This document shows positions 1 through 39,922 of a stretch of DNA of 39,922 nucleotides, piece by piece. The position numbers and the translations under genes are program-made. Every line of letters starts with the position of its first letter. Position 1 is the first letter of the stretch. The notes under the pieces were generated by a model. That model was not told the origin of the DNA and did not search any database. It was given only the letters and a program-made list of their open reading frames with translations. Origin of the DNA: a virus; the IMG/VR virus record IMGVR_UViG_3300042465_002878, positions 1 through 39,922 of that record; one strand, 5' to 3'.

Positions 1-510
1 GTTCGCATTGATACAGCCAATGGTGGTCTTGGCATTGAATCTATTGATTCAAGAGATGCTACATACAACATTGGTACATTTTCACAAAATACCGTAGTGC
101 CTGAAATCAACGTGAACTACCCAACAACAGCTCAAGAGTATCTAGGTTTCAAGTTTACATTTTCTAGGTCATCAACAGATGCAACCAAGGGTCCACTCTT
201 TACTGGCTACCAGTTGAAGTCACTACCTGCAGTACCACGTCAGCGCCTAATTCAATACCCGTTATTTTGTTATGACCACGAGAGCGATAAGTTCAGCAAC
301 GAAGTAGGTTATGAAGGATCTGCCTATGAACGTATGTCACAACTTGAGGCAATTGAAAATGCTGGAGATACCGTTCGTGTTCAAGACTTTAGAACTGGTG
401 AGTCCTATATCGGTCTTATTGAAGAGATGGATTTTATAAACAAGACACCAGAAGATAAAAGGTTTTCAGGATTTGGCGGCACACTTATGGTAACAATTCG
501 GACAGTATGA
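1..510 (+). CDS. virion/tail protein, C-terminal part (5' end outside window)
   Basis: The reading frame is open from base 1 to the TGA at 508-510, so the gene begins upstream of the window; the GTG at 97 is only an internal codon. About 169 residues are visible, beta-rich and without cysteine pairs or a catalytic motif. The segment around QRLIQYPLFCYDHESDKFSN and the ending FGGTLMVTIRTV resemble C-terminal parts of large phage tail or baseplate proteins. That assignment rests on texture and context: it lies just before the lysis cassette and, in a circular map, just after the tail-fibre genes at the right end. The stop overlaps the next start (ATGA at 507-510). The function is inferred, not recognised. 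Confidence 0.6.
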   Translation, partial: VRIDTANGGLGIESIDSRDATYNIGTFSQNTVVPEINVNYPTTAQEYLGFKFTFSRSSTDATKGPLFTGYQLKSLPAVPRQRLIQYPLFCYDHESDKFSNEVGYEGSAYERMSQLEAIENAGDTVRVQDFRTGESYIGLIEEMDFINKTPEDKRFSGFGGTLMVTIRTV

Positions 511-713
511 TGCAAGCCTCAGACTATGCAACTCTAGTAGTTGCTGTAATGACTATATTTGGTGGCTTCCTTGCAGCAGTGCGTTGGCTAGTCAAGCACT
601 ACCTCAATGAACTTCGGCCCAATGGTGGTAGCAGTCTCAAAGATTCCGTCTCAAGATTGGAAAGACAAGTTGAAGAAATTTATCGTATTCTTCTTACTAA
701 CAATAAGTCTTAG
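507..713 (+). CDS. small membrane protein with C-terminal coiled coil (holin-like)
   Basis: This 68-residue protein has one hydrophobic segment (about residues 8-28, YATLVVAVMTIFGGFLAAVRW) followed by a charged, heptad-like helix (about 43-63, LKDSVSRLERQVEEIYRILL). A single N-terminal membrane span plus soluble coiled coil is common in small phage lysis proteins, and the gene starts the lysis cassette, overlapping the preceding stop by ATGA. A holin or holin-accessory role is inferred from topology and position. ATG 507 and ATG 510 are both possible starts. The 3' third is also read in another frame by the lipoprotein gene starting near 607. Confidence 0.6.
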   Translation: MMQASDYATLVVAVMTIFGGFLAAVRWLVKHYLNELRPNGGSSLKDSVSRLERQVEEIYRILLTNNKS

Positions 714-858
714 CGGATGCGCTCAGTATCAAGGATGGGTCAGATATCCGTGTCAGGAATATCAGAACTGGGATAACCCAGAATGTAACCCACCTCAATG
801 TATTGCAACAGGCACTTGTACAAAAGATATTCTTCCGGAAGGCAATCCCAATGGCTAG
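607..858 (+). CDS. small cysteine-rich lipoprotein overlapping the holin-like gene
   Basis: The 83-residue product has a basic stretch (KDKLKK), a hydrophobic segment (FIVFFLLTISLSGC) and a lipobox LSGC with the lipidation cysteine at about residue 38, followed by a short secreted tail with five more cysteines. The natural start is unclear: ATG 607 or the in-frame ATG 622. Either way about 100 bases are shared, in a different frame, with the preceding gene. This layout recalls Rz/Rz1 spanins, whose lipoprotein subunit is encoded inside or across its partner gene. A host lacking an outer membrane would not need a spanin, so the role is open. The signal peptide and lipobox make the gene itself convincing. 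Confidence 0.65.
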   Translation: MNFGPMVVAVSKIPSQDWKDKLKKFIVFFLLTISLSGCAQYQGWVRYPCQEYQNWDNPECNPPQCIATGTCTKDILPEGNPNG

Positions 859-1123
859 ACAAAGATTTTCCAATGAGCAACTAAAGGCTCGACTGATCGT
901 ATTTATAGGAGTAATCCTAGCCTTAGTATTTCTAGGCTCAGTCTTTGGAATACTTTGGGCTTTGATATTTGTAACTCAACCACTAGGTGAACAAGCTCCC
1001 AATGACAGGGCTTTTATTGAATTGCTTACTACCCTGACAGTCTTTCTTACAGGAAGTCTAGGAGCAGTACTGGCAAGTAATGGACTCAAGGATAAGAATA
1101 AGGATGACAATGGGACAGCGTAA
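851..1123 (+). CDS. small two-span membrane protein of the lysis cassette
   Basis: Starting at ATG 851, which overlaps the previous stop, the product is 90 residues: a basic N terminus, a long hydrophobic stretch (about 14-38, LIVFIGVILALVFLGSVFGILW), a short loop, a second hydrophobic helix (about 68-84, LLTTLTVFLTGSLGAVLA) and a charged tail (KDKNKDD). An upstream in-frame start at 803 would add a non-conserved leader inside the lipoprotein gene and is less likely. Two membrane spans next to an endolysin suggest a class II holin or antiholin, but no specific family was recognised. Confidence 0.65.
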   Translation: MARQRFSNEQLKARLIVFIGVILALVFLGSVFGILWALIFVTQPLGEQAPNDRAFIELLTTLTVFLTGSLGAVLASNGLKDKNKDDNGTA

Positions 1124-1619
1124 AGAATTTATTGAAATTGCTAAGGCAGAGGTCGGAACAATTGAAGGACCTAAAGAAAACGAAACAAAGTACGGAGCCT
1201 TTACCAAGTCTAACTTCTTGCCTTGGTGTGGCAGTTTCGTCAACTGGTGTGCCAACGCAGTGAATCTAAAGATTCCTAATTGCGTATCAACAGTTGTAGG
1301 TGCTAAAGCATTTATGAAGAACAACCAATGGGAAGATGTAGCTGAGGCAGAACCACTGCCAGGTTATATCGTCTTCTTTGATTTCCCAGGAGATGCTCTC
1401 AATCGCATCAGCCACGTAGGAATTGTTACTAAGAACAACGGAGATGGAACCATCAACGTTATCGAAGGTAACACTAGCCCAGATAAGACGGGCGACCAGC
1501 GCAACGGTGGTGAGGTATGCCTCAAACGTCGTGCGTATACAGCAAAGAATGGTTCTAAAATCAAGAAGTCACTACCGGTGTACATCGTTGGTTTTGGTAA
1601 GCCAGTCTTCAAGTCATAA
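1110..1619 (+). CDS. CHAP-domain endolysin (peptidoglycan amidase/endopeptidase)
   Basis: The 169-residue protein is essentially one CHAP/NlpC-P60-like cysteine peptidase domain. The probable catalytic Cys is residue 40 (FLPWCGSFVNWC), the His is residue 102 (ISHVGIV), and a polar third residue lies near INVIEGN (118-121). There is no signal peptide, so access to the wall would need a holin from the neighbouring genes. No separate cell-wall-binding domain is visible. ATG 1110 is preferred over ATG 1104 because AAGGA lies at a normal distance upstream; the gene overlaps the previous stop by 14 bases. Family knowledge: CHAP enzymes cut peptidoglycan stem peptides or the amide bond. The precise bond cannot be told from sequence. 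Confidence 0.88.
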   Translation: MGQRKEFIEIAKAEVGTIEGPKENETKYGAFTKSNFLPWCGSFVNWCANAVNLKIPNCVSTVVGAKAFMKNNQWEDVAEAEPLPGYIVFFDFPGDALNRISHVGIVTKNNGDGTINVIEGNTSPDKTGDQRNGGEVCLKRRAYTAKNGSKIKKSLPVYIVGFGKPVFKS

Positions 1620-1627
1620 GGAGAACA

Positions 1628-1819
1628 ATGAATACAGATAAGTTAGTTGCTATTGCAACAACCTATGCTCGTGCAGCAGTACCAGCAGTAGTGGCTCTGT
1701 ACGCAGCAGGTGTACACGATCCAAAGACATTAGCCTACGCTTTTATCACAGCTTTTATTGCCCCAATCTGGAAGTCACTAGACCCGAAGGCAAAAGAGTT
1801 TGGTCGTGGTGCTAAGTAA
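1628..1819 (+). CDS. holin-like small membrane protein
   Basis: This 63-residue protein sits 8 bases after the endolysin with a strong AAGGAG site before ATG 1628. It has two hydrophobic helices (about 16-31, ARAAVPAVVALYAAGV, and 35-48, AYAFITAFIAPIW) and a charged C terminus (LDPKAKEFGRGAK). Short proteins ending in a DP/NPKxxxFGxG-like motif beside an endolysin are typical holin-like proteins of actinophages. It is the last gene before the terminator, so the lysis cassette ends here. Which of the three small membrane proteins of this cassette is the true holin cannot be decided from sequence. Confidence 0.65.
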   Translation: MNTDKLVAIATTYARAAVPAVVALYAAGVHDPKTLAYAFITAFIAPIWKSLDPKAKEFGRGAK

Positions 1820-1844
1820 TTAGCCCATCAGCGCGAGGCAATGG

Positions 1845-1878
1845 CCCTCCACCCTTCGGGGTGGGGGGTTCTTTTTTT
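1845..1878 (+). terminator. rho-independent terminator after the lysis cassette
   Basis: A 10-bp stem (1845-1854 with 1859-1868, one G-T pair) closes a TTCG tetraloop and is followed by TTC and seven T. This is a textbook intrinsic terminator for forward transcription, 25 bases after the holin-like stop codon. It separates late/lysis transcription from the early operon that restarts at 2256. Confidence 0.93.
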
Positions 1879-1889
1879 GTGCCATAAAA

Positions 1890-2186
1890 CTATTCTTTAT
1901 CTATCGGGCAGGGGATAGTTACTAGATTCCCGCAGTTGACACAGGTTGCATCTAAGAAGTACCAGACTAACTCAAAGTCCTCAAAGCTCGCCATAACGTT
2001 GAATACTTGTGACCCACAAGGACATACGTGAAGGGGTCCAAAGGCTCTCAGATCGCTTCCAAAGGCTTGTGGGAGGCGTTCTGTGCGCCTGAATAGGCGC
2101 AGGGTTGGTAGACGGAACCGCAGGGTTACTGTACGGTTACCATCTGTGCGCCCTTGAAGGGCGCCCACCCGTTTTATTCGCCTCAC
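1890..2186 (-). CDS. small zinc-ribbon protein, reverse strand
   Basis: The C-terminal half (from about RAFGPLHVCPCGS to the end) has two cysteine pairs, CPC and CVNC, separated by about 24 residues containing FEDFELVWYFLDATC. I recognise this as a small zinc-ribbon type found in many environmental phages; no function is known to me. The N-terminal ~45 residues, read from GTG 2186, are Arg-rich, low-complexity and overlap short inverted repeats, so the true start may be further in (possibly a non-standard codon near 2060). It is the only reverse gene between the terminator and the early operon. Confidence 0.6.
   Translation of the reverse strand: MRRIKRVGALQGRTDGNRTVTLRFRLPTLRLFRRTERLPQAFGSDLRAFGPLHVCPCGSQVFNVMASFEDFELVWYFLDATCVNCGNLVTIPCPIDKE
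2084..2164. repeat. two short perfect hairpins, TGCGCCT-gaat-AGGCGCA and GCGCCCTT-g-AAGGGCGC
   Basis: The first palindrome is at 2084-2101 (7-bp arms, GAAT loop) and the second at 2148-2164 (8-bp arms, single-base centre). Between them, 2123-2141 carries GGTTAC twice as a direct repeat. They overlap the questionable 5' part of the reverse zinc-ribbon gene, upstream of the early promoter. A nearly identical GCGCCCT-aa-AGGGCGC hairpin is at 15432-15447 in the other large control region, which suggests a shared regulatory or structural element. Confidence 0.55.
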
Positions 2187-2240
2187 GGCTCATATTGTAG
2201 TCAGCCTAGTAGTGTCGCTACGCGACGACACACCGATGAC

Positions 2241-2255
2241 TGGTAAGATGAAAAA
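2241..2255 (+). promoter_or_regulatory. predicted extended -10 promoter giving a leaderless early transcript
   Basis: TGGTAAGAT at 2241-2249 fits an extended -10 element (TGn + TAnnnT). It ends 6 bases before ATG 2256, so the predicted transcription start falls on or next to the A of the start codon. No Shine-Dalgarno sequence precedes ATG 2256, which agrees with a leaderless message, a common arrangement in actinobacteria. No convincing -35 box was found. Inference only. Confidence 0.5.
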
Positions 2256-2813
2256 ATGACAACAATCGCAGGAATACAGGGTATTGACTTTGCTGTACTA
2301 GTAGCTGACTCACAGATCACAGAAGATAACCTAGTAACTCTTGCGACCTCTACACCTAAGATAGTCGAGGCTGGTAAGTTTCTCATAGGCATCTCTGGTG
2401 ATACTCGCCCAGGAGATATACTCTCCTATAACTGGAAGCCGCCGATTTATAAAGGTGAGGACCCAGTGCAATTTATGGGAAAGAAAGTCATTCCCAGTAT
2501 CATCAACGCTTTCAATGATAATAGTTACGAGTACAACAAGGTAGACAAAGAGGGCGGTTTTGACTACCTTGTTGCCTTCAATGGCAATCTCTTTCGCATT
2601 GCCTGCGATCTATCTTTCTTCGCTAGTAATCGTGACGTCTACGCCATAGGTTCCGGTAGTCAATTCGCACTTGGCTATCTCTACTCCATTTGTAAGCCCG
2701 ATATGGAATTAGTTTACGCAAGCAAACACGCCCGAAAAGCAGTTGAGATTGCGTCGGTACTTGACGCGAATACAGGCAAGCCCTTACAGTTGGTAGTCCA
2801 AGAAAGGGGATAG
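2256..2813 (+). CDS. proteasome beta / HslV-like Ntn hydrolase
   Basis: The 185-residue protein has the landmarks of a self-compartmentalising Ntn peptidase in the right order. Met1 is followed by Thr2-Thr3 (MTTIAG), so methionine removal would expose Thr2 as N-terminal nucleophile with no propeptide. Counting Thr2 as position 1, Asp18 (LVADSQIT) falls on the catalytic Asp17. A Lys (TPKIVEAGK, residue 35) corresponds closely to Lys33. LIGISGDTRPGD matches the Gly-rich strand after it, IGSGSQFALGYL (131-142) matches the GSGS/Ser129 region, and ARKAVEIASVLDANTGKPLQL resembles the C-terminal helix with its Asp. Known members of the fold cleave peptides inside ring-shaped complexes. No ATPase partner is next to it. 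First gene of the early operon; substrate unknown. Confidence 0.78.
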   Translation: MTTIAGIQGIDFAVLVADSQITEDNLVTLATSTPKIVEAGKFLIGISGDTRPGDILSYNWKPPIYKGEDPVQFMGKKVIPSIINAFNDNSYEYNKVDKEGGFDYLVAFNGNLFRIACDLSFFASNRDVYAIGSGSQFALGYLYSICKPDMELVYASKHARKAVEIASVLDANTGKPLQLVVQERG

Positions 2814-2815
2814 AA

Positions 2816-2902
2816 ATGTTGAAGTTTTTATGTGGTTTATTATTAGGAATTGTTCTAGCTTATACATTTGATTACTTGCTGCAACGGATGGATAACGAAT
2901 GA
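2816..2902 (+). CDS. 28-residue single-span membrane peptide
   Basis: ATG 2816 is 2 bases after the peptidase stop. The product is mostly one hydrophobic helix (LKFLCGLLLGIVLAYTF) followed by a polar tail (DYLLQRMDNE). The stop overlaps the next start (ATGATG at 2899-2904). A very similar size and layout is seen for the reverse-strand peptide at 11798-11884. The AGAAAGGGG just upstream can serve as ribosome site. Function unknown; the start/stop overlaps support it being translated. Confidence 0.5.
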   Translation: MLKFLCGLLLGIVLAYTFDYLLQRMDNE

Positions 2903-3057
2903 TGGAGAAGACAGTTGATATTCAACTGCAAGAACTACGTGAACAGATTGCATTAGAGATTGAACTTGCTTGTCAGCAAGCACTAGAAGGTAAAGAGCAC
3001 GATAACAATATGAAATGTACTTGTAATATTGCTGCAAGTATTGCGAGAGGTTTTTGA
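2899..3057 (+). CDS. small helical protein with CTC motif
   Basis: This 52-residue product is mostly an acidic helix (about 5-34, TVDIQLQELREQIALEIELACQQALEG) followed by MKCTCNIAASIARGF. A short helical protein ending in CxCxxAxxI is a recurring small early gene type in actinophages; no function is assigned. ATG 2899 and ATG 2902 are alternative starts. It is embedded in the overlapping chain of early genes. Confidence 0.5.
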   Translation: MMEKTVDIQLQELREQIALEIELACQQALEGKEHDNNMKCTCNIAASIARGF

Positions 3058-3058
3058 T

Positions 3059-3190
3059 ATGGAAAAGAGAATAGGAAAGTATTGGTTTTATTGGGGTCGC
3101 AAGTGTGGCTTTGGTATTGGATTTGAAATATCTAAATACTCTTGGACTATTGACCTTGGGTTCTGGTACATAGGGCAGGAGTTCAATTGA
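3059..3190 (+). CDS. small aromatic-rich protein
   Basis: The 43-residue product is rich in Trp, Tyr, Phe and Gly (YWFYWGRKCGFGIGFEISKY, then DLGFWYIGQEFN). It appears to be a small beta-structured protein with alternating aromatic and polar residues rather than a membrane helix. Similar short W/Y-rich proteins ending in a WxxGxEF-like motif are common and uncharacterised in phage early regions. It overlaps the exonuclease start by 4 bases. Confidence 0.5.
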   Translation: MEKRIGKYWFYWGRKCGFGIGFEISKYSWTIDLGFWYIGQEFN

Positions 3191-4143
3191 TTGAAGACCC
3201 GAAGGAGTTATTACTCCACGTACTGCACGCTAAGGATGCAACTCGTGACCGTAGTAAACAGACACAGGTAGGGCCATCAGAGATAGGTGGTTGCCGTCGT
3301 AAGGTTTGGTACCGGCTCAACGCACAACCTGAGACTAATGATAATCAATCTAAACTTGCAGCGATTATGGGTACTGCTATCCACGCAGCAATTGAAGAAG
3401 CCATTACTCATTTAGATCCTGAAGGTAAAGATTACCTAGTGGAAACTGAAGTTGCTTACGGTGATATGAAAGCACACGTTGACTTATTCGTTCCAGGTAT
3501 TGGCGCAGTCATTGACTGGAAGACTTCTAAAGTAAAGAACCTAAGTTACTTTCCAAGTAACCAGCAGAGGTGGCAAGTACAAGTCTATGGCTATCTCTTG
3601 TCTAAGAATGGTTATGAAGTAAAGACTGTCAACCTTGTAGCCATTGCACGCGACGGTGATGAAAAAGATATCAAGGTACATACAGAACCATACGATGAAG
3701 CAAGTGCCTTAGAAGCCCTGCAGTGGCTTGCCAATGTCAAAGCAATGACTGAGGCACCAGCACCTGAGAAGGATGAATCCTTCTGTAGAAGTTACTGTCA
3801 ATACTACGACGCATCGGGTCAGATGGGTTGTGTTGGTTTGATAAAAGAACGTATCGTCCTTAGTGAAGTCGTGATTGAGGACGCACAAGTTGACACACAC
3901 GCATTGAAGTATTTACAGTTAGATAACAAGATAAAAGAACTTGAGAAAGAAAAAGAATCCTTGAAGACTAGCTTCGAGGGAACAACGGGTACTACTGCAA
4001 GTGGTATCCAAATCAGTTGGACAACAGTAAAGGGTCGTGAGACAGTTGACTCTGAACAAGTAGAAAAACTATTAGGTTTTATACCAAAGGTTGTTGGTAA
4101 AGAATCTATTAGACTAAACATCAAACCAAGTGGAGGAAAGTAA
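3187..4143 (+). CDS. Cas4/RecB-like PD-(D/E)XK exonuclease with iron-sulfur cysteines
   Basis: The 318-residue protein carries the RecB/Cas4 nuclease motifs in order: His66 (GTAIHAAIE), Asp99 (AHVDLF), Asp110-Trp-Lys112 (VIDWKTS) and a Q-x-x-x-Y motif at 130-134. Cys36 (IGGCRRKVWY) plus Cys200, Cys204 and Cys215 give the one-plus-three arrangement that binds a 4Fe-4S cluster in Cas4 and AddB-type nucleases. The C terminus adds a coiled coil (about 245-265). The TTG start at 3187 is supported by AGGAG 6 bases upstream and a 4-base overlap with the previous gene. Family knowledge suggests single-strand exonuclease activity in phage recombination or replication. Cas4 as such is unlikely since no CRISPR system is present. 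Confidence 0.85.
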   Translation: MIEDPKELLLHVLHAKDATRDRSKQTQVGPSEIGGCRRKVWYRLNAQPETNDNQSKLAAIMGTAIHAAIEEAITHLDPEGKDYLVETEVAYGDMKAHVDLFVPGIGAVIDWKTSKVKNLSYFPSNQQRWQVQVYGYLLSKNGYEVKTVNLVAIARDGDEKDIKVHTEPYDEASALEALQWLANVKAMTEAPAPEKDESFCRSYCQYYDASGQMGCVGLIKERIVLSEVVIEDAQVDTHALKYLQLDNKIKELEKEKESLKTSFEGTTGTTASGIQISWTTVKGRETVDSEQVEKLLGFIPKVVGKESIRLNIKPSGGK

Positions 4144-4533
4144 ATGGCTGCACCAGAATCAACAAAGTTTCAAATCAATTACAAGTTACACGATGGAACT
4201 CTTATCAATCTTTATGCAAGTACAATTGCAGAACTAGAGACAGGTCTTGCTGACTTGTCAATGAACGCTTCTAACATCCGACTCACTGGAGCTGAACTAA
4301 GCGGTGGCTCTGTAGCACCTGCTGCACCAGTTGTAGCACCAACAGTTGCAACTATCGCGCAACAGTTCAACGCAACACCAGTTGTTGCAGCAGTAACAGG
4401 AACTGATCCTGTTTGTCGTCACGGAGCAATGACTCTACGTACCGGTACTTCTTCTCGTGGCCCTTGGAAGGGTTGGATGTGTCCCTCACCTAAGGGTGCA
4501 GTGGACAAGTGCGACACTATCTGGGTCCGATAA
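4144..4533 (+). CDS. hypothetical protein with C-terminal zinc-ribbon-like motif
   Basis: The gene follows the exonuclease directly. The 129-residue protein has three parts: an N-terminal segment of about 55 residues with alternating strands (FQINYKLHDGTLINLYASTI), a Pro/Ala/Val linker (55-85), and a C-terminal module with cysteines in CRHG-, WMCPSPKG and DKCD-contexts ending IWV. This C-terminal module recurs in actinophage proteins located between exonuclease and helicase genes. A DNA-binding accessory role is plausible from that placement but not shown. Confidence 0.65.
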   Translation: MAAPESTKFQINYKLHDGTLINLYASTIAELETGLADLSMNASNIRLTGAELSGGSVAPAAPVVAPTVATIAQQFNATPVVAAVTGTDPVCRHGAMTLRTGTSSRGPWKGWMCPSPKGAVDKCDTIWVR

Positions 4534-4536
4534 TAA

Positions 4537-4803
4537 ATGCGGGAGCCTCGTTTTTATGAGACTCCTAGTTGTGCCACAGTCGGCGGTGACTTCTGGTTTC
4601 CTGAAAAAGAAAAGGGAGGCCTTAGTAATACTGACATAAGAACTGCAAAGTCTATTTGTGGTTCTTGTATACATAAAAGTGAGTGCGCCGAATGGGGCAT
4701 AGCAAAAGAAACATATGGTATCTGGGGCGGTCTAACTGCCGATGATCGCAAATATATTAGAAGACAAAAGCGCATTAGTATCGAGGAGGAAGACGTTGCT
4801 TGA
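4537..4803 (+). CDS. whiB: WhiB-family iron-sulfur transcriptional regulator
   Basis: The 88-residue protein has the four WhiB cysteines (Cys12, Cys41-x2-Cys44-x5-Cys50) that ligate a 4Fe-4S cluster, the GIWGG turn at 61-65, and a basic C-terminal tail (RKYIRRQKR) of the kind that contacts DNA. It therefore looks functional. WhiB proteins act together with the primary sigma factor and are practically restricted to actinobacteria and their phages, so this gene gives the host phylum. Phage WhiB proteins are known to alter host gene expression and superinfection; which targets apply here is unknown. The next gene starts within its last codons. Confidence 0.95.
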   Translation: MREPRFYETPSCATVGGDFWFPEKEKGGLSNTDIRTAKSICGSCIHKSECAEWGIAKETYGIWGGLTADDRKYIRRQKRISIEEEDVA

Positions 4804-5638
4804 CTTATCCAGAGCCTGGAGTGGAGTGCTTACCAAAGCAACACCACTTCCGGATGTCTGGGTAGGACTTGCAAAGGAACAAATCAAGTTCCGCAGAGGC
4901 CAAGTATGTATGGTCGCTGCAGCTCCTAATGCTGGTAAGTCTATGTTCGCTTTGATATATGCAATGAAGGCTAAGGTTCCAACCTTGTTTTTTAGTGCAG
5001 ACACAGATACAACTACAGTAATGATGAGGGCAGCAGCACAAGCCTCTGGTCATTCACAAGTAAACGTAGAGATGAACTTGTCTCACGATAAGCACTACTA
5101 CGATAAGCAGTTCGATAAACTTGCACATATCAAGTGGGTCTTTGACTCTTCACCATCACTCGATGATATTGAGTTAGAGATAAAAGCATATGTAGAGTTA
5201 TATGGAATTGCTCCTGAACTAATTATTATAGATAATCTAATGAACGTAGCAGCAGAGACTGATAACGAATGGGCAGGTCTGCGAGCTATTATGATGGAGT
5301 TGCACGATATGGCACGCAAGACCGAGGCTTGCGTACTAGTACTGCACCACGTCTCTGAACAAACTGAGTACGGTTCACCATCTAAGCCACCAGCACGACG
5401 TGCTATACACGGTAAGGTCAGTCAGTTACCAGCGCTGATACTTACTCTAGGCTATGATCCAGCCAATGCAATGCTTAGTGTTGCAGCCGTGAAGAATCGC
5501 TTTGGGCCACACACAGCCGATGCCTCACGGTTTGCAACACTCTTTGTCAACTATGCTGCTTGTCAGATAGGTGATGACGATGAACTTGGTAGAATGTATC
5601 AACGAGATGCAATATGGATAGCAAGACAGGGAGCATAA
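4796..5638 (+). CDS. RecA/DnaB-like ATPase, probable replicative helicase
   Basis: Read from TTG 4796, which has GGAGG 5 bases upstream and overlaps the whiB stop, the product is 280 residues. Walker A is AAPNAGKS at 42-49 and Walker B is ELIIIDN at 141-147, followed by VLVLHHVSE, a typical RecA-fold sensor strand. The size and motifs match the RepA/DnaB ATPase core without the DnaB N-terminal primase-interaction domain. A start at ATG 4742 would run back inside whiB and has no ribosome site. Lying between nuclease and primase genes, it is most likely the replicative helicase; a recombinase or loader is the alternative. Confidence 0.83.
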   Translation: MLDLSRAWSGVLTKATPLPDVWVGLAKEQIKFRRGQVCMVAAAPNAGKSMFALIYAMKAKVPTLFFSADTDTTTVMMRAAAQASGHSQVNVEMNLSHDKHYYDKQFDKLAHIKWVFDSSPSLDDIELEIKAYVELYGIAPELIIIDNLMNVAAETDNEWAGLRAIMMELHDMARKTEACVLVLHHVSEQTEYGSPSKPPARRAIHGKVSQLPALILTLGYDPANAMLSVAAVKNRFGPHTADASRFATLFVNYAACQIGDDDELGRMYQRDAIWIARQGA

Positions 5639-5841
5639 TGGCTGAAGTAATGGAATGGCGTAGTAAGAAAGAGTTTGACACTCTATTAGAAAGAGTAAAC
5701 ATATTACAGACAGACCTTGCTAACTTTGTAGGAGCAATCCTTCAAGCCGGCATAGTTGAACTGGTCAAAGATGAGCAAGGCGATCTTGTTTATAAAATCA
5801 ACAAGGTTGTACTGGTAGATGAGTCAGTACAACAAGACTAA
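5638..5841 (+). CDS. small hypothetical protein
   Basis: ATG 5638 overlaps the ATPase stop (TAATG). The 67-residue product has a helical N-terminal part (SKKEFDTLLERVNILQTDLANFVGAILQAGIV) and a short strand-rich end (LVYKINKVVLVDES). Nothing diagnostic was recognised. Its stop lies 22 bases inside the next gene, consistent with translational coupling. Confidence 0.6.
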   Translation: MAEVMEWRSKKEFDTLLERVNILQTDLANFVGAILQAGIVELVKDEQGDLVYKINKVVLVDESVQQD

Positions 5842-6253
5842 GGGTTCCCAGTTTGAGACAGATGTAATGAAATGGCTTCGCAAAATGGGAGCTATGGCAG
5901 AGCGTCTGACTAAAGCAGGGGCAAAGGATGAAGGCGACATCGTTACTGTTATCGCCGGGGAAACCTATATCCTTGAACTCAAGAACAGGGCAACACTTTC
6001 GTTGCCACAGTTCTGGAGAGAAGCACAAGTTGAGGCGCTTCATTATGCTAAGGCTAGGGGAATCGGGGAAGTTCCTCTACATTATGTCATAGTGAAGCGT
6101 CGCAACGCTTCTATAGATCAAGCGTGGGTAATACAAGACCTAACACAATGGATAAAGGAGAAGAAGATGCCAGTACCAGAAGGTGATATCACAACATCAG
6201 AAATACTAGAAACCGAAGTAGAAGTAGTTGAAGAGGATGAGACTCAGGCGTGA
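5819..6253 (+). CDS. Holliday-junction-resolvase-like PD-(D/E)XK nuclease
   Basis: The 144-residue protein has the signature of small archaeal-type resolvases and related PD-(D/E)XK nucleases: KGSQFETDVMKWLRKMG with Glu13, Asp40 (KDEGDI), and the Glu53-x-Lys55 pair (YILELKN), followed by a helix FWREAQVEALHYA. The C-terminal ~25 residues are acidic and disordered-looking (EILETEVEVVEEDE). Such enzymes cut branched DNA before packaging. A more general endonuclease role is possible. Confidence 0.75.
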   Translation: MSQYNKTKGSQFETDVMKWLRKMGAMAERLTKAGAKDEGDIVTVIAGETYILELKNRATLSLPQFWREAQVEALHYAKARGIGEVPLHYVIVKRRNASIDQAWVIQDLTQWIKEKKMPVPEGDITTSEILETEVEVVEEDETQA

Positions 6254-6429
6254 TTTGCATATATTGCACTAAAGGTGGAGAAGAAAACAAATCTAAACAC
6301 CTAAAGCGTTCAGCCCATTGGCACGAGAAGTGTGAAGGTAAGGGGTGCGTATGTCAACACAAGACTGGTCTAGGTTGGGTAAAAGGCGACGATTCAAAGG
6401 TGACGTTGATGCAAATTCAATCCCCATAG
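6250..6429 (+). CDS. small zinc-binding protein (CIYC ... GCVCQHKTGLGWVK)
   Basis: A GTG at 6250 overlapping the previous stop opens a 59-residue frame with CIYC near the start, then HWHEKC and GCVCQHKTGLGWVK. The cysteine/histidine spacing and the closing QHKTGxGWVK motif recur in small actinophage proteins, so I judge it real although it overlaps the primase gene by about 80 bases in another frame. Translation may end functionally soon after GWVK in relatives; the last ~13 residues lie inside the primase gene. Function unknown; a zinc-ribbon fold is inferred. Confidence 0.6.
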   Translation: MICIYCTKGGEENKSKHLKRSAHWHEKCEGKGCVCQHKTGLGWVKGDDSKVTLMQIQSP

Positions 6430-6728
6430 GGGCAATAGTTTCGCACTACGGTGGAGAAGTAAGAGAAGGCAAGGCAGTATCAGTGCGGTGTTGCCTGCAC
6501 ACTGACTCACGCAGGTCTGCAGTAATCAACACAATAGATAATTTATATTTTTGTCACACCTGTGGTAAGGGCGGTAACGCTGCAAACCTAGTGTGCATCC
6601 TAGAGAATATGGAGTTCAACGATGGCCTCAAACGTGCAGTTGAAATTGCAACTGGAAGCGGCGCAGAGATACGCCCAAGAGGTAAGTCCGGAAACTCTAC
6701 TCGTGCTAGACGAACGTGGGATATCTGA
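6351..6728 (+). CDS. DNA primase, CHC2-type zinc-binding part
   Basis: The 125-residue product contains the zinc-binding domain of DnaG-type primases: RCCLHTDSRRSAVIN (Cys47/48, His50) then LYFCHTCGKGGNAANLV (Cys68, Cys71). This domain recognises the DNA template during primer synthesis. The catalytic TOPRIM half is encoded by the next gene in another frame, overlapping by 107 bases. ATG 6351 is chosen for the AAGGTAAGGGG just upstream rather than GTG 6345. The C-terminal ~25 residues (PRGKSGNSTRARRTWDI) lie in the overlap and look like linker. Confidence 0.82.
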   Translation: MSTQDWSRLGKRRRFKGDVDANSIPIGAIVSHYGGEVREGKAVSVRCCLHTDSRRSAVINTIDNLYFCHTCGKGGNAANLVCILENMEFNDGLKRAVEIATGSGAEIRPRGKSGNSTRARRTWDI

Positions 6729-7272
6729 GACGGTAGCAGCGCAGTATCAGCTAGGTACAGTCACTGATCCTGCTAATGGTCACGAGATGTATGAAGGTTG
6801 GATATCTATTCCATACATTACTGCTACCGGTATGTGTGTAGGTTTCAAGTTTCGCAGAACAGATGAAGGCAAACCTAAGTATGGCAGTCCTACTGGACAG
6901 AAGGCTCATCTCTATAATGTATGTGATATAACACATATGTCACCATATATTGTTGTATGTGAAGGTGAACTAGATGCAATTATTACTAGCGGTGTATTAG
7001 GTATACCAGCAGTGGGAGTACCAGGAGTGCAGGCTTGGAAGCCACACTTTCCTAAGTTATTTGGTGGTTATGAAACTGTATTTGTAGTAGGTGATAACGA
7101 TATAAAAGAAGATGGGTCTAACCCTGGCGCTGAGTTTAGTAAGCGTGTGGCTAATGAGGTAATGAACTCAACTATTGTTACACTACCTCCAGGTATGGAT
7201 ATCAATGACTACTACTTAGCACACGGTGCAGACGCCACCAGAGCTTTGCTAGTCGGTGAAGGGAATGAGTAG
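6622..7272 (+). CDS. DNA primase, TOPRIM catalytic part
   Basis: The 216-residue product carries the TOPRIM motif: the metal-binding Glu in YIVVCEGELDAI (Glu114 or 116), then VFVVGDNDI (Asp158-x-Asp160), within a fold preceded by WISIPYITATGMCVGFKFRRT. It supplies the polymerising half of a primase whose zinc domain is the preceding gene. The two frames overlap by 107 bases; a separate start at ATG 6622 has a weak GGAG 8 bases upstream. Independent translation of two subunits, ribosomal frameshifting, or a sequence error are all possible. Split primases in overlapping frames are known in other actinophages, so a natural arrangement is favoured. Confidence 0.82.
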   Translation: MASNVQLKLQLEAAQRYAQEVSPETLLVLDERGISETVAAQYQLGTVTDPANGHEMYEGWISIPYITATGMCVGFKFRRTDEGKPKYGSPTGQKAHLYNVCDITHMSPYIVVCEGELDAIITSGVLGIPAVGVPGVQAWKPHFPKLFGGYETVFVVGDNDIKEDGSNPGAEFSKRVANEVMNSTIVTLPPGMDINDYYLAHGADATRALLVGEGNE

Positions 7273-7381
7273 AGACGAATGGATACAGATGCTACTAACT
7301 ATTCAGCATATGGGCTTTCAGATCCTAAGTTGCGACGAGAAGACCGAGCAGATAGTAATACGCCCAAAACCAACCCGTTAG
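7265..7381 (+). CDS. possible 38-residue peptide overlapping two genes
   Basis: ATG 7265 lies 8 bases before the primase stop, 3 bases after GAAGGGA, a site that is close but usable. The product begins MSRDEWIQMLLTIQHMGFQI and ends QIVIRPKPTR. It reads a different frame from the next gene (ATG 7279), overlapping it for about 100 bases. The amphipathic sequence is not random-looking, but no homologous family was recognised. It may be a leader peptide or chance. Confidence 0.25.
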   Translation: MSRDEWIQMLLTIQHMGFQILSCDEKTEQIVIRPKPTR

Positions 7382-7668
7382 TAGACCATCCTGCAGTCCT
7401 ATCCTATAGAGCCGAAGGCGTATCAACTGCTGATTTAGTATCCTTTATTGAATCCTTTGCCTCCCTTCGTGGTAGTCGTGTCAAGAAGATAGGACACCAG
7501 CAGTACTCACTAGATAAGGGTCAGAAGTTTGAGCAGTTTACTTTCAATGACACCATACGTGAACTCATTGAAGAGTTAGCAGATGCCAGCAACTACATAG
7601 ATTTTCTTGCTATCAAGCTACTCAACCTAGCCTCTGGAGTGCAGGACAAAGGGCCAGACTGTGATTGA
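7279..7668 (+). CDS. MazG-like helical protein
   Basis: The 129-residue product has a polar N terminus, a central KIGHQQYSLDKGQKFEQF segment and a C-terminal helix RELIEELADASNYIDFLAIKLLNL. The EExxDxxNYxxFLA-like pattern in the last helix resembles the metal-binding helix of MazG-type nucleotide pyrophosphohydrolases and related phage proteins. Only part of the usual EExxE...ExxD signature is evident, so enzymatic activity is uncertain. It overlaps the methylase start by 8 bases. Confidence 0.5.
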   Translation: MDTDATNYSAYGLSDPKLRREDRADSNTPKTNPLVDHPAVLSYRAEGVSTADLVSFIESFASLRGSRVKKIGHQQYSLDKGQKFEQFTFNDTIRELIEELADASNYIDFLAIKLLNLASGVQDKGPDCD

Positions 7669-8194
7669 ATTTCCTGAAAAGAAATATAAAATCATTTACG
7701 CTGATCCACCTTGGCGTTATCAAGATAGAACCCCTCCGCAAGGTGGCGCAGAATCCCATTATCAAACAATGAAGCTAGAAGATATTTGCACAATGCAAAT
7801 TTCTGAAATTGTTGAAGAAGATTGTGTTTTATTTTTATGGGCAACTTATCCTCTTTTGCCTGAAGCAATCAAGGTTTTGGAATCTTGGGGGTTTACTTAT
7901 AAATCGGTTGCTTTTACTTGGGTAAAGAAAAACAAGAAAGCAGATACATTTTTCTTTGGTTTGGGTAGATGGACAAGAGGCAACCCTGAAATTTGTTTAC
8001 TTGGTGTTAGAGGAAAACCAAAAAGAATTTCAGCTTCGGTTTCTAATTTGACAATTTCTCCCATTCAAAAACATTCTCAAAAACCTGAAATGATTAGAGA
8101 AAAAATTGTTGAATTGATGGGAGATTTGCCACGCATAGAACTATTCGCTAGGCAAACTGCAGATGGTTGGGATTCGTGGGGTAATGAAGTATGA
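7661..8194 (+). CDS. MT-A70-family DNA adenine N6-methyltransferase
   Basis: The 177-residue protein has the catalytic DPPW at 15-18 (IIYADPPWRYQD), the LFLWATYPLLPEA strand, and GNPEICLLGVRG, all typical of MT-A70 methylases that transfer methyl from S-adenosylmethionine to adenine N6. The start is GTG 7661. Composition differs from neighbours: long runs of A/T-ending codons (aaa, gaa, ttt, caa) between genes with more balanced codon use, suggesting more recent acquisition. It is nevertheless spliced cleanly into the operon, overlapping both neighbours. A role in evading host restriction is likely. Confidence 0.92.
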   Translation: MIEFPEKKYKIIYADPPWRYQDRTPPQGGAESHYQTMKLEDICTMQISEIVEEDCVLFLWATYPLLPEAIKVLESWGFTYKSVAFTWVKKNKKADTFFFGLGRWTRGNPEICLLGVRGKPKRISASVSNLTISPIQKHSQKPEMIREKIVELMGDLPRIELFARQTADGWDSWGNEV

Positions 8195-8823
8195 CCGAAC
8201 TGCATCCATCCATCTATGACATAGCACCTAGCGTTGCTAGTACTGTCTACCGGCGCTATAGAAAGTTTGCAGAATACTCTGATATCAAACAAGAGATGTT
8301 GATGTGGGCGCTGACTCGTGCCGCAACACACACTGAACAACTATCAGAGCCAGACTTAGACCAGCGCAGACATAACGAACGCCTTATCGCTTGGCAAATG
8401 CTACGCGTTGGTGAGCGTTACTCACGTAAGCAGAAGGCAATCAAGTCTGGATACCAGACTGGTGATGAGTCTTACTACGAGAAGGCTACCTTGGGTCAGC
8501 TCTTACCCTTCATTATTGCATCTGTCTTAGATGGAACAGTATTAGAGCAAGCACAAGAAATGATTAGAGATGGTCAGCCTAAGGGATCTTCTAGCCCTGC
8601 AGAAGGTGGCAATCTATTGTCAATGCTCATTGATATCAAGCGTGCATATCTTTTACTAGAGCAGGAAGATAGAACGATACTGATGTATCGCCACCACGAA
8701 AGTCTTACCCTCCAACAGATAGCTTCTATCTTGGAGTGTGCAGTATCCACTGCTGATCGTAGATGCAGTAATTCATTACGCAAACTCCAAGAGATACTAG
8801 GTGGGGAGAATCCTTTCAGATGA
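8191..8823 (+). CDS. sigma-70-like factor / HTH transcription regulator
   Basis: The 210-residue protein ends in a region-4-like helix-turn-helix: LLEQEDRTILMYRHHESLTLQQIASILECAVSTADRRCSNSLRKLQEIL (about 155-204). The N-terminal part has a short region-2-like segment (VASTVYRRYRKFAEYSDIKQEMLMWA), a layout typical of divergent phage sigma factors. A polar linker (110-145) separates them. It could direct RNA polymerase to phage promoters, possibly the late ones; the repeated GCCTAGTAT motif at 15587-15617 is a candidate target. Loss of promoter-melting residues, leaving a DNA-binding regulator, cannot be excluded. Confidence 0.75.
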   Translation: MTELHPSIYDIAPSVASTVYRRYRKFAEYSDIKQEMLMWALTRAATHTEQLSEPDLDQRRHNERLIAWQMLRVGERYSRKQKAIKSGYQTGDESYYEKATLGQLLPFIIASVLDGTVLEQAQEMIRDGQPKGSSSPAEGGNLLSMLIDIKRAYLLLEQEDRTILMYRHHESLTLQQIASILECAVSTADRRCSNSLRKLQEILGGENPFR

Positions 8824-9203
8824 AAGAGATAGAACTCTTTGATTATCTGAGGCAAAGCCTCTATCCTGACTTGGTAAAGAGTCCAGGTATCTACGATGCA
8901 TTTGACTGCACCTCTGCTGCTGCCGGTCACTACATAGAACTCAAGTGCAGACACACTCACTACCCCACTCTTATTATCGAAGAGATGAAGTATCGAAAGC
9001 TGATTACTCAATCAGCAGAGCGAGATATGATTCCCTTCTACATCAACTCGACACCGGAAGGTGTCTTTTCTTTTGACCTAATGGATATACCTGAACCTAT
9101 ATGGAAGGTGCATTACTTACCAGCCTCTACTGAGTTTGGTAGAATCGGTAAGGTAGATAAGTTAGTAGGATATTTGGACATAGAAGAGGCAGAGAAGTTA
9201 TGA
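8820..9203 (+). CDS. small PD-(D/E)XK nuclease-like protein
   Basis: The 127-residue protein contains a probable restriction-nuclease-fold core: Asp26/Asp29 (IYDAFDCTS), then Glu40-x-Lys42 (HYIELKCRH), followed by the helix EEMKYRKLITQS and a strand IPFYINSTPEGVFSFDL. This is the classic alpha-beta arrangement of PD-(D/E)XK proteins at minimal size. The substrate is unknown; similar phage proteins are annotated as restriction-like endonucleases. It overlaps both neighbours by 4 bases. Confidence 0.6.
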   Translation: MKEIELFDYLRQSLYPDLVKSPGIYDAFDCTSAAAGHYIELKCRHTHYPTLIIEEMKYRKLITQSAERDMIPFYINSTPEGVFSFDLMDIPEPIWKVHYLPASTEFGRIGKVDKLVGYLDIEEAEKL

Positions 9204-9373
9204 TCTATTCTTATAGTTGTGAGTGTGGCAGCACACTAGATATTGAACGCTCTATTCACGAGGAATCTGTATCTCCTACTTGCTATGACTGCAAGAAAAC
9301 TATGGGCAGAGTGTGGTCTTCTCCCGCTATTACTTTCACAGGTAAAGGCTTCTACAGTACGGATAATAAATGA
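9200..9373 (+). CDS. FmdB-like small zinc-ribbon protein
   Basis: The 57-residue product starts MIYSYSCECGSTLDIERSI and continues with TCYDCKKTMGRVWSSPAI...FTGKGFY. This matches the FmdB/putative-regulatory zinc ribbon in layout: an opening aromatic Y-x-C-x-C strand, a second CxxC about 20 residues later, then a conserved F-x-G-x-G-F/W-Y segment. The exact role of FmdB-like proteins is not known; nucleic-acid or protein binding is presumed. Overlaps of 4 bases on both sides show tight coupling. Confidence 0.75.
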   Translation: MIYSYSCECGSTLDIERSIHEESVSPTCYDCKKTMGRVWSSPAITFTGKGFYSTDNK

Positions 9374-9999
9374 TTATATTTGATTTCTTTTCTGGGACTG
9401 GTAGTTCAACTCAGGCGTTCAAAGATGCAGGCCATACTGTTATTAGTTTTGAATTAGATAAATCTTTTGAAGCAACCGAACACGCAAATATATTTGATTT
9501 AGATGCAAAGACTCTTATATCCAAGTATGGTCAACCAGATTTTATATGGGCCAGCCCACCTTGTACTGCATTTAGCGTAGCTTCTATGGGCCACCATTGG
9601 GGCGGTGGAATAAGAGCGTATGAACCTAAGACTGAAGCAGCAAAAATAAGCCAAGAATTAGTAGCGCATACACGTAAACTTATTGTTGATCTCAATCCTA
9701 CTAAAGGCTGGCTGATGGAAAACCCTAGAGGTATGTTACGTAAATTACCTGTAGTTGAAGGCTTACCACGTACTACTGTTACTTATTGTACTTATGGGGA
9801 CACTCGTATGAAACCTACTGATTTATGGGGAATTGTACCTAACTGGATTCCACGTGTTATGTGTAAAAATGGTATGCCTTGTCACGAAGCCGCTCCTCGT
9901 GGATCTAAAACTGGAACTCAAGGACTCAAAGGTGCAAAGGAACGCTCTCGTGTTCCATATTCTTTAGGCCAAGAGATATTAGATTCAATAAATAAATAG
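9370..9999 (+). CDS. C5-cytosine-methyltransferase-like protein
   Basis: The 209-residue protein opens with an AdoMet-binding FFSGTGSSTQAF (6-17), has the catalytic-loop-like SPPCTAFS (62-69) and WLMENPRGMLRK (about 114-125), which correspond to motifs I, IV (PC) and VI (EN) of C5-cytosine methylases. The protein is shorter than canonical enzymes and lacks a recognisable target-recognition domain and the QRRRR motif, as in the phage-specific subfamily of small DNA-methylase-like proteins. It ends the forward early operon. Confidence 0.75.
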   Translation: MIIFDFFSGTGSSTQAFKDAGHTVISFELDKSFEATEHANIFDLDAKTLISKYGQPDFIWASPPCTAFSVASMGHHWGGGIRAYEPKTEAAKISQELVAHTRKLIVDLNPTKGWLMENPRGMLRKLPVVEGLPRTTVTYCTYGDTRMKPTDLWGIVPNWIPRVMCKNGMPCHEAAPRGSKTGTQGLKGAKERSRVPYSLGQEILDSINK

Positions 10000-10000
10000 T

Positions 10001-10036
10001 AAAGCCCCACCGGAAGGCAAGTTACAGTGGGGCCTT
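10001..10036. terminator. hairpin between convergent operons, weak bidirectional terminator
   Basis: Stem GCCCCAC (10004-10010) pairs with GTGGGGC (10027-10033), extended by A-T pairs after a one-base bulge; loop of 16 bases. It directly follows the stop of the forward operon at 9999 and precedes (on the other strand) the end of the reverse operon. T-richness on either flank is modest. A second inverted repeat, TGCGAGC at 10043-10049 with GCTCGCA at 10070-10076, overlaps the methylase stop codon and may help to stop reverse transcription. Confidence 0.6.
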
Positions 10037-10066
10037 ACTTAGTGCGAGCGACGGAAAGAGTGAACA

Positions 10067-10489
10067 TCAGCTCGCAAGATTTATAGTATCACATATGTTA
10101 CCGATGATCCATTCTACTACAGGTACTGCAACTGCATTACCCATTTGTTTGTAACGAGCTGAGTCAGATTGTCCAGCAGTCCAATCATCAGGGAACCCTT
10201 GAAGTCTTTCACACTCCAAAGGTGTAAGGCGGCGTACCTGAGTATTAGCAATCATTGGCATATTGTTTCCACCTGTTCCCATTCGTGCTTGTAGTGTGTT
10301 GATAACACCGCCTTGTAAGCGTATATCATCTACTCGATTACCGTAAAAGATGATCACGGTAGTTCTAATATCTCCATTATCAAATGCGTTTAGCGTAGGC
10401 ATTACCCCCCCCTGTATCCACGTCTCGTAGTCATCTTCACTCTGTGCTCGCCTACTCTTTGTGAACCACAAGTTTGTTTTCTGCAACAT
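10067..10489 (-). CDS. dcm: C5-cytosine DNA methyltransferase, C-terminal part (frameshifted)
   Basis: This frame supplies what the preceding piece lacks: KSRRAQSEDDYETW, GGVMPTLNAFDNGDIRTTV, then RLTPLECERLQGFPDDWT (target-region end and motif IX) and YKQMGNAVAVPVVEWI (motif X). The first residues before KSRRAQ (MLQKTNLWFT) are a read-through of the upstream gene in the wrong frame, so ATG 10489 is probably not a real start. An eight-base G run (10405-10412 on this strand) lies within the region coding WIQGGVMP and is intact in frame. Together with 10452-11240 it makes one methylase of about 390 residues. Confidence 0.85.
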   Translation of the reverse strand: MLQKTNLWFTKSRRAQSEDDYETWIQGGVMPTLNAFDNGDIRTTVIIFYGNRVDDIRLQGGVINTLQARMGTGGNNMPMIANTQVRRLTPLECERLQGFPDDWTAGQSDSARYKQMGNAVAVPVVEWIIGNICDTINLAS

Positions 10490-11240
10490 ATTGATTGCCT
10501 ACTCCCTTATAGTCTCGTGCTTGAAGTGAACCGATAACGACATTATCTTCAGGTCGTTTATATGTAGTAGCAGTAAGAGTTGTTACTCCTTCTGTGTACT
10601 TTGCGAAGCCTGTTTGACCAAAGCTTCTTGTAGTGCTGGCGGTAGTGTCTTGCCCCGTTTGTTGGCTCGTCGAAGGATTCCTTCGCACGCTCTTGGACTC
10701 AAAAAGAACTTCGGCAACGCCGTTGGAAGAAGAACGTCTGCCAAGGATGAAGACACGACGCCTTCGCTGGGGTACTCCGAAGTGTTGAGCATCAAGCACA
10801 CGCCATCCAATAGAATACCCGAGGTCGGCCATCGTTCCGATGACGACTCCAAAATCTCTTCCTTTGTTACTGGATAACAGACCAGGTACGTTTTCGATGA
10901 GGAAGTACTCGCTCTGCGTTTCTTCCACAATTCTTGCAATTTCCCAGAATAGCCCGCTTCTCTCGCCAGCAAGACCAGCCCTTTTGCCAGCGACTGAGAG
11001 GTCTTGGCAGGGAAATCCTCCTGTAATAATTCCTGTGCTTGGTTCAAATCCTGCTGCAATTAGGTCACTTCCCTTTACTGTAGTTACATCGTCGAATATC
11101 TTTACATCAGGAAACTGATGTGAGAGCACTGATTGGCAGTGCTTATCTATCTCTACCGAAGCTACAACTTTGACTCCGTTGCGTTGCATAGCAAGATCAA
11201 AGCCACCTACTCCTGCAAATAGTGATACACCAGTAATCAT
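10452..11240 (-). CDS. dcm: C5-cytosine DNA methyltransferase, N-terminal part (frameshifted)
   Basis: The 262-residue N-terminal piece has the standard C5-MTase motifs: LFAGVGGFDLA (motif I, residues 7-17), GGFPCQDLS with the catalytic Cys78 (motif IV), FLIENVPG (motif VI) and GVPQRRRRVFIL (motif VIII). The frame then stops after LVVHKE, before the motif IX/X part, which continues in the overlapping frame encoded by 10067-10489. Deleting one A from the AAA in the codons for HKE would give VVHKSRRAQS, which joins the two pieces smoothly and matches the usual KSRRAQS region. It is the last gene of the reverse operon, so the enzyme may be inactive unless the shift is an assembly error or is bypassed. 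Confidence 0.85.
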   Translation of the reverse strand: MITGVSLFAGVGGFDLAMQRNGVKVVASVEIDKHCQSVLSHQFPDVKIFDDVTTVKGSDLIAAGFEPSTGIITGGFPCQDLSVAGKRAGLAGERSGLFWEIARIVEETQSEYFLIENVPGLLSSNKGRDFGVVIGTMADLGYSIGWRVLDAQHFGVPQRRRRVFILGRRSSSNGVAEVLFESKSVRRNPSTSQQTGQDTTASTTRSFGQTGFAKYTEGVTTLTATTYKRPEDNVVIGSLQARDYKGVGNQYVAENKLVVHKE

Positions 11241-11660
11241 TTAGTAGAAGTTGTGTCGGTTATGGAAGCGGAGTGCTCGACAAGGTGTGTCGTGCCGGCT
11301 AGCGATGTATCTAAGACCTTTGATGATTTGCTCACCAGGGTCTCTACTTTTCTCTCCAAGGAGTTGAGCAATTCCAAAAGCTGAACTTCCTTGTCTGTTC
11401 TTTGCGAGGTGATCAAACCTGCTCTCACCGGTCCATAAGGTGACGAGGCAGACTGACTCTCTGCCTCTCCAGTTGTGTATGAGGTAAGCGTAACGCTTCG
11501 ATATACGTATGTTTTCACGCTTCTCCTCCATCGTTGCCTTTGTTCTCTCCCGCATCTGCGGGATTTCCAAAGGCAGGTGTACCGTTCGCTCTGGTATGAG
11601 TACTAACGCTAAGGTTAGTAGTGCCGTCAATAGCAATCCATTTCTTACCTTCTTGTTCAT
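11241..11660 (-). CDS. lysozyme/transglycosylase-like protein, possibly with signal peptide
   Basis: The conserved part reads VCLVTLWTGESRFDHLAKN...SSAFGIAQLLGE...DPGEQIIKGLRYIASRHDTPCRALRFHNRHNFY. The catalytic-type Glu in LWTGESRF, the SSAFGIAQ motif and the W/H..H-N-F/W-Y ending are those of actinobacterial phage SLT-like lysozymes. From ATG 11660 (AGAAGG 8 bases upstream) the protein has a typical signal-anchor: KKVR then LLLTALLTLALVLI. An in-frame ATG 11531 with AAAGG 5 bases upstream gives a 96-residue form without it. The long form overlaps the preceding gene by 146 bases, the short one by 17. It is placed away from the forward-strand CHAP endolysin, so the phage encodes two wall-active enzymes. 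Confidence 0.75.
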   Translation of the reverse strand: MNKKVRNGLLLTALLTLALVLIPERTVHLPLEIPQMRERTKATMEEKRENIRISKRYAYLIHNWRGRESVCLVTLWTGESRFDHLAKNRQGSSAFGIAQLLGEKSRDPGEQIIKGLRYIASRHDTPCRALRFHNRHNFY

Positions 11661-11811
11661 CGAACGCCTTCTCAATCCCAAGCAGTTGCTTGTATGTATC
11701 GGGGTAAAGGTGAGCAAGGCGCACTAATGCACGATCTCTCGCCCTTCTGTAATTACGATCACGAACCGCTTTCTTAGTAGCAATAGCTACCCTTCGTTCA
11801 TTGTCTTTCAT
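11515..11811 (-). CDS. hypothetical basic helical protein
   Basis: The 98-residue product starts with a strongly basic helical part (RVAIATKKAVRDRNYRRARDRALVRLAHLYPDTYKQLLGIEKAFDEQEG), a type common in actinophage genomes and without known function, and ends in a polar Gly/Asn/Thr-rich tail (NGTPAFGNPADAGENKGNDGGEA). The basic helix with a YPDxYKxLL motif could bind nucleic acid. Its tail is coded in the same DNA as the putative signal peptide of the following lysozyme-like gene. Confidence 0.65.
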   Translation of the reverse strand: MKDNERRVAIATKKAVRDRNYRRARDRALVRLAHLYPDTYKQLLGIEKAFDEQEGKKWIAIDGTTNLSVSTHTRANGTPAFGNPADAGENKGNDGGEA

Positions 11812-11884
11812 TTAGTTTTTCCTCCAACACTATAAGACCATACGCTATTAGTAATACAACTGCTAACCCTAGAATGTAAGTCAT
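11798..11884 (-). CDS. 28-residue single-span membrane peptide
   Basis: Read from ATG 11884, which overlaps the preceding stop (ATGA), the product is a hydrophobic helix (YILGLAVVLLIAYGLIVL) plus EEKLNERQ. It ends 14 bases inside the next gene, and the GGAGGAAAAA upstream of that gene lies within it. Overlaps on both sides and an ideal transmembrane helix support translation. It is similar in size and layout to the peptide at 2816-2902. Function unknown. Confidence 0.5.
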   Translation of the reverse strand: MTYILGLAVVLLIAYGLIVLEEKLNERQ

Positions 11885-12132
11885 AGCGAACTCGCTATAG
11901 CAGCCGTTACCAGGTGGGTAACGTCTAGTGGTTGGCCTACTGGTTGAGCATCTACATCATCGCCCTCCCACCCTGATACTAACATACGTGAGCCTAACGG
12001 TGATGTTCTAAGCCACCTAATAGCTTCATAAGGCGAAGCACCGCCCCACCTTGCGTTACCGTCCTCCTCTACCACTTCATATAGTAGATCGAGTTTTGAT
12101 TTCTTGGGGTGAAATGCAATTACTTCACTCAT
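11881..12132 (-). CDS. small hypothetical protein
   Basis: ATG 12132 is preferred over ATG 12135 because AGGAGG then lies 6 bases upstream. The 83-residue product begins MSEVIAFHPKKSKLDLLYEVVEED and has a central ASPYEAIRWLRTSPLGSRMLVSGWEGDD segment. The EAIxWLR...LxVSxW pattern looks like a small alpha/beta domain. No family was recognised. It overlaps its neighbours by 8 and 4 bases. Confidence 0.6.
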   Translation of the reverse strand: MSEVIAFHPKKSKLDLLYEVVEEDGNARWGGASPYEAIRWLRTSPLGSRMLVSGWEGDDVDAQPVGQPLDVTHLVTAAIASSL

Positions 12133-12343
12133 CATCTTCCTCCTCTGGAAATAGTTTATCCCAACACGCAGGGTGCGTACCAGATATAAGAATTTCTCTA
12201 TCTTCTATAGACATATCAGGAAAAGCCCTTTGGAGATACTCTCCCTCTTGCCAACTTTTTACCGCATTGGAATCTAAACTCCACAACTCATACTTACCGC
12301 ATACGTGGCACGTTTTAGTCTTTACTACAATAGTCTCACTCAT
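12125..12343 (-). CDS. small zinc-finger-like protein (CHVCGKY ... HPACWDKLFP)
   Basis: Starting at ATG 12343 (GAGGGAGAG upstream), the 72-residue product has CHVCGKYELWSLD near the start and GTHPACWDKLFPEEEDDE at the end, with a helix EGEYLQRAFPDMSIEDREILI between. The CxxC plus HPxCW arrangement and the FPDMSxEDREILxxGxHPxCWD stretch are a recognisable, uncharacterised family frequent in actinobacteria and their phages. Metal binding is likely; biological role unknown. Confidence 0.7.
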   Translation of the reverse strand: MSETIVVKTKTCHVCGKYELWSLDSNAVKSWQEGEYLQRAFPDMSIEDREILISGTHPACWDKLFPEEEDDE

Positions 12344-12627
12344 TGCTCTCCCTCTTTTGCTAAATCTATACATAATTCACAGGTATTTTGTCCGTTTATT
12401 ATTTCTAAAACTTCATAACCTATCTCTCCACACCAAGCGCAAGTATAAGTCATTGTTGCCACCTTTCTCTTACTATCGTTGATTATGCCTACCATACTAA
12501 GGGCGTTCACCATTCTTAGCAGATTCTTAGCTGCTAATGCACTCTCTCCCTCTATCATCTCTTGTATAGCCTGCTCCCTGCATAGGTCAGCTTTGGCTTG
12601 CCAGTATTCTACCGTTGGATCACTCAT
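12340..12627 (-). CDS. small helical protein with C-terminal zinc ribbon
   Basis: ATG 12627 has AGGAGGG upstream. The 95-residue product consists of a helical part (VEYWQAKADLCREQAIQEMIEGESALAAKNLLRMVNAL) and a ribbon MTYTCAWCGEIGYEVL...NTCELCIDLAKEG with two CxxC pairs. The second half begins with its own ATG preceded by AAGGTGG, so it may also be made separately, or the gene may be a fusion of two microgenes. Function unknown. Confidence 0.6.
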   Translation of the reverse strand: MSDPTVEYWQAKADLCREQAIQEMIEGESALAAKNLLRMVNALSMVGIINDSKRKVATMTYTCAWCGEIGYEVLEIINGQNTCELCIDLAKEGEQ

Positions 12628-12776
12628 TACTTGCCCTCCTTTACGCATTTAGCGCAATATCTAAATCGTTGATCGAATATGTATATGTCAGCACCACAGA
12701 ATAAACACGCACTTAGCGTACCCTCCTCCTCTACTAACCCTCTCGCGTCGTTATCTTCTAGGGTAGGCTCACTCAT
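12627..12776 (-). CDS. 49-residue zinc-ribbon protein
   Basis: ATG 12776 follows GAGAGGGCAAGTA. The product is acidic at the start (SEPTLEDNDARGLVEEEG) and has two CxxC pairs, CLFCGADIYIFDQRFRYCAKC, a compact treble-clef or ribbon pattern. The stop overlaps the next start (TAATG). It is one of several consecutive genes that start with nearly the same GGCAAGTAATGAGTGA context. Confidence 0.65.
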   Translation of the reverse strand: MSEPTLEDNDARGLVEEEGTLSACLFCGADIYIFDQRFRYCAKCVKEGK

Positions 12777-12868
12777 TACTTGCCCTCTCTCTCTTGTGTC
12801 TGGTAAATGCAATTTCTGCACTTCCCATTATCATTGATCCAATGCCCCCAATAATCGCATATGCTCAT
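12776..12868 (-). CDS. 30-residue cysteine-pair microprotein
   Basis: The frame from ATG 12868 (AGAGGGCGAGA upstream) to TAA overlapping the next start encodes a peptide with CDYWGHWINDNGKCRNC, three cysteines plus His and Asp as possible metal ligands, and a charged tail QTQEREGK. Size is at the limit of recognition, but the start/stop overlap and shared ribosome-site context with its neighbours support it. Confidence 0.5.
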   Translation of the reverse strand: MSICDYWGHWINDNGKCRNCIYQTQEREGK

Positions 12869-12988
12869 TCTCGCCCTCTTTCTCACTTGTCTGTTAGCTA
12901 CCAGGATTTTCCGGATTAGCTACCTTGCCCGTTAGGGAAAGGATACCGCGCCCCAAGCCTTCAATGCCTGAGGCGCGATATTCCTCCT

Positions 12989-13159
12989 CTAATTGATGAT
13001 CATCTTTGCCTTTTCTCGCTCGTCGAATCGCGCAACTCTTGCCATTCCTTGGCGGTGAAAATCCCTCAGTTTTTGCTCAATTGCGGCAGAGAGCAACATC
13101 AGAAAAGGAAGGGCGATTAGCCCCATCATAAATTGCTGGCTTGTCATTACTAAATCCAT
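12989..13159 (-). CDS. small single-span membrane protein
   Basis: From ATG 13159 the product is 56 residues (52 from ATG 13147, which immediately follows the preceding stop). It has one hydrophobic helix (FMMGLIALPFLMLLSAAI) and then a basic amphipathic tail (KLRDFHRQGMARVARFDEREKAK). Reading further upstream would only shadow the preceding gene. A membrane-anchored cytoplasmic tail is the visible feature; no function recognised. Confidence 0.55.
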   Translation of the reverse strand: MDLVMTSQQFMMGLIALPFLMLLSAAIEQKLRDFHRQGMARVARFDEREKAKMIIN

Positions 13160-13512
13160 CGCTGGCTTAGTTCGTAGCCTGCCTGCTCTTGCCCTGCAAA
13201 GAGGACAGATGAGAGGTTGTATACGAGGTGAAAGCCCATATCCATTCCAGAGCCATTGACGCGGATGGCGTTGAAACCGTTTGCGTCTAGGCACTTATCA
13301 TTCAAGACTTCGGAGGCTGAATTAGTAATATCTATTACTTCGCCATCCTTGATCATCTTTAGAGAAATGGTTCTAGACATTCCCGAACTGCTTACTGTTC
13401 GCAAAATTGTGTAAATCTTGCGGTTATCGCCTAGCAAAACGAGCAAACGACGCTTTGATGATTCTTGAACTTCCCAAGAATGGAAAGCTCTTTTCATTGT
13501 CTTTGTAGCCAT
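13150..13512 (-). CDS. hypothetical protein with conserved VSSSGMSR / GMDMGFHLVYNLS motifs
   Basis: The 120-residue protein has two motifs I recognise from many phage hypothetical proteins: TVSSSGMSRTISLKMI (about 40-55) and NGSGMDMGFHLVYNLSSVLF (about 85-104). Together they suggest a small conserved alpha/beta domain, but no activity is known to me. A GAAGGC precedes ATG 13512 by 7 bases. It is among the better conserved genes of this reverse operon. Confidence 0.7.
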   Translation of the reverse strand: MATKTMKRAFHSWEVQESSKRRLLVLLGDNRKIYTILRTVSSSGMSRTISLKMIKDGEVIDITNSASEVLNDKCLDANGFNAIRVNGSGMDMGFHLVYNLSSVLFAGQEQAGYELSQRWI

Positions 13513-13573
13513 TTTTTTGCCTTCTTTCGTTAGTTGTGCCGATGACCATCATCAGGTGACGAATTACGCCACG

Positions 13574-13587
13574 ACCCCCGAAGGGGT
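13574..13587. other. short GC hairpin with tetraloop in the reverse operon
   Basis: ACCCC (13574-13578) and GGGGT (13583-13587) flank CGAA (TTCG on the transcribed strand). It lies in the 82-base gap between two reverse genes. There is no T run after it in the direction of transcription, so it more likely stabilises or attenuates the message than terminates it. Confidence 0.4.
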
Positions 13588-13594
13588 TTCGGTC

Positions 13595-13810
13595 TTATTT
13601 TAGAAAGCCGCCCCCGTTATTTTCAACCTTGACCACTACACACCCGAAATATTCCTCGAGTTGTTCAAGGGTGAAATCTTGGGTTCTTGGCGCGTTCCTA
13701 TCTTTTAGATAAATTTTCACTCTTGAGAATAGCAAAAACTTGGCATCGTCCTCACGTTCAGAACAGGCATAAATCTCGTCCGAAGTACCTTCACAAATTG
13801 CAATGAACAT
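13595..13810 (-). CDS. small hypothetical protein
   Basis: ATG 13810 overlaps the preceding stop (TGATG), which decides this start over the in-frame ATG 13828. The 71-residue product begins MFIAICEGTSDEIYACSERED and contains a basic strand (FSRVKIYLKD) and an acidic helix (TLEQLEEYFGCVVVKVE). No family was recognised. Confidence 0.55.
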   Translation of the reverse strand: MFIAICEGTSDEIYACSEREDDAKFLLFSRVKIYLKDRNAPRTQDFTLEQLEEYFGCVVVKVENNGGGFLK

Positions 13811-13920
13811 CAGTTGGTTGCCCCACATTCACCGCAAGTTTTGCCGAACCAATAGGAATGAGCAACATCGCAAGACTTACAAATACGGATTACTGAAACT
13901 TCTTCGTCGCTTCTTGGCAT
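13810..13920 (-). CDS. 36-residue zinc-ribbon microprotein
   Basis: The frame from ATG 13920 encodes a peptide with ICKSCDVAHSYWFGKTCGECGATN, two CxxC pairs 14 residues apart: a minimal rubredoxin-like ribbon. ATG overlaps the preceding stop (TAATG) and AGGAAAC precedes it. No function known. Confidence 0.6.
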   Translation of the reverse strand: MPRSDEEVSVIRICKSCDVAHSYWFGKTCGECGATN

Positions 13921-14315
13921 TAGTTTGTTTCCTTTTCTGTTAGTTGTGCGATGGTTTCGTCGGTGAATAGTTGGAGGAGTTTCCAAGTTTCCTCTTCAAT
14001 ATTATTGTCGAAGTTAGGAAAGTGCTTGCGAATCACTTCGGAGAAATCCTCTAGTAAATGAGTAAATAAAGACTCCTCGTCAAGTGGATCAACTATTTTG
14101 GTTTCTTTTTCGTGTAGTTCCAAGCGATGACTTTCGCCTTCTTTATCTTCCCAAGTTATTACTGTCCCTTCATTGGTAAACCAAGCGACCAAGTGCAAGC
14201 CGCAAATGACGCACTCAGGGCTTAGGTCGTTCATAATTTCAAGACTTGAGATGTCAAGAGTTATAACGCCACAATGCAGGCAAGTTGCTTGCTTTATTCC
14301 GTTGTAAGTAGCCAT
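13920..14315 (-). CDS. hypothetical protein with N-terminal zinc ribbon and acidic C-terminal helix
   Basis: From ATG 14315 (GGAGGT 6 bases upstream) the product is 131 residues. It starts with a ribbon ATCLHCGVITLDISS...SPECVICGLHLVAWF, continues with a strand pair carrying TVITWEDKEGESHRLELHEKE, and ends with an acidic helical part (FTHLLEDFSEVIRKHFPNFDNNIEEETWKLLQLF). It is the largest of the small zinc-ribbon genes here. Its role is unknown. Confidence 0.62.
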   Translation of the reverse strand: MATYNGIKQATCLHCGVITLDISSLEIMNDLSPECVICGLHLVAWFTNEGTVITWEDKEGESHRLELHEKETKIVDPLDEESLFTHLLEDFSEVIRKHFPNFDNNIEEETWKLLQLFTDETIAQLTEKETN

Positions 14316-14425
14316 TATTTTACCTCCACTAGATAACCGCCACATTTACAGTCTTGAATTCCTAAATGAATCGTTATATCTAAATCTTCAACAATTCCGC
14401 ATTTATTACATTGCCATTTACTCAT
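14315..14425 (-). CDS. 36-residue zinc-ribbon microprotein
   Basis: The frame from ATG 14425, with AAGGAGG upstream, encodes SKWQCNKCGIVEDLDI...QDCKCGGYLVEV, with CxxC and CxC pairs. The stop overlaps the following start (TAATG). The compact ribbon layout is typical of the series in this operon. No function known. Confidence 0.6.
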   Translation of the reverse strand: MSKWQCNKCGIVEDLDITIHLGIQDCKCGGYLVEVK

Positions 14426-14548
14426 TTATTTTGCCTCCTTAGCGTTGCAGTAATAGCATCGATTACCAGAGCTCTCACTAATAAAAATAAAAAAGTGTTC
14501 GCCATCTTTTGCGAAACTGTAAGTGCTGCCTTTACATTGTGTTGCCAT
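14426..14548 (-). CDS. 40-residue cysteine-containing microprotein
   Basis: The frame from ATG 14548 (preceded by GGAGGC) encodes ATQCKGSTYSFAKDGEHFFIF then SGNRCYYCNAKEAK. One Cys near the start and a CYYC pair near the end, with a central aromatic strand, suggest a three- or four-ligand metal site that may use His18. It joins its neighbours by a start overlap upstream and adjacent stop downstream. Confidence 0.55.
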   Translation of the reverse strand: MATQCKGSTYSFAKDGEHFFIFISESSGNRCYYCNAKEAK

Positions 14549-14742
14549 TAGTTTGCCTCCTTTGTATCTGGTGTGATTCCGTTTGATTCCAACCATAAAA
14601 GCAAAGAAGTAAAAGCCATTTCTTCGCCTTTGTATTTATTAGTGTTGAGTTTTTTTCCTACTTCAGACTTTGATATTTCTACCATTTTGCCTGAGTGATT
14701 ACGCATTTCTTCAATGCGATTTACTAATGTTTGGACGTCCAT
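14548..14742 (-). CDS. small hypothetical protein, first gene of the reverse operon
   Basis: From ATG 14742, with GAGAAGG upstream, the product is 64 residues: a helix DVQTLVNRIEEMRNHSGKMVEI, then SEVGKKLNTNKYKGEEMAFTSLLLWLESNGI. It looks like a small helical protein, possibly with a helix-turn-helix-like end, but no family was recognised. Its stop overlaps the next start (TAATG). Confidence 0.55.
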   Translation of the reverse strand: MDVQTLVNRIEEMRNHSGKMVEISKSEVGKKLNTNKYKGEEMAFTSLLLWLESNGITPDTKEAN

Positions 14743-14785
14743 TTTTCTGCCTTCTCTCGTGGGCTTGTCTGTTCCCACTCGTAGA

Positions 14786-14794
14786 AGTCTAGCA
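14786..14794 (-). promoter_or_regulatory. candidate extended -10 promoter for the reverse operon
   Basis: On the reverse strand TGCTAGACT fits an extended -10 (TGn plus TAGACT). It would start a message about 37 bases before ATG 14742, leaving room for the GAGAAGG ribosome site. No -35 match was seen. Weak, sequence-only prediction. Confidence 0.35.
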
Positions 14795-14833
14795 GAAAGG
14801 AATGGGGCAGGCTCACCCATTCATTGGGAGTTT

Positions 14834-14912
14834 ACGATGATCATCGTTGCTAACATTTCGTTATAACTAAGTTACCGACCGGTAAGTTACCAGGAAAAGA
14901 TTTCGGTAACTT
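14834..14912. promoter_or_regulatory. operator-like cluster: 14-bp palindrome and AAGTTACC/GGTAACTT repeats
   Basis: ACGATGATCATCGT at 14834-14847 is a perfect palindrome. AAGTTACC occurs at 14869-14876 and again at 14884-14891, its complement GGTAACTT at 14905-14912, and TTACCG-ac-CGGTAA at 14872-14885 is a perfect inverted repeat. Such dense symmetric sites upstream of the reverse operon look like binding sites for a dimeric regulator. Which protein binds is unknown. Confidence 0.5.
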
Positions 14913-15485
14913 GGGAGTTTGCTGAGAAGCTGAGGGTTTGCAGCAGGGCTTTGCTGAGTCCACTTGTTGAGCCAGTTGGTAAGTGGATCAGCGGTTGATT
15001 GGTTGCAAGTGTGGGCAATTGGATGGGTAACCAATGCAATCAGTTAGTGAATGAGTGTGCGCCGTGGGTGTAGTTTGCCCTTCCGCTTTTTCTAGCAAAC
15101 CCCCAGACAATCGCCCCCAATCTGTCTAAGTCTGCACCTACACAACACCGTGCCGCGCAGAACGGACACCCCCCGTTGTTGAATTGCAAGCGCAGGGGGT
15201 ATATACTCCCCAAACAAATATTTTTCCTAAAGTCAAAGTGATCCCACCTCTGACCTGCGGTTATACAAGTGTGACCAAGAACACAGTAGTAAAAGCGGGA
15301 AATGCTCTAAATTTCCTGCCTTAGTACTAGTAGGGAGCAAAGCGGGGAAGTGAAGCTTTGCGACCGTAACTGTCGCTACGTTTACACTACGCGAGCCCCC
15401 TAAGGGCGAGCCAGCAACTACCCCTAGAACTGCGCCCTAAAGGGCGCGCTGTACTAACCGCCCAGTATGCTTTTAGTGGGGATAG

Positions 15486-15506
15486 GTCTATCGAATTTCG
15501 ATAGAC
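15486..15506. promoter_or_regulatory. perfect 10-bp inverted repeat (GTCTATCGAA arms)
   Basis: Arms GTCTATCGAA (15486-15495) and TTCGATAGAC (15497-15506) flank a single T. The symmetry and absence of a T tract favour a protein-binding site or cruciform over a terminator. It lies about 160 bases before the terminase gene. Confidence 0.55.
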
Positions 15507-15510
15507 GTTA

Positions 15511-15552
15511 GACAAAGATTTATAACCTACCTAGTAGGTTTTCAACTTTGTC
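15511..15552. repeat. nested inverted repeats before the late operon
   Basis: An outer pair GACAAAG (15511-15517) / CTTTGTC (15546-15552) encloses an inner pair AACCTAC (15524-15530) / GTAGGTT (15534-15540) with a three-base centre. The two nested perfect stems would fold as one long hairpin or cruciform. It sits directly after the GTCTATCGAA palindrome; together they make a 67-base structured block. Confidence 0.55.
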
Positions 15553-15586
15553 AATAGTTCTATCTATTTTTAGATCAAACCCAAAC

Positions 15587-15620
15587 GCCTAGTATTTGAC
15601 ATTCCCCTGCCTAGTATAAA
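15587..15620 (+). promoter_or_regulatory. candidate late promoter with GCCTAGTAT direct repeat
   Basis: GCCTAGTAT occurs at 15587-15595 and 15609-15617, 22 bases apart, i.e. about two helical turns. Between them is TTGACA (15596-15601), and TATAAA at 15615-15620 follows, but their 13-base spacing is too short for an ordinary sigma-70 promoter. The repeat may itself be a recognition motif for a phage-encoded factor. The terminase start (15667) is 46 bases downstream. Confidence 0.4.
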
Positions 15621-15666
15621 AGAAAGCATTTCGCGCCAATCGCGGCGCTCTAGTAGGGAGTAATAC

Positions 15667-17532
15667 GTGGCAGAAAATTCGGCCGACATAGCCAAGAGAA
15701 TTATCCTTGGCTGCGTCTCAGAAGGTATGACCATAGAGCAGGCCTGCGCTTCCGCTGGTAAGTCTATGAAGACTTATGAGTATTACCGCCGCACCGATAA
15801 GGTATTTACAGACAAGGTAGATCGAACACGCCTTGGACTAAAGGATAAGCAATTCCAATCCGGCGACGTCCACGACATCACATTCGCAGAATTTAGAAAA
15901 CGCTTCCTTCACAGCAACACATTTGCACACCAGCAAAATCTGGTGGATATGATTGAAACTGGTAAACCTTCGTGGCTTCATCCGGCGATGAAGTATGAAG
16001 AAGGCTTGGCTAATAACCGTATCCTTCTCAACATCCCGCCAAACCACGCAAAGTCTATGACCATAACGGTTGATTATGTAACGTGGCAGGTATGTCAGAA
16101 CCCCAACTTTAGAGTCTTGATTGTATCCCAGACACAGCGCTTGGCAGCAGACTTCCTTTACGCTATCAAGCAAAGACTGACCCACCCGATGTATGAAGAA
16201 CTCCAGCAGGCCTACGCAGCCGGTGTTGGCTTCAACTCCAAGTCGGCATCGTGGCAAGCCACCCGTATTACCTTTGGTGATGAGCTACGTGAGACTGGTG
16301 AGAAAGACCCAAACATCGAAGCTGTCGGTATCGGCGGTCAGATTTACGGCAAGCGTGCCGATATGATTATTGTAGACGATGCTGTAACACTAAGCAACGC
16401 TAATGACTTTGAGCGACAGATCAAGTGGCTAACACAAGATGTGCGTTCTCGTTTGAACCCTACAGGTAAACTTATTATTATTGGAACGCGTGTAGCCTCC
16501 GTTGACCTATACAAGGAATTACGCAACGAAGATAGATACCCAGGCGGTTTAGTACCTTGGTCCTATCTTGCAATGCCAGCCCTATTGACTGTAGATGATG
16601 ACCCTGACAAGTGGGAAACTCTATGGCCCTATTCCGACCAACCCTTTGACGGTCAGATGGAAGCAGAGAAGCACCCCACTACTGGATTATATCCACGCTG
16701 GAACGGGCGCAATCTCTACAACGAACGCCAGTCTATGGATGCAAGTACCTGGGCGCTGATTTATCAACAGCAAGATATATCTGATGATGCAGCCTTTGAC
16801 CCAGTATGTGTTCGTGGCTCTATTGATGGTATGCGAAAGTCTGGACACCTAACTGCTGGACACCCAGGACATCCACGCGATCTCAATGGCTTTACTTATA
16901 TTTGTGGACTAGACCCTGCAATGATTGGCGATACAGCAGCCATATGCTACGCCATTGACCGCGCTACTAGCAAAAGGTATATCGTAGATGCTATCAAGAT
17001 TAGCAGACCGTCTCCAGCCGCTATCCGTAATCTTATATTTGATTGGACATCCCTCTACTCCCCTTCCGAGTGGGTTGTCGAAAAGAACGCCTTCCAATCC
17101 TTCTTGACACAAGACGAAGGTATCCGTATGCACTTAGCATCTCGCGGTGTGCAGTTCAAGGAACACCATACTGGTTCTAATAAGTGGGATGCCGGCTTTG
17201 GTGTCGCATCTATGTCTACCCTCTTTGGTACCAAGCAACACGACGGTAAGCACCACAGAGATAACTTGATACACCTACCATCAGATCAGACAGAGAATAT
17301 AAAGTCTTTGATTGAACAGCTAGTTACTTGGTCACCTACTACCAAAGGTAAGACTGACTTAGTAATGGCTCTATGGTTTTGTGAGATTAGAGCAAGAGAG
17401 ATGCTCAACTATGGTAAGTATGCAACCCACCATATGAAAAACCCTTTCTTATCTCGTCAAGAGATAGGCAAGCGAACAGTCATCAACTTAGATGAAGCCT
17501 TCGCAGAACAAAATCAAATGAGAGTAATCTAA
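15667..17532 (+). CDS. terL: terminase large subunit with N-terminal HTH extension
   Basis: The 621-residue protein is the DNA-packaging motor. The ATPase part has a Walker-A-type LNIPPNHAKSM near residue 123-131 and Walker B MIIVDDA near 234-239. The nuclease part shows CGLDPAMIGDTAA near 415, EWVVEKNA near 470 and NKWDAGFG near 508, the acidic metal-binding set of the RNase-H-like fold. The first ~60 residues (AKRIILGCVSEGMTIEQACASAG-KSMKTYEYYRRTDKVF) form a helix-turn-helix typical of small-terminase or transposase DNA-binding domains, suggesting that DNA recognition is fused to the large subunit. Start GTG 15667 has GGGAG 6 bases upstream. No separate small terminase gene is evident. Confidence 0.93.
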   Translation: MAENSADIAKRIILGCVSEGMTIEQACASAGKSMKTYEYYRRTDKVFTDKVDRTRLGLKDKQFQSGDVHDITFAEFRKRFLHSNTFAHQQNLVDMIETGKPSWLHPAMKYEEGLANNRILLNIPPNHAKSMTITVDYVTWQVCQNPNFRVLIVSQTQRLAADFLYAIKQRLTHPMYEELQQAYAAGVGFNSKSASWQATRITFGDELRETGEKDPNIEAVGIGGQIYGKRADMIIVDDAVTLSNANDFERQIKWLTQDVRSRLNPTGKLIIIGTRVASVDLYKELRNEDRYPGGLVPWSYLAMPALLTVDDDPDKWETLWPYSDQPFDGQMEAEKHPTTGLYPRWNGRNLYNERQSMDASTWALIYQQQDISDDAAFDPVCVRGSIDGMRKSGHLTAGHPGHPRDLNGFTYICGLDPAMIGDTAAICYAIDRATSKRYIVDAIKISRPSPAAIRNLIFDWTSLYSPSEWVVEKNAFQSFLTQDEGIRMHLASRGVQFKEHHTGSNKWDAGFGVASMSTLFGTKQHDGKHHRDNLIHLPSDQTENIKSLIEQLVTWSPTTKGKTDLVMALWFCEIRAREMLNYGKYATHHMKNPFLSRQEIGKRTVINLDEAFAEQNQMRVI

Positions 17533-17542
17533 GGAGAAGCAA

Positions 17543-17695
17543 ATGGCAATGACACCAAAGAAGCCAACAGCAAAGCCAAAGCCAAAAGCAACTAAGAAGC
17601 CACTTACAAAGTCCGAACAAGATTTTATTTCTGGTCAGAAACTAAAGGCAAAGATTACTAAAAAGACCGGCGTATATCCAAATACAGCTAACTAA
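17543..17695 (+). CDS. 50-residue lysine-rich protein
   Basis: ATG 17543 has AAGGAG upstream, 10 bases after the terminase stop. The N-terminal half is Lys/Pro/Ala repeats (TPKKPTAKPKPKATKKP), the rest SEQDFISGQKLKAKITKKTGVYPN. The composition resembles basic, disordered nucleic-acid-binding tails such as histone H1 ends. It is the first of two basic genes between terminase and portal. Function unknown. Confidence 0.55.
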   Translation: MAMTPKKPTAKPKPKATKKPLTKSEQDFISGQKLKAKITKKTGVYPNTAN

Positions 17696-17704
17696 GGAGT
17701 TGAA

Positions 17705-18100
17705 ATGCCAGTACAAAAGAAGCCAACAGCGCAACAAATAGCACAAGGCAAAGCACGTGCTGGCGGCAACAATCCTGTAAAAGTAACCAAGGCTGGCGCA
17801 AAGCGTCTAGGTAAAGCAGCCCTTATTGCAGCATCTCTTACTCCAGCAGGTCGTGGAGTCAAAGTAGCAGCTACTGCTGCTAAGGTTGCCACAAAAGTTG
17901 CTGGTAAAAAAGCATCTACCAAAGTAGCTGATAAAATTGTCAATAAAAGTGTTGTGTCTGCTGCAAAAAACATTACAAAAGAAGCAGCAAGAGAAAAACA
18001 AATAATTGCAAAACTAAATAAAGCGGCCCCAAAAGCACAAGCAAAAGCACAAAAGATAATTGACAAAGCAATAAAAAAGAATCCAAATTTATTCAAGTAA
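17705..18100 (+). CDS. Lys/Ala-rich basic protein (131 residues)
   Basis: AAGGAG precedes ATG 17705. The protein is built of Ala, Lys, Val and Thr (VKVAATAAKVATKVAGKKASTKVADKIV) with no acidic clusters, reminiscent of histone-H1-like or HU-tail sequences, and probably alpha-helical. It may condense DNA or be carried in the virion with the genome. The first residues (PVQKKPTAQQIAQGKARAGG) resemble the N terminus of the preceding protein in style, but no family was recognised. Confidence 0.6.
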   Translation: MPVQKKPTAQQIAQGKARAGGNNPVKVTKAGAKRLGKAALIAASLTPAGRGVKVAATAAKVATKVAGKKASTKVADKIVNKSVVSAAKNITKEAAREKQIIAKLNKAAPKAQAKAQKIIDKAIKKNPNLFK

Positions 18101-18111
18101 GGAACCCCACA

Positions 18112-19863
18112 TTGTTATCAGTCAAAGAAGTTGACGCGAAACTATCGCGGCTACGCACGCGCTCATCAGCGCGTGACCAACGTATGCGCGATGTGCTTTC
18201 GGTACGTCAAGGAGATATCTCTAAGGTATTTCCATCTATGTTCTCAGAGGATTATCCAAAGCCTCTCGTTGCAAACTTCATTGACGTAGCAGCACGCGAC
18301 TTAGCAGAGGCAATGGCACCATTGCCATCCTTCAACTGTTCAGCAACTAATATGGTTTCCGATACTGCACGCAAGGCAGCAGATATTAGAACTCGTATTG
18401 CAAATTTCTATGTATCAAACTCAGACCTACAACTGCAGATGTATACCGGCGCTGACTGGTATAACACCTATGGTATGTGTGTTGGTATGGTCGAAATGGA
18501 CTACGATGACAACAACCCACGTATCCGTATGCTCAACCCATTTGGTATCTACCCAGAACTAGACCGCTATGGTCGCACCTTATCTGTTACACAGGTAATC
18601 ATTAGCGATTCCGAAACTCTAGCAGCGCAATACCCAGAGTTCTACGATCAAATCATTGGTAGAAATAACTACCTATTAGGCTCACCTTATGTCTCAATGG
18701 TCAAGTACCACGACAAGGATCAAGACTTGCTCTACTTACCAGAGCGTAAGAATCTAGTTCTATCTAATACTCCAAACGTTCTTGGCAAGTGTATGGCCCG
18801 TACTGTTATGCGTTCATCCCTAGACGGTGAAGCTCGTGGTCAATTTGATGATGTACTCTCAGTACAACTCGCTCGTGCTCGCTTTGCTATCTTGCAGATT
18901 CAAGCAGCAGAAAAATCTATTCAAGCACCTATTGCTATTCCACAAGATGTGCAAGAGTTAGCCCTTGGACCAGATGCTATTATGCGCTCTGCTAACCCAC
19001 AAGGTATCCGCAGAGTTCCACTAGAACTACCACCTGGAGTCTTTACTGAGTCCGGTGTACTAGAGCGTGAACTTCGTATGGGTGCTCGCTATCCTGAATC
19101 TCGTTCAGGCAACATTGACGCATCCGTTGTTACTGGTCGTGGCGTACAAGCCTTACAAGCAGGCTTTGACACACAGATCAAGGCAGCACAGGCACAGTTT
19201 GCTAGACTCTTTACAGAACTTACATCCCTTTGCTTTGAAGCAGATGAAAAAGTATTTGGTGGTATTCCAAAGACTATCAAGGGAACCGATGACGGTACAC
19301 CTTATGTACTCAAGTACACCCCTTCTCGTGATATCAAGGGCGAGTATGGAGTAGATGTTCGCTACGGAATTATGTCTGGTATGGATCCTAACCGCGCCAT
19401 CATTGCATTACTACAAATGCGTTCAGACAAACTTGTTTCACGCGACTATGTACGTCGTGAGATTCCAATGGACCTCAATGTAACTCAGGAGGAACAACGT
19501 GTTGATATTGAAGAGATGCGCGATTCTTTGCGTGTTGCTGTTGCACAGTATGCACAGGCGATACCGGCTCTCGCGGCGCAAGGTCAAGACCCTTCAGAAA
19601 TTATCAATCGCATCGCAACTGTTATCCAAGGGCGCCAAAAAGGACAAGCGTTAGAAAACATTATTGAAAAGGCATTTATGCCTCCAGCTCCACCAGCCGC
19701 GCCACCTATGGCACCTGGAATGGAACAACAACTTCCAGCAGCAGGTGTGGCCCCCGCTCCTGCCTCGCAGCAACCTCCACAAGAACAAGCTGGTCAGGCC
19801 CCTGCTGCTGGTCAAAAACCCGATATAGCCCAACTACTAGCTGGTATATCCGGCGCAGCATAA
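18112..19863 (+). CDS. portal protein
   Basis: The 583-residue product follows terminase and small basic genes, the standard place for a portal. Residues ~1-60 are a basic helical segment, then VANFIDVAARDLAEAMAPLPSF, and TGADWYNTYGMCVGMVEMDYDD...IRMLNPFGIYPELDRYGR, a stretch typical of portal wing/stem regions of actinophages. The last ~55 residues are Pro/Ala/Gln-rich and disordered. The TTG start at 18112 is supported by AAGGA 8 bases upstream and the absence of a better ATG. Twelve copies would form the DNA channel at one capsid vertex. Confidence 0.8.
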   Translation: MLSVKEVDAKLSRLRTRSSARDQRMRDVLSVRQGDISKVFPSMFSEDYPKPLVANFIDVAARDLAEAMAPLPSFNCSATNMVSDTARKAADIRTRIANFYVSNSDLQLQMYTGADWYNTYGMCVGMVEMDYDDNNPRIRMLNPFGIYPELDRYGRTLSVTQVIISDSETLAAQYPEFYDQIIGRNNYLLGSPYVSMVKYHDKDQDLLYLPERKNLVLSNTPNVLGKCMARTVMRSSLDGEARGQFDDVLSVQLARARFAILQIQAAEKSIQAPIAIPQDVQELALGPDAIMRSANPQGIRRVPLELPPGVFTESGVLERELRMGARYPESRSGNIDASVVTGRGVQALQAGFDTQIKAAQAQFARLFTELTSLCFEADEKVFGGIPKTIKGTDDGTPYVLKYTPSRDIKGEYGVDVRYGIMSGMDPNRAIIALLQMRSDKLVSRDYVRREIPMDLNVTQEEQRVDIEEMRDSLRVAVAQYAQAIPALAAQGQDPSEIINRIATVIQGRQKGQALENIIEKAFMPPAPPAAPPMAPGMEQQLPAAGVAPAPASQQPPQEQAGQAPAAGQKPDIAQLLAGISGAA

Positions 19864-19880
19864 ATAAAGGAGGTGTAAAT

Positions 19881-20024
19881 ATGAATAAAGGATCACGTGC
19901 AGCAGCACCAATGTCAATGCCAGTTGAAGGCAAGAAGGATACCTCCAAGCCAGCAGGTCCAGGCAAGGTTGTACCATCAATGATGCCAGCAGGTCGTAAA
20001 GGTACAGCAGTAAAAAAGGGATAA
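19881..20024 (+). CDS. 47-residue basic disordered protein
   Basis: A strong AAGGAGG site precedes ATG 19881. The product (NKGSRAAAPMSMPVEGKKD...KPAGPGKVVPSMMPAGRKG) is rich in Pro, Ala, Gly, Lys and Met with no fold signature. Short basic proteins between portal and large structural genes are frequent in such phages; their role is not known to me. Confidence 0.5.
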   Translation: MNKGSRAAAPMSMPVEGKKDTSKPAGPGKVVPSMMPAGRKGTAVKKG

Positions 20025-20071
20025 ATGTTTTTATTTGAAAGGCGTACTGGACTATGGAAGATGATGGTTAT

Positions 20072-20266
20072 ATGTCTCGTCCAGTACGTCTTTTAGATTT
20101 CGTTGTTATATTTGTAGGATTTATAAATAATATTGCTAGAGTTTTTGAAACCTTGACAGGTGAACTACTAGAACTTTCCATTTACCATTCCAACCACAAG
20201 TCTAAGACTAATAAGGCGTGGGAAGATATGGTCACAGATTTAGAAACATTAGAGGAGGACAAGTGA
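20072..20266 (+). CDS. small hypothetical protein
   Basis: The 64-residue product from ATG 20072 (or 70 from ATG 20054) starts SRPVRLLDFVVIFVGFINNIARVFETL, an amphipathic-to-hydrophobic helix that could be membrane-associated, and ends acidic (KAWEDMVTDLETLEEDK). GGAAGATGATGG upstream may serve as ribosome site. The next gene's GTG start overlaps its stop (GTGA). Confidence 0.5.
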   Translation: MSRPVRLLDFVVIFVGFINNIARVFETLTGELLELSIYHSNHKSKTNKAWEDMVTDLETLEEDK

Positions 20267-20691
20267 CGACTGCACCAATGAATCCGCTTGCCGGTCCCGC
20301 AGGTCCAGGAAAATACTCTACACGCACTGATAACCTAGAAATGGGTTCTACATCCTATGGTGAAGGCAAGGAAACAGCAGAGATTATGTCTGGCGCAAAA
20401 CTTGCCAAAACTGGTGGTGTAAAGATTTCTGAGTCACCTACAGTTCCACGAGCACAGGCACCAGTTACTGGTCTGTATGACCCAACACAGCGCCCTGATG
20501 AGCCAGTTACTCAAGGAGTAGACATAGGCGCAGGCGCAGGATCTGAGGCGCTTGCAATGCGCCAACCAGATGACAATAATTTTAGAGCAGCCATTAGTTC
20601 TTATAAGCCAGTATTGAATTTTATTTCAGATCAGCCAAATACCTCTCCAGAAACACGAGCAGCTATTAGGCAGTTATTTGATAATTTATGA
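20263..20691 (+). CDS. hypothetical protein of the head module
   Basis: GTG 20263 is chosen because GAGGAGG lies just upstream and the start overlaps the previous stop. The 142-residue product is Pro/Gly/Thr-rich (NPLAGPAGPGKYSTRTDNLEMG...PVTGLYDPTQRPDEPVTQGVD) with a short C-terminal helical part (SPETRAAIRQLFDNL). It appears disordered and virion-associated by context. It overlaps the next gene by 4 bases. Confidence 0.6.
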   Translation: MTTAPMNPLAGPAGPGKYSTRTDNLEMGSTSYGEGKETAEIMSGAKLAKTGGVKISESPTVPRAQAPVTGLYDPTQRPDEPVTQGVDIGAGAGSEALAMRQPDDNNFRAAISSYKPVLNFISDQPNTSPETRAAIRQLFDNL

Positions 20692-23600
20692 GTATTTGGA
20701 ACAGAATTGGTGATGTTGCCTCAACGGTAGCAAAAAATACTGTAAAATTTGGTGGCGAACTTGCAGGTAGCGCTGGTAGCGCTGCACGTTTTGGTTGGGA
20801 TGTAGGAACTGCACCTTGGAATGATGCAGAAGAATATAATGGTTTTGTTCAGACATTCAAAACTGCTGCAGAAACAGAAGGCAAAGATATTGTCAAGCCT
20901 TTAGCATCTGCTGCTGGCGCTATTATGAAAGTACCTGGCGTACAGCCAGCACTTGAGCGTATTGGTTACATCAATCAAGAATATATCCGTGAACCTCTTA
21001 CAACATTTCAATTAGCACAAGGTGAAGTCAATAAAAGAGCATCTTCTGGTGATATTCTTGGCGCAGCAACTGGTTTTTTTGAACCTAATGTTTGGAAAAA
21101 AGCGTACACCGGAGCACAAGATATATCTTTTGGTCAGGCTTTCGTTGGTGCATATCGTTCTTCTTATGACCCAAAGTTCAATATCTATGATCCAGCACAA
21201 CGCGAAGCCGCTTTCAATAAAAGCGCGTGGGGCAAAGGCTTATCAGGTGGCTTTGACCTTGCTATTCAGTTAGTTGGAGATGTAACACTTGCTGCTGGTA
21301 AAGGTATCAAGGTCCTCAAGGCTAGTGAATTAGGCGTAGGAAAACTAACTAACGCTAATGCTGTTGCAAAAGCAGCCGAAGATATTACTAAAGCACAATT
21401 TGGTGTCAATAACCGTATGTCTAAAGTACTTGATGACTTTACTAAGAACGATTCTGTCTACGCACTTAGTCATCCAATGGTAAAGTCATCTTCACAACCA
21501 GGATTGCTAGCAAACTTACTCGGTGATTCAGTAGACCGTGACGAAACAGCTCTTATTCTACGTTCTGCACTAGGCGATCCTGCAGCAATGGATGAATTAC
21601 GCTTACAACGTGCATATATTACAGACGCTTTAGAGGCAGCACGTGGTGACTTATCTGCAGTTGATGAATATAAATTATTTGCAGCACCAGATGGAACAGG
21701 AATGATTCCTTTCCTCAACGATAACCCTGCTATTATTGAACAGGCTCAGGCTAATTACTCATCCCTTATTCAAGCAGATAAATACTTTGCTAAAATGATG
21801 GGTATTGGTGAAGGCGGCGGTACTCTTACACGCACAACTGGTAAAGGCCTGCAAAATGCAGAAGATTTTGTAGCACAATCTCGTTCAGTAAAATTCTACG
21901 ATAAAACCGTAGGTGCTTCTAAGTTAGAAGTATTTCAACCAACTCCATTCCACCGTTTGTATCAAAAGCTTTCGTGGGGTCAAGGAGAGCGTCCAGCAGG
22001 ACTTGTAGATTTCAATGATGCAGATTCATATAGAGAAATTTTAGCTACAGTTTCAAGACTTGAAAAGCGAATTGACCTAACTCCTGAACAAAGTCGAGGA
22101 TTACTAAATAATTATATTTCAGCAGCAACACCAGAAGCGCGATTTATAGCAACTCAAAATCTTGAATCAACTGCAATACGAGCACTTGGTAAGAAGTACA
22201 ATATAGATGAAGAAAAAATGGATGAAATTTATAATGGGTATAGAGGTGCTCGTTTATCTGCTCTTCAGTCAATCAAAAATCGTGGTTTTATGGTTGATAC
22301 CGATGGTTCAATTATCAAAGTTCAACAACTTGAATCACAAAGTGCTGACTTCCTTCCATTGATGGATTTTGACCTAATGGATAGATTACTAAAACGCAAT
22401 GCAAAAACCATTGGAGCATTTGTTGGCAAAGGGCAAGATTTTATATTTCATTATGCAGATGTACTCCAAGATGCTTTCAAGGCTGGAGCATTACTTCGTC
22501 TTGGTTACACACAACGTAACGCCATAGATTCACAACTTCGTATTGTATCAGCTCTTGGTGCTATGGTATCCCTTCGTCACCTTGGTCCTGGTCTAAAAAA
22601 TATTACAAATAACACTGTTCGTGCTCCAGCAAGATTAGTTGATAAATATAGTCCACTAGGAAGCAATGCAAAACTTTCTACTATTCAAAGTTCAAGCACT
22701 AAAGTTATTGGTGAACTACAAGAACTAAAAACTAAAATTGGTGCAGCAGAAACTAAACTATCTCTTGACCCAAATGATGTAGATTTGCTAGGTGAAATCA
22801 ATACCCTCAAACTACTTCAAGAAGAAAAGTTGGCTATCTACAACCACTATGCTGATGCACTCAACAAGTCTAAAAAAGCACGACCTAAAGATCGCATTGG
22901 TACAGGTACATATAAGATAACCACATCTGATGGTGAAATATACGAACTAGATGACGCATTTGGCGGTCCACTAGGAGATATGTTCCGAAAGATTGCATCT
23001 TCTGGTAATTCATTTGAGCGTATGGTTGATAGTAATACTGATATGTATACAAGAAACCTAGCGTCAAAAGGTATTCAGGCTATTCGCCCTACAGATCCAG
23101 CTTACTTTGACCAATGGGCGCAAACCCTTCGTCAACAATTTGGAAATTCTGTTGTAGTCAAGAAAATTGTTCGAGGCGAAACAGTTGATGACATTGCTCG
23201 CTGGTTGAAGTCATCACCAGAAGGTCGTGATTTACGTCGTCGCCTTTCAATACCTTCAGATGAAGCGGCTGAATACGTTACTAGGATTAGTAACTTCTTT
23301 GACACCTATTTGCCAGTATCGTCAAACCTTCGTAACAAACTTAGTGATATTACTGCCAATGATTTGAGATCTACTTTCAAAGACCCTACAGATTTGCCTA
23401 TTATTCACGGTCACTTACTTGAAGAAACTTTTTTCAATGTATCTGATAATGTAGCTAAAAAGATTATCAATGGCGCCTTCAAATTACTCGCTACGCTACC
23501 AGAAGATACGCTTGCACGTAATCCTGTATACATTTATTTCTATCGTCAAGAAGCAGCACGACGTGTAAACATTGTTGCAGGACTCAAGGGAGATAGAATC

Positions 23601-25313
23601 TCCTTAGAAGACCAAGAAAAGATTATGGCTATAGCGCACAGGTCTGCACTTCGTGAAATGAAGAGCATATTGTTCAATATAGAACGCAAGAGTAATCTTG
23701 CAATGGCTATGAAGTATATCAACCCATTCTTTTCTGCACAGGAAAACTCCTATAAGACTTGGATGAAATTTGCTGTAGCAAATCCTGCTATTATCAATCG
23801 TGGTTATATGGTTTGGCAAGCACCAAATGAAGCAGGTCTTGTTACAGATCAAGAAGGCAACATTGTGCCACCAGGTCAAACCTCAGGTAGCGATATTATG
23901 TGGTTTAGTATTCCAAAGGGAGTAAGACAAGTACTTCCTGGTGTTGAATCATTGAGTAAAATTGGTGTTCCAAAAGCATCATTAGATGTTATATTTCAAG
24001 GTGGGATGGATGCTCTTTATAATAAAGGCAACCCTAATGTATTCAGTGATATATTCCCAACCGGTCCTTATGTGGCAATACCAATAGCAGAAATTACAAA
24101 GAATAAACCTGATATAAGAGAATCTCTAAAATGGTTATTTCCATACGGATATCCAGAGGATGCGGCATCTGCACTTTTACCAGCGTGGTTTCAAAAAGCC
24201 CAAACTCGTATTGCACAACTTGATGATCCACAGTTTGAAAAAAGTTATCAACTCATTTGGGATACAGAACAAAAACGCGCTAAGCGCAACGGACGCGCTC
24301 CAGTAAGCCCAGATAGAATCCTTAGGATGACAAAGGATTATTGGTTTATGCGTGTTATCGCAAACCTCACTTTGCCATTTGCTCCACGATTTGAAAGTCC
24401 TTATAAATTCTATATTGATAAATCTCGTGAATACAAACGCATTTATGGTGTCAATGAGGGTAGCAAATTTCTTGAAGATTTTCCAGAGTTTTTTGAATTT
24501 AGTGCAAGTCTTTCAAAGAATCCTACAGGTGTTCAGTCTTCAATTGCAGCTACAAAAAATATCAATAAGTACAGTGAACTTATTGGTCAGGTAGTCAATA
24601 TTGAACCTAAGTTAGTTGGCTTGATTGTCAATGACCCATCTGGGTACGAATTTTCGCAATCTGCCTATAACTACCTTTACAAAAAACGTATATCAGCAAA
24701 TTCTTCAGACAGATTTCTTTCATCTCAAAATCCTGCTGAAGCACAGAAGAAGACTGATGCTGAAAAGGGCTGGATTCAATATAACAAGTTTGCAGACTTA
24801 TTAGACAACGAGTTAGCAGCACGCGGTCTTACATCTATTCAGCAAACTGGTGCAGAAGATTTAGCTATTATCAAATCTGCATTTATCAATAAACTTTCTG
24901 TTCAAACAGATGCTGAAGGCAAGCCTATTTTCAATGAAAAGACAGGTGAGTACGAGCGTACTGCTTGGTATGATGACTATTTAGATGATGATGGTTCTAA
25001 GACAAACAGAGTTATTGCAGGTCTTGGAAAGATTCTCAATGATCCTAAGTTTGTAGAAAATAACAAGAATAGTACAACTTGGAAATCTATTGATAGATAT
25101 ATTGAGTTTAGAAAGATTCTTGCAAAAGAACTCCTATCCAGAGAAGTCAAATCAATAACAGCAAAGGCAAATATTGACTTGAAAATTATCTATGATGGTT
25201 TTGTAAATAAACTAAAACAAGATGATAAACTAGGATTCTCCTATGTATATGACAGATTCTTGTCGCAAGATTCATTAGTAGATAAACAACTTACTTCAAA
25301 GGGAGATAAATAA
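20688..25313 (+). CDS. very large virion-associated protein (1541 residues)
   Basis: By far the largest gene here. The product is mostly helical and polar, with a coiled-coil stretch around residues 665-725 (STKVIGELQELKTKIGAAETKLS, then INTLKLLQEEKLAIYNHY). The N terminus has Gly/Ala-rich helices (GGELAGSAGSAARFGWDVG) and a low-hydrophobicity membrane-active-like segment near 185-205. Around residue 1005-1030, NLAMAMKYINPFFSAQENSYKTWMKFAVANP is a segment I associate with large structural proteins of actinophages. No enzyme motif was found. Its place between portal and scaffold/capsid genes, and its size, suggest an internal or ejection protein; a tape-measure role is less likely because it lacks the usual long hydrophobic-helix repeats. 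Confidence 0.65.
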   Translation: MSIWNRIGDVASTVAKNTVKFGGELAGSAGSAARFGWDVGTAPWNDAEEYNGFVQTFKTAAETEGKDIVKPLASAAGAIMKVPGVQPALERIGYINQEYIREPLTTFQLAQGEVNKRASSGDILGAATGFFEPNVWKKAYTGAQDISFGQAFVGAYRSSYDPKFNIYDPAQREAAFNKSAWGKGLSGGFDLAIQLVGDVTLAAGKGIKVLKASELGVGKLTNANAVAKAAEDITKAQFGVNNRMSKVLDDFTKNDSVYALSHPMVKSSSQPGLLANLLGDSVDRDETALILRSALGDPAAMDELRLQRAYITDALEAARGDLSAVDEYKLFAAPDGTGMIPFLNDNPAIIEQAQANYSSLIQADKYFAKMMGIGEGGGTLTRTTGKGLQNAEDFVAQSRSVKFYDKTVGASKLEVFQPTPFHRLYQKLSWGQGERPAGLVDFNDADSYREILATVSRLEKRIDLTPEQSRGLLNNYISAATPEARFIATQNLESTAIRALGKKYNIDEEKMDEIYNGYRGARLSALQSIKNRGFMVDTDGSIIKVQQLESQSADFLPLMDFDLMDRLLKRNAKTIGAFVGKGQDFIFHYADVLQDAFKAGALLRLGYTQRNAIDSQLRIVSALGAMVSLRHLGPGLKNITNNTVRAPARLVDKYSPLGSNAKLSTIQSSSTKVIGELQELKTKIGAAETKLSLDPNDVDLLGEINTLKLLQEEKLAIYNHYADALNKSKKARPKDRIGTGTYKITTSDGEIYELDDAFGGPLGDMFRKIASSGNSFERMVDSNTDMYTRNLASKGIQAIRPTDPAYFDQWAQTLRQQFGNSVVVKKIVRGETVDDIARWLKSSPEGRDLRRRLSIPSDEAAEYVTRISNFFDTYLPVSSNLRNKLSDITANDLRSTFKDPTDLPIIHGHLLEETFFNVSDNVAKKIINGAFKLLATLPEDTLARNPVYIYFYRQEAARRVNIVAGLKGDRISLEDQEKIMAIAHRSALREMKSILFNIERKSNLAMAMKYINPFFSAQENSYKTWMKFAVANPAIINRGYMVWQAPNEAGLVTDQEGNIVPPGQTSGSDIMWFSIPKGVRQVLPGVESLSKIGVPKASLDVIFQGGMDALYNKGNPNVFSDIFPTGPYVAIPIAEITKNKPDIRESLKWLFPYGYPEDAASALLPAWFQKAQTRIAQLDDPQFEKSYQLIWDTEQKRAKRNGRAPVSPDRILRMTKDYWFMRVIANLTLPFAPRFESPYKFYIDKSREYKRIYGVNEGSKFLEDFPEFFEFSASLSKNPTGVQSSIAATKNINKYSELIGQVVNIEPKLVGLIVNDPSGYEFSQSAYNYLYKKRISANSSDRFLSSQNPAEAQKKTDAEKGWIQYNKFADLLDNELAARGLTSIQQTGAEDLAIIKSAFINKLSVQTDAEGKPIFNEKTGEYERTAWYDDYLDDDGSKTNRVIAGLGKILNDPKFVENNKNSTTWKSIDRYIEFRKILAKELLSREVKSITAKANIDLKIIYDGFVNKLKQDDKLGFSYVYDRFLSQDSLVDKQLTSKGDK

Positions 25314-26221
25314 TGGACTTTTATGATTCTCTCGTAAAAGCTGGCTTTATGGATCAGGCTACTGCAGATGCAGCACGTGCTGCTGCAGCCAAATCTAAAG
25401 TCTCAGAAAAGCCTAAAGCTCCACCAAAGTCTGGAACATTTACACGTACTTATTCAAGTAACAATGTGCCTGCTCCATCTTCTATCAAGGAAACAGTCAA
25501 CAAGATATTCCAAAGATATTATGGACGAAATGCTTCTGAGACAGAACTTGCTACTTTTTCGCCACAGCTTCTTGCTAAGTATAAATCAAAGTCTGGTGCC
25601 TCTAAGAGTACAGTCAAAGAAATATTCAAAAATGGAAGATTGATTGACACTCAGTATCTTACTGCAGACAATGAAGACCCATCAATATTTCTTGAAGAAA
25701 AGATAAAGAATCAGCTAGTTACTGGTACACAAGAGATAAATGCTCTCAATATCCCAGAAGGTCCTTCAGGTAAATACTTTGTAGGTATCAAGAACCTTGC
25801 AGCCTCAAATGGACTTATGATATCTGATAGCGCAGCAACTTCATATGCCAACGGAATCGTATCTGGCAAGATGGATGAAAATACTGTCTACAATACACTT
25901 CGTGAGTCAGCAGCAAATGCCTTTCCTTCACTAGGCGATAAGATAAAAGCCGGTATTGACCTCAAGACTTTAGCAGATCCTTATATCCAATCAATGAGTA
26001 ATATTCTTGAAGTACCAGATACTGCTATTGATTTGTTTGACCCAAAGATTCGTGGCGCTCTATCCTTTACTTTACCTGATGGTAAAGTTGGAACTAAGTC
26101 AATCTATGACTTTGAAAAAGAACTACGTCAGGACCCACGTTGGCAGTATACAAACAATGCACGTCAGCAAGCATCTAGTGTTGCTGCAACAGTGCTCAAA
26201 GACTTCGGATTTATGGGGTAA
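25313..26221 (+). CDS. virion structural protein
   Basis: The 302-residue product begins MDFYDSLVKAGFMDQATADAARAAAA, followed by a Lys/Pro/Ser-rich linker, a segment FQRYYGRNASETELATFSPQLL, and a C-terminal part with SLGDKIKAGIDLKTLADPYIQSMSNILEV...KSIYDFEKELRQDPRWQYTNNARQQ...LKDFGFMG. This DPYxQSM ... DFExxLRQDPRW ... xxDFG pattern recurs in actinophage virion genes next to a large structural protein. It overlaps both neighbours by one base (TAATG junctions). The exact place in the virion is unknown. Confidence 0.65.
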   Translation: MDFYDSLVKAGFMDQATADAARAAAAKSKVSEKPKAPPKSGTFTRTYSSNNVPAPSSIKETVNKIFQRYYGRNASETELATFSPQLLAKYKSKSGASKSTVKEIFKNGRLIDTQYLTADNEDPSIFLEEKIKNQLVTGTQEINALNIPEGPSGKYFVGIKNLAASNGLMISDSAATSYANGIVSGKMDENTVYNTLRESAANAFPSLGDKIKAGIDLKTLADPYIQSMSNILEVPDTAIDLFDPKIRGALSFTLPDGKVGTKSIYDFEKELRQDPRWQYTNNARQQASSVAATVLKDFGFMG

Positions 26222-26223
26222 TG

Positions 26224-27408
26224 ATGGCTATCGCAGATGATTTGAAAGCAGCACAAGCAAAGGCTACTAAAAAACCTACTCAAAAGATGACAACTCCTGG
26301 TGATATAGCCGCAGCAAGCGAAGCAAAAGCACCTACTGCACCAACACGAATATTAGATTACGCAACAGCAATTGGTAGCGGTAGAAGTATGGGAGATACT
26401 CAATCTTCGACACCTGTTGGTGAAACAGGTGGCGATGGTGGTATAGATCCAAGCGTTCAGGCTTACATTGATTCACTCAAAGAAAAATCAAAAGCAGATG
26501 CTGATGCACTTGCAGCACAAATAGCAGGCGAAAGAGTTAGTGCTTTCAATATTCTAAAAACTGAATTTGACCAATTTGGTCTAGGTTCTTTAGTAGATGG
26601 AATCAAAGGACTGCTAACTGATGGAACTCCGTCTTCAGAGTTTGCTCTCAAGTTACGTCAAACGCCTCAATATCAGGCTCGCTTCTCAGCTAACGCTGAT
26701 AGAATCAAAGCAGGTTTAGCAGCCCTTAGTCCTGCAGAATATGTAGCACTAGAAGACCAGTACCAAAATGTTATGCGTAACTACGGACTTCCCGCATCTT
26801 ATTATTCTGAAAGCGTTGACCCAATAACTGGTATCAAAAAGCAATCTGGTTTTGATAAACTTCTTGCTAGTGATGTATCAGCAAGTGAACTTGAAGGACG
26901 CATTAGCACAGCACAACAACGTGTTATCAATGCTAATCCAGAAGTAAGCGCAGCACTCAAGCAATTCTATCCTGATATTACTAATGGCGATATATTAGCC
27001 TACACACTTGATCCTAAAAATGCCCTTGAAAACATCAAACGCAAGGTAACTGCTGCTGAAATTGGTGGCGCTGCTATGACTCCAAAGGATGCTATGGGTA
27101 GACAAATATTGACTACTTCACAAGAGCGTGCAATGCAACTTGCTGGTTATGGTGTAAATAAAGCACAAGCAACAGAAACCTACAGCGCTATTGGCGCTGG
27201 TCTACAACGTGGTTCAGAACTTGCATCTATTTATGGTGAATCACCATATACGCAGACAACAGCAGAAGAAGAATTATTCAAACTTTCAGGACAAACTGAA
27301 GCACAAAAGCAACGCAAAAAAGTTACCGGACTTGAGAAGGCTGCCTTTAGCGGTCAAACAGGATTATCCGGTGGAGCGTTAGCAAGGGACCGCGCAGGCG
27401 GTTACTAA
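26224..27408 (+). CDS. virion structural protein
   Basis: The 394-residue product (ATG 26221 or 26224) has a Lys/Thr/Ala-rich N terminus, a helical region AQIAGERVSAFNILKTEFDQFGLGSLVDGIKGLL, and a conserved-looking core FALKLRQTPQYQARFSANADRIKAGLAALSPAEYVALEDQYQNVMRNYGLP, which I recognise from actinophage structural proteins encoded near the capsid gene. The C terminus is polar (KQRKKVTGLEKAAFSGQTGLSGG). Probably a capsid-interior or connector component; function inferred from context. Confidence 0.65.
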   Translation: MAIADDLKAAQAKATKKPTQKMTTPGDIAAASEAKAPTAPTRILDYATAIGSGRSMGDTQSSTPVGETGGDGGIDPSVQAYIDSLKEKSKADADALAAQIAGERVSAFNILKTEFDQFGLGSLVDGIKGLLTDGTPSSEFALKLRQTPQYQARFSANADRIKAGLAALSPAEYVALEDQYQNVMRNYGLPASYYSESVDPITGIKKQSGFDKLLASDVSASELEGRISTAQQRVINANPEVSAALKQFYPDITNGDILAYTLDPKNALENIKRKVTAAEIGGAAMTPKDAMGRQILTTSQERAMQLAGYGVNKAQATETYSAIGAGLQRGSELASIYGESPYTQTTAEEELFKLSGQTEAQKQRKKVTGLEKAAFSGQTGLSGGALARDRAGGY

Positions 27409-27420
27409 ATAAAAAGCCTA

Positions 27421-27444
27421 CCACTAGAACAACTGGCCTAGTGG
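27421..27444. other. hairpin in the gap before the scaffold gene
   Basis: CCACTAG (27421-27427) and CTAGTGG (27438-27444) enclose a 10-base loop. It is in the 129-base gap after a structural gene, with no T tract, so it is not a clear terminator. It may set the relative expression of the scaffold/capsid genes. Confidence 0.4.
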
Positions 27445-27537
27445 AGCGATACCAAGTCCAGGAGTCAGAGCCATATCCAATCCCCATTGGAATATGAGGC
27501 TGGCGAAATCAACCAACTGATAGGGAGAAGAAACACT

Positions 27538-28011
27538 ATGTCCAATTATGACTACGAGGATGATGACGATATCACAACAGATGATACGCCTAGCAATGAC
27601 CTTGTAAAGCAATTACGTAAAGCCAATAAGCAAAAGGAAAAAGAACTGGCAGATCTCAAAAGCCAGTTTGACAGCCTTAGCAAAGGGCAACGCGAAAGAA
27701 CAATCAAGGATGCTCTCGCAAGTCGCGGAGTAAATCAGAAGATCGCTTCTTTTATTCCATCGGACATTGACCCAACTGAAGAGTCGGTGTCTAAATGGCT
27801 CGAAGAATATTCCGATGTATTCGGAATTGACCTCGGGCAAAGCCAGGCAACACCTAATGTAAATCCAGCCGACGCTGCTGCGTATAAGAGAATGACAAAT
27901 ACTGCAGATTCTGGTGCTTCACCAGAACATAACGCAGACATTATGCAACGTCTACTCAATACAAATAGCAAAGAAGAACTGGATGAACTAATTAGGCAGT
28001 CTGGTTTATAA
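27538..28011 (+). CDS. putative scaffolding protein
   Basis: From ATG 27538 (GGGAGAAG upstream) the product is 157 residues: an acidic, disordered N terminus (YDYEDDDDITTDDTPSND), a coiled-coil (LVKQLRKANKQKEKELADLKSQFDSLSKGQRER), and a helical C-terminal part ending LLNTNSKEELDELIRQSGL. Acidic, coiled, and immediately before the major capsid gene is the usual profile of a scaffold. There is no protease motif, so prohead processing is not suggested. Confidence 0.7.
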   Translation: MSNYDYEDDDDITTDDTPSNDLVKQLRKANKQKEKELADLKSQFDSLSKGQRERTIKDALASRGVNQKIASFIPSDIDPTEESVSKWLEEYSDVFGIDLGQSQATPNVNPADAAAYKRMTNTADSGASPEHNADIMQRLLNTNSKEELDELIRQSGL

Positions 28012-28042
28012 CCCCCTCCTACTAACGAAAGGCTAGACCTAA

Positions 28043-29224
28043 ATGGCTATCCCAACAGGTACCCCTACCTCTAGCTCGACGATCAGCGCACTTGTAACTG
28101 CAGCATACGACCAGTATGTAAGAATGGCACTTCGTTCCATTCCAGTTATGCGTAACCTTGCTGACGTCAAGCCAGTGCAACAGGCAATGCCAGGTTCGTC
28201 AGTTGTGTTCTCTATCTATTCAGATTTGGCACAAGCCACTTCAACATTGACAGAAACATCTGATGTATCTTCCATTGCTCTCGGTAACCCTTCACAGGTT
28301 ACAGTAACTCTGAACGAATACGGTTCAGCAGTAACAACAACAAAGAAGTTGAACCTAACTTCATTCAACGATGTTGACTCAGCACTTGCTGACATCATCG
28401 CTTACAACGCAGCAGACTCAATTGACAACGTAGTTGGTCAGGTCCTCTCAGCAGGAACTAACGCTATCTACTCAAACGGTCCATCAGGTACTGCTCCAAC
28501 TTCATCAGCAACAGTTCTACCAGTAGACACAATGACAGTAGCGGATATCCGCAACGCTGTTGTTTCACTACGTACAAACAAGGCATTGCCTCGTATGGGT
28601 GAACTCTATGCTGCATACCTCCACCCACGTCAGTCAGCCGATCTTCGTGCTGAAACTGGTACTGGTGGATTCCAAGAACTTTCAAAGTATGTTGACCGCA
28701 CACCATTCGTGGCTGGTGCAGTTGGCGTAATTGAAGGTGCTTTCATCGTTGAGACACCACGTGTTCTCAATGGTCTAAAGTTGGCTGCTGGTATTACTAC
28801 AAGCACTACTATCACCAACAGCGCGTTGACTTCAAACGTTGCAACAATTACAACAGCAGTTGCTCACGGTCTTGGCGTAGGTCAGGTCGTAACAGTTGCT
28901 TGCGTAACTGCAACAACACTCAACGGTACATTTACAATCGCATCTGTACCATCAACAACAACATTTACCTATGCTCTGACAGCAACTAACGTTACTTCAG
29001 CAGCAGATACAGGTACTGTTACATTCACCAACAACTACCGCGCAATTGTTGCCGGTCGTGAAGCATTGGCTGAAGCACAAGCTGCAGACATCTCAACCGT
29101 TATCGGTCCAGAGATTGACGCACTACGTCGCTTCCGCACAATCGGTTGGTACTACTTCGGAGGCTTCAACCGCCTTCGTGAGTCTGCACTCTATCGCATT
29201 GAGTCTGCAGCAACTAACGGATAA
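28043..29224 (+). CDS. major capsid protein, N4-gp56-like, with Ig-like insertion
   Basis: The 393-residue protein has the N4-gp56-type signature: long helix region VDSALADIIAYNAADSIDNVVGQVL, then YAAYLHPRQSADLR (190-202), FVAGAVGVIEGAFIVETPRVL (222-242) and YRAIVAGREALAEA (332-345) at the C-terminal side. Between 250 and 330 an extra Thr-rich beta domain (TTSTTITNSALTSNVATI...TLNGTFTIASVPSTTTFTYAL) interrupts it and would project from the capsid surface. It follows the scaffold gene and is expected to form the HK97-fold shell. AAAGG lies 10 bases before the ATG. Confidence 0.87.
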   Translation: MAIPTGTPTSSSTISALVTAAYDQYVRMALRSIPVMRNLADVKPVQQAMPGSSVVFSIYSDLAQATSTLTETSDVSSIALGNPSQVTVTLNEYGSAVTTTKKLNLTSFNDVDSALADIIAYNAADSIDNVVGQVLSAGTNAIYSNGPSGTAPTSSATVLPVDTMTVADIRNAVVSLRTNKALPRMGELYAAYLHPRQSADLRAETGTGGFQELSKYVDRTPFVAGAVGVIEGAFIVETPRVLNGLKLAAGITTSTTITNSALTSNVATITTAVAHGLGVGQVVTVACVTATTLNGTFTIASVPSTTTFTYALTATNVTSAADTGTVTFTNNYRAIVAGREALAEAQAADISTVIGPEIDALRRFRTIGWYYFGGFNRLRESALYRIESAATNG

Positions 29225-29233
29225 TTCCGTTCG

Positions 29234-29261
29234 GCAGGGGCGGGGTCAAACCCGCCTCTGC
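29234..29261 (+). other. strong hairpin after the capsid gene, no T tract
   Basis: GCAGGGGCGGG (29234-29244) pairs with CCCGCCTCTGC (29251-29261), 11 bp with one G-T, loop of 6. It starts 10 bases past the capsid stop. Lacking a run of T, it more likely acts as RNA stabiliser or attenuator, keeping capsid mRNA abundant relative to downstream genes. Confidence 0.6.
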
Positions 29262-29280
29262 TACTTATGAAAGGTTGGAT

Positions 29281-29601
29281 ATGGCATATACATTAGTAAC
29301 ACCGTACCGGTGGGAGACATACGTTGATGATCCATACTCTAAGTATGCCCGTCTTGCAGGTCGTCGCCTTACTGGTGGAACCATTGATGGTCCTATCGCA
29401 CCTAGTATGACAGATGTTCCACGAGGCCAATCGTTATTAGTTACTGGTACTACTGTTGTAATGACACAGACACCAAGCCAAGATGATTTAGCGGCAGCTA
29501 GTTACTACTTCCTTGGTGGTCACGAATATGTAATTAGTGATGAGCAAGCAGCAGTTCTAACGGCTGCTGGCTATGGAAGTTATGTGACTCCAATAGTATG
29601 A
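29281..29601 (+). CDS. hypothetical head-module protein
   Basis: The 106-residue product (ATG 29281, GAAAGG 7 bases upstream) contains YTLVTPYRWETYVDDPYSKYARLAGRRL and a C-terminal strand-rich part with GGHEYVISDEQAAVLTAAGYGSYV. The pattern HxYxxSDEQAAxLxAAGYGxYV is frequent in small capsid-adjacent proteins of aquatic phages (head completion or decoration). No name recognised. Confidence 0.6.
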   Translation: MAYTLVTPYRWETYVDDPYSKYARLAGRRLTGGTIDGPIAPSMTDVPRGQSLLVTGTTVVMTQTPSQDDLAAASYYFLGGHEYVISDEQAAVLTAAGYGSYVTPIV

Positions 29602-29879
29602 GTAATTGCACAAGTTCTTGTAAGACGCAAGACCACGAATCCTACGGAGAGTGCCTTAGGTCTAATACTCCAATGTTCGTTGGTGTTACTCCAACTAAAT
29701 CTGGCTATGACCAGACTAAAGTTCGTGCAGATGAGAAAGAGATTCAGTCCTACTGGGATGCAACAAGGCAAGGTATAGAGCCACGCTCTACTAAGAAAGC
29801 TGACATAGATGCAGCAGTTCAACTTTCCAATGAAGGTGGAAAAGCCTTCGATGGAATCTCAATGACCTATAAAAACTAA
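29598..29879 (+). CDS. small conserved phage hypothetical protein
   Basis: The 93-residue product starts SNCTSSCKTQDHESYGECLRSN, carrying three cysteines in a CxxxC...C arrangement, and continues with QSYWDATRQGIEPRSTKKADIDAAVQLSNEGGKAFDG. The C..C-x-T-K/Q-D-H-x-S-Y-G-x-C-L-R-S opening is typical of a common uncharacterised actinophage family encoded after the capsid gene. It starts at the end of the previous gene by a 4-base overlap. Confidence 0.65.
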   Translation: MSNCTSSCKTQDHESYGECLRSNTPMFVGVTPTKSGYDQTKVRADEKEIQSYWDATRQGIEPRSTKKADIDAAVQLSNEGGKAFDGISMTYKN

Positions 29880-29888
29880 GGAGAAAAA

Positions 29889-30017
29889 ATGCCAAAAGTA
29901 GGAATGAAAGAATTTGCATACGGTCCAAAAGGTATGGCAGCAGCCAAGATGGAAGCCAAGAAGACTGGCAAAAAGATGATCAAGAAGCAGACTAAGAAGA
30001 TGGGTAAGAAGAAGTAA
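29889..30017 (+). CDS. 42-residue lysine-rich protein
   Basis: ATG 29889 follows AAGGAG. The product is PKVGMKEFAYGPKGMAAAKM then Lys-dense KKTGKKMIKKQTKKMGKKK. Such very basic tiny proteins are found in many marine and freshwater phages next to capsid genes and could bind packaged DNA. The stop overlaps the next ATG (TAATG). Confidence 0.55.
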   Translation: MPKVGMKEFAYGPKGMAAAKMEAKKTGKKMIKKQTKKMGKKK

Positions 30018-30142
30018 TGGAAAACTACAAAGAAGAAGAGATTGCAAAGTACCCAACACCTGATAAGCAATACGAAGGTGCAATGAAGTACGAGACTTAT
30101 GAATCACTACAGACTGGTGCAATGGGAAAGTCTGCTAAGTAA
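30017..30142 (+). CDS. 41-residue hypothetical protein
   Basis: The frame from ATG 30017, overlapping the previous stop, encodes ENYKEEEIAKYPTPDKQYEG followed by AMKYETYESLQTGAMGKSAK, mixed-charge and probably disordered. It is translationally linked to the basic protein on each side. Not recognised. Confidence 0.45.
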   Translation: MENYKEEEIAKYPTPDKQYEGAMKYETYESLQTGAMGKSAK

Positions 30143-30421
30143 ATGGCAAAGTCTCCAGCGTGGCAAAGAGCAGAGGGCAAGAACCCTAAAGGTGGCCTCA
30201 ACGCCAAAGGTCGTGCCTCTGCTAAAGCGCAGGGGATGAACCTCAAGCCTCCAGTCAAAAAGGCTGAGGCTGCTAAATCACCTAAGTCTGCAGGACGGCG
30301 CAAGTCTTTCTGCGGTCGTATGTGCGGTATGAAGTCCAAGTTGACTTCCGCTAAAACTGCCAAAGATCCAAACTCTAGAATAAACAAGTCACTTCGTGCT
30401 TGGGATTGCAATTGTAAATAA
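30143..30421 (+). CDS. basic conserved protein (NPKGGLNAKGRAS motif)
   Basis: The 92-residue product contains WQRAEGKNPKGGLNAKGRAS, a Lys/Ala linker, RRKSFCGRMCGMKSKLTSAKTA and KDPNSRINKSLRAWDCNC. These strings form a conserved small protein seen in many aquatic phages (cyanophages among them), function unknown. The four C-terminal-half cysteines could bind a metal or make disulfides. Strong positive charge suggests nucleic-acid contact. Confidence 0.7.
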   Translation: MAKSPAWQRAEGKNPKGGLNAKGRASAKAQGMNLKPPVKKAEAAKSPKSAGRRKSFCGRMCGMKSKLTSAKTAKDPNSRINKSLRAWDCNCK

Positions 30422-30440
30422 AGAAGTAAAGGAGATATAG

Positions 30441-31160
30441 GTGGCACTAGGAGTTTACGGTACAACTTTACTAGCAGAGATGAACAGACTTGCTAATGGT
30501 GGCACCTATCGAACATCTGCCGAAATGGTAGATATGGCGCTGGCTGCCCGTCAATGGGCAGCAGCAAGAGATGTCCAACTTACTGTTGACGATACAGTCG
30601 GAGTTCTCAATGAGATTATGAGTAACTTCCCATTTGTACACGCAGCAACAACTGCGCCTACTTCTGGTGTTTATGCACCAGGAACTTTAGGAGCAGACGG
30701 TGGTTATGGAATTGGTGCAACACTTACTGCACCTTCCAATGCTCGTCTTGTTGTAGATGGTCACACTATCTCAACAGGTGAACGAGTCTTGTACTGGCAG
30801 AATACCGATCCAACAACTAACGGCGTTTACTATGTAACAGACCAAGGGTCTGCATCTACCAAGTGGTTACTTACTCGTTGCAATACTTGCAATAACTCTA
30901 TCGCAGGACAGGTTGCCTTTGGTAAGTATGCCTTTGTTCAAACTGGTACAACATATGCTAACAAAACTTTCAAACTGGTATCTGAAGGAACAGGTCCTAA
31001 CGGATCTATTATTATAGGAACGGAAGACATTACTTTTGCGCTCACAACAGAAGTTGAATATCCTAAAGGTGACTGGCTTGATTTTAGCGGTGTATGTAAC
31101 TTTATCGCTAGGACTACTGGCCTACCTGCAGCGCAGGCTCTCAGAGGTGTCTCACAATGA
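30441..31160 (+). CDS. tail-fibre-like / virion protein with DGHTISTGERVLYWQ repeat
   Basis: GTG 30441 with AAAGGAG upstream. The 239-residue product has a helical N-terminal part (YRTSAEMVDMALAARQWAAARD), a central domain RLVVDGHTISTGERVLYWQ...TNGVYYVTDQGSASTKWLLTRC, known from many phage fibre proteins (a short beta-repeat module with N-G-x-Y), and a C-terminal part ending [19 protein letters not shown]. It is probably a virion fibre or adaptor component. Confidence 0.65.
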   Translation: MALGVYGTTLLAEMNRLANGGTYRTSAEMVDMALAARQWAAARDVQLTVDDTVGVLNEIMSNFPFVHAATTAPTSGVYAPGTLGADGGYGIGATLTAPSNARLVVDGHTISTGERVLYWQNTDPTTNGVYYVTDQGSASTKWLLTRCNTCNNSIAGQVAFGKYAFVQTGTTYANKTFKLVSEGTGPNGSIIIGTEDITFALTTEVEYPKGDWLDFSGVCNFIARTTGLPAAQALRGVSQ

Positions 31161-31498
31161 GTGCTAAATTCAATCTAATCTGCGAGCAAGCAACCACATT
31201 CAATTTTCAATTCTCAATCAATAACGACGCTGTTCCAATCAACCTTACTGGTTATACTGGAACTATGACAGTGCGACCATTCGTTGGTTCTAGCACTACA
31301 ACCATAACTGCTACTACTACTAATGGCTATATGGTCATTACTGGCGCTACAGGAACTGTAACAGTTACAATTTCTGCAGCACTTACAGAAGAGATTACAC
31401 CAGGTCGTTATTCCTATGACTTAGTACTAGATAGCGGATCTACTGTTACTAGATTCCTTGAAGGCTTATTTATCGTGACGGGGGCTGTAACGCTATGA
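31157..31498 (+). CDS. small beta-sandwich virion protein
   Basis: The 113-residue protein ([33 protein letters not shown] ... [44 protein letters not shown]) matches a common small phage fold with [15 protein letters not shown] and PGRYxYDLxL. Relatives sit beside collagen-like or fibre genes and look like fibre attachment or baseplate modules. It overlaps the genes on both sides by 4 bases. Confidence 0.65.
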
Positions 31499-32415
31499 CA
31501 ACCTATGTAGTTATTGAATCCATTACTCCCAACCAATCGTTGGTATTTTCAGCACAGCAAGGTCCTCAAGGAGCAGCTGGAGCCACAGGTCCTACTGGCT
31601 CCACAGGTCCTGTCGGTGCTACTGGTTCAACAGGTGCATCTGGTGCTACTGGTGTAACTGGAGCCACAGGTCCTGATGGAGCCACTGGAGCCACTGGACC
31701 TACAGGCGTAGGTGCTACTGGTGCAACAGGTCCTACAGGAGTTACAGGCGCTACAGGACCAACTGGTGCTGATAGCACAGTTGCCGGTCCTACGGGTCCT
31801 ACAGGCCCTGCAGGGGCCACAGGACCTACAGGTCCTACAGGTGCTGACAGCGTTGTTCCAGGTCCTACAGGAGCCACAGGACCAGCAGGTGCTACAGGTC
31901 CTACAGGAGCAACTGGGCCGCAAGGCGTTACAGGAGATGTCGGACCTACTGGTGTTATTGGAGCCTCTGGCCCAATCGGTGCTACTGGTGATACTGGACC
32001 AACTGGACCAACAGGCGCTACCGGACCTGCTGGTGCTACTGGACCTACAGGACCCACAGGTTTGACTGGACCTACTGGTCCAACTGGTGCTACTGGCGTT
32101 GGTAATATTGCAGGATTCAACACTCAAACTGGTACCAGTTACACACTTGTTATCGGCGATCTCAGCGATATCGTTACTCTCAATAACGCTGCTGCTATTA
32201 CACTTACAGTGCCTCCATCAGTCTTTAGTGCCAATGACCAGATACACGTAGTCCAATACGGAGCAGGTCAAGTAACCTTTGCTCAAGGCGCTGGAGTAAC
32301 TATTCTTTCAACTGGTGCAACAACGACTGCTCCCAAGTTGAGAACTAATAAGTCAGCCGCCACAGTGATTTGTACAGCGAGCAATACGTTCTTGATTGTG
32401 GGCGACATATCGTAG
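31495..32415 (+). CDS. collagen-like tail fibre protein
   Basis: The 306-residue protein has a short N-terminal segment (about 20 residues), then roughly 180 residues of collagen-type Gly-X-Y repeats (GATGPTG, GPTGPTG, GPAGATG), then a C-terminal beta domain beginning [19 protein letters not shown] and ending [13 protein letters not shown]. The repeat part should form a stiff trimeric rod; the C-terminal part resembles the trimerising end domains of such phage fibres. Thr is very frequent in the Y position, which is where bacterial collagen-like proteins are commonly O-glycosylated. Confidence 0.88.
31558..32102 (+). repeat. Gly-X-Y-encoding short-period repeat
   Basis: About 540 bases are made of 9-base-related units such as GGTCCTACAGGA/GGTGCTACTGGT coding for G-P-T and G-A-T triplets. 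The DNA is degenerate between units, so this is protein-level repetition. Repeat-number change by recombination is possible. Confidence 0.85.
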
Positions 32416-32425
32416 GATAAGCCCT

Positions 32426-33487
32426 ATGAGATTCCACGTTATCAGCCTGCCACATACCCAAACAACTAAAGATTACGTCAACTGCGCCTATACCGAAAAG
32501 GTAAGACGCTTTTGCATAATGATGAAGAGTCTAGGTCATACGGTCTACCTCTACGCTAGTGAAGATAATGAAGCACCTTGTGATGAACTTGTTACTTGTA
32601 TTACTAAGCAAGAACAAGCAGATGCACTAGAAGGCAAGCATTATACCGAAGCTGCCTTTGATAACCAATTACCGCATTGGCAGATATTCAATGCCAAAGC
32701 AATTGAAGAACTAGGCAAGCGCTTAGTAGAAAAAGATTTCATATGTGTTATCGGTGGTGCATCACATAAACCGATAGCAGATGCTTACCCCGATTATATG
32801 ACAGTTGAGTTCGGTGTTGGCTACGGTGGAGTCTTTAGTAAGTATAGAGTCTTTGAATCCTATGCTTGGATGCACAGTATTTATGCAATGTATAAAGACC
32901 CTACAGCAGTAGATGGCAACTTCTATGACGCAGTGATACCTGGTTACTTAGAACCAGAGATGTTTCCGTTGCAAGAAAAGAAAGAAGATTATTACCTATA
33001 CGTAGGTCGTATGGTAGATCGCAAAGGCATCATAGTTGCTCAACACGTTTGTAAAGAACTTGGGCTAAAACTTATAATGGCAGGACCTGGAACAGATCCC
33101 AAGATTGAATATGGTGAGTGGGTAGGACCAGTCGGGCCAGAGCAGCGAGCAAAACTAATGGGCGGTGCTATTGCACTCTTTGCCCCAACGCTTTACATAG
33201 AACCTTTTGGTAACGTAGTTATCGAAGCACAAGCCTGTGGTACTCCAACGATTACTACAGACTGGGGAGCCTTTACTGAGACTAACCCACAAGGAGTTAC
33301 CGGATATCGTTGCAGAAATGCAATGGAGTTTGCTGGTGCAACAGAGTGGGTAAAAGACTTAGACCCAGTAGCAATACATAAGAGAGCAGTAGCGTTGTAT
33401 TCATTAGAAGCTATTGCACCACAATACGAGCAATACTTTGCACGACTGCTAACTCTATGGGGAGATGGCTGGTATGAGAGGAAATAA
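32426..33487 (+). CDS. GT4-type glycosyltransferase
   Basis: The 353-residue protein (ATG 32426) has an N-terminal Rossmann part (MRFHVISLPHTQTTKDYVNC) and a C-terminal GT-B half: YLYVGRMVDRKGIIVAQHVCKELGLKLIMAGPGTD near 191-225 and the sugar-nucleotide-binding E-x7-E motif EPFGNVVIE near 258-266, followed by AQACGTPTITTDWGAFTE. These are the landmarks of GT4 retaining glycosyltransferases. A place between a collagen-like fibre and an adaptor gene suggests modification of virion proteins rather than of DNA or host wall, but acceptor and sugar are unknown. Confidence 0.88.
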   Translation: MRFHVISLPHTQTTKDYVNCAYTEKVRRFCIMMKSLGHTVYLYASEDNEAPCDELVTCITKQEQADALEGKHYTEAAFDNQLPHWQIFNAKAIEELGKRLVEKDFICVIGGASHKPIADAYPDYMTVEFGVGYGGVFSKYRVFESYAWMHSIYAMYKDPTAVDGNFYDAVIPGYLEPEMFPLQEKKEDYYLYVGRMVDRKGIIVAQHVCKELGLKLIMAGPGTDPKIEYGEWVGPVGPEQRAKLMGGAIALFAPTLYIEPFGNVVIEAQACGTPTITTDWGAFTETNPQGVTGYRCRNAMEFAGATEWVKDLDPVAIHKRAVALYSLEAIAPQYEQYFARLLTLWGDGWYERK

Positions 33488-34383
33488 TGCCAACACTTAG
33501 CGATATGATAGATGAGGTTCGCTCGTCTCTAGCAGGCTACACCCTGCGCCAAGATAGAATAACTTATCTCAATAGTGCTATTACATCTACTGCTACTGCT
33601 GTTCCTATTGGATCAAGTTCTAACTTAGCCAAAGGAATAATTGAAATTGATGATGAACTCATCTGGATTGATAACTTTAGTCAAGCAAGTAGCACACTCA
33701 ATGCAGCTCCAGGATTTGGTCGAGGCTACCAAAACACTAATGCCTCACCACACGCTCAGTATGCTCAAGTAACTCTAAGTCCTACTTTTCCTAAGAACAT
33801 TATCAAGAAGGCTATCAACGATACTATCAATAGTTTCTATCCTAAACTCTGGTCAGTTGCCTCAGTTACTTTTACCTTCAATGCAAGCCAAACAACTTAT
33901 GCGTTGCCCGATGACGTAGAGTCAATCCTTTATATGTCTTGGCAGACTACAGGCTCTAGCCTTGAGTGGTTGCCAATCAATCGTTGGCGTGCAGATCCAA
34001 TGGCAAACATTGCTACTTTCAATACTCAAAACACGGTAAACATTTATGAAAATATCCAACCTGGTAGAACTGTACAGGTTTGGTATACAACTACTCCTAA
34101 TACTTTAGACAACAGCACAGATGATTATGCAGATGTAACAGGTCTGCCAGCCTCTTCATCTGAGGTAGTAATCCTTGGTGCTTCTTATAAATTGCTATCT
34201 TATATTGACTCTGGACGAATCAATCTTAGTTCAGCAGAGGCTGACCTCAATGATACAAAGATACCAAGTACTGCAGGTGTTTCATCATCTCGTTATATCT
34301 TTGCTCTGTATCAACAAAGACTCAATGAAGAAGCATTGAAATTACAAGACAAGTACCCAATCCGTATCCACTACACCAAGTAA
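33487..34383 (+). CDS. head-tail adaptor / connector-like protein
   Basis: The 298-residue product starts PTLSDMIDEVRSSLAGYTLRQDRITYLNSAI, has a short inserted beta segment (IIEIDDELIWIDNFSQASSTLN, GFGRGYQNTNASPHA), then IKKAINDTINSFYPKLWSVASVTFTFNASQTTYALPDDVESILYM and a C-terminal helical part (YIFALYQQRLNEEALKLQ). The helix-strand layout with YxLPxDVExI and a final helix of L/A/E is that of phage adaptor (head-to-tail connector) proteins. The insert is also found in fibre-like proteins. Confidence 0.65.
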   Translation: MPTLSDMIDEVRSSLAGYTLRQDRITYLNSAITSTATAVPIGSSSNLAKGIIEIDDELIWIDNFSQASSTLNAAPGFGRGYQNTNASPHAQYAQVTLSPTFPKNIIKKAINDTINSFYPKLWSVASVTFTFNASQTTYALPDDVESILYMSWQTTGSSLEWLPINRWRADPMANIATFNTQNTVNIYENIQPGRTVQVWYTTTPNTLDNSTDDYADVTGLPASSSEVVILGASYKLLSYIDSGRINLSSAEADLNDTKIPSTAGVSSSRYIFALYQQRLNEEALKLQDKYPIRIHYTK

Positions 34384-34392
34384 GGCAGATAA

Positions 34393-35361
34393 ATGACTAG
34401 AGAATATTCAAGTATTAGCGTTGAGACAACGCTCAACAGTGGTATCAATACTACTGCAACTACTATGGTTCTTCCATCAATTGGTGCTGCTACAGCCTTA
34501 CTAGGCGGTGTATCACTAGCTCCTGGCAACGTAGATATCTTTACTGTTGCAATAGATGTAGATACCATCAACGAGGAAATCGTTTACGTAACAGAAGTAT
34601 CTGGTGACACTCTAACAATTAGCAGAGGTCAAGCTGGAACTGGAAGTGCTGGAGTATCTGGTATTGCTCATAGCGCTGGTGCATCCATCAAGCACGTACT
34701 TACTAGCGATGACCTTATCTTCTTTCGCAATAACGCCTCACCTGTAGCATCCTTCGGATTTAGCGGATCTACCTCTGGAACCACAACAGTTCAAGCAACT
34801 GCAGTAGCTGGAACTAATACGCTAACGCTACCTGCTACATCTAGTGATACTTTGGTGGGTAAGGCAACAACAGATACTTTGACTAACAAGACCCTTACTA
34901 GTCCTACTATCAATACTCCTACTATAGCCACTCCAACCATTACTGGTGGTACAAGTACAAATCCTATTCTAGTATCAGCAGAAGAGCGAACAACAGTCTC
35001 TGCTACAGCCGCAACTGGAACAATCAACTTTGATGCTGTTACTCAAGGTGTTCTATATTACACAACTAATGCTACTGCAAACTTTACACTCAATATTCGT
35101 GGTAGTTCATCGGCTACACTCAACTCAATTCTTACTACAGGAGATGCAATAACTGTTGTATTTCTCAACACTAATGGAACAACTGCTTATTATCCAACTG
35201 TCTATCAGATAGATGGATCAGCAGTAACTCCTAAGTGGCAAGGTGGAACAGCACCTAGCGCTGGTAACGCCTCATCAATAGATGCTTATTCTTTGACTAT
35301 TATAAAGACAGCAGGAACACCAACTTATACAGTACTTGCCAGCCAAACTAAATTTGCATAA
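34393..35361 (+). CDS. tail-fibre-like protein
   Basis: The 322-residue product begins REYSSISVETTLNSGINTTATTMVL, has an Ile/Thr-rich beta region, then TDTLTNKTLTSPTINTPTIATP, a repeat found in many cyanophage and aquatic phage fibres (T-N-K-T-L-T-S-P-x-I), and a C-terminal beta domain from TTVSATAATGTINFDAVTQG to the end (PTYTVLASQTKFA). It is predicted to be a beta-helical trimeric fibre; receptor binding is inferred. Confidence 0.75.
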   Translation: MTREYSSISVETTLNSGINTTATTMVLPSIGAATALLGGVSLAPGNVDIFTVAIDVDTINEEIVYVTEVSGDTLTISRGQAGTGSAGVSGIAHSAGASIKHVLTSDDLIFFRNNASPVASFGFSGSTSGTTTVQATAVAGTNTLTLPATSSDTLVGKATTDTLTNKTLTSPTINTPTIATPTITGGTSTNPILVSAEERTTVSATAATGTINFDAVTQGVLYYTTNATANFTLNIRGSSSATLNSILTTGDAITVVFLNTNGTTAYYPTVYQIDGSAVTPKWQGGTAPSAGNASSIDAYSLTIIKTAGTPTYTVLASQTKFA

Positions 35362-35369
35362 GGAGAAAA

Positions 35370-36257
35370 ATGTCACCTATTCTAGGAGCATTAGCAGGTA
35401 ATGCTGCAAGAGGTTATGGACAATTATCTAGTGGTCCAAAGTCAGTAGTAACTGGCGGAACACTTGCCTCTGACGCAACTTATTACTACCGAACTCTTAC
35501 TGCAAACGGAAACATTGTTGTATCAGGTGCTCCACTTCTTTGCGATTATTTAGTTGTTGCAGGTGGTGGTTCGGGCGCTTATGTAGGCGGTGCAAATACT
35601 GGTGGTGGCGGTGCAGGTGGATTACGAAGCGCAACAACAACTCTTACGGCTGGAACTTATAGCGCTGTTGTAGGTGGTGGTGGTGCAAGCATTAGCGTTC
35701 AAGGAAATGCTTCATCTTTCAATGGTTTGAATACAACAGGCGGTGGTGCTGGAAATAATGGAAGTAACACCATCAACGGTGGTTCAGGTGGCGGTGGAAC
35801 TTCTGCTTATGCAACAGGTAATGGTACGGGAAACTCAGGAGGATATTCACCAGTTGAAGGTTTTGCTGGTGGAAGCGCTAGCGGTACTGCCAGTCAAGGC
35901 GGTGGTGGTGGAGGTGGTGCATCAACAGTTGGTAGCGCTTTTTCGGGTAATACAGGCGGTGCAGGCGGTAACGGGTCGTCTGCGTTTTCATCTTGGGGTA
36001 GCGCAACTAGCACGGGTCAAAATGTAACCGGTACTTATTATTATGCAGGTGGCGGTGGTGCTGGTGGGTCAACTAGCGGTGGAACGGGTGGTTATGGCGG
36101 TGGCGCAAGCGGAACTACAATACAAACAGCCATAAATGCAACTGCAAATACGGGTGGTGGTGGAGGAGGGTTTTATTCATCAGGCGGTGGTTACAGTGGT
36201 GGCGGTCAAGGTGGATCAGGAATCTTTATTATTCGTTACTTGAAATCGGCGGTATAA
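35370..36257 (+). CDS. glycine-rich fibre/adhesin protein (module B only)
   Basis: The 295-residue product has a short N-terminal part (SPILGALAGNAARGYGQLSSGPKSVVTGGTLASDATYYYRTL) followed by the glycine-rich B module: CDYLVVAGGGSGAYVGG, then TTTLTAGTYSAVVGGGG, YSPVEGFAGG and the ending GSGIFIIRYLKS. The same landmarks occur in two later genes. Gly-rich domains with long G-G runs are known from distal phage adhesins where they form polyglycine helices. No module A is present in this gene. Confidence 0.7.
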   Translation: MSPILGALAGNAARGYGQLSSGPKSVVTGGTLASDATYYYRTLTANGNIVVSGAPLLCDYLVVAGGGSGAYVGGANTGGGGAGGLRSATTTLTAGTYSAVVGGGGASISVQGNASSFNGLNTTGGGAGNNGSNTINGGSGGGGTSAYATGNGTGNSGGYSPVEGFAGGSASGTASQGGGGGGGASTVGSAFSGNTGGAGGNGSSAFSSWGSATSTGQNVTGTYYYAGGGGAGGSTSGGTGGYGGGASGTTIQTAINATANTGGGGGGFYSSGGGYSGGGQGGSGIFIIRYLKSAV

Positions 36258-36258
36258 A

Positions 36259-36813
36259 ATGCCAATTCTAGGAATTATGGCTTCAGCAATGTCTGGCAAT
36301 CTGTGGGCACCTGCTGGTGCCTATGATTCTATTTCTAGTATAACTCTATCTGCTTCTGCATCTAGCATTACTTTTAGTGGGATACCTAGCACCTATACTC
36401 ATTTGCAAATTAGATACTTATGTAATACAACTCGCGTTGGTGGTGCTAGTGGTTCAGGAGTAATTGAGTTCAATGGCGACACAACTGTTGCCAATTATTC
36501 AACACACGCGCTTTATGGTATTGGCTCAGGAAGCGGAGCAGCAGCAGGATACGCAAATAATAATTACAGTATTTGGAATTATGGCGATACAACTACTTAT
36601 GTTGCTGGCGTTGTAGATGTTTTAGATTATGCAAATACAAATAAATATAAAACAATACGAAATCTAACAGGTTATGACCAAAATGGAGCAGGACAAGTTG
36701 GTTTAGTTTCTATGGCTTGGCGTAACACCGCAGCCGTCAGTTCAATTGTGCTAACTCCTAGTGGTTATTCTTTCAATACCAACTCATCCTTCGCCCTATA
36801 CGGAGTAAAATAA
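36259..36813 (+). CDS. fibre module A protein (stand-alone beta domain)
   Basis: The 184-residue protein is a beta-rich domain: SISSITLSASASSITFSGIPSTYTHLQIRY, FNGDTTVANYSTHALYG, YKTIRNLTGYDQNG, SMAWRNTAAVSSIVLTPSGYSFNTNSSFALYGVK. The order ITFSxIPxxYTxLxIxx / FNGDTxxNYS / WRxTxAxxSIxLxP / FxLYG recurs as the N-terminal half of the next two genes. It lacks the glycine-rich B module. It is probably a fibre tip or decoration domain. Confidence 0.68.
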   Translation: MPILGIMASAMSGNLWAPAGAYDSISSITLSASASSITFSGIPSTYTHLQIRYLCNTTRVGGASGSGVIEFNGDTTVANYSTHALYGIGSGSGAAAGYANNNYSIWNYGDTTTYVAGVVDVLDYANTNKYKTIRNLTGYDQNGAGQVGLVSMAWRNTAAVSSIVLTPSGYSFNTNSSFALYGVK

Positions 36814-36814
36814 T

Positions 36815-38182
36815 ATGGCAACTAATACTTATGTAGCGTTAGCAACTACAACTACAGCATCAAGTCAGGCATCGGTTACTTTCAATTCATTTACTGGTTA
36901 CACCGATTTAGTTATTGTTTGCAATGGCGGTTCAAGTACATCAGCAGATTTACACGTGCAATTCAACGGCGATACTGCCACTAACTACTCACGAACCGTA
37001 CTTACGGGTAACGGTACAGCAGCAAGTTCATCAAGACAAACTTCAGTGGCTTATATTCGTGTTGATAATGAGGGTATTTTGAATACATCTTTCCCTAATC
37101 AAAATGCAATCATAAATATAATGAATTACTCAAATGCAACTACTTACAAAACGGTGTTAGCACGAGCCAATAACGCTGCTGCTGGTACAGATGCTGCTGT
37201 TGGTCTATGGCGTAGTACGGCAGCAATTACTAGCATCTTGCTATTTCCCAATGTTGGTACTTTCACCAATGGCACAACTCTTACACTCTACGGGATCCTT
37301 GCAGAAGGTGGCGCCAAAGCAACTGGCGGTGTTGTCACTTCTGACTCAACATATTATTACCATACCTTCTTAGCCTCTGGAACATTTACTCCAAAGTCAA
37401 CACTGTCTTGCGATGTGTTAGTTGTTGCAGGTGGTGGTGGTGGTGGAGGAGGTGGTTCTACTTACGCTTCTGGAGGTGGCGGTGGTGCTGGTGGGTATAG
37501 AACTACAACATCTTTATCTGTTTCAACTGCAACAACAGTAACTGTTGGCTCTGGTGGAGCAGGTGGGCTAAATGCTTATACTACAACAAGTCTTGGAACA
37601 AAAGGAAATAATTCTGTTTTTTCATCTATTACATCATCTGGTGGTGGAGCAGGAACTGGCTTTGGTGGAGCAGTAGCAACCTCTGGTGGATCTGGTGGCG
37701 GTGGTGCTGGTTACAGTCTTGTATCTGGCGCTCAAACTGGAGCATCAGGTAACTTTGGAAGTTATTCACCTGTTGAAGGTTATGGTGGTGGTAACGGTGG
37801 AACTGGCGGTTCAACTAGCGCTGTTGGTGGTGGTGGTGGTGGCGTTGGTGGACTCGGAGTTTCAGGAGCAGCAACAGCACTAAATAGCAATGGTGTAGCA
37901 GGTGGCATTGGTTCTAATTCTGTTTCATCTTGGGCAACCGCAACTGCAACTGGTGTGTCTGGTTATTATGCAAGTGGTGGTGGTAGTGGTGGCAATGGAG
38001 GTACTGGCGGTTCTGCGGGAACAGGCGGTGGTGGAGCAGGAGGTACTGGTAATGCAAATGGTTCTACAGCAACAGCAAATACTGGCTCAGGTGGTGGTGG
38101 TGCTGGTGGTGGAGCAAGCGGCGGAGGAACTTTTGGCGGCGCAGGCGGATCAGGCATTGTCATTGTTAGATATGCAAAGTAA
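36815..38182 (+). CDS. glycine-rich fibre/adhesin protein (modules A + B)
   Basis: The 455-residue protein has A (residues ~15-165: SVTFNSFTGYTDLVIVCNGG, FNGDTATNYSRTV, GLWRSTAAITSILLFP, LYGI) and then B (from CDVLVVAGGGGGGGGG to GSGIVIVRYAK) with GGYRTTTSLSVSTATTVTVG, FSSITSSGGGAG and YSPVEGYGGG. It begins 1 base after the previous stop. The A+B organisation repeats in the next gene, indicating duplication. Confidence 0.72.
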   Translation: MATNTYVALATTTTASSQASVTFNSFTGYTDLVIVCNGGSSTSADLHVQFNGDTATNYSRTVLTGNGTAASSSRQTSVAYIRVDNEGILNTSFPNQNAIINIMNYSNATTYKTVLARANNAAAGTDAAVGLWRSTAAITSILLFPNVGTFTNGTTLTLYGILAEGGAKATGGVVTSDSTYYYHTFLASGTFTPKSTLSCDVLVVAGGGGGGGGGSTYASGGGGGAGGYRTTTSLSVSTATTVTVGSGGAGGLNAYTTTSLGTKGNNSVFSSITSSGGGAGTGFGGAVATSGGSGGGGAGYSLVSGAQTGASGNFGSYSPVEGYGGGNGGTGGSTSAVGGGGGGVGGLGVSGAATALNSNGVAGGIGSNSVSSWATATATGVSGYYASGGGSGGNGGTGGSAGTGGGGAGGTGNANGSTATANTGSGGGGAGGGASGGGTFGGAGGSGIVIVRYAK

Positions 38183-38191
38183 GGGAAACTA

Positions 38192-39553
38192 ATGCCAGCA
38201 AATTACGTACTCCTAGAACGCGTCACAGTAGGCGAGACTGCTGTATCCAGCATTACCTTCAACTCAATCCCTCAGACTGGCTATACCGATTTGAAGATTG
38301 TGGCTAGCGTAAGAGGAAGCGTCGCTTCTTTTGGAAGTTTGTTAGCATCATTCAATGGCTCTACTACTACATTTACTGCTAAATATTTATCAGGTAATGG
38401 AAGCGCTGCTTCAAGTGGAAGTTTGGCAAGATTAGCAGGTGAGTTCAACAGTTCTACATCAACTGCTAATACATTTTCCAATTTAGAAATCTATATTCCA
38501 AATTACACAAGTTCAAACAATAAATCTTATTCAGCAGACGACGTGACAGAGACAAATGGAACAACTGCTTATATGGCTTTGACTGCTGGATTATGGTCGA
38601 CTACATCTGCAATCACTTCTATTACTTTGACACCTGATTCAGGCAATATTGTCCAATACTCAACCTTTTCCCTATACGGTCTTGCAGCCCTAGGCACTAC
38701 ACCAACTAAGGCACCAAAGGCTTCTGGCGGATCAATTATCCAGACCGACGGTACTTATTGGTACCACGCCTTCCTTGCCTCTGGCACATTTACACCAGCC
38801 GTAGGGTTGAGTTGTGACGTGTTGGTAGTAGCAGGTGGTGGAGGTGGTGGTGGTGGAGTTGGCGGTGGAGGTGGAGCAGGCGGTTATAGAACCACAACAT
38901 CTCTTTCAGTTTCAACTGCAACAAGCATAACCGTTGGTGGGGGTGGTGCAGGTGGTACTGGAAATTATCCATCTACTACCAAAGGAACAGAAGGTTCCAA
39001 TAGTATATTTTCAAGCATTACATCATCAGGCGGTGGTGGAGGTGCTAAGGCTGCAAGTGCAGCAGGTGCTGGTGGTTCTGGTGGTGGTGCAGGTTCTGAA
39101 TCAACATCAACTGCTGGTGCAGGTAACGCAGGTTCTTATTCACCCGTTGAAGGTTATGCAGGTGGTGGACCAGGTTGGGATGCTCCCAACTATCCTGGCA
39201 GTGGTGGTGGTGGTGCGGGTGGAGTAGGTGTTCGTGCTGCAAGTGCTTCAAGTTCTGGTGGCGCAGGTGGTGTTGGTTCATTTACGGCAATTTCTGGTGG
39301 CGCAACAACTGGCGTAGGAGTTTTATCTGGCGGTAATTATTACTTTGCTGGCGGTGGTGGCGGTGGAGTTTATGTAAGCGGTTCTGGTGGTGCTGGTGGA
39401 CTTGGCGGCGGTGGTGCTGCTGGAGCGCTAGGCGCTTCAGGAACTGCTGCTACACCTAATACTGGTGGCGGTGGTGGAGGCTGTTCAAATAACTCTGGTC
39501 AAGTTGCTGGTAAAGGTGGTTCAGGTATTGTAATTATTCGGTATGCGGTCTAA
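38192..39553 (+). CDS. glycine-rich fibre/adhesin protein (modules A + B), paralogue
   Basis: The 453-residue protein repeats the plan of the preceding gene: A part with SITFNSIPQTGYTDLKIVASVRG, FNGSTTTF, GLWSTTSAITSITLTP and LYGLAAL; B part with CDVLVVAGGGGGGGG, GGYRTTTSLSVSTATSITVG, FSSITSSGGGGG, YSPVEGYAGGGPGW and GSGIVIIRYAV. B parts are much more alike than A parts. It differs by its own insert near NYPGSGGGGAGGVGVRA, where receptor contact may vary. Confidence 0.72.
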   Translation: MPANYVLLERVTVGETAVSSITFNSIPQTGYTDLKIVASVRGSVASFGSLLASFNGSTTTFTAKYLSGNGSAASSGSLARLAGEFNSSTSTANTFSNLEIYIPNYTSSNNKSYSADDVTETNGTTAYMALTAGLWSTTSAITSITLTPDSGNIVQYSTFSLYGLAALGTTPTKAPKASGGSIIQTDGTYWYHAFLASGTFTPAVGLSCDVLVVAGGGGGGGGVGGGGGAGGYRTTTSLSVSTATSITVGGGGAGGTGNYPSTTKGTEGSNSIFSSITSSGGGGGAKAASAAGAGGSGGGAGSESTSTAGAGNAGSYSPVEGYAGGGPGWDAPNYPGSGGGGAGGVGVRAASASSSGGAGGVGSFTAISGGATTGVGVLSGGNYYFAGGGGGGVYVSGSGGAGGLGGGGAAGALGASGTAATPNTGGGGGGCSNNSGQVAGKGGSGIVIIRYAV

Positions 39554-39568
39554 GGAAAAGGAAAACAA

Positions 39569-39916
39569 ATGTCACATTGGGCAGAGATAGATTCAAACAA
39601 CATCGTCTTGCGTGTACTCGTAGGCGATAACAACGATCCAGCAGGAGATGAGGGCTACCAATGGTTGCTCGATAATCTTGGCGGTACTTGGGTCAAGACA
39701 AGTTACAACGCAAACATTCGCAAAAACTATGCAGGTATTGGCTATTCATACGACTCGGTACTAGATGCCTTTATTCCACCTAAGCCATTTGAGTCTTGGG
39801 TACTCAACGAAGAGACTTGTCAATGGGATGCACCAAAGCCTCGCCCTGATTCAATTGATGGCGAGATGTGGTTATGGAATGAAACAAACCTAGATTGGGA
39901 GATAGCAAATGGATAA
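39569..39916 (+). CDS. tail-fibre-assembly-like protein (cyanophage type)
   Basis: The 115-residue protein (SHWAEIDSNNIVLRVLVGDNNDP...NIRKNYAGIGYSYDSVLDAFIPPKPFESWVLNEETCQWDAPKPRP) is a well-recognisable type in cyanophages and other aquatic phages: HxAExDxNNxV, FRKNYAGIGYxYD, AFIxPxPxxSWxLNExTxxWxAP. It is usually found near fibre genes and is thought to help fibre assembly or attachment. The AAGGAAAAGG upstream supplies a ribosome site. Confidence 0.78.
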   Translation: MSHWAEIDSNNIVLRVLVGDNNDPAGDEGYQWLLDNLGGTWVKTSYNANIRKNYAGIGYSYDSVLDAFIPPKPFESWVLNEETCQWDAPKPRPDSIDGEMWLWNETNLDWEIANG

Positions 39917-39922
39917 GCCAAA
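39909..39922 (+). CDS. start of a gene cut by the right edge
   Basis: ATG 39909 (MDKP...) overlaps the previous stop by 8 bases and has GGGAG about 8 bases upstream. Only four full codons are visible. The arrangement matches the overlapping starts elsewhere in the late operon, so a further virion gene probably follows. Confidence 0.4.

Follow-up and report, generated by a model that had tools for sequence, protein, structure and literature searches.

Four consecutive genes within the stretch of DNA analyzed here, a 39,922-base IMG/VR record taken in full (the window; GC 43.8%), combine two recurrent modules, designated A and B, with a B gene followed by an A gene and two A+B genes (Table 1). 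The four open reading frames lie where the original prediction had placed them, and its division into two modules stands; what it had missed are the short N-terminal leaders that precede the B domain of gene 1 and the A domain of gene 2. Elsewhere, the window carries ORFs for WhiB-like (4537-4800), sigma-70 region 4, CHAP, MT-A70, DnaG-type, terminase, and capsid proteins. The adaptor protein encoded upstream of the array is 46% identical to those of the Planktophila phages LanE43-AprE7 and LanE43-AprF5 (hereafter E7 and F5) and 36–38% identical to those of Streptomyces Beephvirinae phages. On the strength of this gene content and these identities, the window is assigned by sequence to a freshwater actinophage, kin of the cultured phages described previously (PMC10202952).

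Table 1. Features of the array and its flanks, in window coordinates.
Feature	Position	Strand	Evidence or remark
SU10-type adaptor-like protein, upstream flank, conserved locus anchor	33487..34383	+	PF24175 SU10_adaptor, E 5.7e-8
Tail-fibre-like gene directly 5' of the array	34393..35361	+	phrog_38058 tail fiber, E 1.4e-16; E7/F5 homologue in the same place
Gene 1 (B), 295 aa	35370..36257	+	
Gene 1 N-terminal leader (MSPILGALAGNAARGYGQL...), proposed docking peptide of solo B	35370..35444	+	leader types found on A1 also, lacking on A2/A3
Gene 1 B domain, stand-alone glycine-rich adhesin (predicted)	35445..36242	+	PF21722, E 1.9e-9, above cut-off
Gene 1 B neck counterpart	35541..35573	+	mapped by homology
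Gene 2 (A), 184 aa	36259..36813	+	
Gene 2 N-terminal leader (MPILGIMASAMSGNL), proposed docking peptide of A1	36259..36303	+	strict motif counts
Gene 2 A domain, slot 1 (A1)	36304..36810	+	first A gene; position-1 clade pattern
Gene 3 (A+B), 455 aa	36815..38182	+	
Gene 3 A domain, slot 2 (A2)	36815..37312	+	second A gene; position-2 clade pattern
Gene 3 B domain, glycine-rich tip on A2	37316..38176	+	PF21722, E 2.6e-12
Gene 3 conserved CDVLVVAGGGGGG neck of B	37410..37447	+	tip-exchange breakpoint region in relatives, mapped here by homology
Gene 4 (A+B), 453 aa	38192..39553	+	
Gene 4 A domain, slot 3 (A3)	38192..38698	+	third A gene; position-3 clade pattern
Gene 4 B domain, glycine-rich tip on A3	38717..39547	+	PF21722, E 1.8e-17; AlphaFold2 model, Z scores
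Gene 4 B neck counterpart	38813..38851	+	mapped by homology
Conserved downstream gene, right site boundary	39569..39916	+	phrog_7759, E 9.4e-42

Pairwise alignments of the A domains yield 52/151, 52/154, and 63/156 identical residues (33–40%), 12–20 SD above shuffled sequences, establishing that the A parts are related, as had been proposed. The B domains share 125–167 identical residues over 251–271 positions (49–62%) and score 11–20 SD above shuffles that hold every glycine in place, which rules out glycine composition alone as the source of their likeness; A aligned against B scores at background. Genes 1, 3, and 4 match PF21722 (Gly_rich_2) with 38.3, 47.7, and 64.6 bits, respectively, against a curated cut-off of 24.3, and this profile finds no match in gene 2. 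The A domain has no family in Pfam or NCBIfam, and PHROG 2295, a family of unknown function, spans A plus B of gene 4 as a single unit. Searches of PDB sequences returned no match for A and, for B, weak and partly glycine-driven matches to Pam3 only. By tblastn, genes 2 and 4 matched E7 and F5 only among 50,697 phage records; a scan of bacterial genomes with A3 gave no confirmed match, and a single-protein scan with A2 of E7 retrieved only 4 loci. The slots of E7 correspond one by one to those of the window: the A domain of gene 2 has a full-length match in A1 of E7, and the best matches of the A domains of genes 3 and 4 are A2 (47%) and A3 (43%) of that phage.

An AlphaFold2 model of the gene 4 product, built with 74 relatives (mean pLDDT 91.1, pTM 0.77), includes a glycine-rich region predicted with high confidence to contain almost no helix or strand. 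The model matches 9d93_Qb of the phage Bxb1 tail tip (VIA Z 15.4, 178 residues, 36% identity), and its residues 187–453 match the Pam3 fibre 7ypx (Z 14.9, 2.5 Å, 177 residues, 28% identity); its B portion also matches the ALK glycine-rich domain with Z 7.2. BFVD shows B across many phages, among them Halorubrum phage HF2, and the full A+B architecture in an uncultured Caudovirales protein. B is thus predicted to be a glycine-rich lattice domain, in agreement with the polyglycine fold first suggested for it, but the accompanying claim that such a domain would be novel in an actinophage falls with the Bxb1 chain: going by the structural models, polyglycine tips already have an actinophage precedent. 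Attempts to place A by fold returned generic beta-sandwich matches only (GH32 C-terminal domains, galectins, and C1q-like proteins). With a best Z of 7.9, these are non-discriminating and give no pointer to a trimeric fold class.

At the E7 site the gene order is fibre, B, B, A1, A2, A3, followed by a homologue (43% identity) of the gene that bounds the window's array on the right. Here the authors of the E7/F5 study described a variable 5-kb island that takes in a portion of the tail fibre together with two collagen-like and three DUF2541 proteins, and they proposed that it possibly serves host recognition (PMC10202952). Mapped by order and number, the collagen-like pair must correspond to the glycine-rich B genes and the DUF2541 trio to the A triplet, and we found no other published description of a three-gene A1-A2-A3 set. 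In single-sequence hmmscan, DUF2541 (PF10807) gave no match for genes 2, 3, and 4 up to E 1 or for A1 of E7 up to E 0.01. The right-hand boundary gene had no significant match in a PDB sequence search, and that it encodes an assembly helper or a structural protein is only a guess. Among the window ORFs scanned, no match was obtained to the reverse transcriptase or invertase families that would point to a diversity-generating retroelement or a recombinase-switched fibre.

Two IMG/VR scans yielded about 160 loci, mostly metagenomic, in which arrays were called with A and B HMMs. Exactly three consecutive A genes are present in 72 of the 74 complete, non-identical arrays of this first set, arranged as A-AB-AB (30), A-A-AB (25), or A-A-A (17), and in a hold-out set obtained by two further scans seeded with A1 and gene 1, 45 of 51 new arrays carry A1-A2-A3 in that order. 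Over all data the ordered triplet is found in 118/127 complete non-identical arrays, with one further array consisting of a double triplet; the arrays are kin by descent, and these counts are not independent events. Among the exceptions inspected, L291 is truncated by the contig end, L290 lacks its upstream part, which is missing behind a small inserted ORF, L255 has three A genes in a row, the first with a leader, under differing HMM labels, and L202 and L234 each carry one extra A-like gene. In an A-domain tree of 213 domains, computed like the others in quick mode with SH-aLRT support, three clades coincide with gene position, and position labels change only twice, the minimum, as compared with a mean of 100.8 for shuffled labels. 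Thirty adaptor-anchored loci bounded on both sides, picked without regard to A, have either all three A genes (13/30) or none (17/30).

Because order and copy number are fixed and clades coincide with positions, the A parts are not shuffled within an array, and random module shuffling is ruled out. Judged from their sequences, the A modules are three old, position-specific paralogues and not interchangeable copies. Of the repeated duplication, splitting, and fusion originally proposed for this locus, what survives is recombination that exchanges tips (see below); random shuffling and splitting do not. The impression that B is conserved and A divergent is correct within this genome; across phages, A domains of one slot average 45–46% identity and the B tips are swapped and very diverse. 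A-like domains also occur singly on other fibre genes (L202, L141, and L154), and A therefore need not be heteromeric everywhere.

The first A gene is distinguished further by its N-terminus. A1 always carries extra N-terminal residues (median 20, range 9–113), and A2 and A3 as a rule have none. The leaders are of several types, one with the motif PILGIxAS, one ending in MLAGN, and a fibronectin-III type supported by Pfam, and stand-alone B genes begin with leaders of these same types. With classes assigned by regular expressions, the strict PILGIxAS-type motif is found in 29/72 A1 and 15/46 solo B genes, and in 0/144 A2/A3 genes and 0/1932 other ORFs, the MLAGN type being likewise absent from other ORFs. 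The leader types of A1 and solo B agree within L008, L040, L044, L049, L072, and L103. On the simplest reading, A1 and solo B would each dock on the tail, and A2 and A3 would depend on A1.

B domains are distributed over the triplet in a nested fashion: they occur on A3 alone in 30 arrays, on A2 and A3 together in 35, on A2 alone in 0, and never on A1, an association of B on A2 with B on A3 that gives a Fisher p of about 1e-12 for arrays that share ancestry and are not independent. In the B tree, position labels change 20 times, as compared with a minimum of 2 and 56 expected by chance, and by this measure B is less slot-bound than A. Single cassettes also move. In 9 of 11 array pairs that have one A at ≥90% identity, another A differs at <65%, and in L195/L197 and L200/L212 A1 and A3 are kept and A2 is foreign; pairs that share one A yet differ elsewhere imply that an A cassette, on passing from one phage to another, enters its corresponding slot. 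For tips, the B of A2 in L065 is about 91% identical in DNA to the B of A3 in L066, as against about 81% for the A2 parts of the two loci compared slot to slot. Sliding comparisons place the switch at about nucleotides 570–660 of the gene for L065/L066, where A ends at 507, and at about 660–690 for the A3-B genes of L006/L007. Breakpoints had been expected where A meets B; the two cases examined place them close by, about 100–150 nt into B, within its conserved start. Since the switch falls inside B, it follows that A retains the conserved B start, up to and including CDVLVVAGGG, and that it is the glycine-rich tip that moves.

Contact among the A domains was explored in a relative, L116, whose A1, A2, and A3 genes are in frame with both intervening stops TAG. 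Read as Q, these give a single tethered chain, which was modelled from an alignment of 19 rows restricted to in-frame triples and A2-A3 pairs, with a mean pLDDT of 76.7 and a pTM of 0.72. By our own estimate, three equal, freely placed domains would give a pTM of about 0.35, and AlphaFold thus appears fairly sure of the relative placement of A1, A2, and A3. The model supports A1-A2-A3 contact, and it does so without separating a heteromeric from a homomeric preference.

The fixed number and order of the A genes, their all-or-none presence, the one leader per triplet, the nested tips, and the slot-faithful exchange are together the traces expected of an obligate heteromer with a single anchor. 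We consider it somewhat probable that the locus encodes host-adsorption proteins, namely an A1:A2:A3 heteromer docked via A1 and bearing zero to two B tips, together with a separate solo-B adhesin. The three beta-sandwich paralogues would join in one heteromer, most simply a 1:1:1 heterotrimer, and A1, alone among the A proteins in having a short N-terminal leader, would use it to dock the assembly on the tail. A3 and A2 may each end in a B domain, TNF-like plus glycine-rich, and by analogy with Pam3 its outer loops would bind the host surface; an assembly would carry 0, 1, or 2 such tips, and 2 in this phage. The stand-alone B protein of gene 1 would dock separately, by its own leader, as a further adhesin. 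Diversity would then have two sources: single A subunits replaced within their own slots, and B tips swapped by way of the conserved beginning of B. More tentatively, at slightly less than even probability in our estimation, we propose the fuller version in which A1:A2:A3 is an obligate heterotrimer, with one subunit holding the tail, the other two bearing zero to two exchangeable polyglycine tips, and a specificity that is combinatorial because slot-locked subunits recombine singly in a shared gene pool.

The same genes might instead encode three separate homotrimeric fibres, with A1, A2, and A3 each building a distinct appendage, possibly located at separate tail sites or used in sequence, and with gene order simply an inherited operon order. 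Known phage fibres are usually homotrimers, as exemplified by Pam3 gp24 (PMC9608196), and both the independent exchange of slots and the solitary A-like domains on other fibre genes sit well with such appendages. However, A2 and A3 have neither a leader nor another N-terminal region by which to dock, the three A genes are together or absent at the site, B on A2 is never found without B on A3, and the read-through model packs the three A domains together; we regard separate homotrimers as unlikely. We assign still less probability to an array of shuffled cassettes that supplies alternative receptor-binding tips through duplication, fission, and fusion. The movement of B between slots (L065/L066), a B tree that mixes positions with no single-slot B clade seen, and the exchange of single A genes all speak for a reading of this kind, which the constancy of A order and copy number and the position-specific A clades largely refute for A.

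Finally, the products might be tail-stabilizing decoration or baseplate-shell proteins in which the glycine-rich domains are spacers without a receptor role. A precedent exists in mycobacteriophage Mysterious, whose gp35, gp36, and gp37, products of consecutive beta-sandwich genes, form a heterotrimeric baseplate accessory complex that builds the baseplate bowl (PMC13252515). Yet the site lies in a variable island (PMC10202952), and the B fold is common to receptor-recognition fibre tips (PMC9608196). Single cassettes, moreover, are highly divergent and are exchanged, and a purely structural role strikes us as improbable.

If A1:A2:A3 is indeed a heterotrimer, the phage can vary one adhesin subunit at a time, and the variable island can trade sequences without losing its strict gene order; a three-part device of this sort would be a natural mix-and-match receptor binder. 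The acI/Nanopelagicales actinobacteria are among the commonest freshwater bacteria, and to our knowledge no receptors have been identified for their phages. The present analysis supplies a testable part list, consisting of a candidate anchoring gene, tip-bearing genes, and tip-exchange sites, and with the same locus in the cultured phages E7 and F5 it is testable now.

Set beside known systems, it is the ordered A triplet with nested tips that appears to be new. Judged by its length and composition, chain Q of the Bxb1 tail tip probably corresponds to gp33, a glycine-rich minor tail protein of 267 aa. This chain (PDB 9D93) has the fold of B, likewise belongs to the tail tip of an actinophage, and carries an N-terminal leader of its own; the Bxb1 system differs in being a single gene with no A domain and no triplet seen. 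A profile search with the B HMM did not detect gp33 of Bxb1, and the link is by structure only. Pam3 gp24 (PDB 7YPX/7YFW, PMC9608196) has the same fold as B, with a conserved glycine-rich stem and variable outer loops, but it is a single homotrimer-forming protein whose N-terminus is a helical domain, whereas B of the present array comes after either a beta-sandwich A domain or a short leader and is found on two of three paralogues. The gene 4 model has no helix of at least 4 residues before residue 370, and A is all beta; with a Pam3-type N-terminal helical bundle absent, it is the tip domain alone, and not the whole fibre, that is common to the two. Salmonella phage S16 gp38 (PDB 6F45, cited in PMC9608196) resembles B in using a glycine-rich loop lattice for host recognition and differs in being a separate tip protein on gp37 with another middle domain; 6F45 was absent among the structural matches listed for the gene 4 model.

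For the triplet, Mysterious gp35/36/37 likewise has three consecutive beta-sandwich genes, a likeness based on its description and, for the array, on the ordered arrays counted above and the all-beta models; it differs in forming a siphophage baseplate bowl, with no glycine-rich tips described. The tail of virophage DSLV2 is reported to have three consecutive proteins that form a 1:1:1 heterotrimer binding the cell surface (PMC12724248), in an unrelated virus and with a T4 gp37-like fold, and the text searched mentions no glycine-rich tips. Island 2 of Planktophila phages E7 and F5 (OX376640/OX376641, PMC10202952) has the same site and gene set; it departs from the window in that neither A2 nor A3 bears a B, the stand-alone B genes number two, and the leader is of another type.

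The A triplet, a run of three consecutive paralogous genes (A1-A2-A3) for the beta-sandwich module A, also occupies a second site in two related viral loci, L255 and L141. There it follows a gene encoding a collagen-like protein, plus a 101-aa ORF, and has downstream either a glycosyltransferase gene or a stand-alone gene for the glycine-rich module B; given this second location, the triplet acts like a mobile cassette. The contigs L021 and L050 each carry multiple A-containing triplets (A AB AB twice, where AB denotes A followed by B in a single gene), and one of the two is a 136-kb record. A-like domains are found outside any triplet as well, at the C-terminus of fibre-like genes whose N-termini start with MT(K/R)ARD(L/V)(A/S)N. 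Small ORFs resembling homing-type (HNH) nucleases, a putative assignment, lie in L141 and L290 between A2 and A3 or immediately 5' of A3B, an A3 gene with a B tip.

In the window, the glycosyltransferase gene upstream of the four-gene array has counterparts adjoining the tail cassettes of relatives. Farther from the array, the split methylase pieces are possibly two genes or one broken gene.

Coordinates of features in the window and in related loci (own numbering)
Feature	Source	Position	Remarks
Proteasome-like (Ntn-hydrolase) protein, phage-encoded	window	2256-2813	Pfam Proteasome, E 1.5e-12
C5 cytosine methylase pieces	window	9370-9999, 10067-11240	split, both strands
Collagen-like tail protein	window	31495-32415	long G-x-y repeats; short distance 5' of array
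Glycosyltransferase group 1	window	32396-33487	between collagen-like and adaptor genes
Second-site A triplet	L255	1334-2973	
Second-site A triplet	L141	1926-3957	
Fibre-like gene, A-like domain	L202	6801-7661	
Fibre-like gene, A-like domain	L141	6049-6732	
Fibre-like gene, A-like domain	L154	5482-6135	
Putative HNH ORF	L141	3029-3442	
Putative HNH ORF	L290	209-631	

The first cultured Planktophila phages, which carry the A triplet locus, are represented by the public records OX376640 and OX376641 (L162 and L163), with LanE43-AprE7 and LanE43-AprF5 in the description lines; in the collection used, both are unannotated and list 'Caudovirales sp. ct2KA10' as the organism.
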